DNA of 64,000 bases from Actinomycetota bacterium (GTDB lineage: Bacteria; Actinomycetota; Actinomycetes; S36-B12; CAIYMF01): positions 1 through 64,000 of the forward strand of contig JAIUOK010000022.1 of the NCBI GenBank assembly GCA_020161245.1. The letters are read 5' to 3'. Position 1 is the stretch's first letter, and each line of letters starts with the position of its first letter. Position numbers and translations under genes: made by a program. Under the pieces are notes generated by a model, which made no database searches, had not been told where the DNA came from, and was given only the letters and a program-made list of their open reading frames with translations. Below are positions 1 through 64,000 of this stretch, one piece after another.

Positions 1-1490
1 GTCGAGATCCGCGCCAGCAGGTCGTAGGGCAGCCGCGACCAGTCGGCGGTCATGGCGTCCTCGCTCGACACCGGGCGCAGCACGATCGGGTGACCGTAGG
101 TGCGGCCGTCGCCCTGGACGCCGACGGAGCGGACGTCGGCGAGCAGCACGACCGGCAGCTGCCAGATGCCGCGGTCGACGCCGGCCGCGGCGGTCTCCTC
201 GCGGACGATCGCGTCGGCCTCGCGCAGGACGTCGAGCCGCTCGCGCGACACCGCACCGACGATGCGGATCGCCAGCCCCGGGCCGGGGAACGGGTGGCGC
301 CAGACCATCTCCGACGGCAGGCCGAGCTGCTCGCCGACCGCGCGGACCTCGTCCTTGAACAGCGTGCGCAGCGGCTCGACGAGCGAGAACTGCAGGTCGT
401 CGGGGAGGCCGCCCACGTTGTGGTGGCTCTTGATGTTGGCGGTGCCGGTGCCGCCGCCGGACTCGACGACGTCGGGGTAGAGCGTGCCCTGCACGAGGAA
501 CTCGACCTGCTGCCCGTGGGCGCCCGCCTCCTCGACGACCTCGCGCGCGGCGTCCTCGAAGACGCGGATGAACAGCCGGCCGATGGTCTTGCGCTTCTCC
601 TCAGGATCGGTGACGCCGTCGAGCTCGGAGAGGAAGCGGTCAGAGGCGTCGACGACCTTGAGGCGGATGCCGGTGGCTGCGACGTAGTCGCGCTCGACCT
701 GCTCGCGCTCCCCCTTGCGCAGCAGGCCGTGGTCGACGAACACCGCGGTGAGGTTGTCGCCGACGGCGCGGTGCACCAGGGCCGCGGCCACCGCGGAGTC
801 GACGCCGCCGGACAGGCCGCAGATCACCAGCTTGTCGCCGACCTGCGCGCGGATCGCCTCGACCTGCTCGTCGATGACGTTGGACGCCGTCCACGTGGGC
901 TCGAGCCCGGCGATGTCGTAGAGGAAGTGCTCGAGCACCTTCTGCCCGTGCTCGGAGTGCATGACCTCGGGGTGGAACTGGACGCCGGCGAGGCCGCGCG
1001 AGGTGTCCTCGAACCCGGCGACGGGGGCGCCGTCGGACACGGCCACGACGGTGAAACCGTCGGGGGCGCGATGGACGGCGTCGCCGTGCGACATCCAGAC
1101 CGTCTGCTCGGCGGGCGTGCCGGCGAACAGCACCGAGGAGGCGTCGGTGACGGTGATGGGCGTGCCGCCGAACTCGGACAGGCCGGTGCGGGCGACCTCG
1201 CCGCCGAGGGCGAGGGCCATCGCCTGGAAGCCGTAGCAGATGCCGAATGTGGGGACGCCGGTGCCGAACAGGCCGGCGTCGACCTGCGGGGCGCCGTCGG
1301 CGTACACCGAGGACGGCCCGCCGGAGAGGATCACCGCGGCCGGGTCCTTCGCGAGCATCTCCGCGACCGGCATAGTCGACGGGACGATCTCGCTGTAGAC
1401 GTGCGCCTCGCGCACGCGGCGGGCGATCAGCTGGGCGTACTGCGCCCCGAAGTCGACGACGAGGACCGGGCGGTGGGTGGGGGCGGTCAC
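1..1490 (-). CDS. guaA: GMP synthase (glutamine-hydrolysing), C-terminus cut by window edge
   Basis: Converts XMP, ATP and glutamine to GMP in the cytoplasm, the last step of de novo guanine nucleotide synthesis. The frame opens at a GTG at 1490 and reads [21 protein letters not shown] class I amidotransferase nucleophile is visible as [15 protein letters not shown] (about 1200-1257). The ATP-pyrophosphatase P-loop reads [10 protein letters not shown] (about 795-820). The last residues in the window ([18 protein letters not shown]) match the dimerisation domain close to the usual end, so only about 25-30 residues are lost to the window edge; this is not a real truncation. Its partner genes guaB and guaB3 lie 8-11 kb away on the same strand, as in other actinobacteria. 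Confidence 0.96.
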
Positions 1491-1531
1491 CGGGATCAGC
1501 AGGCCTTCCGAGAGCAGCGCCCCGAGACGAC

Positions 1532-1578
1532 GAGGCGGGCGGTGCCCCCGATCGTAGTCGGGGGGCGCCGCCCGCCTC
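1532..1578 (-). terminator. Long hairpin terminator behind the CD225-like gene
   Basis: Arms at 1532-1551 and 1558-1578 pair almost perfectly (one mismatch and one bulge) around a six-base loop. It sits just after the stop of the CD225-like gene and before the guaA start, so it probably ends the former transcript. No clear T-tract follows. Confidence 0.7.
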
Positions 1579-1594
1579 ACCGGGCCGTGCTGGA

Positions 1595-2074
1595 TCAGCT
1601 GGTGCTGATGCTGCCGCTGGTGTTGAGCGTGCCGGTCGCCACGAGGATCACGCCGATGATGAAGCCCACCACCGCGATGCCGAAGGTGATGAGGGAGAAC
1701 AGCCGCGCCTTGCGCGCCGACTCCTCGGCGCCGGCAATGTCGCCCATGGCCGCCTTGTTCTTGACGCCGCTGGCCTGGACGACGGCGATGATGCCGGTGA
1801 CGAGGCCGAAGATGCCGGCGCAGCACAGGCCGACGACGAGCGCGGCGATCGCCAGACCCATGTTGTTGGGGACGTTGGCCACCGGGGCGACGCCGTAGCT
1901 GGGCATCGGCGCGCCGCCGTACTGCGGCATCGCGGGCGTCTGGCCGTACGCCGGCGGCGGGGGCGGGGGCGGCGGCACGTCGCCGGGGATGCCGGGGGGC
2001 GGCGGGGTGACGGGGTCCTGCTGGGGGCGCTGGGCGAACGGGTCGTCGCTCGGCGGCTGGGTGGGGTCGCTCAT
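1595..2074 (-). CDS. CD225/dispanin-family two-helix membrane protein
   Basis: A 159-residue protein with a Pro/Gln-rich cytoplasmic-type N-terminus (residues 1-60, including a run of eight prolines) and two hydrophobic segments near 70-97 and 122-148. The linker between them carries [19 protein letters not shown], which matches the GD-x2-GA-x-x-S-x-KAR signature of CD225/dispanin proteins. The ATG at 2074 is preferred over an in-frame ATG at 2101 because a GAGGGA ribosome site precedes it. Bacterial members are small membrane proteins of unclear role; no enzyme activity is implied. A DUF4190-type label would also be defensible. Confidence 0.75.
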
Positions 2075-2202
2075 GGTCCCTCGCTTCGTCGGTGCCGGCA
2101 CACGGGGGTGCCGGCGCGGCGGTCGTCCCCGACGCTAGCGGACCGCTCCAGCGCCGCGACGGACCGCGCGAAACTCCGGCGCCCGGCGTCGCCCGCTGGG
2201 CC

Positions 2203-2208
2203 TAGGCT
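2203..2208 (+). promoter_or_regulatory. -10 element of a probably leaderless promoter (ABC exporter)
   Basis: TAGGCT fits the actinobacterial -10 pattern TAnnnT and ends nine bases before the ATG at 2218. No Shine-Dalgarno sequence lies between, so the mRNA may start at or near the start codon. No convincing -35 is seen. Confidence 0.45.
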
Positions 2209-2217
2209 GCGCCGGTC

Positions 2218-3957
2218 ATGTCGATGCGCCGGCTCCCTCACCCGGACCCGGGGGTCCCCGATCTCCGGTCGGCGCTCGCCTACCTGCTGTGGACCGCGCG
2301 GGGCCAGTGGCGCACGCTCGCGCTCGGCGTGCTGTTCGCGGTGACGTGGTTCGCCGCCCAGGCGGTCATGCCCGCGGCGCTCGGGGCAGGCGTGCAGGCC
2401 GCGTCGGAGGGCCGCCAGCAGGACGTCCTCCGCGCCGCAGGCGTGCTCGCTGTGCTCGGCGCGGTGCAGGCGGCCGCCGGCATCCTGCGCCACCGGATGG
2501 CCGTGACGAACTGGATCGCCGCGGCCAGCCGCGTCCAGCAGCTCGCGGTCCGGCACTCCGCGCGGCTCGGCTCGCGCATCACCCGCGACGTCGCGACCGG
2601 CGAGGTCGTGGCGGTCACCTCCTCCGACGTGGAGAAGGTCGGGAGCGGCTTCGACGTGTTCGCGCGGTTCGTGGGCGCGGTCGTGGCCTTCGTCGGCGTC
2701 GCGATCGTGCTGTTCGCGTCGTCGCCGGCCCTCGGCATCGTGGTCGTCGTCGGCGTGCCGGTGCTCGGCCTGTCGGTCGCCCCCCTGCTCAAGCCGCTGG
2801 AGCGGCGCGAGTCCGACCGTCGCACCAAGTTCGGCCGTGCCACCGAGCTCGCCTCCGACACGGTCGCGGGCCTGCGGGTGCTGCGCGGCATCGGCGGCGA
2901 GGACCTGTTCGTCCGTCGCTTCCACGACGCGTCCCAGGAGGTGCGCGCCTCGGCCGTCCAGGTGGCACGGCTGCGCTCCACCATGGACGCGCTGCAGGTC
3001 GCGCTGCCCGGCTTTTTCGTCGTCGCGGTCACCTGGCTCTCGGCCCGGCTCGTCGTGTCCGGCTCTCTCGACATCGGCGAGCTCGTGGCCTTCTACGGCT
3101 GGTCGGCGTTCCTGCTCATCCCGCTGCGCACGTTCGTCGAGGCGGCGCACCGCTGGACGGCGGCGTACGTCGCAGCGGGCCGCGTGGTGGCCCTGCTGAG
3201 CCTCCCCGTGCCGGACGAGGGCGGGCTCCCGCTGTCGGCCGAGCGCGCGGGGCGCGGAGTGCTGCACGACCCGTCGTCGGGCCTGACCGTGCAGCCGCAG
3301 CAGCTGACCGCCGTGGTGTGCGCGCAGCAGGCCGTGGCCGACTCGATCGCCCTGCGCCTCGCAGGCCTCGGCGACGGGGCCGACGCCGTGACGCTCGACG
3401 GGATCCCGCTCGGCGAGCTGGCCCGCAGCGACCTGCGCGCCGCGGTGGTGGCCCAGGACAAGGACCCCGTGCTCCTGTCGGGCACGTTGGCGCAGCTGCT
3501 CGACGTGCCGCGCTCGGGCCGGGTGCGCATCCAGGACGCCGTCGAGGCCGCCTCCGCCTACGACGTGCTCGACGCGCTGATCGACTCGAGCCCCGACGTG
3601 TCGGACCCTCTTCACGCGCGCATCACCGAGCGCGGCCGGTCGCTGTCGGGCGGGCAGCGGCAGCGGCTCGCGCTCGTCCGGTCGTTCGTGGCCGATCCGC
3701 CCGTGCTTGTGCTCGACGAGCCCACGAGCGCCGTGGACTCGCACACCGAGGCACGGATCGCCTCGTCGCTGCGCGAGATGCGCGCGGGACGCACGACCGT
3801 CGTGCTCACGTCGTCGCCGCTGCTGCTCGACGTCGCCGACCGCGTGGTGCTCGTCGTCGACGGCCGGGCGGCGGCGGAGGGGCGGCACCGCGCCCTCATG
3901 CTCGAGGAGCCGCGCTACCGGGCGATCGTGACCCGCGAGGAGGTGAACGCTCCGTGA
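2218..3957 (+). CDS. ABC exporter half-transporter with degenerate nucleotide-binding site
   Basis: A 579-residue type IV ABC half-transporter: N-terminal six-helix membrane domain (about 1-320) and C-terminal ATPase domain. The ATPase has an intact signature LSGGQRQRLALVRSF (from about residue 476) and Walker B VLVLDEP. The expected P-loop region, around residues 360-382, reads LTAVVCAQQAVADSIALRL with no GxxGxGKS/T, and the H-loop histidine is replaced (TSSPLLL). It therefore can donate a signature motif but probably cannot bind ATP itself. The stop overlaps the GTG of the next gene by four bases, indicating translational coupling and a heterodimer. The substrate is unknown. Confidence 0.88.
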   Translation: MSMRRLPHPDPGVPDLRSALAYLLWTARGQWRTLALGVLFAVTWFAAQAVMPAALGAGVQAASEGRQQDVLRAAGVLAVLGAVQAAAGILRHRMAVTNWIAAASRVQQLAVRHSARLGSRITRDVATGEVVAVTSSDVEKVGSGFDVFARFVGAVVAFVGVAIVLFASSPALGIVVVVGVPVLGLSVAPLLKPLERRESDRRTKFGRATELASDTVAGLRVLRGIGGEDLFVRRFHDASQEVRASAVQVARLRSTMDALQVALPGFFVVAVTWLSARLVVSGSLDIGELVAFYGWSAFLLIPLRTFVEAAHRWTAAYVAAGRVVALLSLPVPDEGGLPLSAERAGRGVLHDPSSGLTVQPQQLTAVVCAQQAVADSIALRLAGLGDGADAVTLDGIPLGELARSDLRAAVVAQDKDPVLLSGTLAQLLDVPRSGRVRIQDAVEAASAYDVLDALIDSSPDVSDPLHARITERGRSLSGGQRQRLALVRSFVADPPVLVLDEPTSAVDSHTEARIASSLREMRAGRTTVVLTSSPLLLDVADRVVLVVDGRAAAEGRHRALMLEEPRYRAIVTREEVNAP

Positions 3958-5741
3958 AGCCGCCGGAGGACGCCCTCGCCGCGAGCACGATGACCGGCAC
4001 GTCGCTGCCCATCGCAGGCCCGGCGACCTTGCGCGCATACGCCCGCACGCTGCTGCGCCGGCACCGGCGCGCGTTCACCGTCGTCATCGTCGCGCACGCG
4101 GTCGCGGCCGCCGCCGCGCTGGTGGGCCCGATCGTGCTCGGCGACCTCGTCGAGAGCCTCGCGACCGACCTGTCGGCCGCCCGGGTCGATCTCGCCGCCG
4201 GCGTCTTCCTCGTCGCGCTCGTGATCCAGACCGTCTTCACGCGCATCACGCGGCTGCGCGCCGGGGTGCTCGGCGAGGAGGTGCTGGCCGACCTGCGCGA
4301 GGACTTCATCGCCCGGGCGGTGCGGCTGCCCACCGGCGTCGTCGAGCGGGCGGGCACGGGCGACCTCGTGTCGCGGACGACGACCGACGTCGACCGGCTC
4401 AACCACGCCGTGCGCGACGCGGTGCCCGAGATCGTGATCGCCTGCATCACCGCGCTGTTCGTCACCGGCGCGCTGGTGATCACCGCGCCGCAGGTGGCCG
4501 TGGCATGGCTGCTGTCGGTCCCGCTGATCGTCCTGTCGTCCCGGTGGTACTTCAAGCGAGCGCCCCAGTCGTACCGCGCGGAGACCGCCACGTACGCCGC
4601 CGTCAGCGCCTCCATCGCCGAGACCGTCGACGCCGGGCAGACCACCGAGCTGTACCGGCTCGGGCCCCAGCGCATCGAGATCACCGACGGCCGCATCCGA
4701 CGCTGGATCGCCTGGGAGCGGTACACGCTGTGGCTGCGCACGGTCTGGTTCCCGGTGATCGAGACCGGCTACGTCGTGCCGCTGGTCGGCGTCCTCGCCT
4801 GGGGCGGCTGGCTGGTGTCGCAGGGGACGATCTCGATCGGCCAGCTCACCACGGCGCTGCTGCTCACGCAGATGCTCGTCGAGCCGATCGACCTGATCCT
4901 CATGTGGTACGACGAGCTGCAGGTGGGGCAGGCCTCGCTCGCGCGCCTCGTCGGCGTCCAGGAGGTGCCCGACGCCGAGACCGACCCCTCGCTGGAGCCC
5001 GCGGACGACCGCATCGTCGTCGACGACGTCCGGTTCGGGTACCGCGCCGGCCGCGACGTGCTGCACGGCATCGACCTCGACGTCGCACCCGGCGAGCGGC
5101 TGGCCCTCGTCGGCCCCTCGGGCGCGGGCAAGTCGACGCTCGGACGCCTGCTCGCGGGCATCTACGCGCCGCGGACGGGCAGCGTCGAGATGGGCGGCGC
5201 CGCGCTGCACCTGATGCCGGCCGAGGCCGTGCGCACGCAGGTGGCGCTGGTCAACCAGGAGCACCACGTGTTCGTGGGGACGATGCGCGACAACCTGCTG
5301 CTCGCGCGGCCCGACGCCGACGACGACGCGCTGCTCGCCGCGCTCGACTCGGTGGACGCGCTTCCGTGGTTCGAGACGCTGCCCGACGGGCTCTCGACCC
5401 GCGTCGGCACCGGCGGCCACCCGCTCGCCCCCGGCCAGTCCCAGCAGCTCGCGCTCGCGCGGCTGATCCTGGCCGACCCGCACACGCTCGTGCTCGACGA
5501 GGCGACGTCGCTGCTCGACCCGCGCGCGGCGCGCCACCTCGAGCGCTCGCTCGACGCCGTGCTCGAGGGCCGCACGGTCATCGCGATCGCCCACCGGCTG
5601 CACACCGCGTACGACGCCGACCGCATCGCGGTGGTCGACGGCGGCCGCGTGACCGAGCTCGGCAGCCACGACCAGCTGGTGTCGGCCGACGGCGCCTACG
5701 CGGCCCTCTGGCGCTCTTGGCAGGACGCCGACGACGAGTGA
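3954..5741 (+). CDS. ABC exporter half-transporter, catalytic partner
   Basis: A 595-residue half-transporter that pairs with the preceding gene. The membrane domain spans about 20-330. The ATPase domain has a perfect Walker A (LVGPSGAGKSTLGRLLAG, around residue 388), Walker B TLVLDEA and H-loop IAHRLH, but its signature is altered to LAPGQSQQ. Combined with the partner's LSGGQ it forms one complete ATP site, while the other composite site is doubly defective. GTG at 3954 overlaps the upstream stop (GTGA) and follows an AGGAGG at 3938-3943, so it is preferred to the later ATG. Likely a drug, lipid or peptide exporter; no substrate can be inferred. Confidence 0.9.
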   Translation: MKPPEDALAASTMTGTSLPIAGPATLRAYARTLLRRHRRAFTVVIVAHAVAAAAALVGPIVLGDLVESLATDLSAARVDLAAGVFLVALVIQTVFTRITRLRAGVLGEEVLADLREDFIARAVRLPTGVVERAGTGDLVSRTTTDVDRLNHAVRDAVPEIVIACITALFVTGALVITAPQVAVAWLLSVPLIVLSSRWYFKRAPQSYRAETATYAAVSASIAETVDAGQTTELYRLGPQRIEITDGRIRRWIAWERYTLWLRTVWFPVIETGYVVPLVGVLAWGGWLVSQGTISIGQLTTALLLTQMLVEPIDLILMWYDELQVGQASLARLVGVQEVPDAETDPSLEPADDRIVVDDVRFGYRAGRDVLHGIDLDVAPGERLALVGPSGAGKSTLGRLLAGIYAPRTGSVEMGGAALHLMPAEAVRTQVALVNQEHHVFVGTMRDNLLLARPDADDDALLAALDSVDALPWFETLPDGLSTRVGTGGHPLAPGQSQQLALARLILADPHTLVLDEATSLLDPRAARHLERSLDAVLEGRTVIAIAHRLHTAYDADRIAVVDGGRVTELGSHDQLVSADGAYAALWRSWQDADDE

Positions 5742-5795
5742 CCGCTCTGGATGGGTGAGCGACGGCTATAGCGGTCGCTCACCCATCCAGAGCGG
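5742..5795. repeat. 22-bp perfect palindrome, copy 1 of a dispersed pair
   Basis: Arms 5742-5763 and 5774-5795 are perfect inverted repeats. The ten-base loop contains a second small palindrome, GCTATAGC. It fills the gap between the convergent ABC exporter and GMC oxidoreductase genes, so it can act as a two-way terminator. The core CTCACCCATCCAGA recurs at 9922-9933 within a second palindrome, which points to a repeat family rather than an ordinary terminator. Confidence 0.85.
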
Positions 5796-5800
5796 GTAGG

Positions 5801-7510
5801 TCAGCGGGCGGAGTGCGTGATCTCGACGATGGGCAGGCGCAGGGCCGCCGGGGCGTGATCGGGCACGACGGGGTTCTTCGGCAGCACGGGCTGCAGCGGG
5901 AGGTACTCCGACCCCAGCGGCGGGCGCTGGTCGGCCTCGCCCTTGTTGGGCCAGAAGGCCATCGCGCGCTCGGCCTGCGCGGTGATGGTGAGCGACGGGT
6001 TGACGCCGAGGTTGGCCGAGATCGTCGAGCCGTCAACGATGTGCAGGCCGTCGTAGCCGTAGGCGCGGTGGTAGGCGTCGACGACGCCGTGGTCGGCGTC
6101 GGCGCCGATGCAGCAGCCGCCCACGAAATGCGCCGTCATCGGTGCATCGATGAGGTCGCCGAGCGAGCCCATGGGGAACCCGTCGATCTTCTCCGCGATG
6201 CGCCGCGACGCCTCGTTGGCGGCGGGGATCCAGGTGGGGTTCGGCTCGCCGTCGCCCTGGCGCGACGTCAGCTTCCAGCGCCCCAGCCGGGTCTTGACGC
6301 CGCTGACGGTCACCGAGTTGTCGACCGACTGCATGACGAGCGCGATCGCACCCTTCTCCGACCAGCGCCGCACCGACAGCGAGCGCACCGCGAGGCGCGG
6401 CTGCCGGGCCAGCTCCCCGGTCCACACCCGCCAGCGGGGCAGGCCCTCGACCGGGTCGGTGAGCAGCGTGCCGAGCAGGCCCATGAGGTTGCTGCCCTTG
6501 CCGTAGCGCACCGGCTCCACGTGGGTGCGCTCGTCCGGGTAGAACGACGACGTGATCGCGACGCCCTCGGTGAAGTCGACGTCCTCGCGCGTCGAGACCG
6601 CGCCGCAGATCGCCTCGGAGTTGGTGCGCGACAGGACGCCGAGCCGCTTCGACAGCCGGGGCAGCTTCCCCTCGTCGCGCATGCGGTGCAGCAGCCGCTG
6701 CGTGTTGTAGGTGCCCGCGGCGACGACGACGTGGTCGGCGGTGAACGTGCGCGTGCGACCGACCGGACCGGTGCGGACCGTCTCGACGACCCAGCCGCCG
6801 CCCTCGCGCGGCTCCAGCGAGCGCACGGTGGTGAGCGGGTGCACGGTGGCGCCCGCCGCCTCGGCGAGGCCGAGGTAGTTCTTGGGCATCGTGTTCTTGG
6901 CGTTGTGGCGGCAGCCGGTCATGCAGGAGCCGCAGTCGGTGCAGCCGCTGCGCGCCGGGCCCACGCCGCCGAAGAACGGGTCGGCCTTCTCCACGCCGGG
7001 TCCGTCGCCGTAGTAGACGCCGACCGGCGTCAGCTGGAAGGTGTGGCCGACGCCCATGTCCTCCGCGACCGACTTGAAGACATGGTCGAGAGGCGTCATC
7101 CGCGGCACCTTCGTGACGCCGAGCATGCGCGTGGCCTGGTCGTAGTACGGCGCGAGCTCGGACTGCCAGTCGGTGATGCCGGCCCACTGCGGGTCGTCGA
7201 AGAACGGCTTCGGCGGGACGTAGAGCGTGTTGGCGTAGACGAGCGAGCCGCCGCCGACGCCTGCGCCGCAGAGCACGAGGACGTCGGGCAGCAGGTGGAT
7301 CCGCTGGATGCCGTACAGGCCGAGCTTCGGCGCCCACAGGAACTTGCGCACATCCCAGGAGGTCTTCGCGAAGTCGGTGTCGTGGAAGCGCCGACCGGCC
7401 TCGAGGACCCCGACGCTGTAGCCCTTCTCGGTCAGCCGCAGCGCGGTGACCGAGCCGCCGAAGCCGGAGCCGACGACGAGGACGTCGTAGTGCCTGGGAG
7501 CGTCTGCCAT
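5801..7510 (-). CDS. choD: GMC-family FAD oxidoreductase, cholesterol-oxidase (ChoD) type
   Basis: A 569-residue flavoprotein. The N-terminal Rossmann motif reads VVGSGFGGSVTALRL, and the C-terminus has the GMC block DGSTISANLGVNPSLTITAQ with AHFVGGCCIG before it. A four-cysteine stretch, SGCTDCGSCMTGCRHNAKN, is typical of ChoD-like proteins. Family members oxidise 3-beta-hydroxysterols or other alcohols; the true substrate here is unknown, so the symbol marks family only. Its ATG overlaps the upstream aldehyde dehydrogenase stop by one base (TGATG), so an alcohol-to-aldehyde-to-acid sequence is conceivable. No signal peptide is seen. The neighbourhood choD-guaB3-guaB matches the order known in mycobacteria. 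Confidence 0.85.
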   Translation of the reverse strand: MADAPRHYDVLVVGSGFGGSVTALRLTEKGYSVGVLEAGRRFHDTDFAKTSWDVRKFLWAPKLGLYGIQRIHLLPDVLVLCGAGVGGGSLVYANTLYVPPKPFFDDPQWAGITDWQSELAPYYDQATRMLGVTKVPRMTPLDHVFKSVAEDMGVGHTFQLTPVGVYYGDGPGVEKADPFFGGVGPARSGCTDCGSCMTGCRHNAKNTMPKNYLGLAEAAGATVHPLTTVRSLEPREGGGWVVETVRTGPVGRTRTFTADHVVVAAGTYNTQRLLHRMRDEGKLPRLSKRLGVLSRTNSEAICGAVSTREDVDFTEGVAITSSFYPDERTHVEPVRYGKGSNLMGLLGTLLTDPVEGLPRWRVWTGELARQPRLAVRSLSVRRWSEKGAIALVMQSVDNSVTVSGVKTRLGRWKLTSRQGDGEPNPTWIPAANEASRRIAEKIDGFPMGSLGDLIDAPMTAHFVGGCCIGADADHGVVDAYHRAYGYDGLHIVDGSTISANLGVNPSLTITAQAERAMAFWPNKGEADQRPPLGSEYLPLQPVLPKNPVVPDHAPAALRLPIVEITHSAR

Positions 7511-9114
7511 CACTTCACCCGCAGGGTCTTGAGGGATCGGAAAGCGGTGGTCATGAGCCCGGCCCACTGCTCGTCGGTGCGGCCGAACGGGGCGCCGAAG
7601 CCGATGAGCCGCTGCACCGAGATGGTCTGCGGCTCGGTGTACTTGATGAGGCCCTCCTCGCCGTGGCGCCGTCCGAGGCCCGAGGCCTTCATGCCGCCCA
7701 TCGGTGCACCGAGCGAGCCCCACGCCGCCCCGTACGCCTCGTTGACGTTGACGGTGCCGGTCATGATCCGCCGGGCCATCGCGGCACCTGCACGGACATC
7801 GCGGGTGAGCACCGCGCCGTTGAGGCCGTACTCGGTGTCGTTGGCCATGGCGACGGCCTCGTCGTCGGTGCGGAACGTGTAGATGCTCGCGACCGGTCCG
7901 AAGGTCTCCTCGCGGCACAACGCCATCTCGGGCGTGACCCCGCGCAGCAGCGTCGGCGCGTAGTAGAACGGGCCTACCTCCGGCAGCGGCCGGCCGCCGG
8001 TGAGCACCAGCGCGCCCTTGGCCACGGCGTCGTCGACGTGGGCCGACACCTTCTCCAGCTGTTTGGCCGAGATGAGCGAGCCCATGCCCGCGCCCCAGCC
8101 GACCTTCGGCACCAGGCGCAGCGCCTCGAGCCGCGCCACGAGCAGCGGCACGAACGCCTCGACTACCGACTCGTGCACCAGGATGCGCTCGGTGCCGATG
8201 CAGAGCTGGCCCGCGTTGGCGAACGACGCGCGCTCGGTGATCTCGGCGGAGCGCTCGAGGTCGGCGTCCTCCCGGATGATCACGGCGTTCTTGCCGCCGA
8301 GCTCGAGCGAGCAGCCGATGAGCCGCTCGCCGCACTGCTGGGCGATGATCCGGCCGACCCGCGTGGAGCCGGTGAACATCACGTAGTCGGAGTGCTCGAC
8401 GACGTGCGGGCCGAGGTCCGGACCGTCGCCGATCACGACGTTGAGCAGGCCCTCGGGCAGGCCCGCCTCCAGCAGCAGCGACACGAGCCCCAGGGCCGTG
8501 ACCGTCGTCTGCAGGTCGGGCCGCAGGACGACGCCGTTGCCCGCGAGCAGCGCCGGCAGTGCGTCCGTGACTGCCAGCGAGATCGGGTAGTTCCAGGGCG
8601 AGATGATCCCGACGACGCCCTTCGGGTGGTGCACCAGCCGCGTCTGCGTGAGCACCGGGAAGACGCCCTGAACCCGCTCGTCGGCCAGCATCCGCGGACC
8701 GGCGATGCCGTAGTAGCGCGAGGTCAGCGCGCAGTCGGCGAGCTCCTCGGAGGCGTCGCGCCGCGCCTTGCCCGTCTCGGTCTGGGCGATGTCGAGGATC
8801 GAGGCCTGCTGCTCGAGCACGAGGTCGTGGAACCGCAGCAGCACCCGGGCGCGCTGCTTGACCGGCAGGTCCGACCACGCCCGCTGCGCGCGGCGCGCCA
8901 TCGCGAAGGCGTGGGCGACGTCGTCGGGCGTCGAGATCGGCAGCGTGGCGGCGTGGTCGCCGGTGAACGGGGCGACCGTGCGGACCGTCGCCGGCGAGGG
9001 GCCCACCACCGCGGAGCGCAGCAGCGGCGCGACGAGCGAGTCGGGCAGGGCCGGCCAGGCGCCGGGCTCGGGTGCGGACGTCACGAGGGGTCGGGACGGA
9101 GCCTGCGCAGTCAT
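7510..9114 (-). CDS. gabD2: Succinate-semialdehyde dehydrogenase (NADP+)-like aldehyde dehydrogenase
   Basis: A 534-residue aldehyde dehydrogenase of the GabD2 group. It has the NAD(P)-site segment IISPWNYPISL, the FTGSTRVG turn, the general-base segment LELGGKNAVI and the catalytic cysteine in FANAGQLCIGTERI. GabD2 oxidises succinic semialdehyde to succinate; the exact substrate is not proven here. The ATG at 9114 was chosen because homology starts soon after and a TACGCT -10-like element lies seven bases upstream, suggesting a leaderless message; in-frame sequence further up lacks family similarity. Translationally coupled to the GMC oxidoreductase. Confidence 0.85.
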   Translation of the reverse strand: MTAQAPSRPLVTSAPEPGAWPALPDSLVAPLLRSAVVGPSPATVRTVAPFTGDHAATLPISTPDDVAHAFAMARRAQRAWSDLPVKQRARVLLRFHDLVLEQQASILDIAQTETGKARRDASEELADCALTSRYYGIAGPRMLADERVQGVFPVLTQTRLVHHPKGVVGIISPWNYPISLAVTDALPALLAGNGVVLRPDLQTTVTALGLVSLLLEAGLPEGLLNVVIGDGPDLGPHVVEHSDYVMFTGSTRVGRIIAQQCGERLIGCSLELGGKNAVIIREDADLERSAEITERASFANAGQLCIGTERILVHESVVEAFVPLLVARLEALRLVPKVGWGAGMGSLISAKQLEKVSAHVDDAVAKGALVLTGGRPLPEVGPFYYAPTLLRGVTPEMALCREETFGPVASIYTFRTDDEAVAMANDTEYGLNGAVLTRDVRAGAAMARRIMTGTVNVNEAYGAAWGSLGAPMGGMKASGLGRRHGEEGLIKYTEPQTISVQRLIGFGAPFGRTDEQWAGLMTTAFRSLKTLRVK

Positions 9115-9121
9115 GCGGGCG

Positions 9122-9127
9122 AGCGTA
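9122..9127 (-). promoter_or_regulatory. -10 element of a probably leaderless promoter (gabD2-choD)
   Basis: On the - strand this reads TACGCT and is separated from the ATG at 9114 by seven bases, with no ribosome-binding site between. The rest of the 9115-9315 gap holds a GC-rich run with repeated GAGCG words (9177-9195) and no gene I can support. Confidence 0.4.
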
Positions 9128-9315
9128 ACCCGCGAAGTTACCGCTGGGTAGGTACGTGGAGCGATCTGGTGGGGAGGGAGCGAGCGCAGCGAGCGGACGA
9201 CCACCCGATCGCGACCCGACCACGCTCCAGCCGCAGCCCGCAGACCTGCTCTCGGGCGCCGCCAGGCAGAACCGTCACGGACGCCCGGTCCACCGGACGA
9301 AGGCCTCAAGCCGGG

Positions 9316-9861
9316 TCAGGACGGCTCGACGAGCTTGCCGCTGCGGGACACAGCGGGGTCGGTGCACGACGACAGGTCGAAGCAGCACGGCCGCCGCTTG
9401 CCGTGCTCCATCTTCGAGATCGTGACGTCCACTCGCTTCGCGCGCGTGTCCAGGTTCGCCGTCGCCCCGACCCAGCGCACCCACTCCCAACGGGCCATCG
9501 GCGTGATGTCGTCCCAGAGGTGCTGGATCTCCTGCGGCGCCTCGGCCAGCGCCGCACCGAGGTCGTCGGGCACCTCGGGCTCCGGCCACTCGGGCGCGAC
9601 GTCGAGCACCACGTCGACGTCGTCGCCCGGCTTCGCCTTCGCGGCGCGCCTCAGCGCCGGCGTCACGCGGATCCAGTGGCCGCGCCTGCCGTCGGGCTCC
9701 ACGACGGTGGCGAGCTCCTTCCCGGCGAACGTGCCGGTCACCGCGACCTGGCCGCGCGAGGGCAGCGCAGCGCTGGCGTCGGCCGGGAGCCGCACGAGGA
9801 GCACCGTGCCCACCTCGACCACCTCGCCGGTGAAGCGGATCGACCTCGTCGCAGCAGCCAT
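9316..9861 (-). CDS. DUF1905/YdeI-family protein
   Basis: A 181-residue protein with an N-terminal DUF1905-like beta-barrel (about 5-95, including [19 protein letters not shown] and [14 protein letters not shown]) and a C-terminal YdeI/OmpD-associated segment (about 95-155, with [20 protein letters not shown] and [21 protein letters not shown]). The YdeI domain is known from putative bacteriocin-protection proteins, but no mechanism is established. ATG at 9861 fits the start of the conserved domain; an upstream in-frame ATG would add 21 unlike residues running through the palindrome. It stands alone between an unrelated palindrome and the gabD2 upstream region. Confidence 0.7.
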
Positions 9862-9883
9862 GCTCCGATGCTGCCACTCTTCG

Positions 9884-9937
9884 CCGATCTGGAGGGGTGA
9901 CGCGTCGGTACACCGACGTCTCACCCATCCAGATCGG
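9884..9937. repeat. 26-bp imperfect palindrome, copy 2 of the dispersed pair
   Basis: Arms 9884-9909 and 9912-9937 pair at 23 of 26 positions around a two-base loop. The right arm contains the same CTCACCCATCCAGA core as 5779-5792. It lies just beyond the guaB3 stop on the - strand and may terminate the guaB-guaB3 transcript. The flanks outside the core differ from copy 1 while still pairing internally, showing compensatory change. Confidence 0.8.
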
Positions 9938-9946
9938 GTACGCCGG

Positions 9947-11065
9947 CTAGGAGCCGGAGACGACGATCTCGATGCGCTGGAACTCCTTGAGGTCGCTGTA
10001 GCCCGTGGTGGCCATCGCGCGGCGGAGGGCGCCGACGAGGTTCATGGTGCCGTCGGGCGACGACGACGGGCCGTGCAGGATCTGCTGCAGCGATCCGACG
10101 GTGCCGAGGTGCACGCGCTCACCGCGGGGCAGCTCGGGGTGCGTGGCCTCGATGCCCCAGTGGTAGCCCTGGCCGGGGGCCTCGGCTGCGCGCGCGAGCG
10201 GCGAGCCGACCATCACGGCGTCGGCACCGCAGGCGATCGCCTTGGGCAGGTCGCCGGACCTGCCGACGCCGCCGTCGGCGATCACGTGGACGTAGCGGCC
10301 GCCTGACTCGTCGAGGTAGTCGCGGCGGGCCGCGGCGACATCGGCGATGGCCGAGGCCATCGGCACACGGACGCCGAGCACGTCGCGGGTGGTGTGCGCC
10401 GCGCCGCCGCCGAAGCCGACGAGCACGCCGGCCGCGCCGGTGCGCATGAGGTGCAGCGCGCCCTGGTACGTCGCACAGCCGCCGACGACGACCGGCACAT
10501 CGAGCTCGTAGATGAACTGCTTGAGGTTGAGCGGCTCGCGGCCCTGGTCGGCCGACACGTGCTCGGCCGACACCGTGGTGCCGCGGATGACGAACAGGTC
10601 GACCCCGGCGTCGACGACGGCCTTGGCGTACTGCGCCGTGCGCGCGGGCGAGAGGGCCGCCGCGACGGTGACGCCGCCGGCGCGGATCTCGGCGATGCGC
10701 TGCTTGATCAGCTCCTCGCGGATCGGCTCGGCGTAGATCTGCTGCAGGCGCGGCGTCACGTCCTTGGCCGGGAGCGACGCGATCTCGTCGAGCATCGGCT
10801 GCGGGTCGTCGTAGCGGGTCCACAGGCCGTCGAGGTCGAGGACGCCGAGGCCGCCGAGGCGCCCGATCTCGATGGCGGTCTGCGGCGACACCACCGAGTC
10901 CATGGGCGCGGCGAGCACGGGCGTGTCGAACGTGTACGCGTCGATGCGCCATGCGACCGACACGAGCTCGGGGTCGCGGGTGCGACGGCTCGGGACGATG
11001 GCGATGTCGTCGAGGGAGTACGTCGGGCGGGCGCGCTTGCTGCGCCCGATCTCGATCTCGGTCAC
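9947..11065 (-). CDS. guaB3: GuaB3-family IMP dehydrogenase-like protein lacking the catalytic cysteine
   Basis: A 372-residue TIM-barrel protein of the IMPDH superfamily without CBS domains. Family landmarks include APMDSVVSP near the N-terminus and [28 protein letters not shown] in the phosphate-binding part. At the place of the IMPDH active-site loop (GPGSICTT in guaB here) it reads GGGAAHTT, with His224 where the catalytic Cys should be. It is therefore unlikely to be a conventional IMPDH; its role in actinobacteria is unsettled. GTG at 11065 follows GGAGGA at a good spacing. It lies 52 bp behind guaB, probably co-transcribed, and a short GC hairpin (11080-11098) in the gap could lower its expression. 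Confidence 0.9.
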
Positions 11066-11117
11066 GGTGGTCCTCCGGGCGCGCGGCTGCCCCGCGCGGT
11101 CGACGTTCGGGGCCGGC

Positions 11118-12641
<1,524 letters not shown>

Positions 12642-13877
12642 TCAGACGGTGAGGGAAAGGCTACCTTCCGCCGCGGCACCTCCCGACACGGCCGCAGGAG
12701 CGCCCGGCTGCTGCCGCGGCCGGGTGGCGGCCGCGACGAGCGCCTGGGCGATCCCCTGCAAGGGCAGCACCAGGTCGCACACCTCGGCCCGCACGACCGA
12801 GCCCGGCATCCCCCAGACGACGCTCGTGGCCTCGTCCTGCGCGATGACCAGGCCGCCCTGCCCGTGCAGGACGGTCGCGCCGTCGGTGCCGTCGCGGCCC
12901 ATGCCCGTGAGGATCGCGGTCACCGTCTGGCCGCCCCACACCTCGGCTGCGGAGCGGAGGAGCACGTCGACCGACGGGCGGCACGACTGCACCGGCTCGC
13001 CGAAGTCGTGCACGAGCACCGGCCGGCCGTGCCGCAGCTCGACCCTGGTGTGGCTGCCGCCGGCGGCGATGTGGACTCGGCCCGGCAGGCACGGCATCCC
13101 GTGCGACGACTCGACGACCGGCACGGCGCACACGGCGTCGAAGCGCCGGGCCAGGCTGGCCGTGAACATCGGCGGCATGTGCTGGACGACCACGACCGGG
13201 ACCGGCAGGTTCGGCGGAAGCGCGGGCAGGATCGCGTTGAGCGCGTCGGGGCCGCCGGTGGAGACGCCGATGAGGATCGCCTGCGGCATCCCGGCGGAGG
13301 GGCGCGCCGCGGCCGGCAGCCGCGGCCCGGGCGGCGCCGTCCGCACCGGCAGGTCCGGCGGACGGGGGACGACCCGGCTGCGGCACGAGCCCCATGCCCG
13401 CACGCGCGGCGCGAGCCATCGGGCGATCTCCTGCTGGGCGTCCGCGCGCGACGCGGACCGGCTCGGCTTCGCCCACACGTCGTTGGCCCCGAGACGCCAA
13501 GCCGTCTGCGCTACCTCGGACCCCCGCTGGGTGATCGCGCTGACGACGATCACCGGGAGCCGGGGCCACCGCTGCTTCATCGTGCGCAGCGCGGCCAGCC
13601 CGCCCATGCCGGGCATCTCGAGGTCGAGCAGCACGACGTCGGGGCGCGACTCCGACAGGATCTCGAGGGCCTGCTCGCCGCTGCCGGCGACGGCGACGAC
13701 GTCGATGCCGCCGCTGTGCGTGAGGGCGTCGTGGAGCAGGCGCCGGACCACCAGCGAGTCGTCGACCAGCATGACCCGCACGGCGTCGCGCAGGTCGACG
13801 CGGCGCTGGGGGAACCGCAGCTCCGCTGCGGCCGGCGGCGGCGCGCCCGTGGGCCCGGCCGTGCTCATGGAACTCAT
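12642..13877 (-). CDS. cheB: Chemotaxis response regulator protein-glutamate methylesterase
   Basis: A 411-residue CheB. The receiver domain (about 33-145) has the acidic pair at 39-40, the phospho-acceptor Asp85 in LLDLEMPG and the lysine in WAKPS. After a Pro/Arg-rich linker, the esterase domain (about 197-395) shows the Ser-His-Asp triad: GVSTGGPDAL (Ser206), QHMPPMFT (His233) and GMGRDGTDG (Asp329). It would demethylate or deamidate chemoreceptors. ATG at 13877 follows GGAAGGG; a second ATG lies three codons later. No cheR, cheA or receptor gene is in the window, so it is an orphan placed directly before guaB. Confidence 0.9.
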   Translation of the reverse strand: MSSMSTAGPTGAPPPAAAELRFPQRRVDLRDAVRVMLVDDSLVVRRLLHDALTHSGGIDVVAVAGSGEQALEILSESRPDVVLLDLEMPGMGGLAALRTMKQRWPRLPVIVVSAITQRGSEVAQTAWRLGANDVWAKPSRSASRADAQQEIARWLAPRVRAWGSCRSRVVPRPPDLPVRTAPPGPRLPAAARPSAGMPQAILIGVSTGGPDALNAILPALPPNLPVPVVVVQHMPPMFTASLARRFDAVCAVPVVESSHGMPCLPGRVHIAAGGSHTRVELRHGRPVLVHDFGEPVQSCRPSVDVLLRSAAEVWGGQTVTAILTGMGRDGTDGATVLHGQGGLVIAQDEATSVVWGMPGSVVRAEVCDLVLPLQGIAQALVAAATRPRQQPGAPAAVSGGAAAEGSLSLTV

Positions 13878-14038
13878 GGCGACGTCCCTTCCGTGGGTGG
13901 TCGCCGGTGCTTCGGCGGGCCGGCGGCGGCGCCTTGATCGCCGATCACCCGGGCGGCGGAGGGGCTGACCGGTCAGGGACCGCACGCCTGCTCCGGACGG
14001 GCGCACCTCGCCGCGGAGTGCTCAGGTCCGGCAACGAC

Positions 14039-14064
14039 GAAGGGCCGCCCGGGGGCGGCCCTTC
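14039..14064 (-). terminator. Hairpin terminator behind the bldM-like gene
   Basis: Perfect 12-bp arms (14039-14050 and 14053-14064) with a two-base loop, about 58 bp past the bldM-like stop. On the - strand the hairpin is followed by GTCGTTG, only weakly T-rich. The remaining 13878-14121 gap shows no gene. Confidence 0.7.
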
Positions 14065-14121
14065 GGTCGGTGGTGCGTGCCGTGCGGCGTGCCGGGTGCG
14101 GAGGCCCGGGGGTCGGTCGGA

Positions 14122-14730
14122 CTAGCGCAGGAAGCCCCAGCGGAAGCCGAGGGCGACGGCCTGGGCGCGGTCGGCGGCCGCGAGCTTGCGGAACAGCCGG
14201 CGCGCGTGGGTCTTGACGGTGTCCTCGGACAGGTAGAGCTCGCGGCCGATCTCGGCGTTGCTCTTGCCGCGCGACATGCCCTCGAGCACCTGCTGCTCGC
14301 GCTCGGTGAGCGCAGGCGGCGAGCCGGAGGGGCGCACCCGGGCGGCGCGGCCCGCGGAGGTGTCCTTGGAGGCGAGGGCCATCGCGACGGTCGCGGCGAC
14401 CTCCTCGCGGGAGGCGTCCTTGGCGACGTAGCCGCGGGCGCCGTTGGAGATGGCACGGGCGACGCCGTCGGGGTCCTCGCCCATCGTCAGCATGACCACG
14501 GTCGCCTCGGGGTGGGCCGCGACGAGCCGCCGCGACGCCTCGACGCCGCCGATGCCGGGCATGCGCACGTCCATGAGCACGAGGTCGGGTCGTTCGATGG
14601 GGAACCGGGCGAGCACCTCTTCGCCGCTGCCGGCGGCGGTGACGCGCTCGACGCCCGGCACGGCGCCGACGGCACGCCGGATGGCCTCACGGGCCAGCGG
14701 GGCGTCGTCGCACACGAGGACGGTGGTCAT
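14122..14730 (-). CDS. bldM: BldM-like NarL/FixJ-type response regulator
   Basis: A 202-residue regulator. The receiver (1-115) keeps VCDDA, Asp54 in LMDVRMPG, Thr81 and Lys103. The C-terminal LuxR-type helix-turn-helix reads LTEREQQVLEGMSRGKSNAE and continues with LSEDTVKTHARRLFRKL, ending AVALGFRWGFLR. The start (TVLVCDDAPLAREA) and tail closely resemble Streptomyces BldM, a developmental regulator that acts without a known kinase and can pair with WhiI. Its position near groES-groEL1 and guaB also fits the Streptomyces arrangement as I recall it. No histidine kinase gene is adjacent. Whether it controls sporulation here is unknown. Confidence 0.82.
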   Translation of the reverse strand: MTTVLVCDDAPLAREAIRRAVGAVPGVERVTAAGSGEEVLARFPIERPDLVLMDVRMPGIGGVEASRRLVAAHPEATVVMLTMGEDPDGVARAISNGARGYVAKDASREEVAATVAMALASKDTSAGRAARVRPSGSPPALTEREQQVLEGMSRGKSNAEIGRELYLSEDTVKTHARRLFRKLAAADRAQAVALGFRWGFLR

Positions 14731-14891
14731 GGCGTTCGTGCACTCCCTGCTCGGGGCGCCCGTCTACCGGGCGCTTCCCTGAGGGTGTCGGCACTCCAAC
14801 GGGTGAACCTGAGCCCGGGACCGTGCGCAGTTCACCGCATCGTGGCACCCGGGCGGGCGGGCCCCTGTGCGGAGCGTGACGACGCCGGACC

Positions 14892-15797
14892 TCAGCCGTC
14901 GAGCAGGGCGGCGATGTCGGGCCGGGCGAGCCACTCCTGGGCGAGCGGCGAGGGCAGGTCCTCGGAGATCTGACGGACGGCTGCGCGCGCGGCTGCCAGG
15001 CACGACGCCGCCTCGGCGGCCGCTGACTCGCCGACCAGCGCGCCGAGCACCGCCCGGGCCGGCCACACCAGCGGCAGGGCGCCCACGCTCTCGGCCAGGG
15101 TGGCGGCCCGTCGCAGGGTCCCAGCGGCCTCGTCGAGGGCTCCGGACTGCACCTCGGCCACGCCTTGGAAGAGCAGTCCCTTGGCCACGTGGCGGGGGGC
15201 GCCGGAGGCCTCGGCCAGCTGGACGGCGGCCGAGGCGCGCGCGACGGCGTCGTCGGCGCGGTCCTGCATGAGGGCGACCTCGGCGGCCACCCAGTCGACG
15301 CGCACGCGCTGGCGCCACCACTCCGGGCGCGGCCCGACCAGTTCGGCGGCCTCGCCGAGCCGGACGGCCGCCTCGGGCTCCTCACCGAGGCCGACGGCGT
15401 CCGCGGCCAGGCCGAGCAGGGCGTCGAAGCGGGCCTCCGGGGCGTCGTGGCCGACGTCGAGGGCCACCTCGTCGCGCACGCGGCCCTCCGCGTGCCGGCC
15501 GAGCTGGCGGGAGATGCTGGCCATGGTCGAGGCCGCCAGCGACGAGAACAGCCGGCGCTCGGGCTCCTCGGGGAGTGCCACGGCCAGCGGCTCGAGCACG
15601 GTGGCGGCAGAGCCGTAGCGGCCGGCCGCGGCCAGGCAGACACCGAGCAGCCAGACCGCGGCGGTGGCCTCGGCATCACGTCCGGCGGAGTGGGCGATCT
15701 CGACCGCGCGCTGGAGGGGCGCGACGCCCGCTGCAGGACGGCCGTGGAAGGCCGCGCGCTCCCCCGAGGCCAGCAGCTCGGCAAGCTCGTCGTCCAC
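14892..15797 (-). CDS. Helical-repeat (TPR-like) protein of unknown function
   Basis: A 301-residue Ala/Glu/Leu-rich protein that appears all alpha-helical. It is built of repeated helix pairs resembling tetratricopeptide repeats (for example GVAPLQRAVEIAHSAGRDAE, VAKGLLFQGVAEVQSGALDE and AAGTLRRAATLAESVG). There is no signal peptide, membrane segment or enzyme motif. GTG at 15797 is chosen because GGGGAGGA lies eight bases before it; frame upstream of it is not protein-like. It sits between the B12-type regulator and the bldM-like gene on the same strand, so a scaffold or partner role for one of these regulators is possible, but this is only positional inference. Confidence 0.7.
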   Translation of the reverse strand: MDDELAELLASGERAAFHGRPAAGVAPLQRAVEIAHSAGRDAEATAAVWLLGVCLAAAGRYGSAATVLEPLAVALPEEPERRLFSSLAASTMASISRQLGRHAEGRVRDEVALDVGHDAPEARFDALLGLAADAVGLGEEPEAAVRLGEAAELVGPRPEWWRQRVRVDWVAAEVALMQDRADDAVARASAAVQLAEASGAPRHVAKGLLFQGVAEVQSGALDEAAGTLRRAATLAESVGALPLVWPARAVLGALVGESAAAEAASCLAAARAAVRQISEDLPSPLAQEWLARPDIAALLDG

Positions 15798-15870
15798 CGC
15801 GTCGTCCTCCCCGGCCCGGTCGGGCCTGCACGTCGAGGGCGACGCTATCGGCCGGAGGGTGCCTTCGCGC

Positions 15871-16905
15871 TCACACGCCCACCGCGCGGGCGATCGTGGC
15901 AACCGCGCCGGTGAGGTCGTGCACGTGGGCGACGCCGGGCGGGGCCGGCTCGGTCCAGCCGGGGCCGCCGGTGAGCACTACCGGCGCAGGCCGCATGGTG
16001 GGCAGCTCCTGGAGGGCCTGGGCACCGCCGTCGGAGGTCGGGTACGCCGACCACAGCAGCACGGCGCTGGGGCCGGTGCGGCGCACCGCGGCGACGAGCG
16101 CGTCGTGGGGCATCCGGGCGCCCAGCACGCGCGCGCCGATCCGGCGCTCGGCGAGGGCCGCGGCCAGTGCGAACAGCGGCAGCGAGTGCATCTCCTCGGG
16201 CGCGCACGCCAGCAGCACCGGGCGCGGGTTGATCGGCGCCCGCAGGCGCGTGGTGACGCCGGTGAGCGCGGACGTGACCGACTCCGACAGCAGGTGCTCC
16301 ACCTCGACGCCGGTACCGGTCTGCTCCCAGCGCCGCCCGATGCCGACGAGGACGGGCACCACGAGCTCGTCCCAGGTCCACACCACGCCGCGCCGCTCGA
16401 GGGTCTCGCGGACGATCTCCCCGCAGGCGATGGGGTCGAGGCTCATCGCGGCGCGGGCGAGGCCGCGCACGGCCGGCGACCCGTCCGGCAGCGGGATGAC
16501 GTTGCCGCCGCCGGCGCCTGCGCCGCTGGGCGCGACGTCGGCGAACAGCGGGTCGATGTCGGCGTCGACGGCCTCGGTGGGCGGCGGCACGAGGCCGGTG
16601 GGGCCGGGCACCGCGGCGGCCGGGGCGACGTCGGCGGCGAGGGCCGCACGGGCGGCGTCGGCCGGCGGCACCCCGGTGTTGACCAGGCGGCGCATGTAGT
16701 CCAGCCGCGCGACGTCGGTGGCGGAGTAGCGGCGGTGGCTGCCGGCGGTGCGCTCGGTGGGGCCGAGGCCGTAGCGGCGGTCCCAGGTGCGCAGGGTCGC
16801 CGGAGCGACGCCGAGGCGGCGGGCCACCGCGGCCACGGTGAGCCCGGGCACGGTCGCCGGTCCGCTCTCGGGCGCGTCCGGGGACGGCGAGCCAGAGACG
16901 ACCAT
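15871..16905 (-). CDS. MerR-family regulator with cobalamin-binding domain (CarH/LitR-like)
   Basis: A 344-residue regulator. A MerR helix-turn-helix (about 20-90) has VAAVARRLGVAPATLRTWDR and GSHRRYSATDVARLDYMRRL. After a Pro/Ala linker a four-helix B12-cap domain follows with the W-x9-EH motif (Trp193, Glu203, His204) that caps adenosylcobalamin in CarH. A Rossmann-like B12 domain has EEMHSLPLFAL, an E-x-H-x-x-G-like lower-ligand motif (His240) with Pro in place of Gly. Relatives are light-sensitive repressors, often of carotenoid genes. ATG at 16905 follows GAGGG. No carotenoid genes are in the window. It probably acts as a B12-dependent, possibly light-dependent, regulator. Confidence 0.85.
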   Translation of the reverse strand: MVVSGSPSPDAPESGPATVPGLTVAAVARRLGVAPATLRTWDRRYGLGPTERTAGSHRRYSATDVARLDYMRRLVNTGVPPADAARAALAADVAPAAAVPGPTGLVPPPTEAVDADIDPLFADVAPSGAGAGGGNVIPLPDGSPAVRGLARAAMSLDPIACGEIVRETLERRGVVWTWDELVVPVLVGIGRRWEQTGTGVEVEHLLSESVTSALTGVTTRLRAPINPRPVLLACAPEEMHSLPLFALAAALAERRIGARVLGARMPHDALVAAVRRTGPSAVLLWSAYPTSDGGAQALQELPTMRPAPVVLTGGPGWTEPAPPGVAHVHDLTGAVATIARAVGV

Positions 16906-16950
16906 GACGCCCTCAGTGTGGCCCCCGCCTCGGGACATCGCCAATCGAAA

Positions 16951-16972
16951 CGCGCCAGGACCGCGCCAGAAG
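16951..16972 (-). promoter_or_regulatory. Tandem 11-bp direct repeat, candidate operator
   Basis: CGCGCCAGGAC and CGCGCCAGAAG follow each other with an exact 11-bp period, about 46 bp upstream of the CarH-like start. CarH proteins bind tandem 11-bp repeats in known cases, although with a different sequence. The right copy is part of the block shared with the whiB promoter. Confidence 0.45.
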
Positions 16973-17242
16973 GCGGTCGACGCCGGAGCCCGGCTCCGAC
17001 GTCCAGGGCGCTGCTCCCCTGGGCCCTCCGCAGCAGGCGCCGGGATCCGGACGCGGACCGGACGGGCTCGCCTGCTCCGGAACGAAACAGCAGGTCAGAC
17101 CGTTGCCAGAAGAACACGGGCACCGACTCCGCCACGGGGAGCATCCAGCAGCGGGATCGGCGCCGAAGAAGGGTCGGACAGGCACGGCGGCGTCATCCCC
17201 AGACTTCTCCACACTTGTTCATAAGTTGTTCAACACAGAAGG

Positions 17243-17271
17243 TTGACCAACTTCTGGCGCGGTTGTACGGT
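17243..17271 (+). promoter_or_regulatory. whiB-like promoter
   Basis: A -35 TTGACC (17243-17248) and a -10 TACGGT (17266-17271) are separated by 17 bp, a good housekeeping-sigma promoter. The spacer contains CTTCTGGCGCGGT (17251-17263), also present upstream of the B12-type regulator. A ligand-responsive regulator could bind here. GGAAGGGG before the ATG at 17301 serves as ribosome site. Confidence 0.65.
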
Positions 17272-17300
17272 CCTCTCAGACGCACGGAAGGGGCACGACC

Positions 17301-17606
17301 ATGGCAGACGTCTCCCGGCTCCCTGGGCCGAACGCCGACCTGTGGGACTGGCAGCTCGAGGCCGCCTGCAGGGGCGAGGACAGCGACCTGTTCTTCCACC
17401 CCGAGGGCGAGCGAGGGCCCTCCCGCCTCGCGCGCGAGCTGGCCGCCAAGAGCGTGTGCGCCCGCTGCCCCGTCGCGGCGCAGTGCGCGGCCCACGCCCT
17501 CGCGGTCCGAGAGCCCTACGGCGTGTGGGGCGGCATGTCCGAGGACGAGCGCGAGGCCATCTACCTCAAGCAGCGTCTCTCGGCCTCCTACGCCCGCCCG
17601 GCCTGA
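17301..17606 (+). CDS. WhiB-family iron-sulfur transcriptional regulator
   Basis: A 101-residue WhiB-like protein with the four cluster cysteines C23, C53, C56 and C62 (AACRGE, VCARCPVAAQC), the EPYGVWGG turn and a basic C-terminus for DNA or sigma-factor contact. Such proteins carry a [4Fe-4S] cluster, bind the primary sigma factor and sense redox or NO. The exact subclass (WhiB1/WblE-like or WblD-like) cannot be settled by eye. It is monocistronic, with a strong promoter at 17243-17271 and a terminator at 17731-17764, and faces groEL. Confidence 0.92.
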   Translation: MADVSRLPGPNADLWDWQLEAACRGEDSDLFFHPEGERGPSRLARELAAKSVCARCPVAAQCAAHALAVREPYGVWGGMSEDEREAIYLKQRLSASYARPA

Positions 17607-17730
17607 CGCCGCCCTCCTGACGTCGGGGCCGGCCGCAGCGCGCTGGGGCGCCGCGGCCGGTCCCGGTGAGAAGCCGAGAAGACACCTTCCGAGCTCTCCC
17701 TGGCGACGACCCTCCTCGTGCCAGGGGCCC

Positions 17731-17764
17731 GCACGCCCCCTGCCCCTCCGGGCAGGGGGCGTGC
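17731..17764 (+). terminator. Terminator hairpin behind whiB
   Basis: Perfect 15-bp GC-rich arms (17731-17745 and 17750-17764) with loop CTCC. It lies between the convergent whiB and groEL genes, 125 bp past the whiB stop, and could work in both directions. Confidence 0.8.
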
Positions 17765-17796
17765 TGCTGTCCGGGGCGCATCGGCGCTCCCGGCAC

Positions 17797-17837
17797 GCAG
17801 CAGGGCCCCCGCCTCGTCGAGGCGGGGGCCCTGCTGC
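17797..17837 (-). terminator. Terminator hairpin behind groEL
   Basis: Perfect 19-bp arms (17797-17815 and 17819-17837) with a three-base loop, only 13 bp beyond the groEL stop. One of the strongest hairpins in the window. Confidence 0.85.
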
Positions 17838-17850
17838 TGGTACGGGCCGA

Positions 17851-19563
<1,713 letters not shown>

Positions 19564-19600
19564 TCAGTGCTCTCTGTGGGCCCGCAGGTGCGGGCGCCGA

Positions 19601-19894
19601 TCACTTCTCGACGATGGCGAGGACGTCGCGGGCGGACAGGAGCAGGTACTCCTGGCCGTCGTACTTCACCTCGGTGCCGCCGTACTTGGAGTAGATGACC
19701 TTGTCGCCGACCTTGACGTCGAGCGGCAGGCGCTGGCCGTCCTCGAAGCGGCCCGGGCCGACGGCGAGGACCTCGCCCTCCTGGGGCTTCTCCTTGGCGG
19801 TGTCCGGGATGACCAGGCCGGACGCCGTGGTCTGCTCGGCGTCGAGGGTCTTGACGAGGATCCGGTCCTCGAGCGGCTTGATGCTGACCGACAC
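19601..19894 (-). CDS. groES: 10-kDa co-chaperonin GroES
   Basis: A 97-residue co-chaperonin that caps the GroEL chamber. The sequence [20 protein letters not shown], the mobile loop [19 protein letters not shown] and the end [18 protein letters not shown] are canonical. GTG at 19894 is preferred since GGAGGA lies seven bases before it and it matches family length; the frame remains open upstream to 20014 but that stretch overlaps the CIRCE operator. It is first gene of the groES-groEL operon, under a strong promoter and a CIRCE element. Confidence 0.97.
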
Positions 19895-19988
19895 GGTCTG
19901 TCCTCCACGTGCAGTTCGGGTTGTGGTGGTTCGGGTGCTTCCGGTCGGCGAGACGTCGTCGCGGGTGCCGCTCGGGACCGGGGTTGCA

Positions 19989-20013
19989 TGGCACTCTCGG
20001 GGGGAGAGTGCCA
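19989..20013. promoter_or_regulatory. CIRCE operator (HrcA site)
   Basis: TGGCACTC, nine bases, GAGTGCCA: the inverted repeat of the CIRCE element with the known 9-bp spacing. It lies immediately downstream of the groES -10, overlapping the probable transcription start. HrcA repressor binding here would give heat-shock induction. Confidence 0.93.
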
Positions 20014-20022
20014 ACGGGTCCC

Positions 20023-20051
20023 ACTCTAGGAACGCGTTAGCAGTCGGTCAA
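20023..20051 (-). promoter_or_regulatory. groES-groEL promoter
   Basis: On the - strand TTGACC (20051-20046), a 17-bp spacer and TAGAGT (20028-20023) form a near-ideal promoter whose start point falls at the edge of the CIRCE repeat. The -35 lies 48 bp from the divergent methyltransferase start. Confidence 0.85.
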
Positions 20052-20098
20052 CCCGAGTGCCAGCCCGAGGATTCCCGACGGCCTGCCAGGCTGGCCCC

Positions 20099-21388
20099 GT
20101 GGACCTCGGCACCGCCCAGTGGCTGGCCTCCGACGACGGCCGCGCGGCGCTGGCGGCTGCCTGCCGCCTCGACGCCGAGGCCCACGCCGCCGCGGCGTCC
20201 GGCCGGGGACGGGTCGACCCGCTCGCGCTGGCGACGGCCGTGCGCCGGGCGCTGCCCGGGCTCGATCCCGGGCGGGCCGCCGAGCTGCTCACGCAGGCCC
20301 GGCTTCGGCGCCGGGCCCGTCCCCGGCTCGGCGACGTCGTCGACCTCCTGCTGCTCACCGAGGACGGCGCCGAGCAGGCGACTCGGACCGTCGTGGCCGA
20401 CCTGCGGGCCGGCGCCCTCCTCGCCTCCGGTGCGACGCACGTGGCCGACCTCGGGTGCGGCCTCGGTCTCGACCTGCTGGCCTTCGCCCGGTCGGGCCTG
20501 CGCGTCACCGGCGTCGAGCGCGATCCGGTGGTGGCTGCGCTGGCCCGGGTCAACGCGGCCGCTCTGGGCCTCGACGGGCTCGTCGAGGTGCTCGACGGCG
20601 ACGTCACCGATGCCGACGTCCTCGACCGGGCCCTGGCCACCGCCGACGCCGCCTACGTCGATCCCGCCCGCCGCGACACCGGTCGGCGCACTCAGGGCCG
20701 AGCGGCGCGCGTGGCCGACGCCGAGGACTGGTCGCCGCCGTGGTCGTGGGTGGAGGGCGTCGCCGATCGGGTGCCGAGGCTGCTGGCCAAGGTGGCGCCC
20801 GGCGTCCCTCGCGACCTCGCACCCGACGGCGGCTGCACCACGTGGACCTCCGTCGACGGCCACCTCGTCGAGGCCGAGGTCGCCTGGCCGCTGGCGGCTG
20901 CGCCGTACGACGGCGCCGTGCGGCAGGCCCGCGTCGTCCGCGACGGGGCCGTGCACCTGCTGGCATCGCGCCAGGAGTCCGACCCCGCCCCTCCCCCGGT
21001 CGGCCCCGTCGGCCGGTGGCTGCACGAGCCCGACGACGCCGTCATCCGCGCGGGCCTGGTGGCCGACGTCGCGGCGCTGGTGGAGGGCCGCCTGCTCGAC
21101 GAGCACGTCGCGTACGTGACGTCCGACGACGACGTCGAGGTGCCGCTCGCCACGCGGTTCGAGGTGCGCCACGCCCTGCCCTTCGATATCGCCGCTGTGC
21201 GCTCGCTGCTCGTGGCCGAGGGGGTCGGCGAGGTGGTGGTGAAGAAGCGCGCGACCTCGCTCGAGCCCGAGCGCATCGTCCGGGAGCTGGCGCTCCCCCG
21301 GGCAGGCGGCCGCGCGGTGCTGCTGCTGGCCCGCGTCGGCGACGGGGTCGACGCCTTCGTGTGCGACTGGCCCCCCGCCTGGTCCTGA
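20099..21388 (+). CDS. SAM-dependent methyltransferase with THUMP-like C-terminal domain
   Basis: A 429-residue class I methyltransferase. Motif I reads VADLGCGLGLDLLAFA and is followed by the acidic VTGVERDPVV; the catalytic-loop region reads AYVDPARRD. The C-terminal part (about 330-425, from PLATRFEVRHALPFDIAAV) resembles the THUMP-like domain of this actinobacterial family, suggesting an RNA substrate, though the real target is unknown. GTG at 20099 starts family similarity; no good ribosome site precedes it, so a leaderless start is possible. It is divergent from groES, an arrangement that may be conserved in relatives. Confidence 0.8.
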   Translation: MDLGTAQWLASDDGRAALAAACRLDAEAHAAAASGRGRVDPLALATAVRRALPGLDPGRAAELLTQARLRRRARPRLGDVVDLLLLTEDGAEQATRTVVADLRAGALLASGATHVADLGCGLGLDLLAFARSGLRVTGVERDPVVAALARVNAAALGLDGLVEVLDGDVTDADVLDRALATADAAYVDPARRDTGRRTQGRAARVADAEDWSPPWSWVEGVADRVPRLLAKVAPGVPRDLAPDGGCTTWTSVDGHLVEAEVAWPLAAAPYDGAVRQARVVRDGAVHLLASRQESDPAPPPVGPVGRWLHEPDDAVIRAGLVADVAALVEGRLLDEHVAYVTSDDDVEVPLATRFEVRHALPFDIAAVRSLLVAEGVGEVVVKKRATSLEPERIVRELALPRAGGRAVLLLARVGDGVDAFVCDWPPAWS

Positions 21389-21469
21389 CGGCCCGTCCGG
21401 CCCAGCAGGAGCTCCTCGTTACCTGCCAGTAGCATCGGCAGGGCCAGCCCGAGATGCGGAGGACCCGAG

Positions 21470-22612
21470 ATGAAGCGCCGGATCTACGACGAGGACCACG
21501 AGGCGTTCCGCGAGTCCGCGCGCGGCTTCCTCGACCGCGAGGTCGTCCCCCGTCTCGAGGAGTTCATCGAGGCCAAGGCGATCCCGCGCGACGTCTGGAT
21601 CGAGGCGGGCAAGCAGGGCTTCCTCGGCCTCGAGATCCCCGAGGAGTACGGCGGCAGCGCGGCCGGCGACCGGTTCAACGCGGTGCTGGCCGAGGAGATG
21701 TCGCGGGTGTCGGCGTCGGTCTCCTCGTGCCTGGGAATCCACGGCGACGTCGTCGCGCCCTACCTGCGCGACCTCACGACCGACGAGCAGAAGCAGCGGT
21801 GGCTGCCGCGCTTCTGCACCGGCGAGATCGTGACCGCGATCGGCATGACCGAGCCCAGCGGCGGCTCCGACCTCGCGGCGCTCAAGACCACGGCCGTCCG
21901 CGACGGCGACGCCTGGGTCCTCAACGGCTCCAAGACCTTCATCACCAACGGCTGGTCGGCCGACCTCGTCGTCGTCGCCGCCCGCACCACGCCCGGCTCC
22001 GGCGCCAAGGGCATCACGCTGTTCGGCGTCGAGACGGGCATGGAGGGCTTCAGCCGCGGCCGCAAGCTCGACAAGGTCGGGCAGACAGAGAGCGACACCG
22101 CCGAGCTGTTCTTCGCCGACGTCCGCGTGCCCGACACCAACGTCATCGGAGAGGTCGACCGCGGCTTCATCCACATGATGGAGCGGCTCCCGCAGGAGCG
22201 TCTCGGCGCCGCGGTCTCGAACATCGCGCACGCCGCCGCGATCCTCGACGAGACCATCGAGTACGTGAAGCAGCGCAAGGCCTTCGGCCAGGCGGTCGGC
22301 TCGTTCCAGCACAACAAGTTCCTCGTCGCCGAGCTCGTGACGCAGATCGAGGTGTCGCAGGCGTTCGTCGACCAGTGCGTGCTGGCGTTCAACGACGGCG
22401 AGCTGTCGGCCGTCGACGCCGCCAAGGCCAAGTGGTGGTCGGCCCAGGTGCAGAACGACGTCCTCGACGCCTGTGTGCAGCTGCACGGCGGCTACGGCTA
22501 CATGAACGAGTACCGAGTCGCCCGTGCGTGGCGCGATGCCCGCGTCACGAAGATCTGGGCCGGCAGCAACGAGATCATGAAGGAGCTCATCGGCCGCGAC
22601 CTCGGCCTGTAG
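21470..22612 (+). CDS. Acyl-CoA dehydrogenase
   Basis: A 380-residue FAD enzyme that makes the first alpha,beta-desaturation of an acyl-CoA. The family blocks are present: an N-terminal helical domain, AIGMTEPSGGSDLAALKT, WVLNGSKTFITNG, and the C-terminal flavin contact GGYGYMNEYRVARAWRDARV followed by TKIWAGSNEIMKELI. The Glu in the last block occupies the region of the catalytic base in the long-chain or isovaleryl types. GGAGGA precedes the ATG by eight bases. Chain-length specificity cannot be told. It is followed by a luciferase-like oxidoreductase on the same strand. Confidence 0.92.
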   Translation: MKRRIYDEDHEAFRESARGFLDREVVPRLEEFIEAKAIPRDVWIEAGKQGFLGLEIPEEYGGSAAGDRFNAVLAEEMSRVSASVSSCLGIHGDVVAPYLRDLTTDEQKQRWLPRFCTGEIVTAIGMTEPSGGSDLAALKTTAVRDGDAWVLNGSKTFITNGWSADLVVVAARTTPGSGAKGITLFGVETGMEGFSRGRKLDKVGQTESDTAELFFADVRVPDTNVIGEVDRGFIHMMERLPQERLGAAVSNIAHAAAILDETIEYVKQRKAFGQAVGSFQHNKFLVAELVTQIEVSQAFVDQCVLAFNDGELSAVDAAKAKWWSAQVQNDVLDACVQLHGGYGYMNEYRVARAWRDARVTKIWAGSNEIMKELIGRDLGL

Positions 22613-22693
22613 TCCCGGCCCGCGGACCGCGCCCGGCCGCCGGGCCGGCTCCGGGTGGCATGCTCGTCGCTACCGCCCAGACCAGGAGCCGCT

Positions 22694-23695
22694 GTGACGT
22701 CCCTGCCGCTGTCCGTGCTCGACCTCGCCGTCGTCGCGCCTGGCGAGACCGTGCGCGACGCGCTCGACGGCTGCGTGGCGCTCGCCCAGCGCGCGGAGGA
22801 GCTCGGCTACCACCGCATCTGGTACGCCGAGCACCACAACATGCCGACCATCGCGTCGTCGGCCACCTCGGTGCTCATCGCCCACGTCGCCGCACGCACG
22901 GACCGCATCCGCCTCGGCGCGGGCGGAGTGATGCTGCCCAACCACCCGCCGCTCGTCATCGCCGAGCAGTTCGGCACGCTCGCGACCCTGCATCCGGGGC
23001 GCATCGACCTCGGCCTCGGCCGTGCGCCGGGCACCGACCAGCAGACCCTGCGGGCGCTGCGCCGGTCGCCGGAGTCGGCCGACCGGTTCCCGCAGGACGT
23101 CGTCGAGCTGCAGGGCTACCTCGCCGACCGCACGCAGGTGCCGGGCGTGAACGCGACACCCGGCCGCGGCGTCGACGTCCCGATCTACATCCTCGGCTCG
23201 TCGCTGTTCGGCGCCCAGCTCGCCGCGCACCTCGGGCTGCCCTTCGGCTTCGCGTCGCACTTCGCACCGGCGTACCTGCAGCAGGCGGTCGAGGTGTACC
23301 GCTCGCACTTCCAGCCGTCCGAGCAGCTGGCCGAGCCCTACGTGGTCGCCGGGGTCACGGTGATCGCGGCGGGCACGCAGGACGACGCCGACGCCGAGTT
23401 CGAGAAGGTGCGGCGCATGCGCGCGGCCAACTTCCTCGGCCGCGGCCTCGGCCCGCTGAGCGAGGCCGACATCGACCGGCTCGTGGCCTCGCCGCACATG
23501 GCCGGGATCGACGAGATGCTCACCTACGCCGCGGTGGGCACGCCCGACGTGGTCCGCGACTACCTCGAGCGGTTCGCCGTGCACGCCGGGGCCGACGAGC
23601 TCATGGTGGTGCACCAGGCCAGCAGCGTGGCGAACCGCATGCGCTCGCTCGGGACCCTCGCCGAGGCGTGGGACCTGTCCCCCGTCAACGCGTAG
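22694..23695 (+). CDS. LLM-class (luciferase-like) flavin oxidoreductase
   Basis: A 333-residue TIM-barrel flavoprotein of the MsnO8/YhbW-type LLM group. Characteristic segments are [40 protein letters not shown] and the long [19 protein letters not shown]. Members use reduced FMN or F420; the cofactor and substrate are not deducible. GTG at 22694 has AGGAG eight bases upstream and fits the conserved LSVLDLAVV start. Its 3' end overlaps the convergent homocysteine methyltransferase by 11 bases. Confidence 0.88.
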
Positions 23696-24614
23696 CGGAG
23701 AGCGCCGCGACCTCGCGGACGGCAGACGGGCCGAGGCCGCAGCAGCCGCCGACCAGCGCGGCGCCGTCGTCGAACCAGCCGCGCACCGCGGGCTCCGGCA
23801 GTGTGTCCGTGCCGTCGCCGAGCCACACCGACGAGACGCCGTCCCAGACCCGTCCGGCGTTGGGGTAGAGCACCACTGGCAGGTCGGGCGCGGCCGCGCG
23901 GATGCGGTGCAGAAGCCCGCCGACGTGCTCGGGCTTGGTGCAGTTGACGCCGATGGCAGCCAGGCGCGAGGACGACGCGACGACGGCCACGGCGTCCTCG
24001 ATCGGCTGGCCGGCGCACGTCGTCGCCTCGTCGGCGCAGGAGAACGAGAGCCACGCCGGGACGTCGCTGCCGGCGTCGTCGAGGGCTGCGACGAGGGCCC
24101 AGGCCTCGTCGACGTCGGGCACCGTCTCGATCGCGAGCAGGTCCGGGCATGCGTCGAGCAGCACGCGCAGCCGCTCGACGTGGAAGTCGACGAGCCGGTC
24201 GTGCGGGACGCCGTAGCGGCCCCGGTACTCCGAGCCGTCGTGCAGCGTCGCGCCGTACGGCCCGACCGACGCAGCGACGAGCATCGGCTGGGATGCACCT
24301 GCCGACGCCGCCTCCTCGCGCGCCTCGCGGACCAGGGCCACCGACAGCGCGAGCAGCCGGTCGGCCTCGTCGGCGCCGAGCCCGGCCCGCTCGAACCCGC
24401 TGCGCGACGCCTGGTACGACGCCGAGATGCCCACGGTCGCACCTGCCTCGAAGTAGGCGCGGTGCACGCCGCGGATGGCGGCCGGGTCGTCGCGCAGCAG
24501 CCGCGCCGACCACAGGTCGCCCGACAGGTCATGGCCGCGAGCCTCGAGCTCGGAGGCCAGGCCGCCGTCGATCGCTGCGGGCCCGGCAGCCACCAGGTCG
24601 TCGAACGCCGTCAT
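23685..24614 (-). CDS. mmuM: Homocysteine S-methyltransferase
   Basis: A 309-residue zinc enzyme that transfers a methyl group, commonly from S-methylmethionine, to homocysteine to give methionine. It begins [20 protein letters not shown] and carries the zinc cysteines in [10 protein letters not shown] and the C-terminal [12 protein letters not shown]. Length is normal. The ATG at 24614 has no ribosome site, and a TAGCGT element seven bases before it suggests a leaderless message. It overlaps the 3' end of the LLM gene by 11 bases and is divergent from the small gene at 24661. Confidence 0.93.
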
Positions 24615-24621
24615 GCCGACG

Positions 24622-24627
24622 ACGCTA
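24622..24627 (-). promoter_or_regulatory. -10 element of a probably leaderless promoter (mmuM)
   Basis: Reads TAGCGT on the - strand, seven bases before the ATG at 24614. No ribosome-binding site is present. Confidence 0.4.
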
Positions 24628-24660
24628 TCCCGCGCGTCCGCACGGGGGCAGGATCAGGGG

Positions 24661-24993
24661 GTGAGCTTCGACCTGTGCGTGTGGGACGGCCCGATGCCCG
24701 AGGACGACCGCGCGGCCGGCCGGGAGTACGAGGCCGTGATGGCCGAGCTCGGCGACCCGCGAACGCCCACGGCGGCGATCCGCGAGTACGTCGAGGCGCT
24801 CACCGAGCGCTGGCCAGAGGACGCGCCCGACTCGCCCTGGGCAGCCGGCCCTCTGCTGGAGGAGGCGAGCGGGCGGGTCGTGTACTTCGCGATCGCGTGG
24901 AGCGCGGCCGACGAGGTGCCGCCGGTGGCGGCGTCGATTGCGGCCGAGCTGGGCCTCGTCTGCTACGACCCGCAGTCGATGACCCTGCTGTAG
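24661..24993 (+). CDS. Small conserved-looking protein of unknown function
   Basis: A 110-residue acidic protein (SFDLCVWDGPMPEDDRAAGR to CYDPQSMTLL) that I do not recognise as a named family. It looks like a compact alpha/beta fold with no signal peptide, membrane segment or metal motif. GTG at 24661 is the most likely start; further in-frame sequence upstream is antisense to mmuM and not protein-like. It is divergent from mmuM (46 bp apart) and ends 10 bp from the convergent dioxygenase gene. Codon usage agrees with the neighbours, supporting a real gene. Confidence 0.65.
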   Translation: MSFDLCVWDGPMPEDDRAAGREYEAVMAELGDPRTPTAAIREYVEALTERWPEDAPDSPWAAGPLLEEASGRVVYFAIAWSAADEVPPVAASIAAELGLVCYDPQSMTLL

Positions 24994-25003
24994 CCGGCCG
25001 CGC

Positions 25004-25918
25004 TCAGACGCCGATGGTCAGCGACGCGGTGTAGCCCGAGGACGGGTCGCCGCTCATCGTGGCGAGCTGGTGGATGCCGCCGTCGTCGCCGAACACCATG
25101 TCCTGAGACAGGCTGGTGCGCGAGAGGTTCGAGACGCTCGACTCGTAGCCCGACGTCGCGTACACCTGCTCGCAGGCCTCCTTCGGCATGGCGATCTGCG
25201 ACGTCTTCACGATCGGGCCCGACGAGGTCGCGTCGGCCACAGAGGAGTAGACCTCGAAGTGGATGTGCGGCCAGCGGCCGTCGTAGCAGCCGGGGTAGAT
25301 CGTCGTGAACTGGACCGTGCCGGACGAGTCGGTCTCCTGCACGCCGCGCAGGTAGTTCTCGTCGGGCAGCGTGTAGAGCGAGTACTTGCCGTCACGCGTC
25401 GCGTGCCACAGGTACACCGCGGCGCCGGTGAGCGCGTCGCCGGTCGACGCATCGCGCACGGTCAGCCGCACCGTGAGCGGGACGCCCTCGGCCACGTTGG
25501 TGGAGATGTCGTAGCTCGAGCGGATGTCGCTGCGCACGATGCCCGAGTCGTCGAGGCTGTTCTGACCGTTCGACCCGTCGGCCGGGTAGGGGCCGGCCGT
25601 CTCGTCGGGCACCTCGGTGAGCGACGCGGACGACGCGGACGACGCGGACGAGGAGGCCGATGCAGACGCGGACGCGGCGGACGACGAAGCCGCGGGGGAC
25701 GCCGTGGCTCCCGAGTCGGCCGACTGCCCGCAGGCGGCGAGCGCGCCCAGCGCCCCCAGGCCGCCGATGATGCCGAGCACGCGGCGGCGGTCGAGCAGGC
25801 GGGAGTTCAGCACCGCGACGTCGTGCGCGAGCCCGCGGTCGTGGTCGTGCGGCTCGTCATGGTCGTGGTGGTGGTCGCCGGTCTCGAGGTGCTCGTCGAC
25901 GTGCTGCTGGCGGGCCAT
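25004..25918 (-). CDS. Tat-exported lipoprotein, intradiol ring-cleavage dioxygenase-like
   Basis: A 304-residue protein. A His/Asp-rich leader (residues 16-27) precedes a twin-arginine signal (DRRRVLGIIGGLGALGALAAC) whose lipobox cysteine is Cys63. A Ser/Ala linker (64-100) follows, then a dioxygenase domain. Candidate iron ligands are Tyr179 in GKYSLY, Tyr212 in YPGCYDGRWPHIHFEV, and His218 and His220. Intradiol enzymes open catechol rings with non-haem Fe(III); the extracellular type is linked to degradation of aromatic compounds, though the substrate is unknown. AAGGA precedes the ATG by seven bases. Export in folded form through Tat suits a metal enzyme. Confidence 0.87.
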   Translation of the reverse strand: MARQQHVDEHLETGDHHHDHDEPHDHDRGLAHDVAVLNSRLLDRRRVLGIIGGLGALGALAACGQSADSGATASPAASSSAASASASASSSASSASSASLTEVPDETAGPYPADGSNGQNSLDDSGIVRSDIRSSYDISTNVAEGVPLTVRLTVRDASTGDALTGAAVYLWHATRDGKYSLYTLPDENYLRGVQETDSSGTVQFTTIYPGCYDGRWPHIHFEVYSSVADATSSGPIVKTSQIAMPKEACEQVYATSGYESSVSNLSRTSLSQDMVFGDDGGIHQLATMSGDPSSGYTASLTIGV

Positions 25919-26018
25919 GGGTCGTCCTTACGGGGGCGGGCCGCGTGGGCCGGGTGAGGCAGACCTTGCCGGGCGAATCTGGACCCCTACCGGCTCCCCC
26001 GTGAGAGCGCGCTGAGAG

Positions 26019-26285
26019 TCAGGCGATCTCGGGGCGCAGCGTCTGGAAGTGCTGGGCGCGCGCCTTGACGAACAGGTCGTCCGGCGGCGCCTCCTCGAAC
26101 ACGGGCGCGACGTCCCAGCGGGTCAAGAGCACCACGGACTCCGGAGTGCCCTCGTGCACGAGGATCTCGGCGGCCATGCAGCCCGCCGTGAACAGCGCGC
26201 GCTTCACCAGGTCGCGGCGCACCCACTCGACGGCGTCGTCGTAGCGGCCGGGGACGACGGTGGCCTCCCACATCCGGACGATCAT
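26019..26285 (-). CDS. Small dimeric alpha/beta-barrel-like protein, unknown function
   Basis: An 88-residue protein, MIVRMWEATVVPGRYDDAVE to FVKARAQHFQTLRPEIA. The pattern of a beta-strand, a helix beginning at the PGRYDDAVEWV stretch, then two strands (AAEILVHEG and ESVVLLTRWD) resembles the antibiotic biosynthesis monooxygenase/dimeric ferredoxin-like fold, but no catalytic residues can be assigned. GAGGAGGG sits seven bases before the ATG. It follows tsaD by 16 bp and may be the last gene of the acpS-to-tsaD operon. Confidence 0.7.
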   Translation of the reverse strand: MIVRMWEATVVPGRYDDAVEWVRRDLVKRALFTAGCMAAEILVHEGTPESVVLLTRWDVAPVFEEAPPDDLFVKARAQHFQTLRPEIA

Positions 26286-26301
26286 CGCCGTGCCCTCCTC
26301 G

Positions 26302-27348
26302 CTACTGCACGCTCACCTGCGTGACCGGCAGGGACGAGTCTGCCGGGAGGCCGGACCCGCCCGGCGACCGCCCCCGCCGCACCATCTCGGCGCCCAGGGC
26401 GGCGACCATCGCACCGTTGTCGGTGCACAGCGCGGGACGGGGGACGCGCAGCGTCACACCGGCGTCGTCGCAGCGCTCCTGGGCGAGCGCGCGCAGACGC
26501 GAGTTGGCCGCGACTCCGCCGCCCACCACGAGGTGGTCGACACCGTTCTCGCGGCAGGCGAGCAGCGCCTTGCGCGTGAGCACGTCGACGACCGCCTCCT
26601 GGAACGACGCCGCGACATCGGTCACCGGCACCGGCTCGCCGGCAGCCTCGCGCGCCTCCACCCATCGGGCCACCGCGGTCTTGAGGCCGCTGAAGGAGAA
26701 GTCGAAGCGGTGGCGCTCCATGTCGCGCGACGACGTGAGGCCGCGCGGGAAGTCGATGACGATCGAGCCGTCGGCCGCGGCCCGGTCGATGTGGGGGCCG
26801 CCGGGGAACGGCAGGCCGAGGACCCGCGCGACCTTGTCGAACGCCTCGCCCGCGGCGTCGTCGATGGTAGCGCCGAGCGGCCGCACGTCCGCGGTGACGT
26901 CGGGCACGAGCAGCAGCGACGAGTGACCGCCGGAGACCAGCAGCGCCATCGTCGGCTCCGGCAGCCGCCCGTGCTGCAGCTGGTCGACGGCGACGTGCGC
27001 GGCGAGGTGGTTGATGCCGTAGAGCGGCTTGCCGAGCGAGAGGGCGAGCGCCTTCGCCGAGGCGACGCCCACGAGCAGCGCGCCCGCGAGGCCGGGCCCG
27101 GCGGTGACTGCGACGGCATCGACGTCGGACAGCGCGATGCCGGCGTCGTCGCAGGCGCGGCGGATGGTCGGCACCATCGCCTCGAGGTGCGCCCGGCTCG
27201 CGACCTCGGGAACGACGCCGCCGAACCGCGCATGCGCGTCCACGCTGCTGGCGACGGCGTCGGCGAGCAGATCGGTGCCGCGCACGATGCCGACACCGGT
27301 CTCGTCGCACGACGTCTCGATCCCCAGGACCAGGGGCTCGTCAGCCAT
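26302..27348 (-). CDS. tsaD: tRNA N6-threonylcarbamoyladenosine transferase TsaD
   Basis: A 348-residue ASKHA-fold protein that transfers the threonylcarbamoyl group to A37 of ANN-decoding tRNAs, working with TsaB and TsaE encoded just upstream. It begins [16 protein letters not shown]. The metal-binding histidines lie in [11 protein letters not shown], and [13 protein letters not shown] and [12 protein letters not shown] are typical. The start overlaps the rimI stop by eight bases. This cluster is widely conserved in actinobacteria. Confidence 0.97.
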
Positions 27349-27808
27349 CGGCGGCCACCTCCGACGACGGGATGCGCAGCCGCATGACGACGGCGTCCAG
27401 CCCGGGGCCGTAATAGTCGCGCCGTCGTCCCTGGCTCTCGAAACCGGCGCGCTCGTAGAGGCGCACGGCAGCGTCGTTCGTGTGCAGCACCTCGAGGAAC
27501 AGCTGGGTGCAGCCCCGCGCCCGAGCCTCGTCGACGAGCGCGTCGAGCAGCTCGCGGCCGAGGCCGCGCCCCTGCGCCCGTGGCGCCACCGCGATCGTCT
27601 GCACGTCGCCCTCCGGCGGCAGGGCCATCAGCCCGACATAGCCGTCGACCCCGTCGGAGTCCTCGTGCACGGCGTACCACCGCGTCTCCGGTACGTGCGC
27701 GAGCTCGCTCCACAGCTGCTCGGCCGACCAGGGGTCGTGGGGGAACAGCTCGCGCTCGACGACGGCGAGCTGCTCGACGTCCCACCACCGCATCCGGCGC
27801 AGGCTCAT
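27341..27808 (-). CDS. rimI: Ribosomal protein S18 alanine N-acetyltransferase RimI-like
   Basis: A 155-residue GNAT enzyme that acetylates N-terminal alpha-amines, classically of ribosomal protein S18. The acetyl-CoA loop reads [19 protein letters not shown], and the C-terminal [21 protein letters not shown] followed by [16 protein letters not shown] is typical of RimI. It overlaps tsaB by four bases and tsaD by eight, so it belongs to a translationally coupled tsaB-rimI-tsaD run. Confidence 0.92.
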
Positions 27809-28473
27809 GACGGCGTCACCCGCTTGCGCTGCGCGTTCTCCACGGCGTCCGGACGGCGCAGGTAGAGCGGCTCCGGCGGCAGCAGGTCGCCGCCGGTCTG
27901 CAGCCGCGCGGCTACGAGCTCGGCCATGGCTGCACCGTCGAGCTCGCGAGGCTCCGCACGCCCGGGGAACGCGTCCGGGTAGAGCCAGGCGCCCGGGCCG
28001 ACGACGACGCCGGCCGCGACCTCGGCGTCGACGTCGGCGGGCTTGAGGACGGCGGGGTCCGAGGCGGGCCGCGCCCCTCGTCCGTACACCCGCAGGTACA
28101 CCTCCTTGCGGCGCGCGTCGGCCGCGACGGCGAGCCGGTCGAGGGCGAAGCCGGACTCGACGAACGCCTGGAACGCCAGGACGTCGAGCGAGCAGATGCC
28201 GTGCACGGGGATGCCGAGCGCCTCACCCATCACCCGCGCTGTCACGACGCCGACCCGCAGCCCGGTGAACGGGCCAGGCCCGACGCCGGCGCAGACGTCG
28301 GTGAGGTCGGAGGGCCGGGCGCCCGCGTCGGCGAGCGCGCGCTCGATCACCGGGGCGAGCAGCTCGCCGTGCGCCTGCGCGCCGTGCTCGACGGCGTGGC
28401 CGACGACGGTGTCGCCGTCATGCACTGCCGCGGTGACGACCGCGGACGACGTGTCCATCACGAGAAGCAGCAT
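27805..28473 (-). CDS. tsaB: tRNA t6A biosynthesis protein TsaB
   Basis: A 222-residue non-catalytic TsaD paralogue that forms the TsaBD dimer for t6A synthesis. It begins LLLVMDTSSAVVTAAVHDG and has the conserved VCAGVGPGPFTGLRVGV. The ATG at 28473 shares one base with the tsaE stop (TGATG), which supports this start over the longer open frame. Its stop overlaps rimI by four bases. Confidence 0.95.
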   Translation of the reverse strand: MLLLVMDTSSAVVTAAVHDGDTVVGHAVEHGAQAHGELLAPVIERALADAGARPSDLTDVCAGVGPGPFTGLRVGVVTARVMGEALGIPVHGICSLDVLAFQAFVESGFALDRLAVAADARRKEVYLRVYGRGARPASDPAVLKPADVDAEVAAGVVVGPGAWLYPDAFPGRAEPRELDGAAMAELVAARLQTGGDLLPPEPLYLRRPDAVENAQRKRVTPS

Positions 28474-28976
28474 CAGCCCACCTCCGCCGCGACCACGGCC
28501 AGGACGTCGATCCCGTCCCACCGAGCGCCGACCCCGACGGCGCCGAGCTCGCGCGGCTCGTCGGTGTCGGACGCGTCGGCCGCGGCGCCGTGCGGTCGCT
28601 CGATGTGCACGACGAGCCGATCGGCCGACAGGTCGTCGACCTTGCCCTCGCCCCACTCCACGACGGTGACGGACTCCTCGAGCGACGCGTCGAGGTCGAG
28701 GTCGTCGATCTCGACGGTGCTGCCGAGACGGTAGGCGTCGACATGCACGAGCGCCGGGCCTCCGACCGTCGACGGGTGCACCCGCGCGATGACGAACGTC
28801 GGGGACGTGACGCCGCCCCGCACGCCGAGCCCCTCGCCGATGCCCTGCGTGAGGGTGGTCTTGCCCGCGCCGAGGTCGCCGGACAGGACGACGAGGTCGC
28901 CGGCGCGCAGCAGACCTGCCAGCGCCGCGCCGGCCCGGTGCATCGCGTCGCGGTCGGGCACGACGACGTGGCTCAC
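28473..28976 (-). CDS. tsaE: tRNA t6A biosynthesis ATPase TsaE
   Basis: A 167-residue P-loop protein that drives turnover of the TsaBD complex. The Walker A reads SGDLGAGKTTLTQGIG and is followed by VTSPTFVIARVH, LVHVDAYRL and VTVVEWGE, all TsaE signatures. The C-terminus (from about 135) is Ala/Asp-rich and longer than in minimal homologues. It overlaps the upstream hydrolase gene by four bases. Confidence 0.95.
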   Translation of the reverse strand: MSHVVVPDRDAMHRAGAALAGLLRAGDLVVLSGDLGAGKTTLTQGIGEGLGVRGGVTSPTFVIARVHPSTVGGPALVHVDAYRLGSTVEIDDLDLDASLEESVTVVEWGEGKVDDLSADRLVVHIERPHGAAADASDTDEPRELGAVGVGARWDGIDVLAVVAAEVG

Positions 28977-30088
28977 GCGCTCTCCGTCGGCGCGGACATG
29001 CCGGCCCGCACCCGCCCCACCAGCTCGCGCAGGTGCTGGTTGACCTCGGGGTACTTCTCGAGCATCACCATGTGGCCGCTGTCGGGGATGACGACGAGCT
29101 CGGCGCCGGGCACGTGCCGCACGATCTCGTCGCTGTGCTGCGACGGGGTCAGCAGGTCGCGGTCGCCCACGAGCACGAGCGCCTCGACCCGGCCGACCGC
29201 CTCGAGCGCCAGCACCTTGTCGTGCTCCTCGAGGGTGGGCAGGAACTCCGCCACGACATCGATCGGCGTCGCCGACAGCATCCGGTGCACGAAGCCGGTG
29301 AGCGACGGCGGCACGTTGGAGCCGAACGAGTAGATCTTGGTGAAGAACAGCGCGATGTCGCTGCCCGCGCGGCGTCCGCGCTCGACGAGGTCCTTCCGGC
29401 GCGCGAGCACGCCGGCCACCTGCGGCGCGATCGTGTGGAAGGCGCGCGCCACGGGCGCCGGCATCCCGAGGGGCACCTCGGCGAGCCCGCCCGAGCTGGT
29501 CGCCACGAGCGCGACGCCGAGCACGCGCTCCCCGAACAGCTCGGGGCGGTGGGCCGCGAACGACATCACGGTCATGCCGCCCATGGAGTGGCCCACCAGC
29601 ACGATCGGGCCGGTCGGGGCCGTGGCCTCGATGACGCTCTCGAGGTCGCGCCCGAGCTGGTCGATGGTGGCGTTGGCCGCGGGGCCCCGGCCGCTGCGGC
29701 CGTGGCTGCGCTGGTCCCAGAACACCAGCCGTCCGAGCGCGCGCAGGTCGCGGCGCTGGTAGTGCCAGGAGTCCTCCTCGAGCGCGTACCCGTGGGAGAA
29801 CACGATGGTGAGGCCGTCGCCGAGCCGGTCGGCGAGCGACCCCTCGGGCGGGTCCTCCACCTCCACGTGCAGCGGGGTGCCGTCGGTCGCCACGACAGGG
29901 ACGACGCGGCCGCGCAGCCCGCCGAACGGCTCGTCGCGCTCGGGGTCAGGGCGCAGGGCGCGGCGGACGAGCACCTTCTCGGCGGCGACGCCGATCGCGG
30001 CGCCCACGGCGGCGGCCGCGCCGAGCGCGCCGACGACGCCGGCCACCCGGCCCGGCGTCAGCTCCGCCGGCAGGCCCTGCCCGCTCAC
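28973..30088 (-). CDS. Alpha/beta-hydrolase with N-terminal membrane segment
   Basis: A 371-residue hydrolase. An Ala/Gly/Val-rich hydrophobic stretch near residues 14-34 probably anchors it in the membrane. The hydrolase core has IVFSHGYALEEDSWHYQ (oxyanion HG), the nucleophile elbow LVGHSMGGMTVMSFA, the acid near LVLVGDRDLLTPSQHSDEI and the final histidine in IPDSGHMVMLEKYPEV. The substrate is unknown. GTG at 30088 overlaps the alr stop (GTGA) and its own stop overlaps tsaE. The position between alr and tsaE is common in actinobacteria. Confidence 0.88.
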   Translation of the reverse strand: MSGQGLPAELTPGRVAGVVGALGAAAAVGAAIGVAAEKVLVRRALRPDPERDEPFGGLRGRVVPVVATDGTPLHVEVEDPPEGSLADRLGDGLTIVFSHGYALEEDSWHYQRRDLRALGRLVFWDQRSHGRSGRGPAANATIDQLGRDLESVIEATAPTGPIVLVGHSMGGMTVMSFAAHRPELFGERVLGVALVATSSGGLAEVPLGMPAPVARAFHTIAPQVAGVLARRKDLVERGRRAGSDIALFFTKIYSFGSNVPPSLTGFVHRMLSATPIDVVAEFLPTLEEHDKVLALEAVGRVEALVLVGDRDLLTPSQHSDEIVRHVPGAELVVIPDSGHMVMLEKYPEVNQHLRELVGRVRAGMSAPTESA

Positions 30089-31251
30089 GGCGCACCTCCC
30101 ACGTGGACCCGGGGCACACGCGGACCGATCCGCGTGACGATCTCGTACCCGATCGTGCCGCACGCAGCGGCCCAGTCGTCGGCCGAGGGGCCGCCTGATC
30201 CGAACATCACCACGTCGTCGCCCGGCGCCGCGGCGTCGTCGCCGAGGTCGAGGACGACCTGGTCCATGCACACGCGGCCCGCGACGGTGCGGACCGACCC
30301 TGCGGCCAGCACGGGGGCCGCGTTGGACGCCGACCGCGGGATGCCGTCGCCGTAGCCGAGCGGCACGACGCCGAGCGTGGTCTCGCGCTGGGTGATGTAG
30401 CTGTGGCCGTAGGAGACGCCGGAGCCCGAGGGCACGCGCTTGACCGAGGCGAGCCGTCCGCGCAGAGTCATCACGGGGCGCAGGCCGAGGTCGGACGCCG
30501 ACCCGATGGCCGGGCCGGGCGAGAGCCCGTACATCGCGATGCCGGTGCGCACGAGGTCGAAGCGCGCTGCGGGGATGCCGAGGGCTGCCGGTGAGTTGGC
30601 GGCGTGGACGACCTCGGGCTCGAGGCCGGCGAGCCGTGCGATCTGCAGGGCCTCGCCGAAGACGTCGAGCTGCCGCTCGACGCTCGGGTGGGTTGGCTCG
30701 TCGGCGCAGGCGAAGTGGGTCCAGACGCCGGTCACCGCGACGAGGCCGTCGCGCTCGGCCGCGCGTGCAGCGGCGACGAGGGCGGGCCAGTCGGCGAACG
30801 TCGAGCCGTTGCGCGAGAGCCCCGTGTCGACCTTGAGCTGGATGCGTGCGGTGCGGCCCAGCGCACGGGCGGCGTCCAGCACCTCGGCCAGCGCCCACGG
30901 CGCCGACACGGTGACGTCGATGTCGCGCTCCAGGCACGGCGCGAACGGAGCGCCCGGCACCTCGAGCCAGGTGAGCACGCGGCCCTGCACGCCGGCGTCG
31001 CGCAGGCGCACCGCCTCGGTAGGCAGCGCGACGCCGAGCCACGGGGCCCCGCCCGCCGCAGCGGCCCGGGCGCACTCGACGAGCCCGTGGCCGTACGCGT
31101 CGGCCTTGACCACCGCCATCGCGGGCACGCCCGCGCGCTCGCGCACGACCGCGAGGTTGTGCTGCAGCGCGTCGAGGTCGATGGTGGCCATCGCACCGCG
31201 CTCGAGGGCGTGCGCGGGCCACGCGACCGGTTGACCAGCGGCGGGGCTCAC
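30085..31251 (-). CDS. alr: Alanine racemase
   Basis: A 388-residue PLP enzyme that makes D-alanine for peptidoglycan. The PLP lysine is Lys49 in MAVVKADAYGHG, and the catalytic tyrosine lies in GSGVSYGHSYI. GTG at 31251 is chosen over GTG at 31269 because GGGGAGGA lies about eight bases before it. It begins 24 bp after the nnr stop and overlaps the hydrolase gene by four bases, placing it in the cell-envelope and tRNA-modification operon. Confidence 0.96.
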   Translation of the reverse strand: MSPAAGQPVAWPAHALERGAMATIDLDALQHNLAVVRERAGVPAMAVVKADAYGHGLVECARAAAAGGAPWLGVALPTEAVRLRDAGVQGRVLTWLEVPGAPFAPCLERDIDVTVSAPWALAEVLDAARALGRTARIQLKVDTGLSRNGSTFADWPALVAAARAAERDGLVAVTGVWTHFACADEPTHPSVERQLDVFGEALQIARLAGLEPEVVHAANSPAALGIPAARFDLVRTGIAMYGLSPGPAIGSASDLGLRPVMTLRGRLASVKRVPSGSGVSYGHSYITQRETTLGVVPLGYGDGIPRSASNAAPVLAAGSVRTVAGRVCMDQVVLDLGDDAAAPGDDVVMFGSGGPSADDWAAACGTIGYEIVTRIGPRVPRVHVGGAP

Positions 31252-31275
31252 CCCGCCATCCTCCCCCACGGGCGC

Positions 31276-32820
31276 CTACAGCCCCGACGAGGGCGACCGG
31301 CGCAGCCGCGCGACGGCGTCGGGCAGCGAGCGGCCGACGTCGACCGCGGTGATCGTGCGGCCGTCCGCCACCGCGAGCGACGCGGCCACCCCGTGCACGT
31401 ACGCGCCCGCGGCCGCGAGCGCGGCAGCGAGGTCGTGGTCGACCTCGGCCACCGCCTCGTGGTGGGCGAGCAGCGATCCGATGAGGCCCGACAGCACGTC
31501 GCCGCTGCCCGCCGTGGCGAGCTCGGGCGGGCCCGCGACCGACAGGAACGCGGCACCCGACGGCGAGGCGACCACCGTGGCGGAGCCCTTGAGCAGGACG
31601 ACGGCTCCGAGCTCCGCCGCGAGGGCGCGCACGTCGCCGATGCGGTCGTCGCCGACCTCGTGCCCGGCGATGCGCGCGAACTCGCCCGCGTGGGGCGTGA
31701 GGACGGTGACGGCCTCGCGCCCCGCCACGGCGTCACGGGCCTCGTCGTGCTCGGCGAGCACCGTCAGAGCATCGGCGTCGAGCAGCACCGGCACGTCGAG
31801 CGCGAGAGCGGCCAGCACGTCGGCCAGCGCCTCGTCGCCGGTGCCGCGGCCAGGCCCGACGACCCACGACTGCGTGCGCCCGGCGTCCTCGACACCGCCG
31901 CCGACCGCGACGACGTCGGGCCACGCAGCGACCACGGCGGCGTGCGCGCCTCCGGCGTAGCGCACATAGCCGGCGAGGCCGTGCCGCGCGCCGCTCACCG
32001 AGAGCACCGCGGCACCTGGATAGGCGCCGCTGCCCGCGCAGATGCCGACGACGCCGCGCGAGTACTTGTCGTCGAACGGGTCGGGCCGCTCGAGCACCGC
32101 GGCAGCCGCGTCGTCGTCCACGCGCACGACGAGCTCGTCGTCGTCGGCAGACTCGAGGTCGAGGCCGATGTCGACCACCGCGAGCTCGCCCGCGAGCTCC
32201 GCCCCCTCGCCGAGCAGCAGGCCGGGCTTGAGCGCGCCCATGACGACGGTGCGGTCGGCGTGGATCGCGGCGTCGGGGTCGGCCGCGCCGGTGCCGGCGT
32301 CGACGCCGCTCGGCAGGTCGACGGCCAGCACGGCGACGTCGGTCTCGCGGGCGATCGTGGCCAGCCACGCGGCGGGCTCGCGGAGCCCGCCGCGGCCGCC
32401 GATGCCGAGGATGCCGTCGAGGACGAGGTCGGCCTCCGCCACGATCTCGGCCGCGTGCACGTCGCCGAGCCCGACGGGCGGATAGATGCGGCCGCCGGCG
32501 CGGCGCAGCGCGTCCGCGCCGTCGGCGTGATGGCGGTCGGCGACGAGCAGCGCGTCGACCCGGGCGCCGCGCGAGGCGAGCCGCGCACCGGCGTAGAGGG
32601 CGTCGCCGCCGTTGTCGCCGGACCCGACGAGCAGGACGACGCGCGACCCGCTCACCCGGCCCCGGATCTCGCGCAGCATCCCGCCCGCCTGCACCGCGAT
32701 GGCCGCGGCCGCGCGCTGCATGAGGGTGCCGTCGGGCAGATCGGCCATCGCCTCGGCCTCGATGCGCCGCACCGCGTCGACAGGCAGGACGGTGGTGGCG
32801 GGACGCCGGTAGCCGTTCAT
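31276..32820 (-). CDS. nnr: Bifunctional NAD(P)H-hydrate epimerase / ADP-dependent dehydratase
   Basis: A 514-residue fusion that repairs hydrated NAD(P)H. The N-terminal epimerase half (about 1-220) has [20 protein letters not shown] and [13 protein letters not shown]. The C-terminal dehydratase half (about 230-514) is ribokinase-like with [38 protein letters not shown] and the ATP-site [16 protein letters not shown]. The ATG at 32820 overlaps the acpS stop by four bases (ATGA). Fusions of both activities are normal in bacteria. Confidence 0.95.
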
Positions 32821-33188
32821 GCGGACTCCGCGATCACATAGGCGACGGCGAGGTCGCCGTCGTGGGAGAGCGACAGGTGCCAGCGTGATATGCCCTGCTC
32901 CGCGGCCTGGGCCGCGACGGTACCGGTGATGCGCAGCCACGGGCGGCCGTCGCTGTCGCCCACGACCTGGCAGTCGTGCCAGGTCATGCCCTGCGGCGCC
33001 CCGAGCGCCTTGGCCACCGCCTCCTTCGCGGCGAACCGCGCGGCGAGCGACGTCGCCGTGCGGGGATGGCCGGCGTCGGTGACGCGCTCCTCCGGCGCGA
33101 ACACGCGGTCGAGCAGCCCCGGGGTGCGGGCGAGCGTGGCCTCGAAGCGGGGAACGTCGACGACGTCGATGCCGATGCCCACGATCAC
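32817..33188 (-). CDS. acpS: Holo-[acyl-carrier-protein] synthase
   Basis: A 123-residue AcpS that moves 4'-phosphopantetheine from CoA to acyl carrier protein. The magnesium-site residues are visible in [13 protein letters not shown] and [14 protein letters not shown]. The C-terminus [19 protein letters not shown] is typical. A GTG at 33188 or the GTG two codons later could be the start. It appears to open the acpS-nnr-alr operon and is divergent from the GNAT gene at 33226. Confidence 0.94.
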
Positions 33189-33225
33189 AGCGCCAGCCTG
33201 CCACCTCAGGGGTGAGGATGTGCCC

Positions 33226-33798
33226 ATGGCCGGCAGCGACGCGACCGCGACCAGGGGCGCTGCGACGCCCACACTCGTCACCTCCCTCGTGCGGCTGCGC
33301 CCGCTCGAGCGCGACGACGAGGCCACGCTGCGGGCGATCCTCGCGACGCCGGCGGTCTCGCGCTGGTGGCACCCGCCGGGCGACGACTGGCCGTGGGACG
33401 ACGAGACCGGCACGGTCCGCTGGGCCGTCGAGCTGCTCGCGGCCGCCAACGCGGGGCCCGCCGGCGCCGTGGTGGGTCTGGTGCAGGCGTACGAGGGCGA
33501 CGACCCCGACTACGACGAGTGCGGGATCGACCTGTTCCTCGCGCCGAGCGTGCACCGCCGCGGCCTCGGCCGCGACATCGTCACGACCGTGCGCGACTGG
33601 CTGGTGGACATCCGCGGCCACCACCTCGTGACGATCGACCCGTCGGCGTCCAACACCGCCGCCATCGCCTGCTACACCGCGTGCGGGTTCAGACCCGTCG
33701 GCGTCCTGCACGGCCGGGAGCGCGACACCGACCGCCGCGGCTGGCACGACACCTTGCTCATGCAGTACTGCAGCTGGTGGTACGACGGCACTGAGTAG
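33226..33798 (+). CDS. GNAT acetyltransferase, AAC(6')-like
   Basis: A 190-residue acetyltransferase. The N-terminal [18 protein letters not shown], the acetyl-CoA region [20 protein letters not shown] and the C-terminal [20 protein letters not shown] with [12 protein letters not shown] resemble the aminoglycoside 6'-N-acetyltransferase type I group. Homologues in soil actinomycetes often do not confer resistance, so the substrate stays open. ATG at 33226 fits the family; a GTG and an ATG just upstream are out of frame. Divergent from acpS, convergent with glmS (21 bp gap). Confidence 0.82.
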
Positions 33799-33819
33799 GA
33801 GACCCGCCGGCCCCCACTG

Positions 33820-35670
33820 CTACTCGACGGTGACCGACTTCGCGAGGTTGCGCGGCTGGTCGACGTCGTGGCCCTTGGCCGCAGCCATCGCGGCGGCGAA
33901 CACCTGCAGCGGCACGGTGGAGACCAGCGGCTGCAGCAGGGTCGGGCAGGCGGGAACGCGCACGATGTGGTCGGCGTAGGCCACGACAGCCTCGTCGCCC
34001 TCCTCCGCGATCACGATCGTACGGGCGCCGCGGGCGCGGACCTCCTGGATGTTGCTCACGATCTTCTCGTGCAGCACCGAGCGCCCGGCGGGCGAGGGCG
34101 CCACGACGATCACCGGCAGACCGGGCTCGAGCAGCGCGATCGGGCCGTGCTTGAGCTCGCCGGCGGCGAAGCCCTCGGCGTGCATGTACGCGAGCTCCTT
34201 GAGCTTGAGCGCGCCCTCGAGCGCCACCGGGAAGCCCACGTGCCGGCCGATGAACAGCACCGAGCGCGCGTCCTTGAGCTCCTGCGCGAGCTGCTTCATC
34301 TCCTCGGTGGTGTCGAGGACGAGGTCGACCTTCTGCGGCATGTCGGCGAGCTCGCGCACGATCGCGGCGATCTCGTCGCCGTACTTGTTGCCGCGCACCT
34401 GCGCGACATAGAGCGCGACGAGGTAGCAGGCGACGATCTGCGTGAGGAACGCCTTGGTCGACGCGACCGCGACCTCGGGGCCGGCGTGGGTGTAGAGCAC
34501 GGCGTCGGACTCGCGCGGGATGGTCGAGCCCTGCGTGTTGCAGATGGCGAGCACCTTCGAGCCCTGCTCGCGCGCGTAGCGCAGCGCCATGATCGTGTCC
34601 ATGGTCTCGCCCGACTGCGAGATCGCCACGACGAGCGTGCGCGGGCCGACGACGGGGTCGCGGTAGCGGAACTCGCTCGCGAGCTCGACCTCGCACGGGA
34701 TGCGGGTCCAGTGCTCGAGCGCGTACTTCGCGACCATGCCCGCGTGGTAGGCGGTGCCGCACGCGATCACGACGACCTTGTCGACCTCGCGCAGCTGCGC
34801 CTCGGTGAGGCGCATCTCGTCGAGCTTGAGCAGCCCGTCGCTGCCGACGCGGCCGAGGAGGGTGTCGCTCACAGCCTTGGGCTGCTCGGCGATCTCCTTG
34901 GCCATGAACGTCTCGTAGCCGCCCTTCTCCGCGGCCGAGGCGTCCCACGTGACCTCGTACTCGACGACGTCGGCGGGCGAGCCGTCGAAGTCGGTGACCA
35001 CGACCGAGTCGCGGCGCAGCTCGACCACCTGGTCCTGGCCGAGCTCGGTCGCGAAGCGCGTGTGCGCGATGAACGCGGCGACGTCGGAGGCGAGGAAGTT
35101 CTCACCCTCGCCGCGGCCGACCACGAGCGGGCTGTTGCGACGGGCACCGACGACGACGTCGGGGATGTCGGAGTGCACGGCCACGAGCGTGAAGGCGCCG
35201 GACAGCCGGCGGCACACCTGGCGCATCGCCTCGGCGAGATCCATGCCCGTGGTGGGCAGCACGGCCGCCAGCAGGTGGGCCACGACCTCGGTATCGGTCT
35301 CGGACTGCAGCGTCACACCGGCGGAGGTCAGCTCGGCGCGCAGCTCGGCGAAGTTCTCGATGATGCCGTTGTGGATGACGGCGACCTTGCCGTCCTCGCT
35401 CACGTGCGGGTGGGCGTTGGCATCGGTGGGGCCGCCGTGCGTGGCCCAGCGGGTGTGGCCGATGCCGATCGTCGACTGCGGCAACGGGTCGGAGCCGAGC
35501 AGGGTCTCGAGGTTGGCGAGCTTGCCCGCCTTCTTGCGGGTGTCGAGGACGCCGTCGGACACGACCGCGACGCCGGCGGAGTCGTACCCGCGGTACTCCA
35601 GGCGCCGGAGGCCGTCGACGACGACCTGGAGGGCCTGCTTCTCACCGACGTACCCGACGATTCCGCACAT
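33820..35670 (-). CDS. glmS: Glutamine-fructose-6-phosphate aminotransferase (isomerising)
   Basis: A 616-residue enzyme that makes glucosamine-6-phosphate, first step to UDP-GlcNAc. The glutaminase nucleophile is Cys2 (MCGIVGYVG), followed by LRRLEYRGYDSAGVAV. Two SIS domains carry VVIACGTAYHAGMVAKY, VVAISQSGETMDTIMALR and VLFIGRHVGFPVALEGALKL. The C-terminus ends NLAKSVTVE as usual. A TAGGCT -10-like element seven bases before the ATG with no ribosome site suggests a leaderless message; no glmS ribozyme is evident in the short 87-bp gap to glmM. Confidence 0.97.
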   Translation of the reverse strand: MCGIVGYVGEKQALQVVVDGLRRLEYRGYDSAGVAVVSDGVLDTRKKAGKLANLETLLGSDPLPQSTIGIGHTRWATHGGPTDANAHPHVSEDGKVAVIHNGIIENFAELRAELTSAGVTLQSETDTEVVAHLLAAVLPTTGMDLAEAMRQVCRRLSGAFTLVAVHSDIPDVVVGARRNSPLVVGRGEGENFLASDVAAFIAHTRFATELGQDQVVELRRDSVVVTDFDGSPADVVEYEVTWDASAAEKGGYETFMAKEIAEQPKAVSDTLLGRVGSDGLLKLDEMRLTEAQLREVDKVVVIACGTAYHAGMVAKYALEHWTRIPCEVELASEFRYRDPVVGPRTLVVAISQSGETMDTIMALRYAREQGSKVLAICNTQGSTIPRESDAVLYTHAGPEVAVASTKAFLTQIVACYLVALYVAQVRGNKYGDEIAAIVRELADMPQKVDLVLDTTEEMKQLAQELKDARSVLFIGRHVGFPVALEGALKLKELAYMHAEGFAAGELKHGPIALLEPGLPVIVVAPSPAGRSVLHEKIVSNIQEVRARGARTIVIAEEGDEAVVAYADHIVRVPACPTLLQPLVSTVPLQVFAAAMAAAKGHDVDQPRNLAKSVTVE

Positions 35671-35677
35671 GGGGTCG

Positions 35678-35683
35678 AGCCTA
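35678..35683 (-). promoter_or_regulatory. -10 element of a probably leaderless promoter (glmS)
   Basis: Reads TAGGCT on the - strand, seven bases before the glmS ATG at 35670, with no Shine-Dalgarno between. Confidence 0.4.
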
Positions 35684-35757
35684 ATCGCTGGCGCCCGGCA
35701 GGCGGTCCGCCGTGCGGAGCGGTCGGCGCGTCACCGCAGGTCAGCGGCGTGCCGTCC

Positions 35758-37107
35758 TCAGCCGAGGGTGGCCTTGACCACGTCGACCAAGCGGTCGGCG
35801 ACCTCGTCGGCCTGCTCCTTGGTTGCCGCCTCCACCATCACCCGGACGACGGGCTCGGTGCCCGACGGGCGCAGCAGCACCCGACCGGTACGGCCGAGCT
35901 CGGCCTCCGCCGCAGCGACCGCCTCGAGCAGACCGGGGTCGTCGACGCGGTCCTTGTCGACGTCGCGGACGTTGATGAGCACCTGCGGCAGCTTCTGCAC
36001 CACCGAGGCGAGGTCGGCCAGGCTGCGGCCGGTCTCGGCCACACGCGCCAGCAGGTGCAGGGCCGTGAGGACGCCGTCGCCGGTGGTCGCGTGGTCGGAC
36101 ATGATCACGTGGCCGCTCTGCTCGCCGCCGAGGGAATAGCCGCCCTCCCGCATGGCCTCGAGCACGTAGCGGTCGCCCACCCCGGTCTCGACCACTTCGA
36201 GCGCGTTCTCCTGCAGGGCGAGCTTGAAGCCGAGGTTGGCCATCACGGTGGCGACCACCGTGTCCTTGACCAGCGCGCCGCGCTCGCGCATCGCGAGGCC
36301 GAGGATGGCCAGCACGTGGTCGCCGTCGACCACGTGGCCGTCGGCGTCGACCGCCAGGCAGCGGTCGGCGTCGCCGTCGAACGCAACACCGGCGTGCGCC
36401 TTGCGGTCGACGACGGCGGCGCGCAGATCGCCGAGGTGGGTCGACCCGCAACGGTCGTTGATGTTGAGGCCGGTGGGCGACGTGTGGATCTCGATCACGT
36501 TCGCACCGGCGCGGCGCAGCGCCTCCGGACCCACGACCGACGCAGCGCCGTTGGCGCCGTCGACCACCACGGTGATCCCGTCGAGGCGGTGCGGCAGCGT
36601 CGAGAGCAGGTGGTCGACGTAGACGCGGGCGCCCTCGTCGTGGCGGGTGACCCGGCCCACGCCCGCTCCGACGGGACGGGTCCAGTGCTCGTTCATCCGC
36701 GCCTCGATGGCGTCCTCGACGTCGTCGGGGAGCTTGTGTCCGCCGCGGGCGAGGAACTTGATGCCGTTGTCGGGCATCGGGTTGTGGCTGGCGGACAGCA
36801 TCACGCCGAGGTCGGCGTCGAGCGCGGCGGTGAGGTAGGCGACGGCAGGCGTGGGCAGCACGCCGACGCGCCAGACGTCGACGCCGGCCGACAGCAGCCC
36901 AGCGACGACGGCAGCCTCGAGGAACTCGCCGCTCGCGCGGGAGTCGTTGCCGACCACCGCGACCGGCTTGCGGCCCTCGTGGCCCGCGAACCCGCCGGTG
37001 TCGCCGAGGACGTGCGCGGCCGCCACCGCCAGGTCGAGCGCCAGCTCCGCGGTGAGCTCGCCGTTGGCGAGGCCCCGGACGCCGTCGGTCCCGAACAGTC
37101 GGCCCAC
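35758..37107 (-). CDS. glmM: Phosphoglucosamine mutase
   Basis: A 449-residue mutase converting glucosamine-6-phosphate to glucosamine-1-phosphate. It begins [14 protein letters not shown]. The phospho-serine is Ser107 in [16 protein letters not shown]. The magnesium loop reads [14 protein letters not shown], the substrate loop [10 protein letters not shown] and the C-terminal phosphate-binding block [20 protein letters not shown] at 37107 follows GGAGAT. It stands 87 bp upstream of glmS on the same strand, giving a short amino-sugar module. Confidence 0.97.
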
Positions 37108-37161
37108 AGTGGATCTCCATCCCTCTCGCGCGCCCACGCGCGCCGAACCGGCCCGTAAACG

Positions 37162-37198
37162 CACCGATGCCCCGGAGCGTAGCCCCGGGGCATCGGTG
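37162..37198 (-). terminator. Terminator hairpin, distal copy behind rpsI
   Basis: Perfect 14-bp arms (37162-37175 and 37185-37198) with a nine-base loop, between rpsI and glmM. Together with the nearer hairpin it should isolate glmM from ribosomal-protein transcription. Confidence 0.75.
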
Positions 37199-37293
37199 TT
37201 GGACTGCTGGCAGGTCTCCCTGCCGGGCTCGCTTAGCGCTTCGAGTTTTCCTCGGGCCCCAGGGGGCCCTCGTCAACAGCTGCGCGCCGCTCG

Positions 37294-37328
37294 GACAAGG
37301 ACGAGCCAAGAGCGGGCTCGTCCTTGTC
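37294..37328 (-). terminator. Terminator hairpin, proximal copy behind rpsI
   Basis: Perfect 14-bp arms (37294-37307 and 37315-37328) with a seven-base loop, seven bases beyond the rpsI stop. A 15-base copy of the rpsI tail (GCTCGCTTAGCGCTT at 37329-37343) recurs at 37227-37241 between the two hairpins. Confidence 0.8.
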
Positions 37329-37334
37329 GCTCGC

Positions 37335-37838
<504 letters not shown>

Positions 37839-37871
37839 GGCAGTTTTCCAGTCTCTCTTGTCCGCGCGCGC

Positions 37872-38315
37872 TTACTGCGCGACCTGCGTGATCTCGAACG
37901 GCGTGGGCTGCTGGGCGGCGTGCGGGTGCTCCGGGCCGGCGTAGACCTTGAGCTTCTTGATGACCTGACGGCCCAGCTTGTTGTGCGGGAGCATGCCCTT
38001 GACGGCCTTCTCCACCGCACGGCGCGGGTTGGAGTCGAGCAGCTCGGTGTACGAGGTGGCCTTGAGGCCGCCCGGGTGGCCCGAGTGGCGGTAGGCCATC
38101 TTCTGCTCGCGCTTGGAGCCGGTCAGAGCGACCTTGTCCGCGTTGATGATGATCACGAAGTCGCCGCCGTCGACGTGCGGGGCGAAGGTGGGCTTGTGCT
38201 TGCCGCGCAGCAGCGTGGCTGCCTGGGTGGCAAGGCGCCCGAGGACGACATCGGTGGCGTCGATGACGTACCACTCGCGCGTGGTGTCACCCGCCTTGGG
38301 GCTGTACGTGCGCAT
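37872..38315 (-). CDS. rplM: 50S ribosomal protein L13
   Basis: A 147-residue L13, an early assembly protein of the large subunit. The sequence [20 protein letters not shown] and [19 protein letters not shown] are canonical, as is the [20 protein letters not shown] block near the end. First gene of the rplM-rpsI operon. The 325-bp gap upstream has a candidate promoter at 38506-38535. Confidence 0.97.
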
Positions 38316-38640
38316 GAAGCCGCACCTGTTCTCTCGCTCGTCGGGACCGGGACTCTGCGCGCCCCGTCCCGGCCGGTCGGCCAGGAGGGCGGGGCGCCGT
38401 ACTGGATGCCATCCCTGACACCCAGGCTGCGCAGGTGGTGCTGGTGGATCAGGCGTCCGCGAGGCCCTCGACGGACCCGCACGGACGGCGCGCAGCAAGC
38501 GCTCCAGGGTACCCGCCGCCCCGGATCGCCTCCAAATCCGCTCCGAGGGCCTCCGCGGCGTGGTTGGCTGTCGCCTCGCGTGGTCCTGGCCACGGATCCG
38601 TCACCGGTGGGCGGCCGGTCCTGTCCTCGGAGGTCCCCGC
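38316..38640. other. 325-bp divergent gap between rplM and the ATP-grasp gene
   Basis: No gene supported. The half next to rplM (38316-38410) is GC-rich with inverted GGGACGG-type words that could fold in the rplM leader, but no clear leader structure is resolved. A candidate rplM promoter is at 38506-38535. The half next to the ATP-grasp gene has a ribosome site GGAGG at 38629-38633. Confidence 0.5.
38506..38535 (-). promoter_or_regulatory. Candidate rplM-rpsI promoter
   Basis: On the - strand TTGGAG (38535-38530), an 18-bp spacer and TACCCT (38511-38506). The -10 fits TAnnnT, the -35 is only partial. This would give a leader of about 180 bases. Confidence 0.35.
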
Positions 38641-40056
38641 GTGCCCGCCCGTGCTGTCTCGTCACGAACCGCCCATCTCCTCGACGCCGAACCCGGGCTC
38701 CGCGACCCCTCGGCCACCGGCCCTCAGGTGCATGCCCGCCGGGCGTCGCTGCTCGACGGGGCGCTCGTCGCCATCATCGGGGCCGGGTACGAGGGCAAGC
38801 GGCCCATGTACGAGCACGCCCACTCCCTCGGAGTCCGCCTGGTGGTGGTGGACGTCGCAGGCTCCTGGGCCGAACGGCTGGTCGACGACGGCCTCGCCGT
38901 GGCCTTCGTCCCCGTGGGCGAGGAGCTGCTCGAGCGCGGCACCGACCTCGACCCGCTGCTCGAGGGGCTCGGCCCGCGCGGGCACTTCGCCGACGCCGTG
39001 GTGACCTTCTACGAGGACTTCGTCGTGACCGCGGCCCTGGTCGCCGAGCGGCTCGGGCTGCCGGGCAGCCCGGTCGACGCCGTCCGGGCGGCTCGCAGCA
39101 AGCAGCTGACGCGGGAGCGCTTGGCCACCGCGGGCCTGCCGATGCCGCGCTACGCCCGAGTCGAGCGGATCGACGACCTCGCTGCGGCAGCGGAGGCCGT
39201 CGGGTTCCCTGCCGTGCTCAAGCCGGAGTTCGGCGCGGCCGCCGTGGGCTGCATCCGCGTGGACGGGCCGGACGAGCTCGACGCGGCGTGGGCGGCGGCC
39301 ACGAGCACCGTCGACCCGGAGTTCGATGCGATCTTCTGGCAGGGCAGCGCCATGCTGCTCGAGCAGTACCTCGACGGGCCCGAGTTCGACATCGAGGTGC
39401 TGCTCTCGGACGGGCGACCGGTCTACAGCGCCGTCTCCGACGGCTGGCCCACCCAGGAGCCGTCCTTCCTCGAGACCGGGCTCAACATCCCGACCCTCCA
39501 GCCACCCGACGTCGTCGCGGCGCTCGAGGAGTGCGCCGTCGCCAGCGCGCTCGCACTCGGCCTCACGACCGGCGACGTGCACGTGGAGGCGCGCTGGACG
39601 TCGGAGGGCGCCCGTCTGCTCGAGGTCAACGCACGCATCGGGGGACGGCGGATCTTCGAGTTCCACCGGCTCGTCCACGGCGTCGACGTCCTCGAGTGCC
39701 ACCTGCTGGCCAGCATGGGCGTACCCATCGACCCACCGCGGGCTGCCGCGCCGCTGGCCGGGATCGCCGAGCAGCTGCTCCAGGCGCCGAGGTCGGGTGT
39801 GCTGGTGTCGACGGCCGCCCTCGAGTCGTTGGCCGCCGCCGACGTCGGCGTCCATGTGACCGCCCACGCGGGCAGCCTCGTCGACGGTCCGGAGCAGCCC
39901 TACCCGACCGTGGTGGCGGAGGTGCGGGTCCAGGCCGACAGCGTCGAGGCCGCCCTCGAACGGCTCGCGGACATCGTCGCCTCGGTCGAGATCGACATCG
40001 CCGACGTGACCGGCGCCGATCTGCGCGACCGCGAGGAGGATCTCGCGGACGCCTGA
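38641..40056 (+). CDS. ATP-grasp domain ligase of unknown substrate
   Basis: A 471-residue ATP-grasp enzyme. An N-terminal Rossmann-like domain starts LVAIIGAGYEGKRPMYEHAH; the ATP-grasp core (about 150-370) has the lysine in FPAVLKPEFGAAAVGCIRV, the lid segment LLEQYLDGPEFDIEVLLSDG and the metal-binding VHVEARWTSEGARLLEVNAR. The C-terminal part (about 370-470) is unique. The layout resembles carnosine-synthase or BacD-like amino-acid ligases, which join an acyl phosphate to an amine. GTG at 38641 follows GGAGG by seven bases. No biosynthetic partner genes are adjacent; it is convergent with the ABC-F gene with a three-base gap. Confidence 0.8.
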   Translation: MPARAVSSRTAHLLDAEPGLRDPSATGPQVHARRASLLDGALVAIIGAGYEGKRPMYEHAHSLGVRLVVVDVAGSWAERLVDDGLAVAFVPVGEELLERGTDLDPLLEGLGPRGHFADAVVTFYEDFVVTAALVAERLGLPGSPVDAVRAARSKQLTRERLATAGLPMPRYARVERIDDLAAAAEAVGFPAVLKPEFGAAAVGCIRVDGPDELDAAWAAATSTVDPEFDAIFWQGSAMLLEQYLDGPEFDIEVLLSDGRPVYSAVSDGWPTQEPSFLETGLNIPTLQPPDVVAALEECAVASALALGLTTGDVHVEARWTSEGARLLEVNARIGGRRIFEFHRLVHGVDVLECHLLASMGVPIDPPRAAAPLAGIAEQLLQAPRSGVLVSTAALESLAAADVGVHVTAHAGSLVDGPEQPYPTVVAEVRVQADSVEAALERLADIVASVEIDIADVTGADLRDREEDLADA

Positions 40057-40059
40057 GGG

Positions 40060-41739
40060 TCAGCTGCGGACGGGGCGGGTCTCGTCCCAGACGGGCTCGG
40101 CGACCTCGCGGACCTCGCCGTCGCTGCGGAAGACCACGAAGCGGTCGAACCCCTTGGCGAACCACCGGTCGTGGGTCACCGCGAGCACGGTGCCCTCGAA
40201 CGCGGCGAGGCCGTCCTCGAGCGCCTCGGCGCTGGCGAGGTCGAGGTTGTCGGTCGGCTCGTCGAGCAGCAGCAAGGTCGCGCCCGACAGCTCGAGCAGC
40301 AAGATCTGGAAGCGCGCCTGCTGACCGCCCGACAGGCTCTCGAAGGTCTGCTCGGCCGCGTGGGCGAGCTCGTAGCGGTCGAGCTTGCGGCTGGCCTGCT
40401 CGCGGCCCATCCCCTCCCGGTGGCTGTCGCCCCGGTGCAGGATCTCGAGCAGCGTCCGCCCGACGAGCTCGGGGTGCTCGTGGGTCTGCGCGAACCAGCC
40501 GGGACGCACGCGAGCACCGAGCCGGGCGACGCCGGTGTGCCGCACCGGGGCGATCGGGACGTCGTCCACGGGACGGTGCTCGACGTCGGGGTCGCTGCCG
40601 CCGGCCGCCAGCAGCCGCAGGAAGTGCGACTTGCCCGACCCGTTGGCGCCCAGGACGGCGACCCGCTCGCCGAACCAGACCTCGAGATCGAAGGGGGCCA
40701 TCAGCCCGGTGAGCTCGAGCTGCTCGCAGACCACTGCGCGCTTGCCGGTGCGCCCGCCGGTGAGCCGCATGCGCACCGACTGCTCGCGGGCGACCTCCTG
40801 CGGCGGGCCGGCCTCCTCGAACTTCGCAAGGCGCGTCTTCGCCGCCTGGTAGCGGCTGGCGAGGCCGTCGTTGTACGCGGCCTTGGTCTTGTACATGAGG
40901 ACGAGGTCCTTGAGCTTCTGATGCTCCTCGTCCCAGCGGCGGCGCAGCTCCTCGAGGCGGGCGAAGCGGTCGGCGCGCGCCTGGTGGTAGGTCGCGAAGC
41001 CCCCGCCGTGCGTCCACGTCGTGTTGCCGGCGGCGCCGAGCTCGACGGTGACGACCTGCGTCGCCGTCCGCGCGAGCAGCTCGCGGTCGTGCGACACGTA
41101 CAGGACCGTCTTCGGCGACTCCGCGAGGCGCTGCTCGAGCCACTCCTTGCCGGGGACGTCGAGGTAGTTGTCGGGCTCGTCGAGCAGCAGCACCTCGTCC
41201 GGCCCGCGCAGCAGCGCCTCGAGCACGAGCCGCTTCTGCTCGCCTCCCGACAGCGTGCGCGTCTCGCGGTACTGCGCCCGCTCGAACGGGATCCCGAGGG
41301 CCGCCACGGTGCAGACATCCCAGAGCACCTCGGCGTCGTAGCCGCCGACGTCGGCCCAGTCGGCGATGGCCTGCGCGTAGGCCATCTGCGTGGCCTCGTC
41401 GTCGGCGTCCATCATCGCGAGCTCGGCGCGCTCGAGGGCGAGGGCCGCATCGCGCACGCGCGGCGGCGACACCGACACGAGCAGGTCGCGGACGGTCGAC
41501 TCGTCGCGCACCTGGCCGACGAACTGCCGCATCACCCCGAGGCCGCCGGAGCGGGTGATCGCGCCCTCCTGCGGGTCGAGGTCGCCCGACACCAGCCGCA
41601 GCAGCGTCGTCTTGCCCGCGCCGTTGGCGCCCACGAGCGCGACCTTCGCGCCGTCGGCCACCCGGAAGCTCACCTCGTCGAGCAGCACGCGCCCGTCCGG
41701 GAGCGTGTGCGTGACCTTGGCGACGTCGACGTGACCCAC
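40060..41739 (-). CDS. ABC-F family ATPase (ribosome-associated type)
   Basis: A 559-residue soluble protein with two ABC ATPase domains and no membrane segment. Domain 1 has VALVGANGAGKTTLLRLVSG, LSGGEQKRLVLEALL and LLLDEPDNYLD. Domain 2 has VAVLGANGSGKSHFLRLLAA, LSGGQQARFQILLLEL and LLLDEPTDNLD. The linker (about 245-315) is helical and charged. ABC-F proteins act at the ribosomal E site; some give antibiotic resistance, others tune translation. The subgroup here is not clear. GTG at 41739 fits the family, with a CAGGAT element just before it. Divergent from the DinB-like gene at 41824. Confidence 0.9.
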   Translation of the reverse strand: MGHVDVAKVTHTLPDGRVLLDEVSFRVADGAKVALVGANGAGKTTLLRLVSGDLDPQEGAITRSGGLGVMRQFVGQVRDESTVRDLLVSVSPPRVRDAALALERAELAMMDADDEATQMAYAQAIADWADVGGYDAEVLWDVCTVAALGIPFERAQYRETRTLSGGEQKRLVLEALLRGPDEVLLLDEPDNYLDVPGKEWLEQRLAESPKTVLYVSHDRELLARTATQVVTVELGAAGNTTWTHGGGFATYHQARADRFARLEELRRRWDEEHQKLKDLVLMYKTKAAYNDGLASRYQAAKTRLAKFEEAGPPQEVAREQSVRMRLTGGRTGKRAVVCEQLELTGLMAPFDLEVWFGERVAVLGANGSGKSHFLRLLAAGGSDPDVEHRPVDDVPIAPVRHTGVARLGARVRPGWFAQTHEHPELVGRTLLEILHRGDSHREGMGREQASRKLDRYELAHAAEQTFESLSGGQQARFQILLLELSGATLLLLDEPTDNLDLASAEALEDGLAAFEGTVLAVTHDRWFAKGFDRFVVFRSDGEVREVAEPVWDETRPVRS

Positions 41740-41811
41740 AGGCGACGATCCTGCCCTGCCCGCCGGTCCGCTGCCGAGCCGGTTTGCCGGGACGGCGTCG
41801 GGGCCCGCCGG

Positions 41812-41817
41812 TAGCGT
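41812..41817 (+). promoter_or_regulatory. -10 element of a probably leaderless promoter (DinB-like gene)
   Basis: TAGCGT ends six bases before the ATG at 41824, with no ribosome site between. Confidence 0.4.
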
Positions 41818-41823
41818 CCGGCC

Positions 41824-42555
41824 ATGGTCGACGTCCTGGCTGCCGTCCATCGCCTCGCCGGCCGCTTCGGCGAGGTCGCGCGGACGACGCCGGACGACCT
41901 TCCGCTGCCGCACCTGGGCGGCTGGACCGTCCGCGACGTCGTGGCGCACCTGGCGGCCGACCACGAGTGGGCTGCCGAGGCTCTGCGCACCGGACGCCGT
42001 CCGGCCCGGGGCATCGGACACCCGCGCACACGCGGCGACCGCCTGCGCGACCGCTACGACGCCGCTACGGCCGAGCTGCTCGCGCTCCTCGACGACGCCG
42101 CCGCCCGGCCCGGCCAGGCCTGCTGGAACTTCGCCCAGGGCGACGCCGGACGCCGGGACTGGTGGCCGCGCCACCAGGCCCACGAGGCGGCCGTCCATCT
42201 CTGGGATCTGCAGTCGGCCACGGGGCCGCACGACGTCGCAGACCCCGTGCTCGCGGCGGACGGGATCACCGAGCTCGCCGAGGTCTACACCAACCGCTAC
42301 GGCGGCCAGTCCCTGGCCCGGCCGCTGCTGCTGCGCTCCCCCGGCTACGGCGCCTGGCGGGTCGAGCCGGGCGCCGAGGCCGGCCGCGTCGTCATGCAGC
42401 CGACGGACGACGGCGGCCCCGCCGACCTCGAGGCGCCCCCCGACGTGCTGCTGCTGGCCCTGTGGCACCGCATCCCCACGGACGACCCGCGCCTGGTCGT
42501 CAGGGGCGGACCGGAGGCCGTCCGGAGCTTCCTGGCCGGCCCGCTCACCGCCTGA
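41824..42555 (+). CDS. Maleylpyruvate isomerase/DinB-fold family protein
   Basis: A 243-residue protein of the actinobacterial MDMPI family. The N-terminal DinB-like four-helix domain has PHLGGWTVRDVVAHLAADHE, with a metal-type histidine, and RHQAHEAAVHLWDLQSATG with two further ligands. The C-terminal domain (about 160-240) ends with LLALWHRIPTDDPRLVVRG. Relatives use mycothiol as cofactor, for example in maleylpyruvate isomerisation, but most are uncharacterised. It stands alone, divergent from the ABC-F gene. Confidence 0.82.
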   Translation: MVDVLAAVHRLAGRFGEVARTTPDDLPLPHLGGWTVRDVVAHLAADHEWAAEALRTGRRPARGIGHPRTRGDRLRDRYDAATAELLALLDDAAARPGQACWNFAQGDAGRRDWWPRHQAHEAAVHLWDLQSATGPHDVADPVLAADGITELAEVYTNRYGGQSLARPLLLRSPGYGAWRVEPGAEAGRVVMQPTDDGGPADLEAPPDVLLLALWHRIPTDDPRLVVRGGPEAVRSFLAGPLTA

Positions 42556-42737
42556 GGCTCCCCTTACCGCGAGGTCACGACGAGGATTCGACTATGCGTG
42601 GTTGCTTGACGACCGTGCGTCACAGGCGGACCCTGCGGCACGAGGGCCGGTGACGCCCTTGCGCCGGATCGGGCCGGCGAGGGAGGGGCTCTCGAAGGCA
42701 CGGGACCGCACCGCGGCCCCGGCGAAGGGAGGCACGC

Positions 42738-43322
42738 ATGTCGACCACTGTCGATCTCGACGCCGCCAGCGTCGAGACCTCCGATCGGATCACCCTGAGC
42801 GGCGCACAGAAGTGGGCCGGGGTCGTCCGCATCCTGCTCGGGTTCACGTTCCTCTGGGCGTTCCTCGACAAGACCTTCGGTCTCGGGTACGCCACCGAGA
42901 AGGGCTGGCTGTTCGGCGCGGGCGAGGGCAACCCCACGGCGGGGTTCCTCAAGTTCGGCGTCAACCCGGACGGCCCGTTCGCCAGCTTCTTCACGGGCCT
43001 GGCACCGTCGTCCTCGGGCGCGTTCATCAACTGGCTGTTCATGGGTGCGCTGCTCGGCGCCGGGGTCGGGCTCGTGCTCGGCATCGGCATGCGCATCTCG
43101 TCCATCGGCGCGTCGATCCTGCTGCTGAGCATGTGGCTGGCCGTGGCCCCGTGGGCCAAGTACGTCGACCAGGGCGGCTCGACGGTCGCGTCGAACAACC
43201 CGCTGCTCGACGAGCACATCATCTACTCGGCCACGCTCATGCTGCTCATGTTCTGCATGGCCGGCCGCTACTGGGGTCTCGGGCGCATGTGGGAGAAGCA
43301 CGTGCCCTTCTGGCTGGTCTGA
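42738..43322 (+). CDS. DoxX-family integral membrane protein
   Basis: A 194-residue membrane protein with four hydrophobic segments (about 27-45, 92-115, 120-142 and 160-177). The start of the core, AQKWAGVVRILLGFTFLWAF, and the final HIIYSATLMLLMFCMAGRYWG resemble DoxX/DoxD-like proteins, which are often linked to redox or thiosulfate metabolism, but no activity can be assigned. GGGAGG precedes the ATG by six bases. The 180-bp gap upstream shows no gene. Convergent with carbamate kinase across a hairpin. Confidence 0.82.
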   Translation: MSTTVDLDAASVETSDRITLSGAQKWAGVVRILLGFTFLWAFLDKTFGLGYATEKGWLFGAGEGNPTAGFLKFGVNPDGPFASFFTGLAPSSSGAFINWLFMGALLGAGVGLVLGIGMRISSIGASILLLSMWLAVAPWAKYVDQGGSTVASNNPLLDEHIIYSATLMLLMFCMAGRYWGLGRMWEKHVPFWLV

Positions 43323-43353
43323 CACCCCGCCCCCAGCACCGAGCCCACCGCGA

Positions 43354-43392
43354 CGAGGCCCGGCGGCGTCCCCCAGGCGCTGCCGGGCCTCG
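43354..43392. terminator. Two-way terminator between doxX-like gene and carbamate kinase
   Basis: Perfect 11-bp core arms CGAGGCCCGGC / GCCGGGCCTCG (43354-43364 and 43382-43392), extended by partial pairing on both sides, between convergent genes. Confidence 0.8.
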
Positions 43393-43407
43393 CTGCGCGT
43401 GGAGCCG

Positions 43408-44373
43408 CTAGCGCAGCTCGACGCCGTCGACGTCGCTGCTGACGCGCGTGCCCTTGTCGCCCGCGAGGATCGCGCGGATGTCGGCCAGAGCGCCGATCGC
43501 CGCGACCCGGCCGTGGCCGGACCGTGCGAAGGCCGCGGCCGCCTCGGCCTTGGGCCCCATCGAGCCCGCCGGGAAGCCCAGCGCCTCGATGGCGTCCGGC
43601 GAGGCCGCCGCGATAGCGCGCTGCGAAGGGGTGCCCCAGTCGAGGTACACGGCGTCGGTGTCGGTCGCGATGACCAGCATGTCGGCGTCGAGATCCTGCG
43701 CGAGCACCGCCGACGACCTGTCCTTGTCGATCACAGCCTCGACCCCGACGAGCGTCCGCGGGTTGTGGTCGTCGTCGAACTCGAGCCGCTCCTCCGGCAG
43801 GTACATCGTCGGGATGCCGCCGCCGCCGGTGCAGACCACCACAGTGCCCGACTCCAGCAGCTGCTTGATGGGGCGGATCTCGAAGATCCGCTGCGGCACC
43901 GGGGAGGGCACGACACGGCGCCAGTGCTCGCCGTCCTGGCGCACCGTCCAGCCACGCTCCGCGGCGATGCGGTGGGCGTCGTCCTCGGCGTACACCGGGC
44001 CGACGAACTTCGTCGGGTTCTTCATCGCGGGGTCGTGAGGGTCGACCTCCACCATCGTGAGGACCGTGGCGATCGGCCGCTCGAAGGGCAGCAGGTTCCC
44101 GAGCTCCTGCTCGATGAGGTAGCCGATCATCCCCTCGGTCTGCGCACCGAGGACGTCGAAGGGGTACGACGACGCGTCGTCGTAGGCCGAGGCCTGCAGG
44201 GCCAGCAGGCCCACCTGCGGACCGTTGCCGTGCGAGACGACGAGCTGGTGCTCCATCGCGATCGGCGCGAGCGCCCGGCAGGCGACGCGCACGTTGGCAC
44301 GCTGGTTGGCGATCGTCATCGGCTCGCCGCGCCTCTGCAGGGCGTTGCCGCCGAGCGCCACCACGACCCGCAC
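43408..44373 (-). CDS. arcC: Carbamate kinase
   Basis: A 321-residue amino-acid-kinase-fold enzyme that interconverts carbamoyl phosphate plus ADP and carbamate plus ATP. Family blocks are [72 protein letters not shown] and the C-terminal [23 protein letters not shown] at 44373 follows AGGAGG by eight bases. No arcA, arcB or other arginine-catabolism gene is adjacent, so the pathway is unclear; it lies next to truA on the same strand with a 78-bp gap. Confidence 0.93.
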
Positions 44374-44451
44374 CGCACCGACCTCCTCGTCGGACCGATC
44401 CCCGGCCTGCAGCCTGTCACCACGGCGGCCGCGACGACGGCGCAACGCCGG

Positions 44452-45276
44452 TCAGGCCAGCGGCCCCCGCACCCGCTTGGCGCGCTGGGCCTGGGCGGCG
44501 AGCTCGGAGTCCGGCGGGTACTCGACGTGCTCGAGGCACAGGCCGGTCGGCGGGGCGACCTCGGCGACCGGGTCGCGGCGGCCGGCGGCCAGCAGCGACG
44601 CCGGCCAGGCTGCCGGACGGCGGCCGTCGCCCACCGGCAGCAGCGCGCCCACGAGCGAGCGCACCATCGAGTGGCAGAACGCGTCGGCGCGCACGTGCAT
44701 GACGACGAGCCCCTCGTCGTCGCGCGCCCACGACAGCTCGAGCAGCGTCCGCACGGTGCTGGCGCCCTCGCGGCGGCGGCAGAAGGCCGCGAAGTCGTGC
44801 TCGCCGAGAAGGAGCTGCGAGGCCTCGTTGAGCGCCGCGACGTCGAGGGGCGCTCCCCCGCGGCCGGCATGGTGCAGGACGTAGCCGCGGGCCAGCGGAT
44901 CGGCGCCGCCCGGACGGTCGCTCACGCGGTACGCGTAGGTGCGCGAACGGGCCGACCAGCGCGCATCGAAGCCCGGCGCAGCCGGCACGGCGCCGTGCAC
45001 GCGGACGTCGGCGGGGAGCAGCCCTGCCAGCCGGCGCACGAGCCCCGGGCCCTGCTCCGCCCAACGGTCGGCCGGGACGTCGGCATGGGCCACCTGGCCG
45101 CGCGCATGGACGCCGGTGTCGGTGCGCCCGGCGCACGCCACCCGCACCGGCTCCGCCGTGCGCAGGGCCGTGGTCAGCGCCGTCTCGAGCTCGCCCTGGA
45201 CGGTGCGCAGGCCGGGCTGGCGGGCCCAGCCGTGGAAGTCCGTGCCGTCGTAGGCGAGATCGAGCCGGACGCGCAC
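44452..45276 (-). CDS. truA: tRNA pseudouridine(38-40) synthase
   Basis: A 274-residue pseudouridine synthase acting on positions 38-40 of the tRNA anticodon arm. It begins [20 protein letters not shown]; the catalytic Asp lies in [17 protein letters not shown]. The later [20 protein letters not shown] block is also typical. The only start compatible with the family is the GTG at 45276, which lies inside the 3' arm of a strong hairpin after rplQ. It is the last gene of the infA-to-truA transcription unit, as in many actinobacteria. Confidence 0.95.
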
Positions 45277-45311
45277 GAGCCCGCCATCCCCGAAGGGGAC
45301 GGCGGGCTCGT
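45275..45311 (-). terminator. Hairpin after rplQ overlapping the truA start codon
   Basis: Outer arms 45275-45285 and 45301-45311 pair perfectly over 11 bp, and the inside folds again (CCCC GAA GGGG). Two bases of the truA GTG start fall in the distal arm. It may terminate the rplQ transcript in part and hold back truA translation. No T-tract follows. Confidence 0.7.
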
Positions 45312-45332
45312 CGACGTGCTCGGACAGGGCGC

Positions 45333-45968
45333 TCAGGCCTTGTCCTCGGGCTCCTCGGCAGCGGCCTCGTCGGCAGCCTCCTCGGCGGTCTCCTCGGCGG
45401 CGTCAGCAGCGGCCTCGACGGCCTCGTGCTCAGCGGCCTCGACGTCCTCGACGACCGTCTCGACGGCGTCCTCGGACTTCTCGACGACCTCGTCGGCAGC
45501 CTTGTCGGCGGCCGCGGCAGCAGCAACGGGACCGCCGGTCTCGGCCTTCTCCTGGCGCTCCTTGGCGGCGCGCTTGGTGGCGCCGGAGGCCTCGGCCACG
45601 ACCTGCTCGGCCAGCGGCTCGACGAGCTCGATCACGGCCATGGGGGCCGCGTCGCCCTTGCGGGGGCCGAGCTTGGTGATGCGGGTGTAGCCGCCCGGAC
45701 GACCGGCGTAGCTCGGGCCGATCTCGGCGAACAGCTCGTGGACGACGCCCTTGTCGCGGATCACCGCGAGGACGCGACGACGCGCGTGCAGGTCGCCCCG
45801 CTTGGCGAGGGTGATGAGGCGCTCGGCGAGGGGGCGCAGGCGCTTGGCCTTGGCCTCCGTCGTCGTGATGCTGCCGTGCTCGAACAGCGCGGTCGCGAGG
45901 TTCGCGAGCATGAGCCGCTCGTGCGCGGGGCTGCCGCCGAGGCGGGCGCCCTTGGTGGGGGTGGGCAT
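45333..45968 (-). CDS. rplQ: 50S ribosomal protein L17 with long acidic tail
   Basis: A 211-residue L17. The conserved domain (1-about 120) starts [20 protein letters not shown] and includes [20 protein letters not shown]. From about residue 125 to the end it is a low-complexity Ala/Glu/Asp-rich tail ([16 protein letters not shown]) of about 85 residues, longer than typical L17 of around 120-130 residues. Similar tails occur in other actinobacteria. It follows rpoA by 47 bp. Confidence 0.96.
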
Positions 45969-46015
45969 TGATCTGTCTCCTGCGTCAGTGAGGTTCTCGG
46001 GGGCGGTTCAGCTCG

Positions 46016-47029
46016 TCAGAGCTGCTCGTCCTCGGCGAACCCCGCGTCGTCGTCGTCGTAGAAGCTCACGGCGGTGGTCGGGTCGAACCCGGGCGGGCTG
46101 TCCTTGAGCGCCAGACCCAGAGTCGCGAGCTTGGCCTTGACCTCGTCGATCGACTTCGAGCCGAAGTTGCGGATGTCGAGCAGGTCGGCCTCGGAACGGC
46201 CGATGAGCTCGCCCACCGTGTGGATGCCCTCGCGCTTGAGGCAGTTGTACGAGCGCACGGTCAGGTCGAGGGACTCGATCGGCGTCGAGAGCTGCTCGGC
46301 GACGAAGGCGTCGGCGGGCGACGGGCCGATGTCGATGCCCTCGGCGTCGATGTTGAGCTCGCGGGCGAGGCCGAAGAGCTCGACCAGGGTCTTGCCGGCC
46401 GACGCGACGGCGTCGCGCGGCGACATCGACTGCTTGGTCTCGACGTCGATGACCAGGCGGTCGAAGTCCGTGCGCTGCTCGACACGGGTGGCCTCGACCT
46501 TGTAGGTCACCTTGAGCACCGGCGAGTAGATCGAGTCGACCGGGATGCGGCCGATCTCCTGGCCGGGCTGCTTGTTCTGGGCGGCGGAGACGTAGCCGCG
46601 GCCGCGCTCGACCACCAGCTCCATCTCGAGCTTGCCCTTGTCGTTGAGCGTCGCGATGTGCAGGTCGGGGTTGTGCACCTCGACGCCCGCCGGCGGCGCG
46701 ATGTCCGCAGCGGTCACGGCGCCCGGGCCCTGCTTGCGCAGGTACATGACGACCGGCTCGTCGTGCTCGGACGATACGACGAGCTGCTTGATGTTGAGGA
46801 TCAGCTCGGTGACGTCCTCCTTGACGCCCGGCACGGTGGTGAACTCGTGCAGGACGCCGTCGATGCGGATGCTGGTGACAGCAGCGCCGGGGATCGACGA
46901 CAGGAGGGTGCGGCGCACCGAGTTGCCGAGGGTGTAGCCGAATCCAGGCTCGAGCGGCTCCATGATGAAGCGCGAGCGGAACTCCGAGACCGGCTCCTCG
47001 ACGAGGGTCGGCCGCTGGGCGATCAGCAC
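46016..47029 (-). CDS. rpoA: RNA polymerase alpha subunit
   Basis: A 337-residue alpha subunit. The N-terminal dimerisation domain (about 1-235) has [20 protein letters not shown] and the C-terminal domain (about 250-320) has [20 protein letters not shown] and [19 protein letters not shown], which contacts promoter UP elements and activators. GTG at 47029 is preceded by AAGGA. It lies between rpsD and rplQ in the standard alpha operon. Confidence 0.98.
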
Positions 47030-47095
47030 GTGTTGTTCCTTCCGAGGCGCCCGCTATTTGACGCCTGAACGAGGGATGAGGGGCTGGGGGTGCTG

Positions 47096-47129
47096 CCGTC
47101 GGCGCCCGTCCGGGGACGGACGCCGACGG
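47096..47129 (-). other. Intercistronic hairpin between rpsD and rpoA
   Basis: Perfect 9-bp arms CCGTCGGCG / CGCCGACGG (47096-47104 and 47121-47129) with a small inner stem, seven bases after the rpsD stop. It could attenuate or stabilise the upstream message; the role is inferred only. Confidence 0.45.
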
Positions 47130-47135
47130 ATCACG

Positions 47136-47762
47136 TCACTTCGAGTAGAGCTCGACGATCAGCTGCTCCTGCACCTGCGTGTCGATGACGGCACGCTCGG
47201 GCAGGGAGTGGACCAGCACGCGCATGCGCGAGGGGATGACCTCGAGCCACGCCGGGACGGGACGCTCGCCGAGCTGGGCGTGGGCGACCACGAACGGGGT
47301 GAGCTCGCGGCTGGCCTGGCGCACCTCGACGATGTCGTTGGCCGACACGCGGTACGACGGGATGTCGACCTTCTTGCCGTTCACGGTGATGTGGCCGTGG
47401 CGGACGAGCTGGCGGGCCATGTCGCGGCTGGCGGCGAAGCCGGCGCGGTACACGACGTTGTCGAGACGGCTCTCGAGGATGCGGAGCAGGTTCTCACCCG
47501 TCTTGCCCTGCTTGCGCTGGGCCTCCTCGTAGTAGCCGCGGAACTGCTTCTCGAGCACGCCGTAGATGCGCGCGCACTTCTGCTTCTCGCGCTTCTGGAG
47601 CAGGTACTCGCTGTCCTTGGTACGACCGCGGCCGTGCTGGCCGGGCGGGTAGGGACGGCTCTCGATCGGGCACTTCGGCGACTCGCACTTGGCGCCCTTG
47701 AGGAACAGCTTGGTCTTCTCGCGGCGGCAGCGCTTGCAGTCCGCCCCGGTGTATCGGGCCAT
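47136..47762 (-). CDS. rpsD: 30S ribosomal protein S4, zinc-binding (C+) form
   Basis: A 208-residue S4, a primary 16S rRNA-binding protein that starts small-subunit assembly. The N-terminus keeps a zinc cysteine set, Cys9, Cys12, Cys26 and Cys31 ([18 protein letters not shown]), so it is the C+ type. The S4 RNA-binding domain reads [20 protein letters not shown] and [21 protein letters not shown] at 47762 fits the family start [10 protein letters not shown]. No zinc-free S4 paralogue is in the window. Confidence 0.97.
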
Positions 47763-47788
47763 GGTGAAGCTTTCTCTCTCTCGTGGCG

Positions 47789-48196
47789 TCAGACGCGGCG
47801 GCGCTTGGGCGGGCGGCAGCCGTTGTGCGGGCTGGGGGTGACGTCCTGGATCGTGCCCACCTCGAGGCCAGTGGCCTGCAGCGAGCGGATCGCGGTCTCG
47901 CGGCCGGAGCCGGGACCCTTGACGAAGACGTCGACCTTCTTCATGCCGTGCTCCATGGCACGGCGGGCAGCCGCCTCGGCGGCGAGCTGGGCGGCGAAGG
48001 GCGTGCTCTTGCGGGAGCCCTTGAAGCCCACCTGGCCCGACGAGGCCCACGAGATCACCGCACCGGTCGGGTCGGTGATCGAGACGATCGTGTTGTTGAA
48101 CGTGCTCTTGATGTGCGCGTGGCCGTGGGCCACGTTCTTCTTCTCCTTGCGGCGCACCTTCTTGGCGCCGGCAGCCGTACGGCTCTTGGGAGGCAT
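47789..48196 (-). CDS. rpsK: 30S ribosomal protein S11
   Basis: A 135-residue S11 of the platform near the E-site. [38 protein letters not shown] and the C-terminal [16 protein letters not shown] are canonical. It is preceded by rpsM and followed by rpsD with a 26-bp gap. Confidence 0.98.
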
Positions 48197-48272
48197 CGAC
48201 TATCCGTTCTGCTCGAGGTGATCGGTCCTTCGGTCGCGGCGCATCCGGAGCGCCTGCAGGACCGTCGGACTA

Positions 48273-48653
48273 CTACTTCTTGCCGGCCTTCTTCTTGCCG
48301 GCCACGGTCTTCTTGGGACCCTTGCGGGTGCGCGCGTTGGTGTGCGTGCGCTGGCCGCGGACCGGGAGGCCGCGACGGTGGCGAAGACCCTGGTAGCAGC
48401 CGATCTCCACCTTGCGGCGGATGTCCGCGGCGACCTCGCGACGGAGGTCGCCCTCGGTCTTGAAGTTGGCCTCGAGGTAGTCGCGCAGCTTGATGAGGTC
48501 GTCGTCGCTCAGGTCGCGGACGCGGACGTCCGGGCTGACGCCGGTGGCCTGCAGGGTCTGCGCGGCACGAGTCTTGCCGATGCCGTAGATGTAGGTAAGC
48601 GCAACCTCGAGCCGCTTCTCGCGGGGGAGGTCGACGCCGACGAGACGTGCCAT
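48273..48653 (-). CDS. rpsM: 30S ribosomal protein S13
   Basis: A 126-residue S13 of the small-subunit head, contacting tRNA and L5. [20 protein letters not shown], the helix-two-turn-helix [13 protein letters not shown] and [20 protein letters not shown] are canonical. The ATG at 48653 is the family start; an in-frame ATG seven codons upstream is less likely. The tail is lysine-rich. Confidence 0.97.
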
Positions 48654-48721
48654 GTGCGTGCGTTCTCTTCTCATGTTGTCCGGAGGTCTGGCAGCGGTAC
48701 CGGTCCCACCCGCCGGTGGGT

Positions 48722-48741
48722 CCTCGGCCTCCGGGCCGAGG
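48722..48741 (-). other. Intercistronic hairpin between rpmJ and rpsM
   Basis: Perfect 8-bp arms CCTCGGCC / GGCCGAGG (48722-48729 and 48734-48741) in the 190-bp gap, with a smaller CCCACC/GGTGGG stem at about 48706-48721. The gap has no gene; a leader or attenuator for rpsM onwards is possible. Confidence 0.4.
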
Positions 48742-48843
48742 GTGTCGTCCCGCGCGCGGCACGTAGGCAGCGCAGGGGTCGGGTACTGCTGTCTTGCTCG
48801 GGTCGTGCGGGGTCGTGCATCGCCGGCCGGGGCCGGCGGGCGA

Positions 48844-48957
48844 TCAGCCCTGGCGCTGCTTGTGGCGCGGGTTCTCGCAGATGACCATGACGCGGCCGTG
48901 GCGGCGGATCACCTTGCACTTGTCGCAGATCTTCTTGACGCTCGGGTTGACCTTCAT
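48844..48957 (-). CDS. rpmJ: 50S ribosomal protein L36, zinc-binding form
   Basis: A 37-residue L36, read directly from the - strand: [20 protein letters not shown] and then [17 protein letters not shown]. The zinc ligands Cys11, Cys14, Cys27 and His32 are present, so it is the C+ form. Length is exactly standard. Placed between infA and rpsM as in most bacteria. Confidence 0.97.
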
Positions 48958-49096
48958 CGATCTCTCCACGGGTGCTCGTGCCAGGCGCGGGCGCCCGTGC
49001 TGCTCGTGTTGGACAGTGCGTGTTCGGGTGGTGCTGCGGAGCGGTGGTGCTGTCGTGCGACGACCGTCCGGGCCGCGCAGGCAGCCCGGGGTGCGG

Positions 49097-49318
49097 TCAC
49101 TTGTAGCGGTAGACGATCCGGCCGCGGGTCAGGTCGTAGGGCGAGAGCTCCACGACGACCCGGTCGTCGGGAAGGATTCGGATGTAGTGCATCCGCATCT
49201 TCCCGCTGATGTGCGCAAGCACCTTGTGCCCGTTGTCGAGCTCCACCCGGAACATCGCGTTCGGGAGGGACTCGATGATCGTGCCTTCGAGCTCGATGGC
49301 ACCGTCCTTCTTGGGCAT
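49097..49318 (-). CDS. infA: Translation initiation factor IF-1
   Basis: A 73-residue S1/OB-fold factor that occupies the A-site during initiation. [40 protein letters not shown] and the terminal [12 protein letters not shown] are canonical. A GAGG lies a few bases before the ATG. It begins the infA-rpmJ-rpsM-rpsK-rpsD-rpoA-rplQ-truA series; the 243-bp gap before it holds a candidate promoter. Confidence 0.98.
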
Positions 49319-49464
49319 GTCCTCGCACTTCGTCCGTGTCGGCTGTGGTTTCCTTGCTGCGCCCCTGGTGGGGCCGGCTGCCGGTTCGGCCCGCGCAGCA
49401 CCGACCCGGACCGCGAGGTCCGGACGAGGGCGTGCGCAGGCGCGACTCGACGAGCCGAGGGACG

Positions 49465-49495
49465 AGTCTACGTCAGGAAGCGCCGCGAGCGTTAA
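49465..49495 (-). promoter_or_regulatory. Candidate infA promoter
   Basis: On the - strand TAGACT (49470-49465) fits the -10 pattern; TTAACG (49495-49490) is a possible -35 at a long 19-bp spacing. The 49319-49561 gap otherwise shows no gene. Confidence 0.4.
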
Positions 49496-49561
49496 TCCGG
49501 TGATCTTGGTCCGCGGGGACCTGTGAGCGGTCCACAGGCATCCGGTCCGTCCGGATATCGG

Positions 49562-50398
49562 TCAGTGACGCGTGGCGGCGGGCGACGCCACCCCGAGCTC
49601 GGCGAAGCGGGCCGCTCCGCCGTCGATCGCCGTGAGCACCCACGGGCCCTCCGCCGTGACCGCGACCGTGTGCTCCCAGTGGCAGGCGCGGCCGCCGTCG
49701 GTCGTCACAACCGTCCAGTCGTCGGCCAGGGTTCGGGTGTGGCGGCTGCCGGCGCAGACCATCGGCTCGACCGCGAGGGCCATCCCCACCACCAGCTGCG
49801 GGCTCTTGCCGCCGTGGTCGTAGTTGGGGACGTTGGGCTCCATGTGCATCGAGGTGCCGATGCCGTGGCCGACGTACTCCTCGACGATGCCGTAGCTCTC
49901 CCCCGCGGGCTGGCTTCGCACGCTCGACTCCACGGCGACGCCGATGTCGCGGACCGAGCCGCCCGCCACTGCCGCGGCGAGGCCGCGCCACAGGGCCTCC
50001 TCGGTCACCCGTGACAGCTCGAGGGAAGCGGCGTCGACGTCGCCCACGCCCACAGTGATCGCCGCGTCGCCGTGCCATCCGGACAGGATCGCGCCGCAGT
50101 CGATCGAGATCTGATCGCCGTCCTGCAGCACGCGGTCGCCGGGGATGCCGTGCACGACCTCGTCGTTGACCGAGGTGCAGATGCTGGCCGGGTAGCCGTG
50201 GTAGCCCAGGAACGAGGGCACCGCGCCGTGCGAGCGGATCGACTCCTCGGCGAGGGCGTCGAGCTCACGGGTGCTGATGCCGGGGCGCACGCTCTCGCGC
50301 AGCAGCTCGAGGGTGCGGCCCACGACGAGCCCCGCCTCACGCATGAGCAGGATCTGCTCGGGCGTCTTGACCTCGATGCGGTCCTTGCGGCGGAACAT
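49562..50398 (-). CDS. map: Methionine aminopeptidase, type I
   Basis: A 278-residue metallopeptidase that removes initiator methionine. The pita-bread fold motifs are GYPASICTSVNDEVVHGIPG, ISIDCGAILSGWHGDAAITV (two Asp ligands), EEYVGHGIGTSMHMEPNVPN (His ligand) and MALAVEPMVC plus WEHTVAVT (Glu ligands). No N-terminal SH3-binding extension of the longer type is present. It follows adk by 19 bp in the secY-adk-map unit. Confidence 0.97.
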   Translation of the reverse strand: MFRRKDRIEVKTPEQILLMREAGLVVGRTLELLRESVRPGISTRELDALAEESIRSHGAVPSFLGYHGYPASICTSVNDEVVHGIPGDRVLQDGDQISIDCGAILSGWHGDAAITVGVGDVDAASLELSRVTEEALWRGLAAAVAGGSVRDIGVAVESSVRSQPAGESYGIVEEYVGHGIGTSMHMEPNVPNYDHGGKSPQLVVGMALAVEPMVCAGSRHTRTLADDWTVVTTDGGRACHWEHTVAVTAEGPWVLTAIDGGAARFAELGVASPAATRH

Positions 50399-50417
50399 GG
50401 CAGAGAGGGAGGAGGGC

Positions 50418-50984
50418 TCAGACGCCGAGCGCGCCGAGCACGCGGGCGGTGACGTCCTCGACCGAGCCCATGCCGTCGACCTTGACCAGCAGGCCCTGGC
50501 CCTCGTACGCGTCGATGAGCGGGGCGGTCTGCTCGAAATACACCTCGAGCCGGCGGCGGATGACTTCCTCGGTGTCGTCGGAGCGGCCCTGCTCGGCTGC
50601 GCGCTTGGTCAGGCGGCCCACGACCTCGTCGACGTCGACAGTGAGCTCGACGACCTTCTCCAGCGAGCGGCCCTGCTCGGCCAGGATGCCCGCGAGCTCC
50701 TCGACCTGGGCCACCGTGCGGGGGTAGCCGTCGAGCAGGAAGCCCGGTGCGGCGTCGGGCTCGGCGAGGCGGTCGCGCACCATCGCGTTGGTGACCGAGT
50801 CCGGCACGTATTCGCCGGCGTCCATGTAGCGCTTGGCCTCGACGCCGAGCGGCGTCCCCTGGGACACGTTCGCGCGGAAGATGTCGCCAGTCGAGATGTG
50901 CGGGATCCCGAGGCGCGCCGCGACGACCGCCGCCTGCGTGCCCTTGCCGGCACCGGGCGGACCCATGAGGACGACTGTGGTCAT
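50418..50984 (-). CDS. adk: Adenylate kinase, short form
   Basis: A 188-residue kinase balancing AMP, ADP and ATP. P-loop [19 protein letters not shown]-site [19 protein letters not shown] and [12 protein letters not shown] are present. The lid is the short actinobacterial type without zinc cysteines. The ATG at 50984 overlaps the secY stop by four bases (ATGA), which fixes the start. Confidence 0.97.
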
Positions 50985-52276
50985 CGCAAGAACCCCTCGT
51001 AGTTGCGCTGCTGGAGCTGGGACTCGATCTGCTTCACCGTATCGAGGCCCACTCCCACCATGATCAGCAGGCTGGTGCCGCCGAACACGAAGCGCTGTCC
51101 GACCCCGAGGAAGTCGAAGGCGATGAAGGGGATGATCGCGATGGTGGCCAGGTAGAGCGAGCCCGGCAGCGTCAGCCGCGTCAGCACGTAGTCGAGGTAG
51201 TCCGCAGTCGGCTTGCCCGCGCGGATGCCCGGGATGAAGCCGCCGTAGGACTTCATGTTGTCGGCGACCTCGACGGGGTTGAACGTGATCGCCACGTAGA
51301 AGTACGCGAAGAAGATGATGAGGACGAAGTACACGACGAAGTACGCCGGCTCCGTGCCGTTCTGCAGGTTGGCCAGGATCCACTGCGCCACAGCGCCGTC
51401 GGCGCCGGTGATCTGCACCAGCAGCTGAGGCACGTAGAGCAGCGACGACGCGAAGATGACCGGGATGACGCCGGCCATGTTGACCTTGAGCGGGATGTAG
51501 GTGCTCGTGCCGCCGTACATCCGGCGGCCGACCATCCGCTTGGCGTACTGCACGGGGATGCGCCGCTGCGCCTGCTCCACGAACACGACGCCCGCGATGA
51601 TCGCGAAGCCGATCACGATGACGGTGGTGAAGGCGAACGGGCCGTTCACCGCCCAGATCTGGCCCATCTGGCCCGGGAACGTCGCGATGATCGAGGTGAA
51701 GATCAGCAGCGACATGCCGTTGCCGACGCCGCGGTCGGTGATGAGCTCGCCGAGCCACATGATGACGGCGGTACCGGCCGTCATCACGAAGATCATCGTG
51801 ATGACGAGGGTGACCGAGTCGTCGACGAGCAGCGGCTGGTTGCAGCCCTGGAAGAGGCGTCCGGGCACGCGCGCCAGGGCGATGATGCCCGTCGACTGCA
51901 GGATCGCCAGCGCCACGGTCAGGTAGCGGGTGTACTGGGTCAGCTGCTGCTGGCCCTGCTGCCCCTCCTGCCGCAGGCTCTCCAGGCGCGGGATCACCAC
52001 CGTGAGCAGCTGGATGATGATGCTCGCGGTGATGTAGGGCATGATCCCCAGCGCGAACACCGACAGCTGGAGCAGCGCTCCGCCGCTGAACAGGTTGATC
52101 AGGCCGTAGATCGAGTTGTCCTGGACCTGCTCGATGCACAGACGGATCGACTGGTAGTTCACACCGGGGGTCGGCACGATCGAGCCGAGCCGGAACAGCG
52201 TGATCATCCCGAGGGTGAACAGCAGCTTCTTGCGCAGGTCCGGCGTACGGAACGCCGACGCGAACGCGGAAAGCAC
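50981..52276 (-). CDS. secY: Preprotein translocase subunit SecY
   Basis: A 431-residue, ten-helix channel protein of the Sec translocon. Landmarks are the N-terminal [20 protein letters not shown], the plug region near [24 protein letters not shown] and the C-terminal cytoplasmic loop [23 protein letters not shown] at 52276 follows GGAGGGG. A terminator hairpin lies between rplO and secY, so secY-adk-map may be transcribed from its own promoter, with a possible -10 TAGGCT at 52400-52395 on the - strand. Confidence 0.97.
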
Positions 52277-52414
52277 GGAGCCCCTCCTGGGTGGGCGCGG
52301 ATGCGCCCTCGAGTCGATCTGGGCCCGCGGACGCGCCGCGGGACAGGTGCTTGCGTGGACGTGCTGGCCGGCGGACGCATCCCCCGGCCCCGTGAGCCTA
52401 ACAGCCGAAAACGA

Positions 52415-52453
52415 AGGGGCGCCCCAGGCGTCGCGCGACGCCGGGACGCCCCT
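52415..52453 (-). terminator. Terminator between rplO and secY
   Basis: Arms 52415-52434 and 52435-52453 pair along their whole length with one wobble and one bulge. On the - strand they are followed by TTCGTTTTC, one of the few T-rich tails in the window. It should end the rplN-to-rplO transcript before secY. Confidence 0.75.
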
Positions 52454-52517
52454 CCGGGAGGTGGTGCAGCCTTCAGGACCGGGGTCCGTGGGCGGGTCGT
52501 GATGCGGGCCGGGCTCC

Positions 52518-52958
52518 TCAGAGCTCGGTGGCGGTGCCGCCCGCAGCGGCGATCTTGCTCTTGGCGGTCTCGGAGAACGCGTGGGCGCTCACCTGGACGG
52601 CCACCGAGATGTCGCCCTGGCCGAGGACCTTGACCGGCTGGTTCTTGCGGACCGCGCCGGCAGCGACCAGCTCGTCGACACCCACGGTGCCGCCCTGCGG
52701 GAACAGAGCGTTGAGCTGGGCGACGTTGACGACCTGGAACTCGACCTTGTTCGGGTTCTTGAAGCCCTTGAGCTTGGGCAGCCGCATGTGCAGCGGCATC
52801 TGCCCGCCCTCGAAGTTGGCGGGAACCTGGTAGCGGGCCTTGGTGCCCTTGGTACCGCGGCCGGCGGTCTTGCCCTTGCTCGCCTCACCGCGACCCACGC
52901 GGGTCTTGGCGGTCTTCGAGCCCGGGGCCGGGCGCAGGTGATGGACCTTGAGAGTCAT
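52518..52958 (-). CDS. rplO: 50S ribosomal protein L15
   Basis: A 146-residue L15, a late assembly protein of the large subunit. The Gly/Lys-rich start [20 protein letters not shown] with [19 protein letters not shown] and [20 protein letters not shown] are canonical. The ATG lies one base after the rpmD stop. Last gene of the spc group before a terminator. Confidence 0.97.
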
Positions 52959-52959
52959 G

Positions 52960-53142
52960 TCAGTCGACCTCCTCGACCTTGACGAGGTGGGAGACGACGT
53001 TGACCATCCCGCGGATCTCGGGACGGTCCTCCTTCACCACGACGTCGCCGATGCGCTTGAGACCGAGCGAGCGCAGCGAGTCGCGCTGGTTCTGCTTGCC
53101 GCCGATCTCCGACTTGAGCTGGGTGACCTTGAGGCGGGCCAT
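52960..53142 (-). CDS. rpmD: 50S ribosomal protein L30
   Basis: A 60-residue L30: [20 protein letters not shown], then [20 protein letters not shown] and [19 protein letters not shown]. Length is standard. The ATG shares one base with the rpsE stop (TGATG), so translation is coupled. Confidence 0.97.
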
Positions 53143-53747
53143 CACGCACCCGTCCCAGCGGCCTGGGCACGCAGGAGCGCGGCCGGGGCGACGTCCTCGA
53201 GCGGGAGGCCGCGGCGGGCGGCGACCTGCTCCGGACGCTCGAGGCCCTTGAGGGCCGCGACCGTCGCGTGGACGATGTTGATCGCGTTGTCCGAGCCGAG
53301 CGACTTGCTCAGCACGTCGTGGACGCCGGCGCACTCGAGCACGGCGCGCACCGGGCCGCCGGCGATGACGCCGGTACCGGGAGCGGCCGGGCGGAGCAGC
53401 ACGACGCCAGCGGCGGCCTCGCCGGTGATCGGGTGCGGGATGGTGCCCTGGATACGGGGGACCTTGAAGAAGTTCTTCTTGGCCTCCTCGACACCCTTGG
53501 CGATCGCCGCGGGCACCTCCTTGGCCTTCCCGTAGCCGACGCCGACCGTGCCGTCGCCGTCGCCCACGACCACGAGGGCCGTGAAGCTGAACCGACGACC
53601 GCCCTTGACGACCTTGGCCACGCGGTTGATCGTGACGACGCGCTCGACGAAGGCGGACTTCTCCGCCGCGGGGCCCTTGCCGTCGCGACGGTCGCGACCC
53701 CGCTCGTTGCCGCCGGCGCCGCCTCCGCGGCGCTGGGCTGCAGCCAT
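53142..53747 (-). CDS. rpsE: 30S ribosomal protein S5
   Basis: A 201-residue S5 of the mRNA entry tunnel and decoding accuracy centre. It has a Gly/Arg-rich N-terminus of about 30 residues, then [40 protein letters not shown] and the C-terminal [20 protein letters not shown]. Coupled to rpmD by a one-base overlap. Confidence 0.97.
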
Positions 53748-53779
53748 GACTACCTCTTCCTTCGAATCCGTCGTTCGCG

Positions 53780-54160
53780 TCAGAACGCGAGGCCGCCCTC
53801 GCGGGCGCCGTCAGCGAGGGCCGCGACGCGGCCGTGGTACTTGTTGCCGCCACGGTCGAACACGACCGTGTCGATGCCGGCCGACTTCGCGCGCTGGGCC
53901 ACCAGCTCGCCGACCTTCTTGGCCTTGGCGCTCTTGTCGCCGTCGAACGCACGGAGGTCGGCCTCCATGGTCGAGGCGGACGCGAGCGTGGTGCCGGCGC
54001 TGTCGTCGACCACCTGCACGAACAGGTGGCGCGTCGACCGCGAGACGACGAGACGCGGACGGACCGCGGTGCCGTGGACCTTCTTGCGGACCCGGGTGTG
54101 ACGGCGCTTGCGCGCGACCGCCTTCTTGTTGCCCGAGCCGAGCTTCGCGACGATGGACAT
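53780..54160 (-). CDS. rplR: 50S ribosomal protein L18
   Basis: A 126-residue L18, a 5S rRNA-binding protein. [40 protein letters not shown] and [20 protein letters not shown] are canonical. It lies three bases after rplF. Confidence 0.97.
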
Positions 54161-54163
54161 GGC

Positions 54164-54703
54164 TTACTTGCCCGCCTTTCCGGCCTTGCGGCGGATGACC
54201 TCGCCGGCGTAGCGCACGCCCTTGCCCTTGTAGGGGTCGGGCTTGCGGAGCTTGCGCAGGTTGGCGGCGACCTCGCCGACCTTCTGCTTGTCGATGCCCG
54301 CGACCGAGAACTTGGTGGGGGTCTCGACGGCGAACGAGATGCCCTCCGGCGCCTCGACCACGATCGGGTGCGAGTAGCCGAGAGCGAACTCCAGGGCGGT
54401 GCCCTTGGCGGCGACGCGGTAACCGGTGCCGGAGATCTCGAGGGCCTTGGAGTAGCCCTCGGTGACGCCGGTGACCATGTTGGCGACCAGGGTGCGGGTG
54501 AGCCCGTGCAGCGAGCGCGAGAGGCGCTCGTCGTTGGGGCGCGAGACCTGCAGCGTGCCGTCCTCGTCCTTGGCGACGGTGATCGGCGCGGCGACCTCGT
54601 GGGTGAGCGTGCCCTTGGGGCCCTTCACCGTGACGGTCGAGCCGTCGATGTCGACGGTGACGCCGGACGGGACGGAGATGGGCAGGCGACCGATGCGCGA
54701 CAT
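54164..54703 (-). CDS. rplF: 50S ribosomal protein L6
   Basis: A 179-residue L6 located at the base of the stalk near the factor-binding site. [32 protein letters not shown] and the C-terminal [20 protein letters not shown] are canonical. It lies 17 bp after rpsH. Confidence 0.97.
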
Positions 54704-54720
54704 GCTTCTACTCCTTCCCG

Positions 54721-55119
54721 TTACCAGACGTAGGCGAGGACTTCCCCGCCCACACCCTGCTTGGCGGCCTGCTTGTCGGTCAGCAGGCCGGACGACGTCG
54801 AGATGATCGCGACACCGAGGCCACCGAGGACCTTGGGCAGCGAGGTGCTCTTCGCGTAGACGCGAAGGCCAGGCTTCGACACGCGGCGGACGCCGGCGAT
54901 CGAGCGCTCCCGGCTGGGGCCGAACTTGAGGTCGAGCACGAGGCTCTTGCCGACCTCGGCGTCCTCGACACGCCAGCCGCCGATGTAGCCCTCCTGCTTG
55001 AGGATCTCGGCGATCCCCGCCTTGATCTTGGAGTGCGGCATCGCGACCGTGTCGTGGTACGCCGTGTTGGCGTTGCGCAGACGCGTGAGCATGTCTGCGA
55101 TCGGGTCAGTCATCGTCAT
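54721..55119 (-). CDS. rpsH: 30S ribosomal protein S8
   Basis: A 132-residue S8, a primary 16S rRNA-binding protein and, in some bacteria, translational repressor of the spc operon. [37 protein letters not shown] and the final [20 protein letters not shown] are canonical. ATG at 55119 and the ATG two codons later (55113) are both possible starts. Confidence 0.97.
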
Positions 55120-55189
55120 GGCCAGACGGCCTCTCTCACCGTGGTATCCGGCTCGTCAGTCGAGCCCGGACCTGCGGCGTAGTAGTGGA

Positions 55190-55375
55190 TTACCAGCTGC
55201 TCTTGGTGATGCCGGGGAGCTCACCGCGGTGGGCCATCTCGCGCAGGCACACGCGGCAGAGGCCGAACTTGCGGTACACCGAGTGCGGGCGCCCGCAGCG
55301 CTGGCAGCGGGTGTAGCCGCGGACGGCGAACTTCGGCTTCTTGTTCGCCTTGTTGATCAGAGCGGTCTTCGCCAC
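55190..55375 (-). CDS. rpsZ: 30S ribosomal protein S14, type Z (zinc)
   Basis: A 61-residue S14 of the short zinc type: [20 protein letters not shown] then [20 protein letters not shown] and [20 protein letters not shown]. Zinc cysteines are Cys24, Cys27, Cys40 and Cys43. GTG at 55375 lies two bases after the rplE stop region, consistent with coupling. A zinc-free S14 paralogue, common in actinobacteria, would be elsewhere. Confidence 0.97.
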
Positions 55376-55377
55376 GG

Positions 55378-55947
55378 TCAGTTCTCCTTGAACGGGAAGC
55401 CGAGCTGCTTGAGCAGCGCGCGGCCCTCGGCGTCGTTGGTGGCCGTGGTGACCACGGTGATGTCCATGCCGCGCACGCGGTCGATGGAGTCCTGGTCGAT
55501 CTCGTGGAACATCGACTGCTCGTTGAGACCGAAGGTGTAGTTGCCGCGGCCGTCGAACTGGGTGCCGGACAGGCCGCGGAAGTCGCGGATGCGCGGCAGG
55601 GCCACCGACAGCAGGCGGTCGAGGAACTCCCACATGCGGTCGCCGCGCAGCGTGACGTGCGCGCCGATCGGCATGCCCTCGCGCAGCTTGAACTGCGCGA
55701 TCGACTTGCGGGCCTTGGTGACCTGCGGCTTCTGGCCGGTGATCGCGGCGAGGTCCTTGATGGCGCCCTCGATGAGCTTCGAGTCGCGAGCAGCCTCGCC
55801 GACGCCCATGTTCACGACGACCTTGACCAGGCCGGGCACCTGCATGACGTTGGCGTAGCCGAACTCCTCGAGCAGCGCCGGCGAGATCTCCTCGCGGTAG
55901 CGCGTCTTGAGGCGCGGCTGCACCTTCTCGGTGGTGGTGGCAGTCAT
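55378..55947 (-). CDS. rplE: 50S ribosomal protein L5
   Basis: A 189-residue L5 that binds 5S rRNA and touches P-site t[60 protein letters not shown] and the [20 protein letters not shown] block near the end are canonical. The ATG shares one base with the rplX stop (TGATG). Confidence 0.97.
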
Positions 55948-56309
55948 CAGATGTCCTTACCGGTGCGCTTGCTGACGCGCACGGAACGCGAGGTCTCGTA
56001 CGACGTGCCGTCGGGGCGGTTCTTGGTGACCGTCTCGCGGCGGTAGCCGACGCGGGTGGGGCGGTTGTCGCTGGGGTCCACGAGCATCACGTTCGAGACG
56101 TGGATCGGGGCTTCCTGCGTGACGATGCCGCCGGTCTTCGCGCCGCGGGTCGTCTGGCCGACCTTGGTGTGCTTCTTGATCCGGTTGACGCCCTCGACGA
56201 GGACCTTGTCGGACTCCGGCAGCACGGCGATGACCTTGCCCTGCACGCCCTTGTCCTTGCCGGTGATGACCTGGACCAGGTCGCCCTTCTTGATGTGGAG
56301 GCCAGCCAT
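55947..56309 (-). CDS. rplX: 50S ribosomal protein L24
   Basis: A 120-residue L24, an assembly initiator with an N-terminal KOW motif: [20 protein letters not shown] then [20 protein letters not shown]. The C-terminus is basic. ATG at 56309 has GGAGG nine bases before it; a GTG two codons earlier overlaps the rplN stop and cannot be excluded. Confidence 0.96.
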
Positions 56310-56311
56310 GA

Positions 56312-56680
56312 TCACAGCACCTCCGGGGCGAGCGAGATGATCTTCATGAAGCGCTTCTCGCGCAGCTCGCGGCCGACCGGGCCGAAGATGCGGGTACCGC
56401 GGGGCTCGCCGTCGTTCTTGAGGATGACGGCGGCGTTCTCGTCGAAGCGGATGTACGAGCCGTCCAGCCGCCGGCGCTCCTTCTTCGTGCGCACGACGAC
56501 GGCCTTGACGACGTCACCCTTCTTGACGTTGCCACCGGGGATCGCGTCCTTCACGGTGGCGACGATGACGTCGCCGATGCCCGCGTAGCGCCGACCGGAG
56601 CCACCGAGCACACGGATGCAGAGGATCTCCTTGGCACCCGTGTTGTCGGCGACGCGCAGTCGCGACTCCTGCTGGATCAC
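56312..56680 (-). CDS. rplN: 50S ribosomal protein L14
   Basis: A 122-residue L14 at the subunit interface. [40 protein letters not shown] and [20 protein letters not shown] are canonical. GTG at 56680 follows GGAGA. It heads the spc group behind a promoter at 56775-56803. Confidence 0.97.
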
Positions 56681-56774
56681 GTGAGTGTCTCCTGTTGTCG
56701 CGCCGGTTCTCGGTCTCCCGAGCCTGGCGGAACGGATGGTTGGTGCGGTCCGCGACGCTGCGCCGGACCTGGTG

Positions 56775-56803
56775 AGTCTAGTCGGCCCTCGCGCGAGGGC
56801 CAA
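56775..56803 (-). promoter_or_regulatory. Promoter for the rplN (spc) group
   Basis: On the - strand TTGGCC (56803-56798), exactly 17 bp, and TAGACT (56780-56775). The spacer is largely the 18-bp palindrome GGCCCTCGCGCGAGGGCC (56784-56801), which could be an operator. The leader to rplN is about 90 bases. Confidence 0.65.
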
Positions 56804-56810
56804 AACTCGT

Positions 56811-56847
56811 GATCATGGCCGGCCCCGGACGGAGCCGGCCATCGATC
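56811..56847 (-). terminator. Terminator behind rpsQ
   Basis: Arms 56811-56823 and 56834-56847 pair with a single bulged base around a ten-base loop, nine bases past the rpsQ stop. On the - strand ACGAGTTTTGG follows, giving a short T-run. It separates the S10 group from the spc group. Confidence 0.72.
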
Positions 56848-56856
56848 GCTTCGGGC

Positions 56857-57150
56857 CTACTTGGCCTTCTCGAGGATCTCCACCACGCGCCAGCGCTTGG
56901 TCGCCGACAGCGGGCGGGTCTCCATGAGCAGGACCTTGTCGCCGATACCGGCGGCGTTGGCCTCGTCGTGGGCGTGCAGCTTGGACGTGCGGCGCACGAC
57001 CTTGCCGTACAGCGGGTGCTTGAAGCGGTCCTCGACGGCGACGACGACGGTCTTGTCCATCTTGTCGCTGACGACGTAGCCCTCACGGACCTTGCGGAAG
57101 CCGCGGGGCTCGGTGGAGTTGTCGGTCACAGCCTTCTCGTTCTCGCTCAC
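56857..57150 (-). CDS. rpsQ: 30S ribosomal protein S17
   Basis: A 97-residue S17, a 16S rRNA-binding OB-fold protein. After an N-terminal extension of about 20 residues come [40 protein letters not shown] and [23 protein letters not shown] at 57150 overlaps the rpmC stop by four bases. Confidence 0.97.
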
Positions 57151-57371
57151 GCCGCACCCACCGGGGTGATGCCGAGCTCGCGCTCGCGCATGATCGTGTA
57201 GATCCGGGCGATGTCGGTGCGGACGGCGCGCAGCCGGCCGTGGCTCTCCAGCTGGCCGGTGGCCGCCTGGAAACGCAGGTTGAACAGCTCGGCCTTGGCC
57301 TCGCGCAGCTTCTCGACGAGCTCGTCGTCGGTAAGACCGCGGAGCTCCGCCGGCTTGGTACCGGTCGCCAT
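57147..57371 (-). CDS. rpmC: 50S ribosomal protein L29
   Basis: A 74-residue L29 near the exit tunnel. [20 protein letters not shown] then [20 protein letters not shown] and [20 protein letters not shown] are canonical. The ATG shares one base with the rplP stop (TGATG) and the stop overlaps rpsQ. Confidence 0.97.
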
Positions 57372-57790
57372 CAGATGTCACCTGCCTCGCGCCGGACGAT
57401 CCGGCACTTCATCGGGAGCTTGTGCGCGGCGCGGGTGAGCGCCTCGCGTGCCACGGTCTCGTTCGGGAACGACAGCTCGAACATGACGCGGCCGGGCTTG
57501 ACGTTGGCGACCCACCACTCCGGCGAGCCCTTGCCGGAGCCCATGCGGGTCTCGGCGGGCTTCTTGGTGATCGGGCGGTCCGGGTAGATCGTGATCCAGA
57601 CCTTGCCGCCACGCCGGATGTGGCGCGTGATGGCGATACGGGCGGACTCGATCTGACGGTTGGTCACGTAGGCCGGCTCGAGCGCCTGCAGCCCGTACTG
57701 GCCCCACGTCACCTCGGTGCCGCCCTTGGCGGCGCCGGTGCGGTCGGGGTGGTGCTGCTTGCGGTGCTTGACCCTGCGGGGGATCAGCAT
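57371..57790 (-). CDS. rplP: 50S ribosomal protein L16
   Basis: A 139-residue L16 close to the A-site tRNA elbow. [40 protein letters not shown] and [20 protein letters not shown] are canonical. It lies three bases after rpsC. Confidence 0.97.
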
Positions 57791-57793
57791 CGG

Positions 57794-58627
57794 TCAGGCC
57801 TCCGTTCCGGCGTTCTCGACCGCGGCGGTCTCGGCGACGGGCGCCTCGAGCTCGGCGGTCTCAGTGCTGGGCGTGCTCTCGGGAGCGGCGTCGCGCTGCG
57901 GGCGGCGGCCGGCGGGGCGCGCGGGGCGCTCGCGGCGGCCGGAGCCGAGACGCTCGGCGGCGGCAGCGGCCTCGCGCTCGGTGCGCGACTGGCTGACCTC
58001 GCCCTTGTAGATCCAGACCTTCACACCGATGCGGCCGAAGGTCGTGCGGGCCTCGTAGAAGCCGTAGTCGATGTTCGCGCGGAGCGTGTGCAGCGGCACG
58101 CGGCCCTCGCGGTAGAACTCGGTACGGCTCATCTCGGCGCCGCCCAGACGGCCGGACACCTGGACACGGATGCCCTTGGCGCCGCCCTTCATGGCCGACT
58201 GCATCGACTTGCGCATGGCGCGGCGGAACGAGACGCGGCTCGAGAGCTGCTCGGCCACGCCCTGCGCGACGAGCTGGGCGTCGGTCTCGGGGTTCTTGAC
58301 CTCGAGGATGTTGAGCTGCACCTGCTTGCCGGTCAGCTTCTCGAGGTCGCCGCGGATGCGGTCGGCCTCGGCGCCACGGCGGCCGATGACGATGCCGGGG
58401 CGGGCAGTGTGGATGTCGACGCGGACGCGCTCGCGCGTGCGCTCGATCTCCACCTTGCTGATGCCGGCGCGCTCCATGCCCTTGCTCATGAGGCGGCGGA
58501 TCTTCACGTCCTCGTCGACGTAGTCGCGGTAGCGCTGACCCTCCTTGGAGGAGTCGGCGAACCAGCGCGACTTGTAGTCGGTGGTGATGCCCAGACGGAA
58601 GCCGTACGGGTTGATCTTCTGGCCCAC
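57794..58627 (-). CDS. rpsC: 30S ribosomal protein S3
   Basis: A 277-residue S3 at the mRNA entry site. [20 protein letters not shown] begins the protein; the KH domain has the GxxG loop in [16 protein letters not shown]. The C-terminal domain carries [20 protein letters not shown]. After about residue 220 there is an Arg/Ala/Pro then Glu-rich tail typical of actinobacterial S3. GTG at 58627 fits family start. Confidence 0.97.
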
Positions 58628-58634
58628 GGCCGGG

Positions 58635-58994
58635 TCACCCCTTCTTCCGCGCCGCGTCGGCCGGGACCGACTCGACGACGACGGTGATGTGGCTGGTGCG
58701 CTTGCGGATGCGGTACGCGCGGCCCTGGGCACGCGGACGGAACCGCTTGAGGGTCGGGCCCTCGTCGACGTAGGCCTCGCGCACGACGAGCGTGGCCGGG
58801 TCGAGGTTGAAGTTGTTCGTCGCGTTGGCGATGGCGCTGTCGAGCACCTTGCCCACGGGCTCGCTCGCCGCCTGCGGCGCGAAGTGCAGCACCGCCTGAG
58901 CCTCGGCGGCCGGCAGGCCGCGGATGAGGTCGATGACGCGGCGTGCCTTCATGGGCGTGACACGCACGTAGCGCGCCTGGGCCCTGGCTTCCAT
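58635..58994 (-). CDS. rplV: 50S ribosomal protein L22
   Basis: A 119-residue L22 whose hairpin lines the exit tunnel. [40 protein letters not shown] and [20 protein letters not shown] are canonical. ATG at 58994 is preferred over an in-frame ATG at 59024 because AGGGG lies seven bases before it and Streptomyces L22 starts the same way. Confidence 0.96.
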
Positions 58995-59061
58995 CGCTGT
59001 CCCCTTGCTGGTCGTCGTACTCATGAGATGTGTGGCTGGACTTCTGCTCGGTCCGCCCGCC

Positions 59062-59343
59062 TTAGCGGCGGCGGGCCTTGCGGTCGTCCTTGACGTGGCC
59101 ACGGAAGGTGCGCGTGGGAGCGAACTCGCCGAGCTTGTGGCCGATCATGTTCTCGGTCACGAAGACCGGGATGTGCTTGCGACCGTCGTGCACCGCGATG
59201 GTGTGGCCGAGCATGTCCGGCACGATCATCGAGCGGCGCGACCAGGTCTTGATCACGTTGCGGGTGCCCTTGGTGTTCTGGTCCTCGACCTTCTTGGCGA
59301 GGTGCCCGTCGACGAAGGGGCCCTTCTTGAGGCTGCGCGGCAT
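59062..59343 (-). CDS. rpsS: 30S ribosomal protein S19
   Basis: A 93-residue S19 of the small-subunit head. [40 protein letters not shown] and [20 protein letters not shown] are canonical. It lies nine bases after rplB. Confidence 0.98.
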
Positions 59344-59352
59344 GACGATCCC

Positions 59353-60189
59353 TTAGCGCTTCTTGCCGGTCTTGCGACGGCGGACGATGAACTTGTCGCT
59401 GGCCTTGTTGGCCTTGCGGGTACGGCCCTCGGGCTTGCCGTTGGGGTTGACCGGGTGACGGCCACCAGAGGTCTTGCCCTCACCACCACCGTGCGGGTGG
59501 TCGATCGGGTTCATAGCCACACCGCGGACGGTCGGGCGCTTGCCCTTCCAGCGCATGCGGCCGGCCTTGCCCCAGTTGATGTTGCTCTGCTCGGCGTTGC
59601 CCACCTCGCCGACGGTGGCGCGGCAGCGCACGTCGACGTTGCGGATCTCGCCCGAGGGCAGGCGCAGCTGGGCGTAGGGGCCGTCCTTGGCGACGAGCTG
59701 GACGCTCACGCCGGCGGAACGGGCGATCTTCGCGCCGCCGCCCGGACGCAGCTCCACGGCGTGCACCACGGTGCCGACGGGGATGTTGCGCAGCGGGAGG
59801 TTGTTGCCCGGCTTGATGTCGGCCGAGGGACCCGTCTCCACGGTGTCGCCCTGCTGCAGCTTGTTCGGCGCCACGATGTAGCGCTTCTCGCCATCGGCGA
59901 AGTGCAGCAGCGCGATACGCGCGGTGCGGTTGGGGTCGTACTCGATGTGCGCGACCTTCGCCGGCACGCCGTCCTTGTCGGCGCGACGGAAGTCGATCAC
60001 GCGGTACGCCCGCTTGTGGCCACCGCCCTGGTGACGGGTGGTGATGCGGCCCTGGTTGTTGCGGCCGCCCTTCTTGGGAAGCGGGCGAACGAGCGACTTC
60101 TCCGGCTCCGACCGCGTGATCTCGACGAAGTCGGCCACGCTGGAGCCACGGCGTCCAGGAGTGGTCGGCTTGTACTTGCGGATACCCAT
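59353..60189 (-). CDS. rplB: 50S ribosomal protein L2
   Basis: A 278-residue L2, needed for subunit joining and peptidyl-transferase assembly. [40 protein letters not shown]-type text (here [20 protein letters not shown]) and the universal [20 protein letters not shown] loop are intact. Confidence 0.98.
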
Positions 60190-60229
60190 CGGGTTTCTCT
60201 TCCTCGTCGGTTTCTCGTCAGTCGGCCGG

Positions 60230-60532
60230 TCAGGAGACCGGGCCGCCGAAGATGTCGATGCGGTCGCCGTCGGCGAGGCTCACGATCGCCCGCTTGGTGT
60301 CGGCGCGCTTGCCGAAGCCGAAGCGGGTGCGCGTGCGCTTGCCCTGGCGGTTGATCGTGTTCACGCCGGTCACCTTGACGCCGAAGACCTGCTCGACCGC
60401 GATCTTGATCTGGGTCTTGTTGGCGTCGGGGGCGACGATGAACGTGTACTTGTTCTCGTCGAGGAGCGCGTAGCTCTTCTCCGAGACCACGGGCGCGAGC
60501 AGGATGTCGCGCGGGTCGCTGATGCGGCTCAC
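60230..60532 (-). CDS. rplW: 50S ribosomal protein L23
   Basis: A 100-residue L23 at the tunnel exit, docking site for trigger factor and [43 protein letters not shown] and [20 protein letters not shown] are canonical. Its ATG overlaps the rplD stop by four bases. Confidence 0.97.
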
Positions 60533-61245
60533 AGCGAGGCCTCCTCATTCGCCTCGGTCTCAGTCGCGACGGCCTTGGCACCCTTGCCGGTCGTGGGACC
60601 GGCGAGGAACGCCTCGAGGGCGCCCTGGGTGAAGACCACGTCGTCGCTGACGAGGACGTCGTAGGTGTTGAGCTGGTCCGGGACGATCAGGTGGACGCTC
60701 GGGACGTTGCGCAGCGAGAGCCACGCGACGTCGTCCTCGCGCTCCACGACCACCAGCAGGTTGCGGCGGTCGCTGATCGCGGACAGGGCCTGCACCGCAG
60801 CCTTCGTCGACGGCGTCTCGCCCTCGACGATGCCCGTGACGACGTGGACGCGGCCGTTGCGGGCGCGGTCCGACAGCGCTCCGCGCAGGGCGGCGGCCTT
60901 CATCTTCTTGGGCGTCCGCTGCGCGTAGTCGCGCGGGTGCGGGCCGTGGACGGTGCCACCGCCGGCGAACTGCGGCGCACGGGTCGAGCCCTGACGGGCG
61001 CGGCCGGTGCCCTTCTGCTTGTAGGGCTTGCGGCCACCGCCGCGGACCTCGCCGCGGGTCTTGGTGTCGTGGGTGCCCTGGCGCGCGGCAGCGAGCTGGG
61101 CGACGACGACCTGGTGGATCAGCGGCACGTTGACCTGGACGCCGAACACGTCGGCGGGGAGGTCGACCGTGCCCGCGGCCTTGCCGGCCGGCGTGGTGAT
61201 CTCGACCGTGGTGACCTCGGCCTCGAGGGTGTCGTTCTTCGCCAT
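60529..61245 (-). CDS. rplD: 50S ribosomal protein L4
   Basis: A 238-residue L4 with the tunnel loop [20 protein letters not shown] followed by [20 protein letters not shown]. In enterobacteria L4 represses the S10 operon; that control is not established in actinobacteria. The C-terminus adds a Thr/Glu-rich tail of about 20 residues. The ATG lies five bases after the rplC stop. Confidence 0.97.
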
Positions 61246-61250
61246 GGCGA

Positions 61251-61895
61251 TCAGGCCCCCTTCGCAGCCGTGCGGACGAGCACGAGACCGCCCTTGGGGC
61301 CGGGGACGGCGCCCTTGATCAGGATCAGGCCGTTCTCGGCGTCCACGGAGTGGATCTCGAGGTTCTGGGTGGTCTGGCGCGCGACGCCCATGCGGCCCGC
61401 CATGCGCATGCCCTTGAAGACACGGCCGGGGGTCGCGCAGCCGCCGATCGAGCCGGGCTTGCGGTGGTTGCGGTGCGCACCGTGGGAGGCCGACACGCCG
61501 GAGAAGCCGTGACGCTTCATGACACCGGCGTAGCCCTTGCCCTTGGTGGTCCCGATCACGTCGACGGCCTGGCCGGCCTCGAACGTGTCGACCGCGAGCT
61601 CCTGGCCGAGCGAGTACTCGGACGCGTCGGAGGTGCGCAGCTCGACCAGGTGGCGGCGCGGCGTGACGCCCGCCTTGGCGAAGTGGCCCGAGGCGGGCTT
61701 GTTCACCTTGCGCGGGTCGATCGCGCCGAACGCGATCTGGACGGAGCTGTAGCCGTCCTGCTCGGGGGTCTTGACCTGGGTGACGACGCACGGGCCGGCC
61801 TTGACGACGGTCACGGGGACGACGCGGTTGTTGTCGTCCCAGACCTGGGTCATGCCGAGCTTCTCGCCCAGGAGCCCCTTGATCTGCTTGCTCAT
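61251..61895 (-). CDS. rplC: 50S ribosomal protein L3
   Basis: A 214-residue L3, an early assembly protein reaching the peptidyl-transferase centre. [40 protein letters not shown] and [20 protein letters not shown] are canonical. It lies 14 bp after rpsJ. Confidence 0.98.
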
Positions 61896-61909
61896 GGTGG
61901 CTGCGTTCC

Positions 61910-62218
61910 TCAGAGCTTGATCTCGATGTCGACACCGGCCGGGAGGTCGAGACGCATGAGCGAGTCGACGGTCTTCGGCGTGGGGTCGAGGATGTCGATG
62001 AGGCGCTTGTGGGTGCGCATCTCGAAGTGCTCGCGGCTGTCCTTGTACTTGTGCGGCGAGCGGATGACGCAGTAGACGTTCTTCTCCGTCGGCAGCGGCA
62101 CCGGGCCCGCGACCTGAGCGCCCGTACGGGTCACCGTCTCGACGATCTTGCGCGCCGAGCTGTCGATGACCTCGTGGTCGTAGGCCTTGAGCCGGATGCG
62201 GATCTTCTGTCCCGCCAT
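61910..62218 (-). CDS. rpsJ: 30S ribosomal protein S10
   Basis: A 102-residue S10, also NusE of transcription antitermination complexes. [40 protein letters not shown] and [20 protein letters not shown] are canonical. It heads the S10 group; a hairpin at 62290-62328 separates it from tuf. AAGGA lies ahead of the ATG. Confidence 0.98.
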
Positions 62219-62289
62219 GGTGGCTTCGGTGTCCTTACTCGTTCGTGTGCCGCTGGGAGGGAGCCGGTCCGCCGGCCCCCTGGTGGGTC

Positions 62290-62328
62290 CGCGCTCGGGC
62301 CCGCCCGCTAGGTGCGGGCCCGAGCGCG
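62290..62328 (-). terminator. Terminator behind tuf
   Basis: Perfect 14-bp arms (62290-62303 and 62315-62328) with an 11-base loop, 13 bases past the tuf stop. No T-tract follows, as is common in high-GC actinobacteria. The S10 group promoter should lie between it and 62218, but I cannot point to one. Confidence 0.75.
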
Positions 62329-62341
62329 TTCGCCAGAGGTG

Positions 62342-63535
<1,194 letters not shown>

Positions 63536-63688
63536 GGTGTCCTCCTGTGGACTGCGGATTGTTTACGCCGTACGACGTAGGTCCTGGGTGGATCGGTTTC
63601 ATGTCTGCTGGTGCAGGGTGGTGCTGGTCGTGCTGGCGGGCTCACTCGCGCCTTGCGGCGTCCGATCACCCCGGTGGTGCGGAGCCGC

Positions 63689-64000
63689 TTACTCGCCCCG
63701 CGCCTTCGCGATGATCTCGGTCGCCACGTTGCCCGGAACCTGGGCGTACGAGTCGAACTGCATCGAGTAGCTGGCCCGGCCCTGGGTCTTGCTGCGGAGG
63801 TCGCCGACGTAGCCGAACATCTCCGACAGCGGCACCAGGGCCTTGACGACGCGGGCACCGGCCCGCTCCTCCATGGCCTGGATCTGGCCACGGCGGGAGT
63901 TGAGGTCGCCGATGACATCGCCCATGAAGTCCTCGGGCGTGGTGACCTCGACGGCCATCATCGGCTCGAGCAGGACCGCGCCGGCCATGCGCGCGGCCTC
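63689..64000 (-). CDS. fusA: Elongation factor G, C-terminal part only (window edge)
   Basis: About the last 103 residues of EF-G, the translocation GTPase. The visible part is domain V and the end of domain [22 protein letters not shown] then [20 protein letters not shown] and [20 protein letters not shown]. The rest lies beyond the window on the right. It is followed by tuf, the standard str-operon order. Confidence 0.97.

Follow-up and report, generated by a model that had tools for sequence, protein, structure and literature searches.

Prediction of a CarH/LitR-like MerR regulator controlling whiB3 and its own gene through operators of 11-bp units in actinomycetes

Introduction

The LitR-LitS locus of Streptomyces is a light-inducible ECF sigma factor locus. 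CarH, the B12 photoreceptor repressor of Thermus thermophilus, Bacillus megaterium and myxobacteria, has operators made of tandem 11-bp repeats that include the -35 element (PMC9304148), and its adenosylcobalamin tetramer is destroyed by light (PMC9304148, PMC8156234). Two motifs, Wx9EH and ExHx2G-x41-SxV/T-x22-27-GG, mark CarH and class I LitR (PMC8156234). Both the LitR-LitS loci and the tandem-repeat operators of CarH are already known; what appears to be new here is a CarH/LitR-like regulator with whiB3 as its conserved predicted target.

In actinobacteria WhiB3/WhiD holds a central place in redox and developmental regulation, and few inputs to its own promoter are known. A search of the literature (subscription papers were outside its coverage) found nothing that joins CarH or a B12-binding MerR to WhiB, WhiB3 or WhiD. 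In two small-genome freshwater actinobacteria, some 40-54% of transcripts change over the light/dark cycle; the candidate light sensors considered there are rhodopsins, photolyase and cryptochromes, with no mention of cobalamin or CarH (PMC8591293).

Here we describe a divergent merR-whiB region in a 64,000-nucleotide stretch of actinobacterial DNA, the whole of which we call the window. We suggest, with a probability of about 0.7, that a B12-type CarH/LitR-like MerR controls whiB3 and itself as a repressor, acting through a divergent operator-promoter built of 11-bp units; the reading draws on sequence and on analogy with CarH. The features are listed in Table 1.

Table 1. Features of the merR-whiB region of the window
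Feature	Position	Strand	Basis or remark
merR, CarH/LitR-like MerR regulator	15871-16905	-	Pfam, PDB relatives, fold
Site C, merR-proximal tandem 11-bp units TCGACCGCCTT, CTGGCGCGGTC, CTGGCGCGTTT	16948-16980	-	Scores and same-genus loci
Site B, inverted tandem pair TTGAACAACTT, ATGAACAAGTG, merR-facing	17212-17233	-	Two-unit score, profile match, conservation
Site A, tandem 11-bp pair TTGACCAACTT, CTGGCGCGGTT	17243-17264	+	Over -35 and spacer of whiB promoter
Predicted whiB promoter: -35 TTGACC (17243-17248), 17-bp spacer, -10 TACGGT (17266-17271)	17243-17271	+	Sequence
whiB, WhiB3/WhiD-like iron-sulfur regulator, 101 aa	17301-17606	+	Pfam Whib, E 2.6e-27

Results

The MerR protein

The merR product contains the Pfam domains MerR_1 (helix-turn-helix), B12-binding_2 (four-helix) and B12-binding (Rossmann), all above their cut-offs. 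Translation likely starts at the ATG at 16905, the TTG at 16944 being merely the first start codon of the open reading frame. Its best PDB relatives, by sequence and by profile, are CarH/LitR of Thermus. The AlphaFold model has a mean pLDDT of 87.8, and its cobalamin domain matches photocobilins and CarH equally (Z 19-20 to CarH). A cobalamin adenosyltransferase gene is present in the genome.

The CarH motif Wx9EH is found in the window protein as WEQTGTGVEVEH. Among the orthologues W131 is kept in 93/96, E141 and H142 each in 96/96 and the axial H177 in 93/93; three MerR proteins of family f10 have Phe in place of the key Trp. The longer cobalamin motif is not intact in the window protein: ExH and the second G are retained, while G is replaced by Pro, Ser by Trp and V/T by another residue. 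The Pro for Gly (ExHxxG) and the Trp for Ser (SxV/T) occur throughout the whole MerR clade. In this fold these Gly and Ser positions line the nucleotide-tail pocket, and the sequence changes of the clade might mean that another cobamide is bound or that the nucleotide tail is displaced. Because two positions of the cobalamin-tail motif are altered, we call the protein CarH-like and not a strict CarH. The best NCBIfam family is CarH, but at 85 bits against an equivalog cut-off of 400. Additionally, the GxxH of the published light signature (PMC11796333) is absent from the window protein.

These features bear on an alternative in which MerR binds the repeats and controls whiB3 but the signal is not light: it may instead be how much adenosylcobalamin is present, a different cobamide, some other ligand or nothing at all. 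The altered pocket residues of the clade, the missing GxxH and the Phe of the three f10 proteins all point that way. We nevertheless consider this alternative rather unlikely, since the adenosyl-capping Wx9EH and the axial His are almost invariant and a homologue in family f22 lies between ECF sigma and photolyase genes, which is a light-response setting.

The whiB gene, its promoter and the sites

The whiB product has the four Cys and the GVWGG of a WhiB domain, as found by pattern search. The neighbouring gene is groEL (17851-19488), which we take to agree with a WhiB3/WhiD identity. The protein is a candidate WhiB3/WhiD, and a second, weaker WhiB is present in many genomes. Between whiB and groEL there is a long GC-rich inverted repeat (17797-17841), probably a terminator shared by convergent genes. 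Elsewhere in the window, the open reading frame at 12642-14006, flanked by guaB and a LuxR-type response regulator, appears from its translation to join a receiver domain to a CheB-type methylesterase, with no obvious chemotaxis cluster nearby.

The first-pass annotation had reported a block shared by the two promoter regions, and the sequence confirms it: 18 of 21 bases agree between 16980-16960 on the minus strand (TCGACCGCCTTCTGGCGCGGT) and 17243-17263 on the plus strand (TTGACCAACTTCTGGCGCGGT), and exact copies of the 13-mer CTTCTGGCGCGGT lie at 16960-16972 (-) and 17251-17263 (+). The second of these copies lies, as proposed, in the spacer of the predicted whiB promoter, between TTGACC and TACGGT. 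On the merR side CGCGCCAG is repeated at 16951 and 16962, a spacing of exactly 11 bp; the annotation had noticed this period and likened it to that of CarH operators, in agreement with the published repeat length (PMC9304148).

In site A, unit 1 holds the -35 and unit 2 occupies the spacer. The two units score 23.7 bits, and the site (profile E 4.1e-5 in the window) is the sole profile match in the window's genome. The best merR-facing site is site B, which the annotation had overlooked. It lies upstream of site A and in 11-bp register with it, has a two-unit score as high as that of site A (24.3 bits) and a profile E of 0.019 in the window. Site C is weak when taken alone (7.9 bits for two units, 6.3 for three). 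In the same-genus loci L010-L015 the corresponding position also carries tandem units, four of them in a row in L010 (read by eye), and in L013 the set merges with the inverted pair. The merR-side repeats are kept within the genus.

Classical MerR promoters have a long spacer of 19-20 bp. At 86/93 of the boxes scored here the distance between the -35 and the best -10 is 17-18 bp. Because this spacer is normal and the geometry is as in CarH, bound MerR should block the polymerase. We doubt strongly that MerR instead activates whiB3 from the spacer in the classical manner. The spacer is where MerR activators bind, and the merR-proximal set is located just upstream of a possible merR -35, but the whiB3 spacer is of ordinary length, the -35 is near consensus and usable by polymerase unaided, and the site covers the -35 itself.

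Conservation of the box and its dependence on MerR

Of the 30 best MerR loci in the order, 28 have the WhiB-MerR pair. Alignment of the whiB upstream regions of the order gives one strongly conserved block, TTGACCAACYT-ATGAMGCGRTT, followed by the -10. This block is a tandem of two 11-bp units in which TG and TT occupy identical places, and it is found in 93/94 scored upstreams, the scoring matrix having been trained on those same upstreams. The sole upstream without the box (G020) comes from a complete genome that has whiB3 and no such MerR. Across 90 sequences conservation resumes at -11 to -20 and, more weakly, at -22 to -31; this stretch is the 11-bp unit on the other strand, and there is almost no conservation farther upstream. 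Because the inverted pair lies one 11-bp step upstream of the tandem pair, the conserved core is about 55 bp long, that is five 11-bp steps, which by their sequence positions share one face of the DNA. The whiB promoter is the top profile match in every sampled genome that has the box in the scan. A protein scan of named genomes gave only two relevant matches, both in actinobacterial MAGs.

On this alignment the conserved entity is the 11-bp unit nTGRMnMRnTT, and the exact 13-mer is one local version of a more degenerate motif. Conservation in relatives that keep both genes, which the annotation had called for, holds for the 11-bp box and its spacing and fails for the 13-mer. The 13-mer was accordingly rejected as the functional unit.

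A wider sample of the class was scored with a matrix trained only inside the order, a score above 7 bits being taken as a box. Outside the order, 28/30 whiB genes beside MerR have the box compared with 1/24 without MerR (Fisher p 6e-12, uncorrected for kinship of the genomes). One genome (G173) holds two whiB3 genes, and the MerR-adjacent copy scores 23.7 and the other -12.5. Within family f23, the one genome with an adjacent MerR has the box and six without MerR have none. The Streptomyces-like and mycobacteria-like families of the sample have neither a neighbouring MerR nor a box at whiB3. Exceptions are few: L167 (degenerate, -2.9) and L168 (-17.1, with a MerR only 36% identical) score low despite a MerR beside whiB, and L177 scores 8.6 without a neighbouring MerR. 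The number of independent gains or losses is small (two on a strict count, six on the best tree), the WhiB tree being too short for many contrasts. Because the box tracks MerR across these contrasts, MerR is likely to be its DNA-binding partner. Sites, conservation and dependence on a neighbouring MerR can all be read from the sequences themselves. The earlier suggestion that the regulator controls both itself and whiB thus gains support from the conservation of the box, its confinement and its absence where MerR is lacking.

It is highly improbable that the box belongs to some other factor, such as a sigma factor, WhiB itself or the BldM-like response regulator encoded nearby. A whiB promoter probably answers to more than one regulator, and the needs of polymerase alone would keep TTGACC and the -10 conserved, but whiB3 genes without MerR lack the box, even inside one genome, MerR without whiB3 still has units, and conservation goes beyond the -35 and -10 to an 11-bp repeat in the spacer. 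WhiB autoregulation, the BldM-like regulator and a sigma factor were each rejected as owner of the box on the evidence of the whiB3 promoters without MerR.

The exact 13-mer occurs twice in the whole 4,287,795-bp genome, both times in the merR-whiB intergenic region, so the genome scan that the annotation had proposed finds exact copies practically confined to that region. With up to one mismatch there are 9 copies, compared with 16 for the backward control, which is the background rate; one such copy, inspected in context, is inside a histidine-kinase gene. Scans of the window's genome for further targets, with the 22-nt profile and with the two-unit pattern, gave none that was convincing (at two mismatches the pattern has 14 genome matches, against 9 in all of the backward control). 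A coincidental 13-mer match between two stretches of GC-rich DNA is a negligible possibility: one-mismatch copies elsewhere are at background and site C alone is weak, but a 13-mer common to both halves of the intergenic region arose in only 2/2000 dinucleotide shuffles, and conservation across order and class excludes chance.

MerR loci without whiB3

In two genomes of family f3 (L037 and L038) MerR has no neighbouring whiB3 and a different small gene lies opposite. This gene (L038:2497-2765 and the matching minus-strand stretch of L037) encodes 65 aa (METKFKVKYYARKTLL...) and is of an unfamiliar family. In L038 its promoter carries the units TTGCAAAAGCT, TTGCATCAGTT and CTACTCT, and the gene, with 11-bp units in its promoter, may be a replaced target.

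In family f22 (L238:1862-4980, L241:2884-3448 and L242:1194-1765) a MerR homologue is located beside an ECF sigma gene that has a strong pair of 11-bp units upstream, the gene names having been assigned by reading translations. These upstreams score 20.8-28.0 bits; among 100 shuffled 400-mers the highest score is 8.5. In L238 a photolyase-like gene is divergent, with the MerR homologue between it and the ECF sigma gene. By their gene content and units the f22 loci look like the LitR-LitS light locus.

Finally, in family f14 (L233:2093-4780, L236:2228-4926 and L235:28-2769) whiB3 has been lost, and MerR is still at the same groEL locus, directly behind groEL. No box was seen near these MerR genes, and therefore MerR there has other targets or none. 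A search for a displaced whiB-type operator in f14 and in the other MerR genomes without a whiB3 neighbour gave only weak matches.

Discussion

In our preferred reading, that of a MerR repressor of whiB3 and of its own gene, the protein would recognize tandem units of nTGRMnMRnTT. One pair of units would cover the -35 and the spacer at the whiB3 promoter, a second, inverted pair would lie one 11-bp step upstream, and a third, tandem set would precede merR. By analogy with CarH, a cobalamin-loaded MerR oligomer would bind in the dark and block RNA polymerase at whiB3 and merR. Light, or a shortage of adenosylcobalamin, would release MerR, and the [4Fe-4S] regulator WhiB3/WhiD would be made. We infer the binding of MerR, its cofactor, its light response and repression; the light response in particular is suggested by the conserved CarH residues and by the light-type loci of f22.

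This gives whiB3 a concrete candidate input: the predicted operator is mapped, and its regulator would respond to B12 or light. The broader proposal, that a B12-photoreceptor branch with a remodelled cobalamin-tail pocket puts WhiB3/WhiD under light control in several actinomycete orders, including small-genome lineages for which the search for light sensors continues, seems to us evenly balanced. If true, it would mean that a B12 photoreceptor known for governing carotenoid or sigma-factor genes has been redirected to an iron-sulfur regulator.

The window WhiB is taken as orthologous to mycobacterial and Streptomyces WhiB3/WhiD; the genomes of the sample presumed to be mycobacterial or Streptomyces differ in lacking both a MerR neighbour and the box of 11-bp repeats. 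Photocobilins, which are B12 and bilin photoreceptors, have a cobalamin domain whose fold resembles that of the modelled protein as closely as CarH does (Z about 20), but the window MerR has a MerR DNA-binding domain and lacks an extra C-terminal domain of the bilin-binding type. The LitR-LitS loci of actinomycetes encode a homologous MerR (42-50% identity), and the f22 loci share the pair of 11-bp units before the ECF sigma gene. In contrast, the window MerR has no adjacent sigma gene, its neighbours being whiB (at the groEL locus) and a gene for a TPR-type protein.

CarH differs from the window MerR in its targets, which are carotenoid genes and not the predicted whiB3, and in its repeat consensus (nnnnTnnACAn, whose TnnACA is only partly matched by nTGRMnMRnTT). 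The window system also stands apart by an inverted pair that keeps register with the tandem one, and by the Pro and Trp in the cobalamin-tail motif. The two nevertheless have in common the MerR helix-turn-helix and cobalamin module, Wx9EH, the axial His, the fold, and an operator of tandem 11-bp repeats of which one holds the -35.
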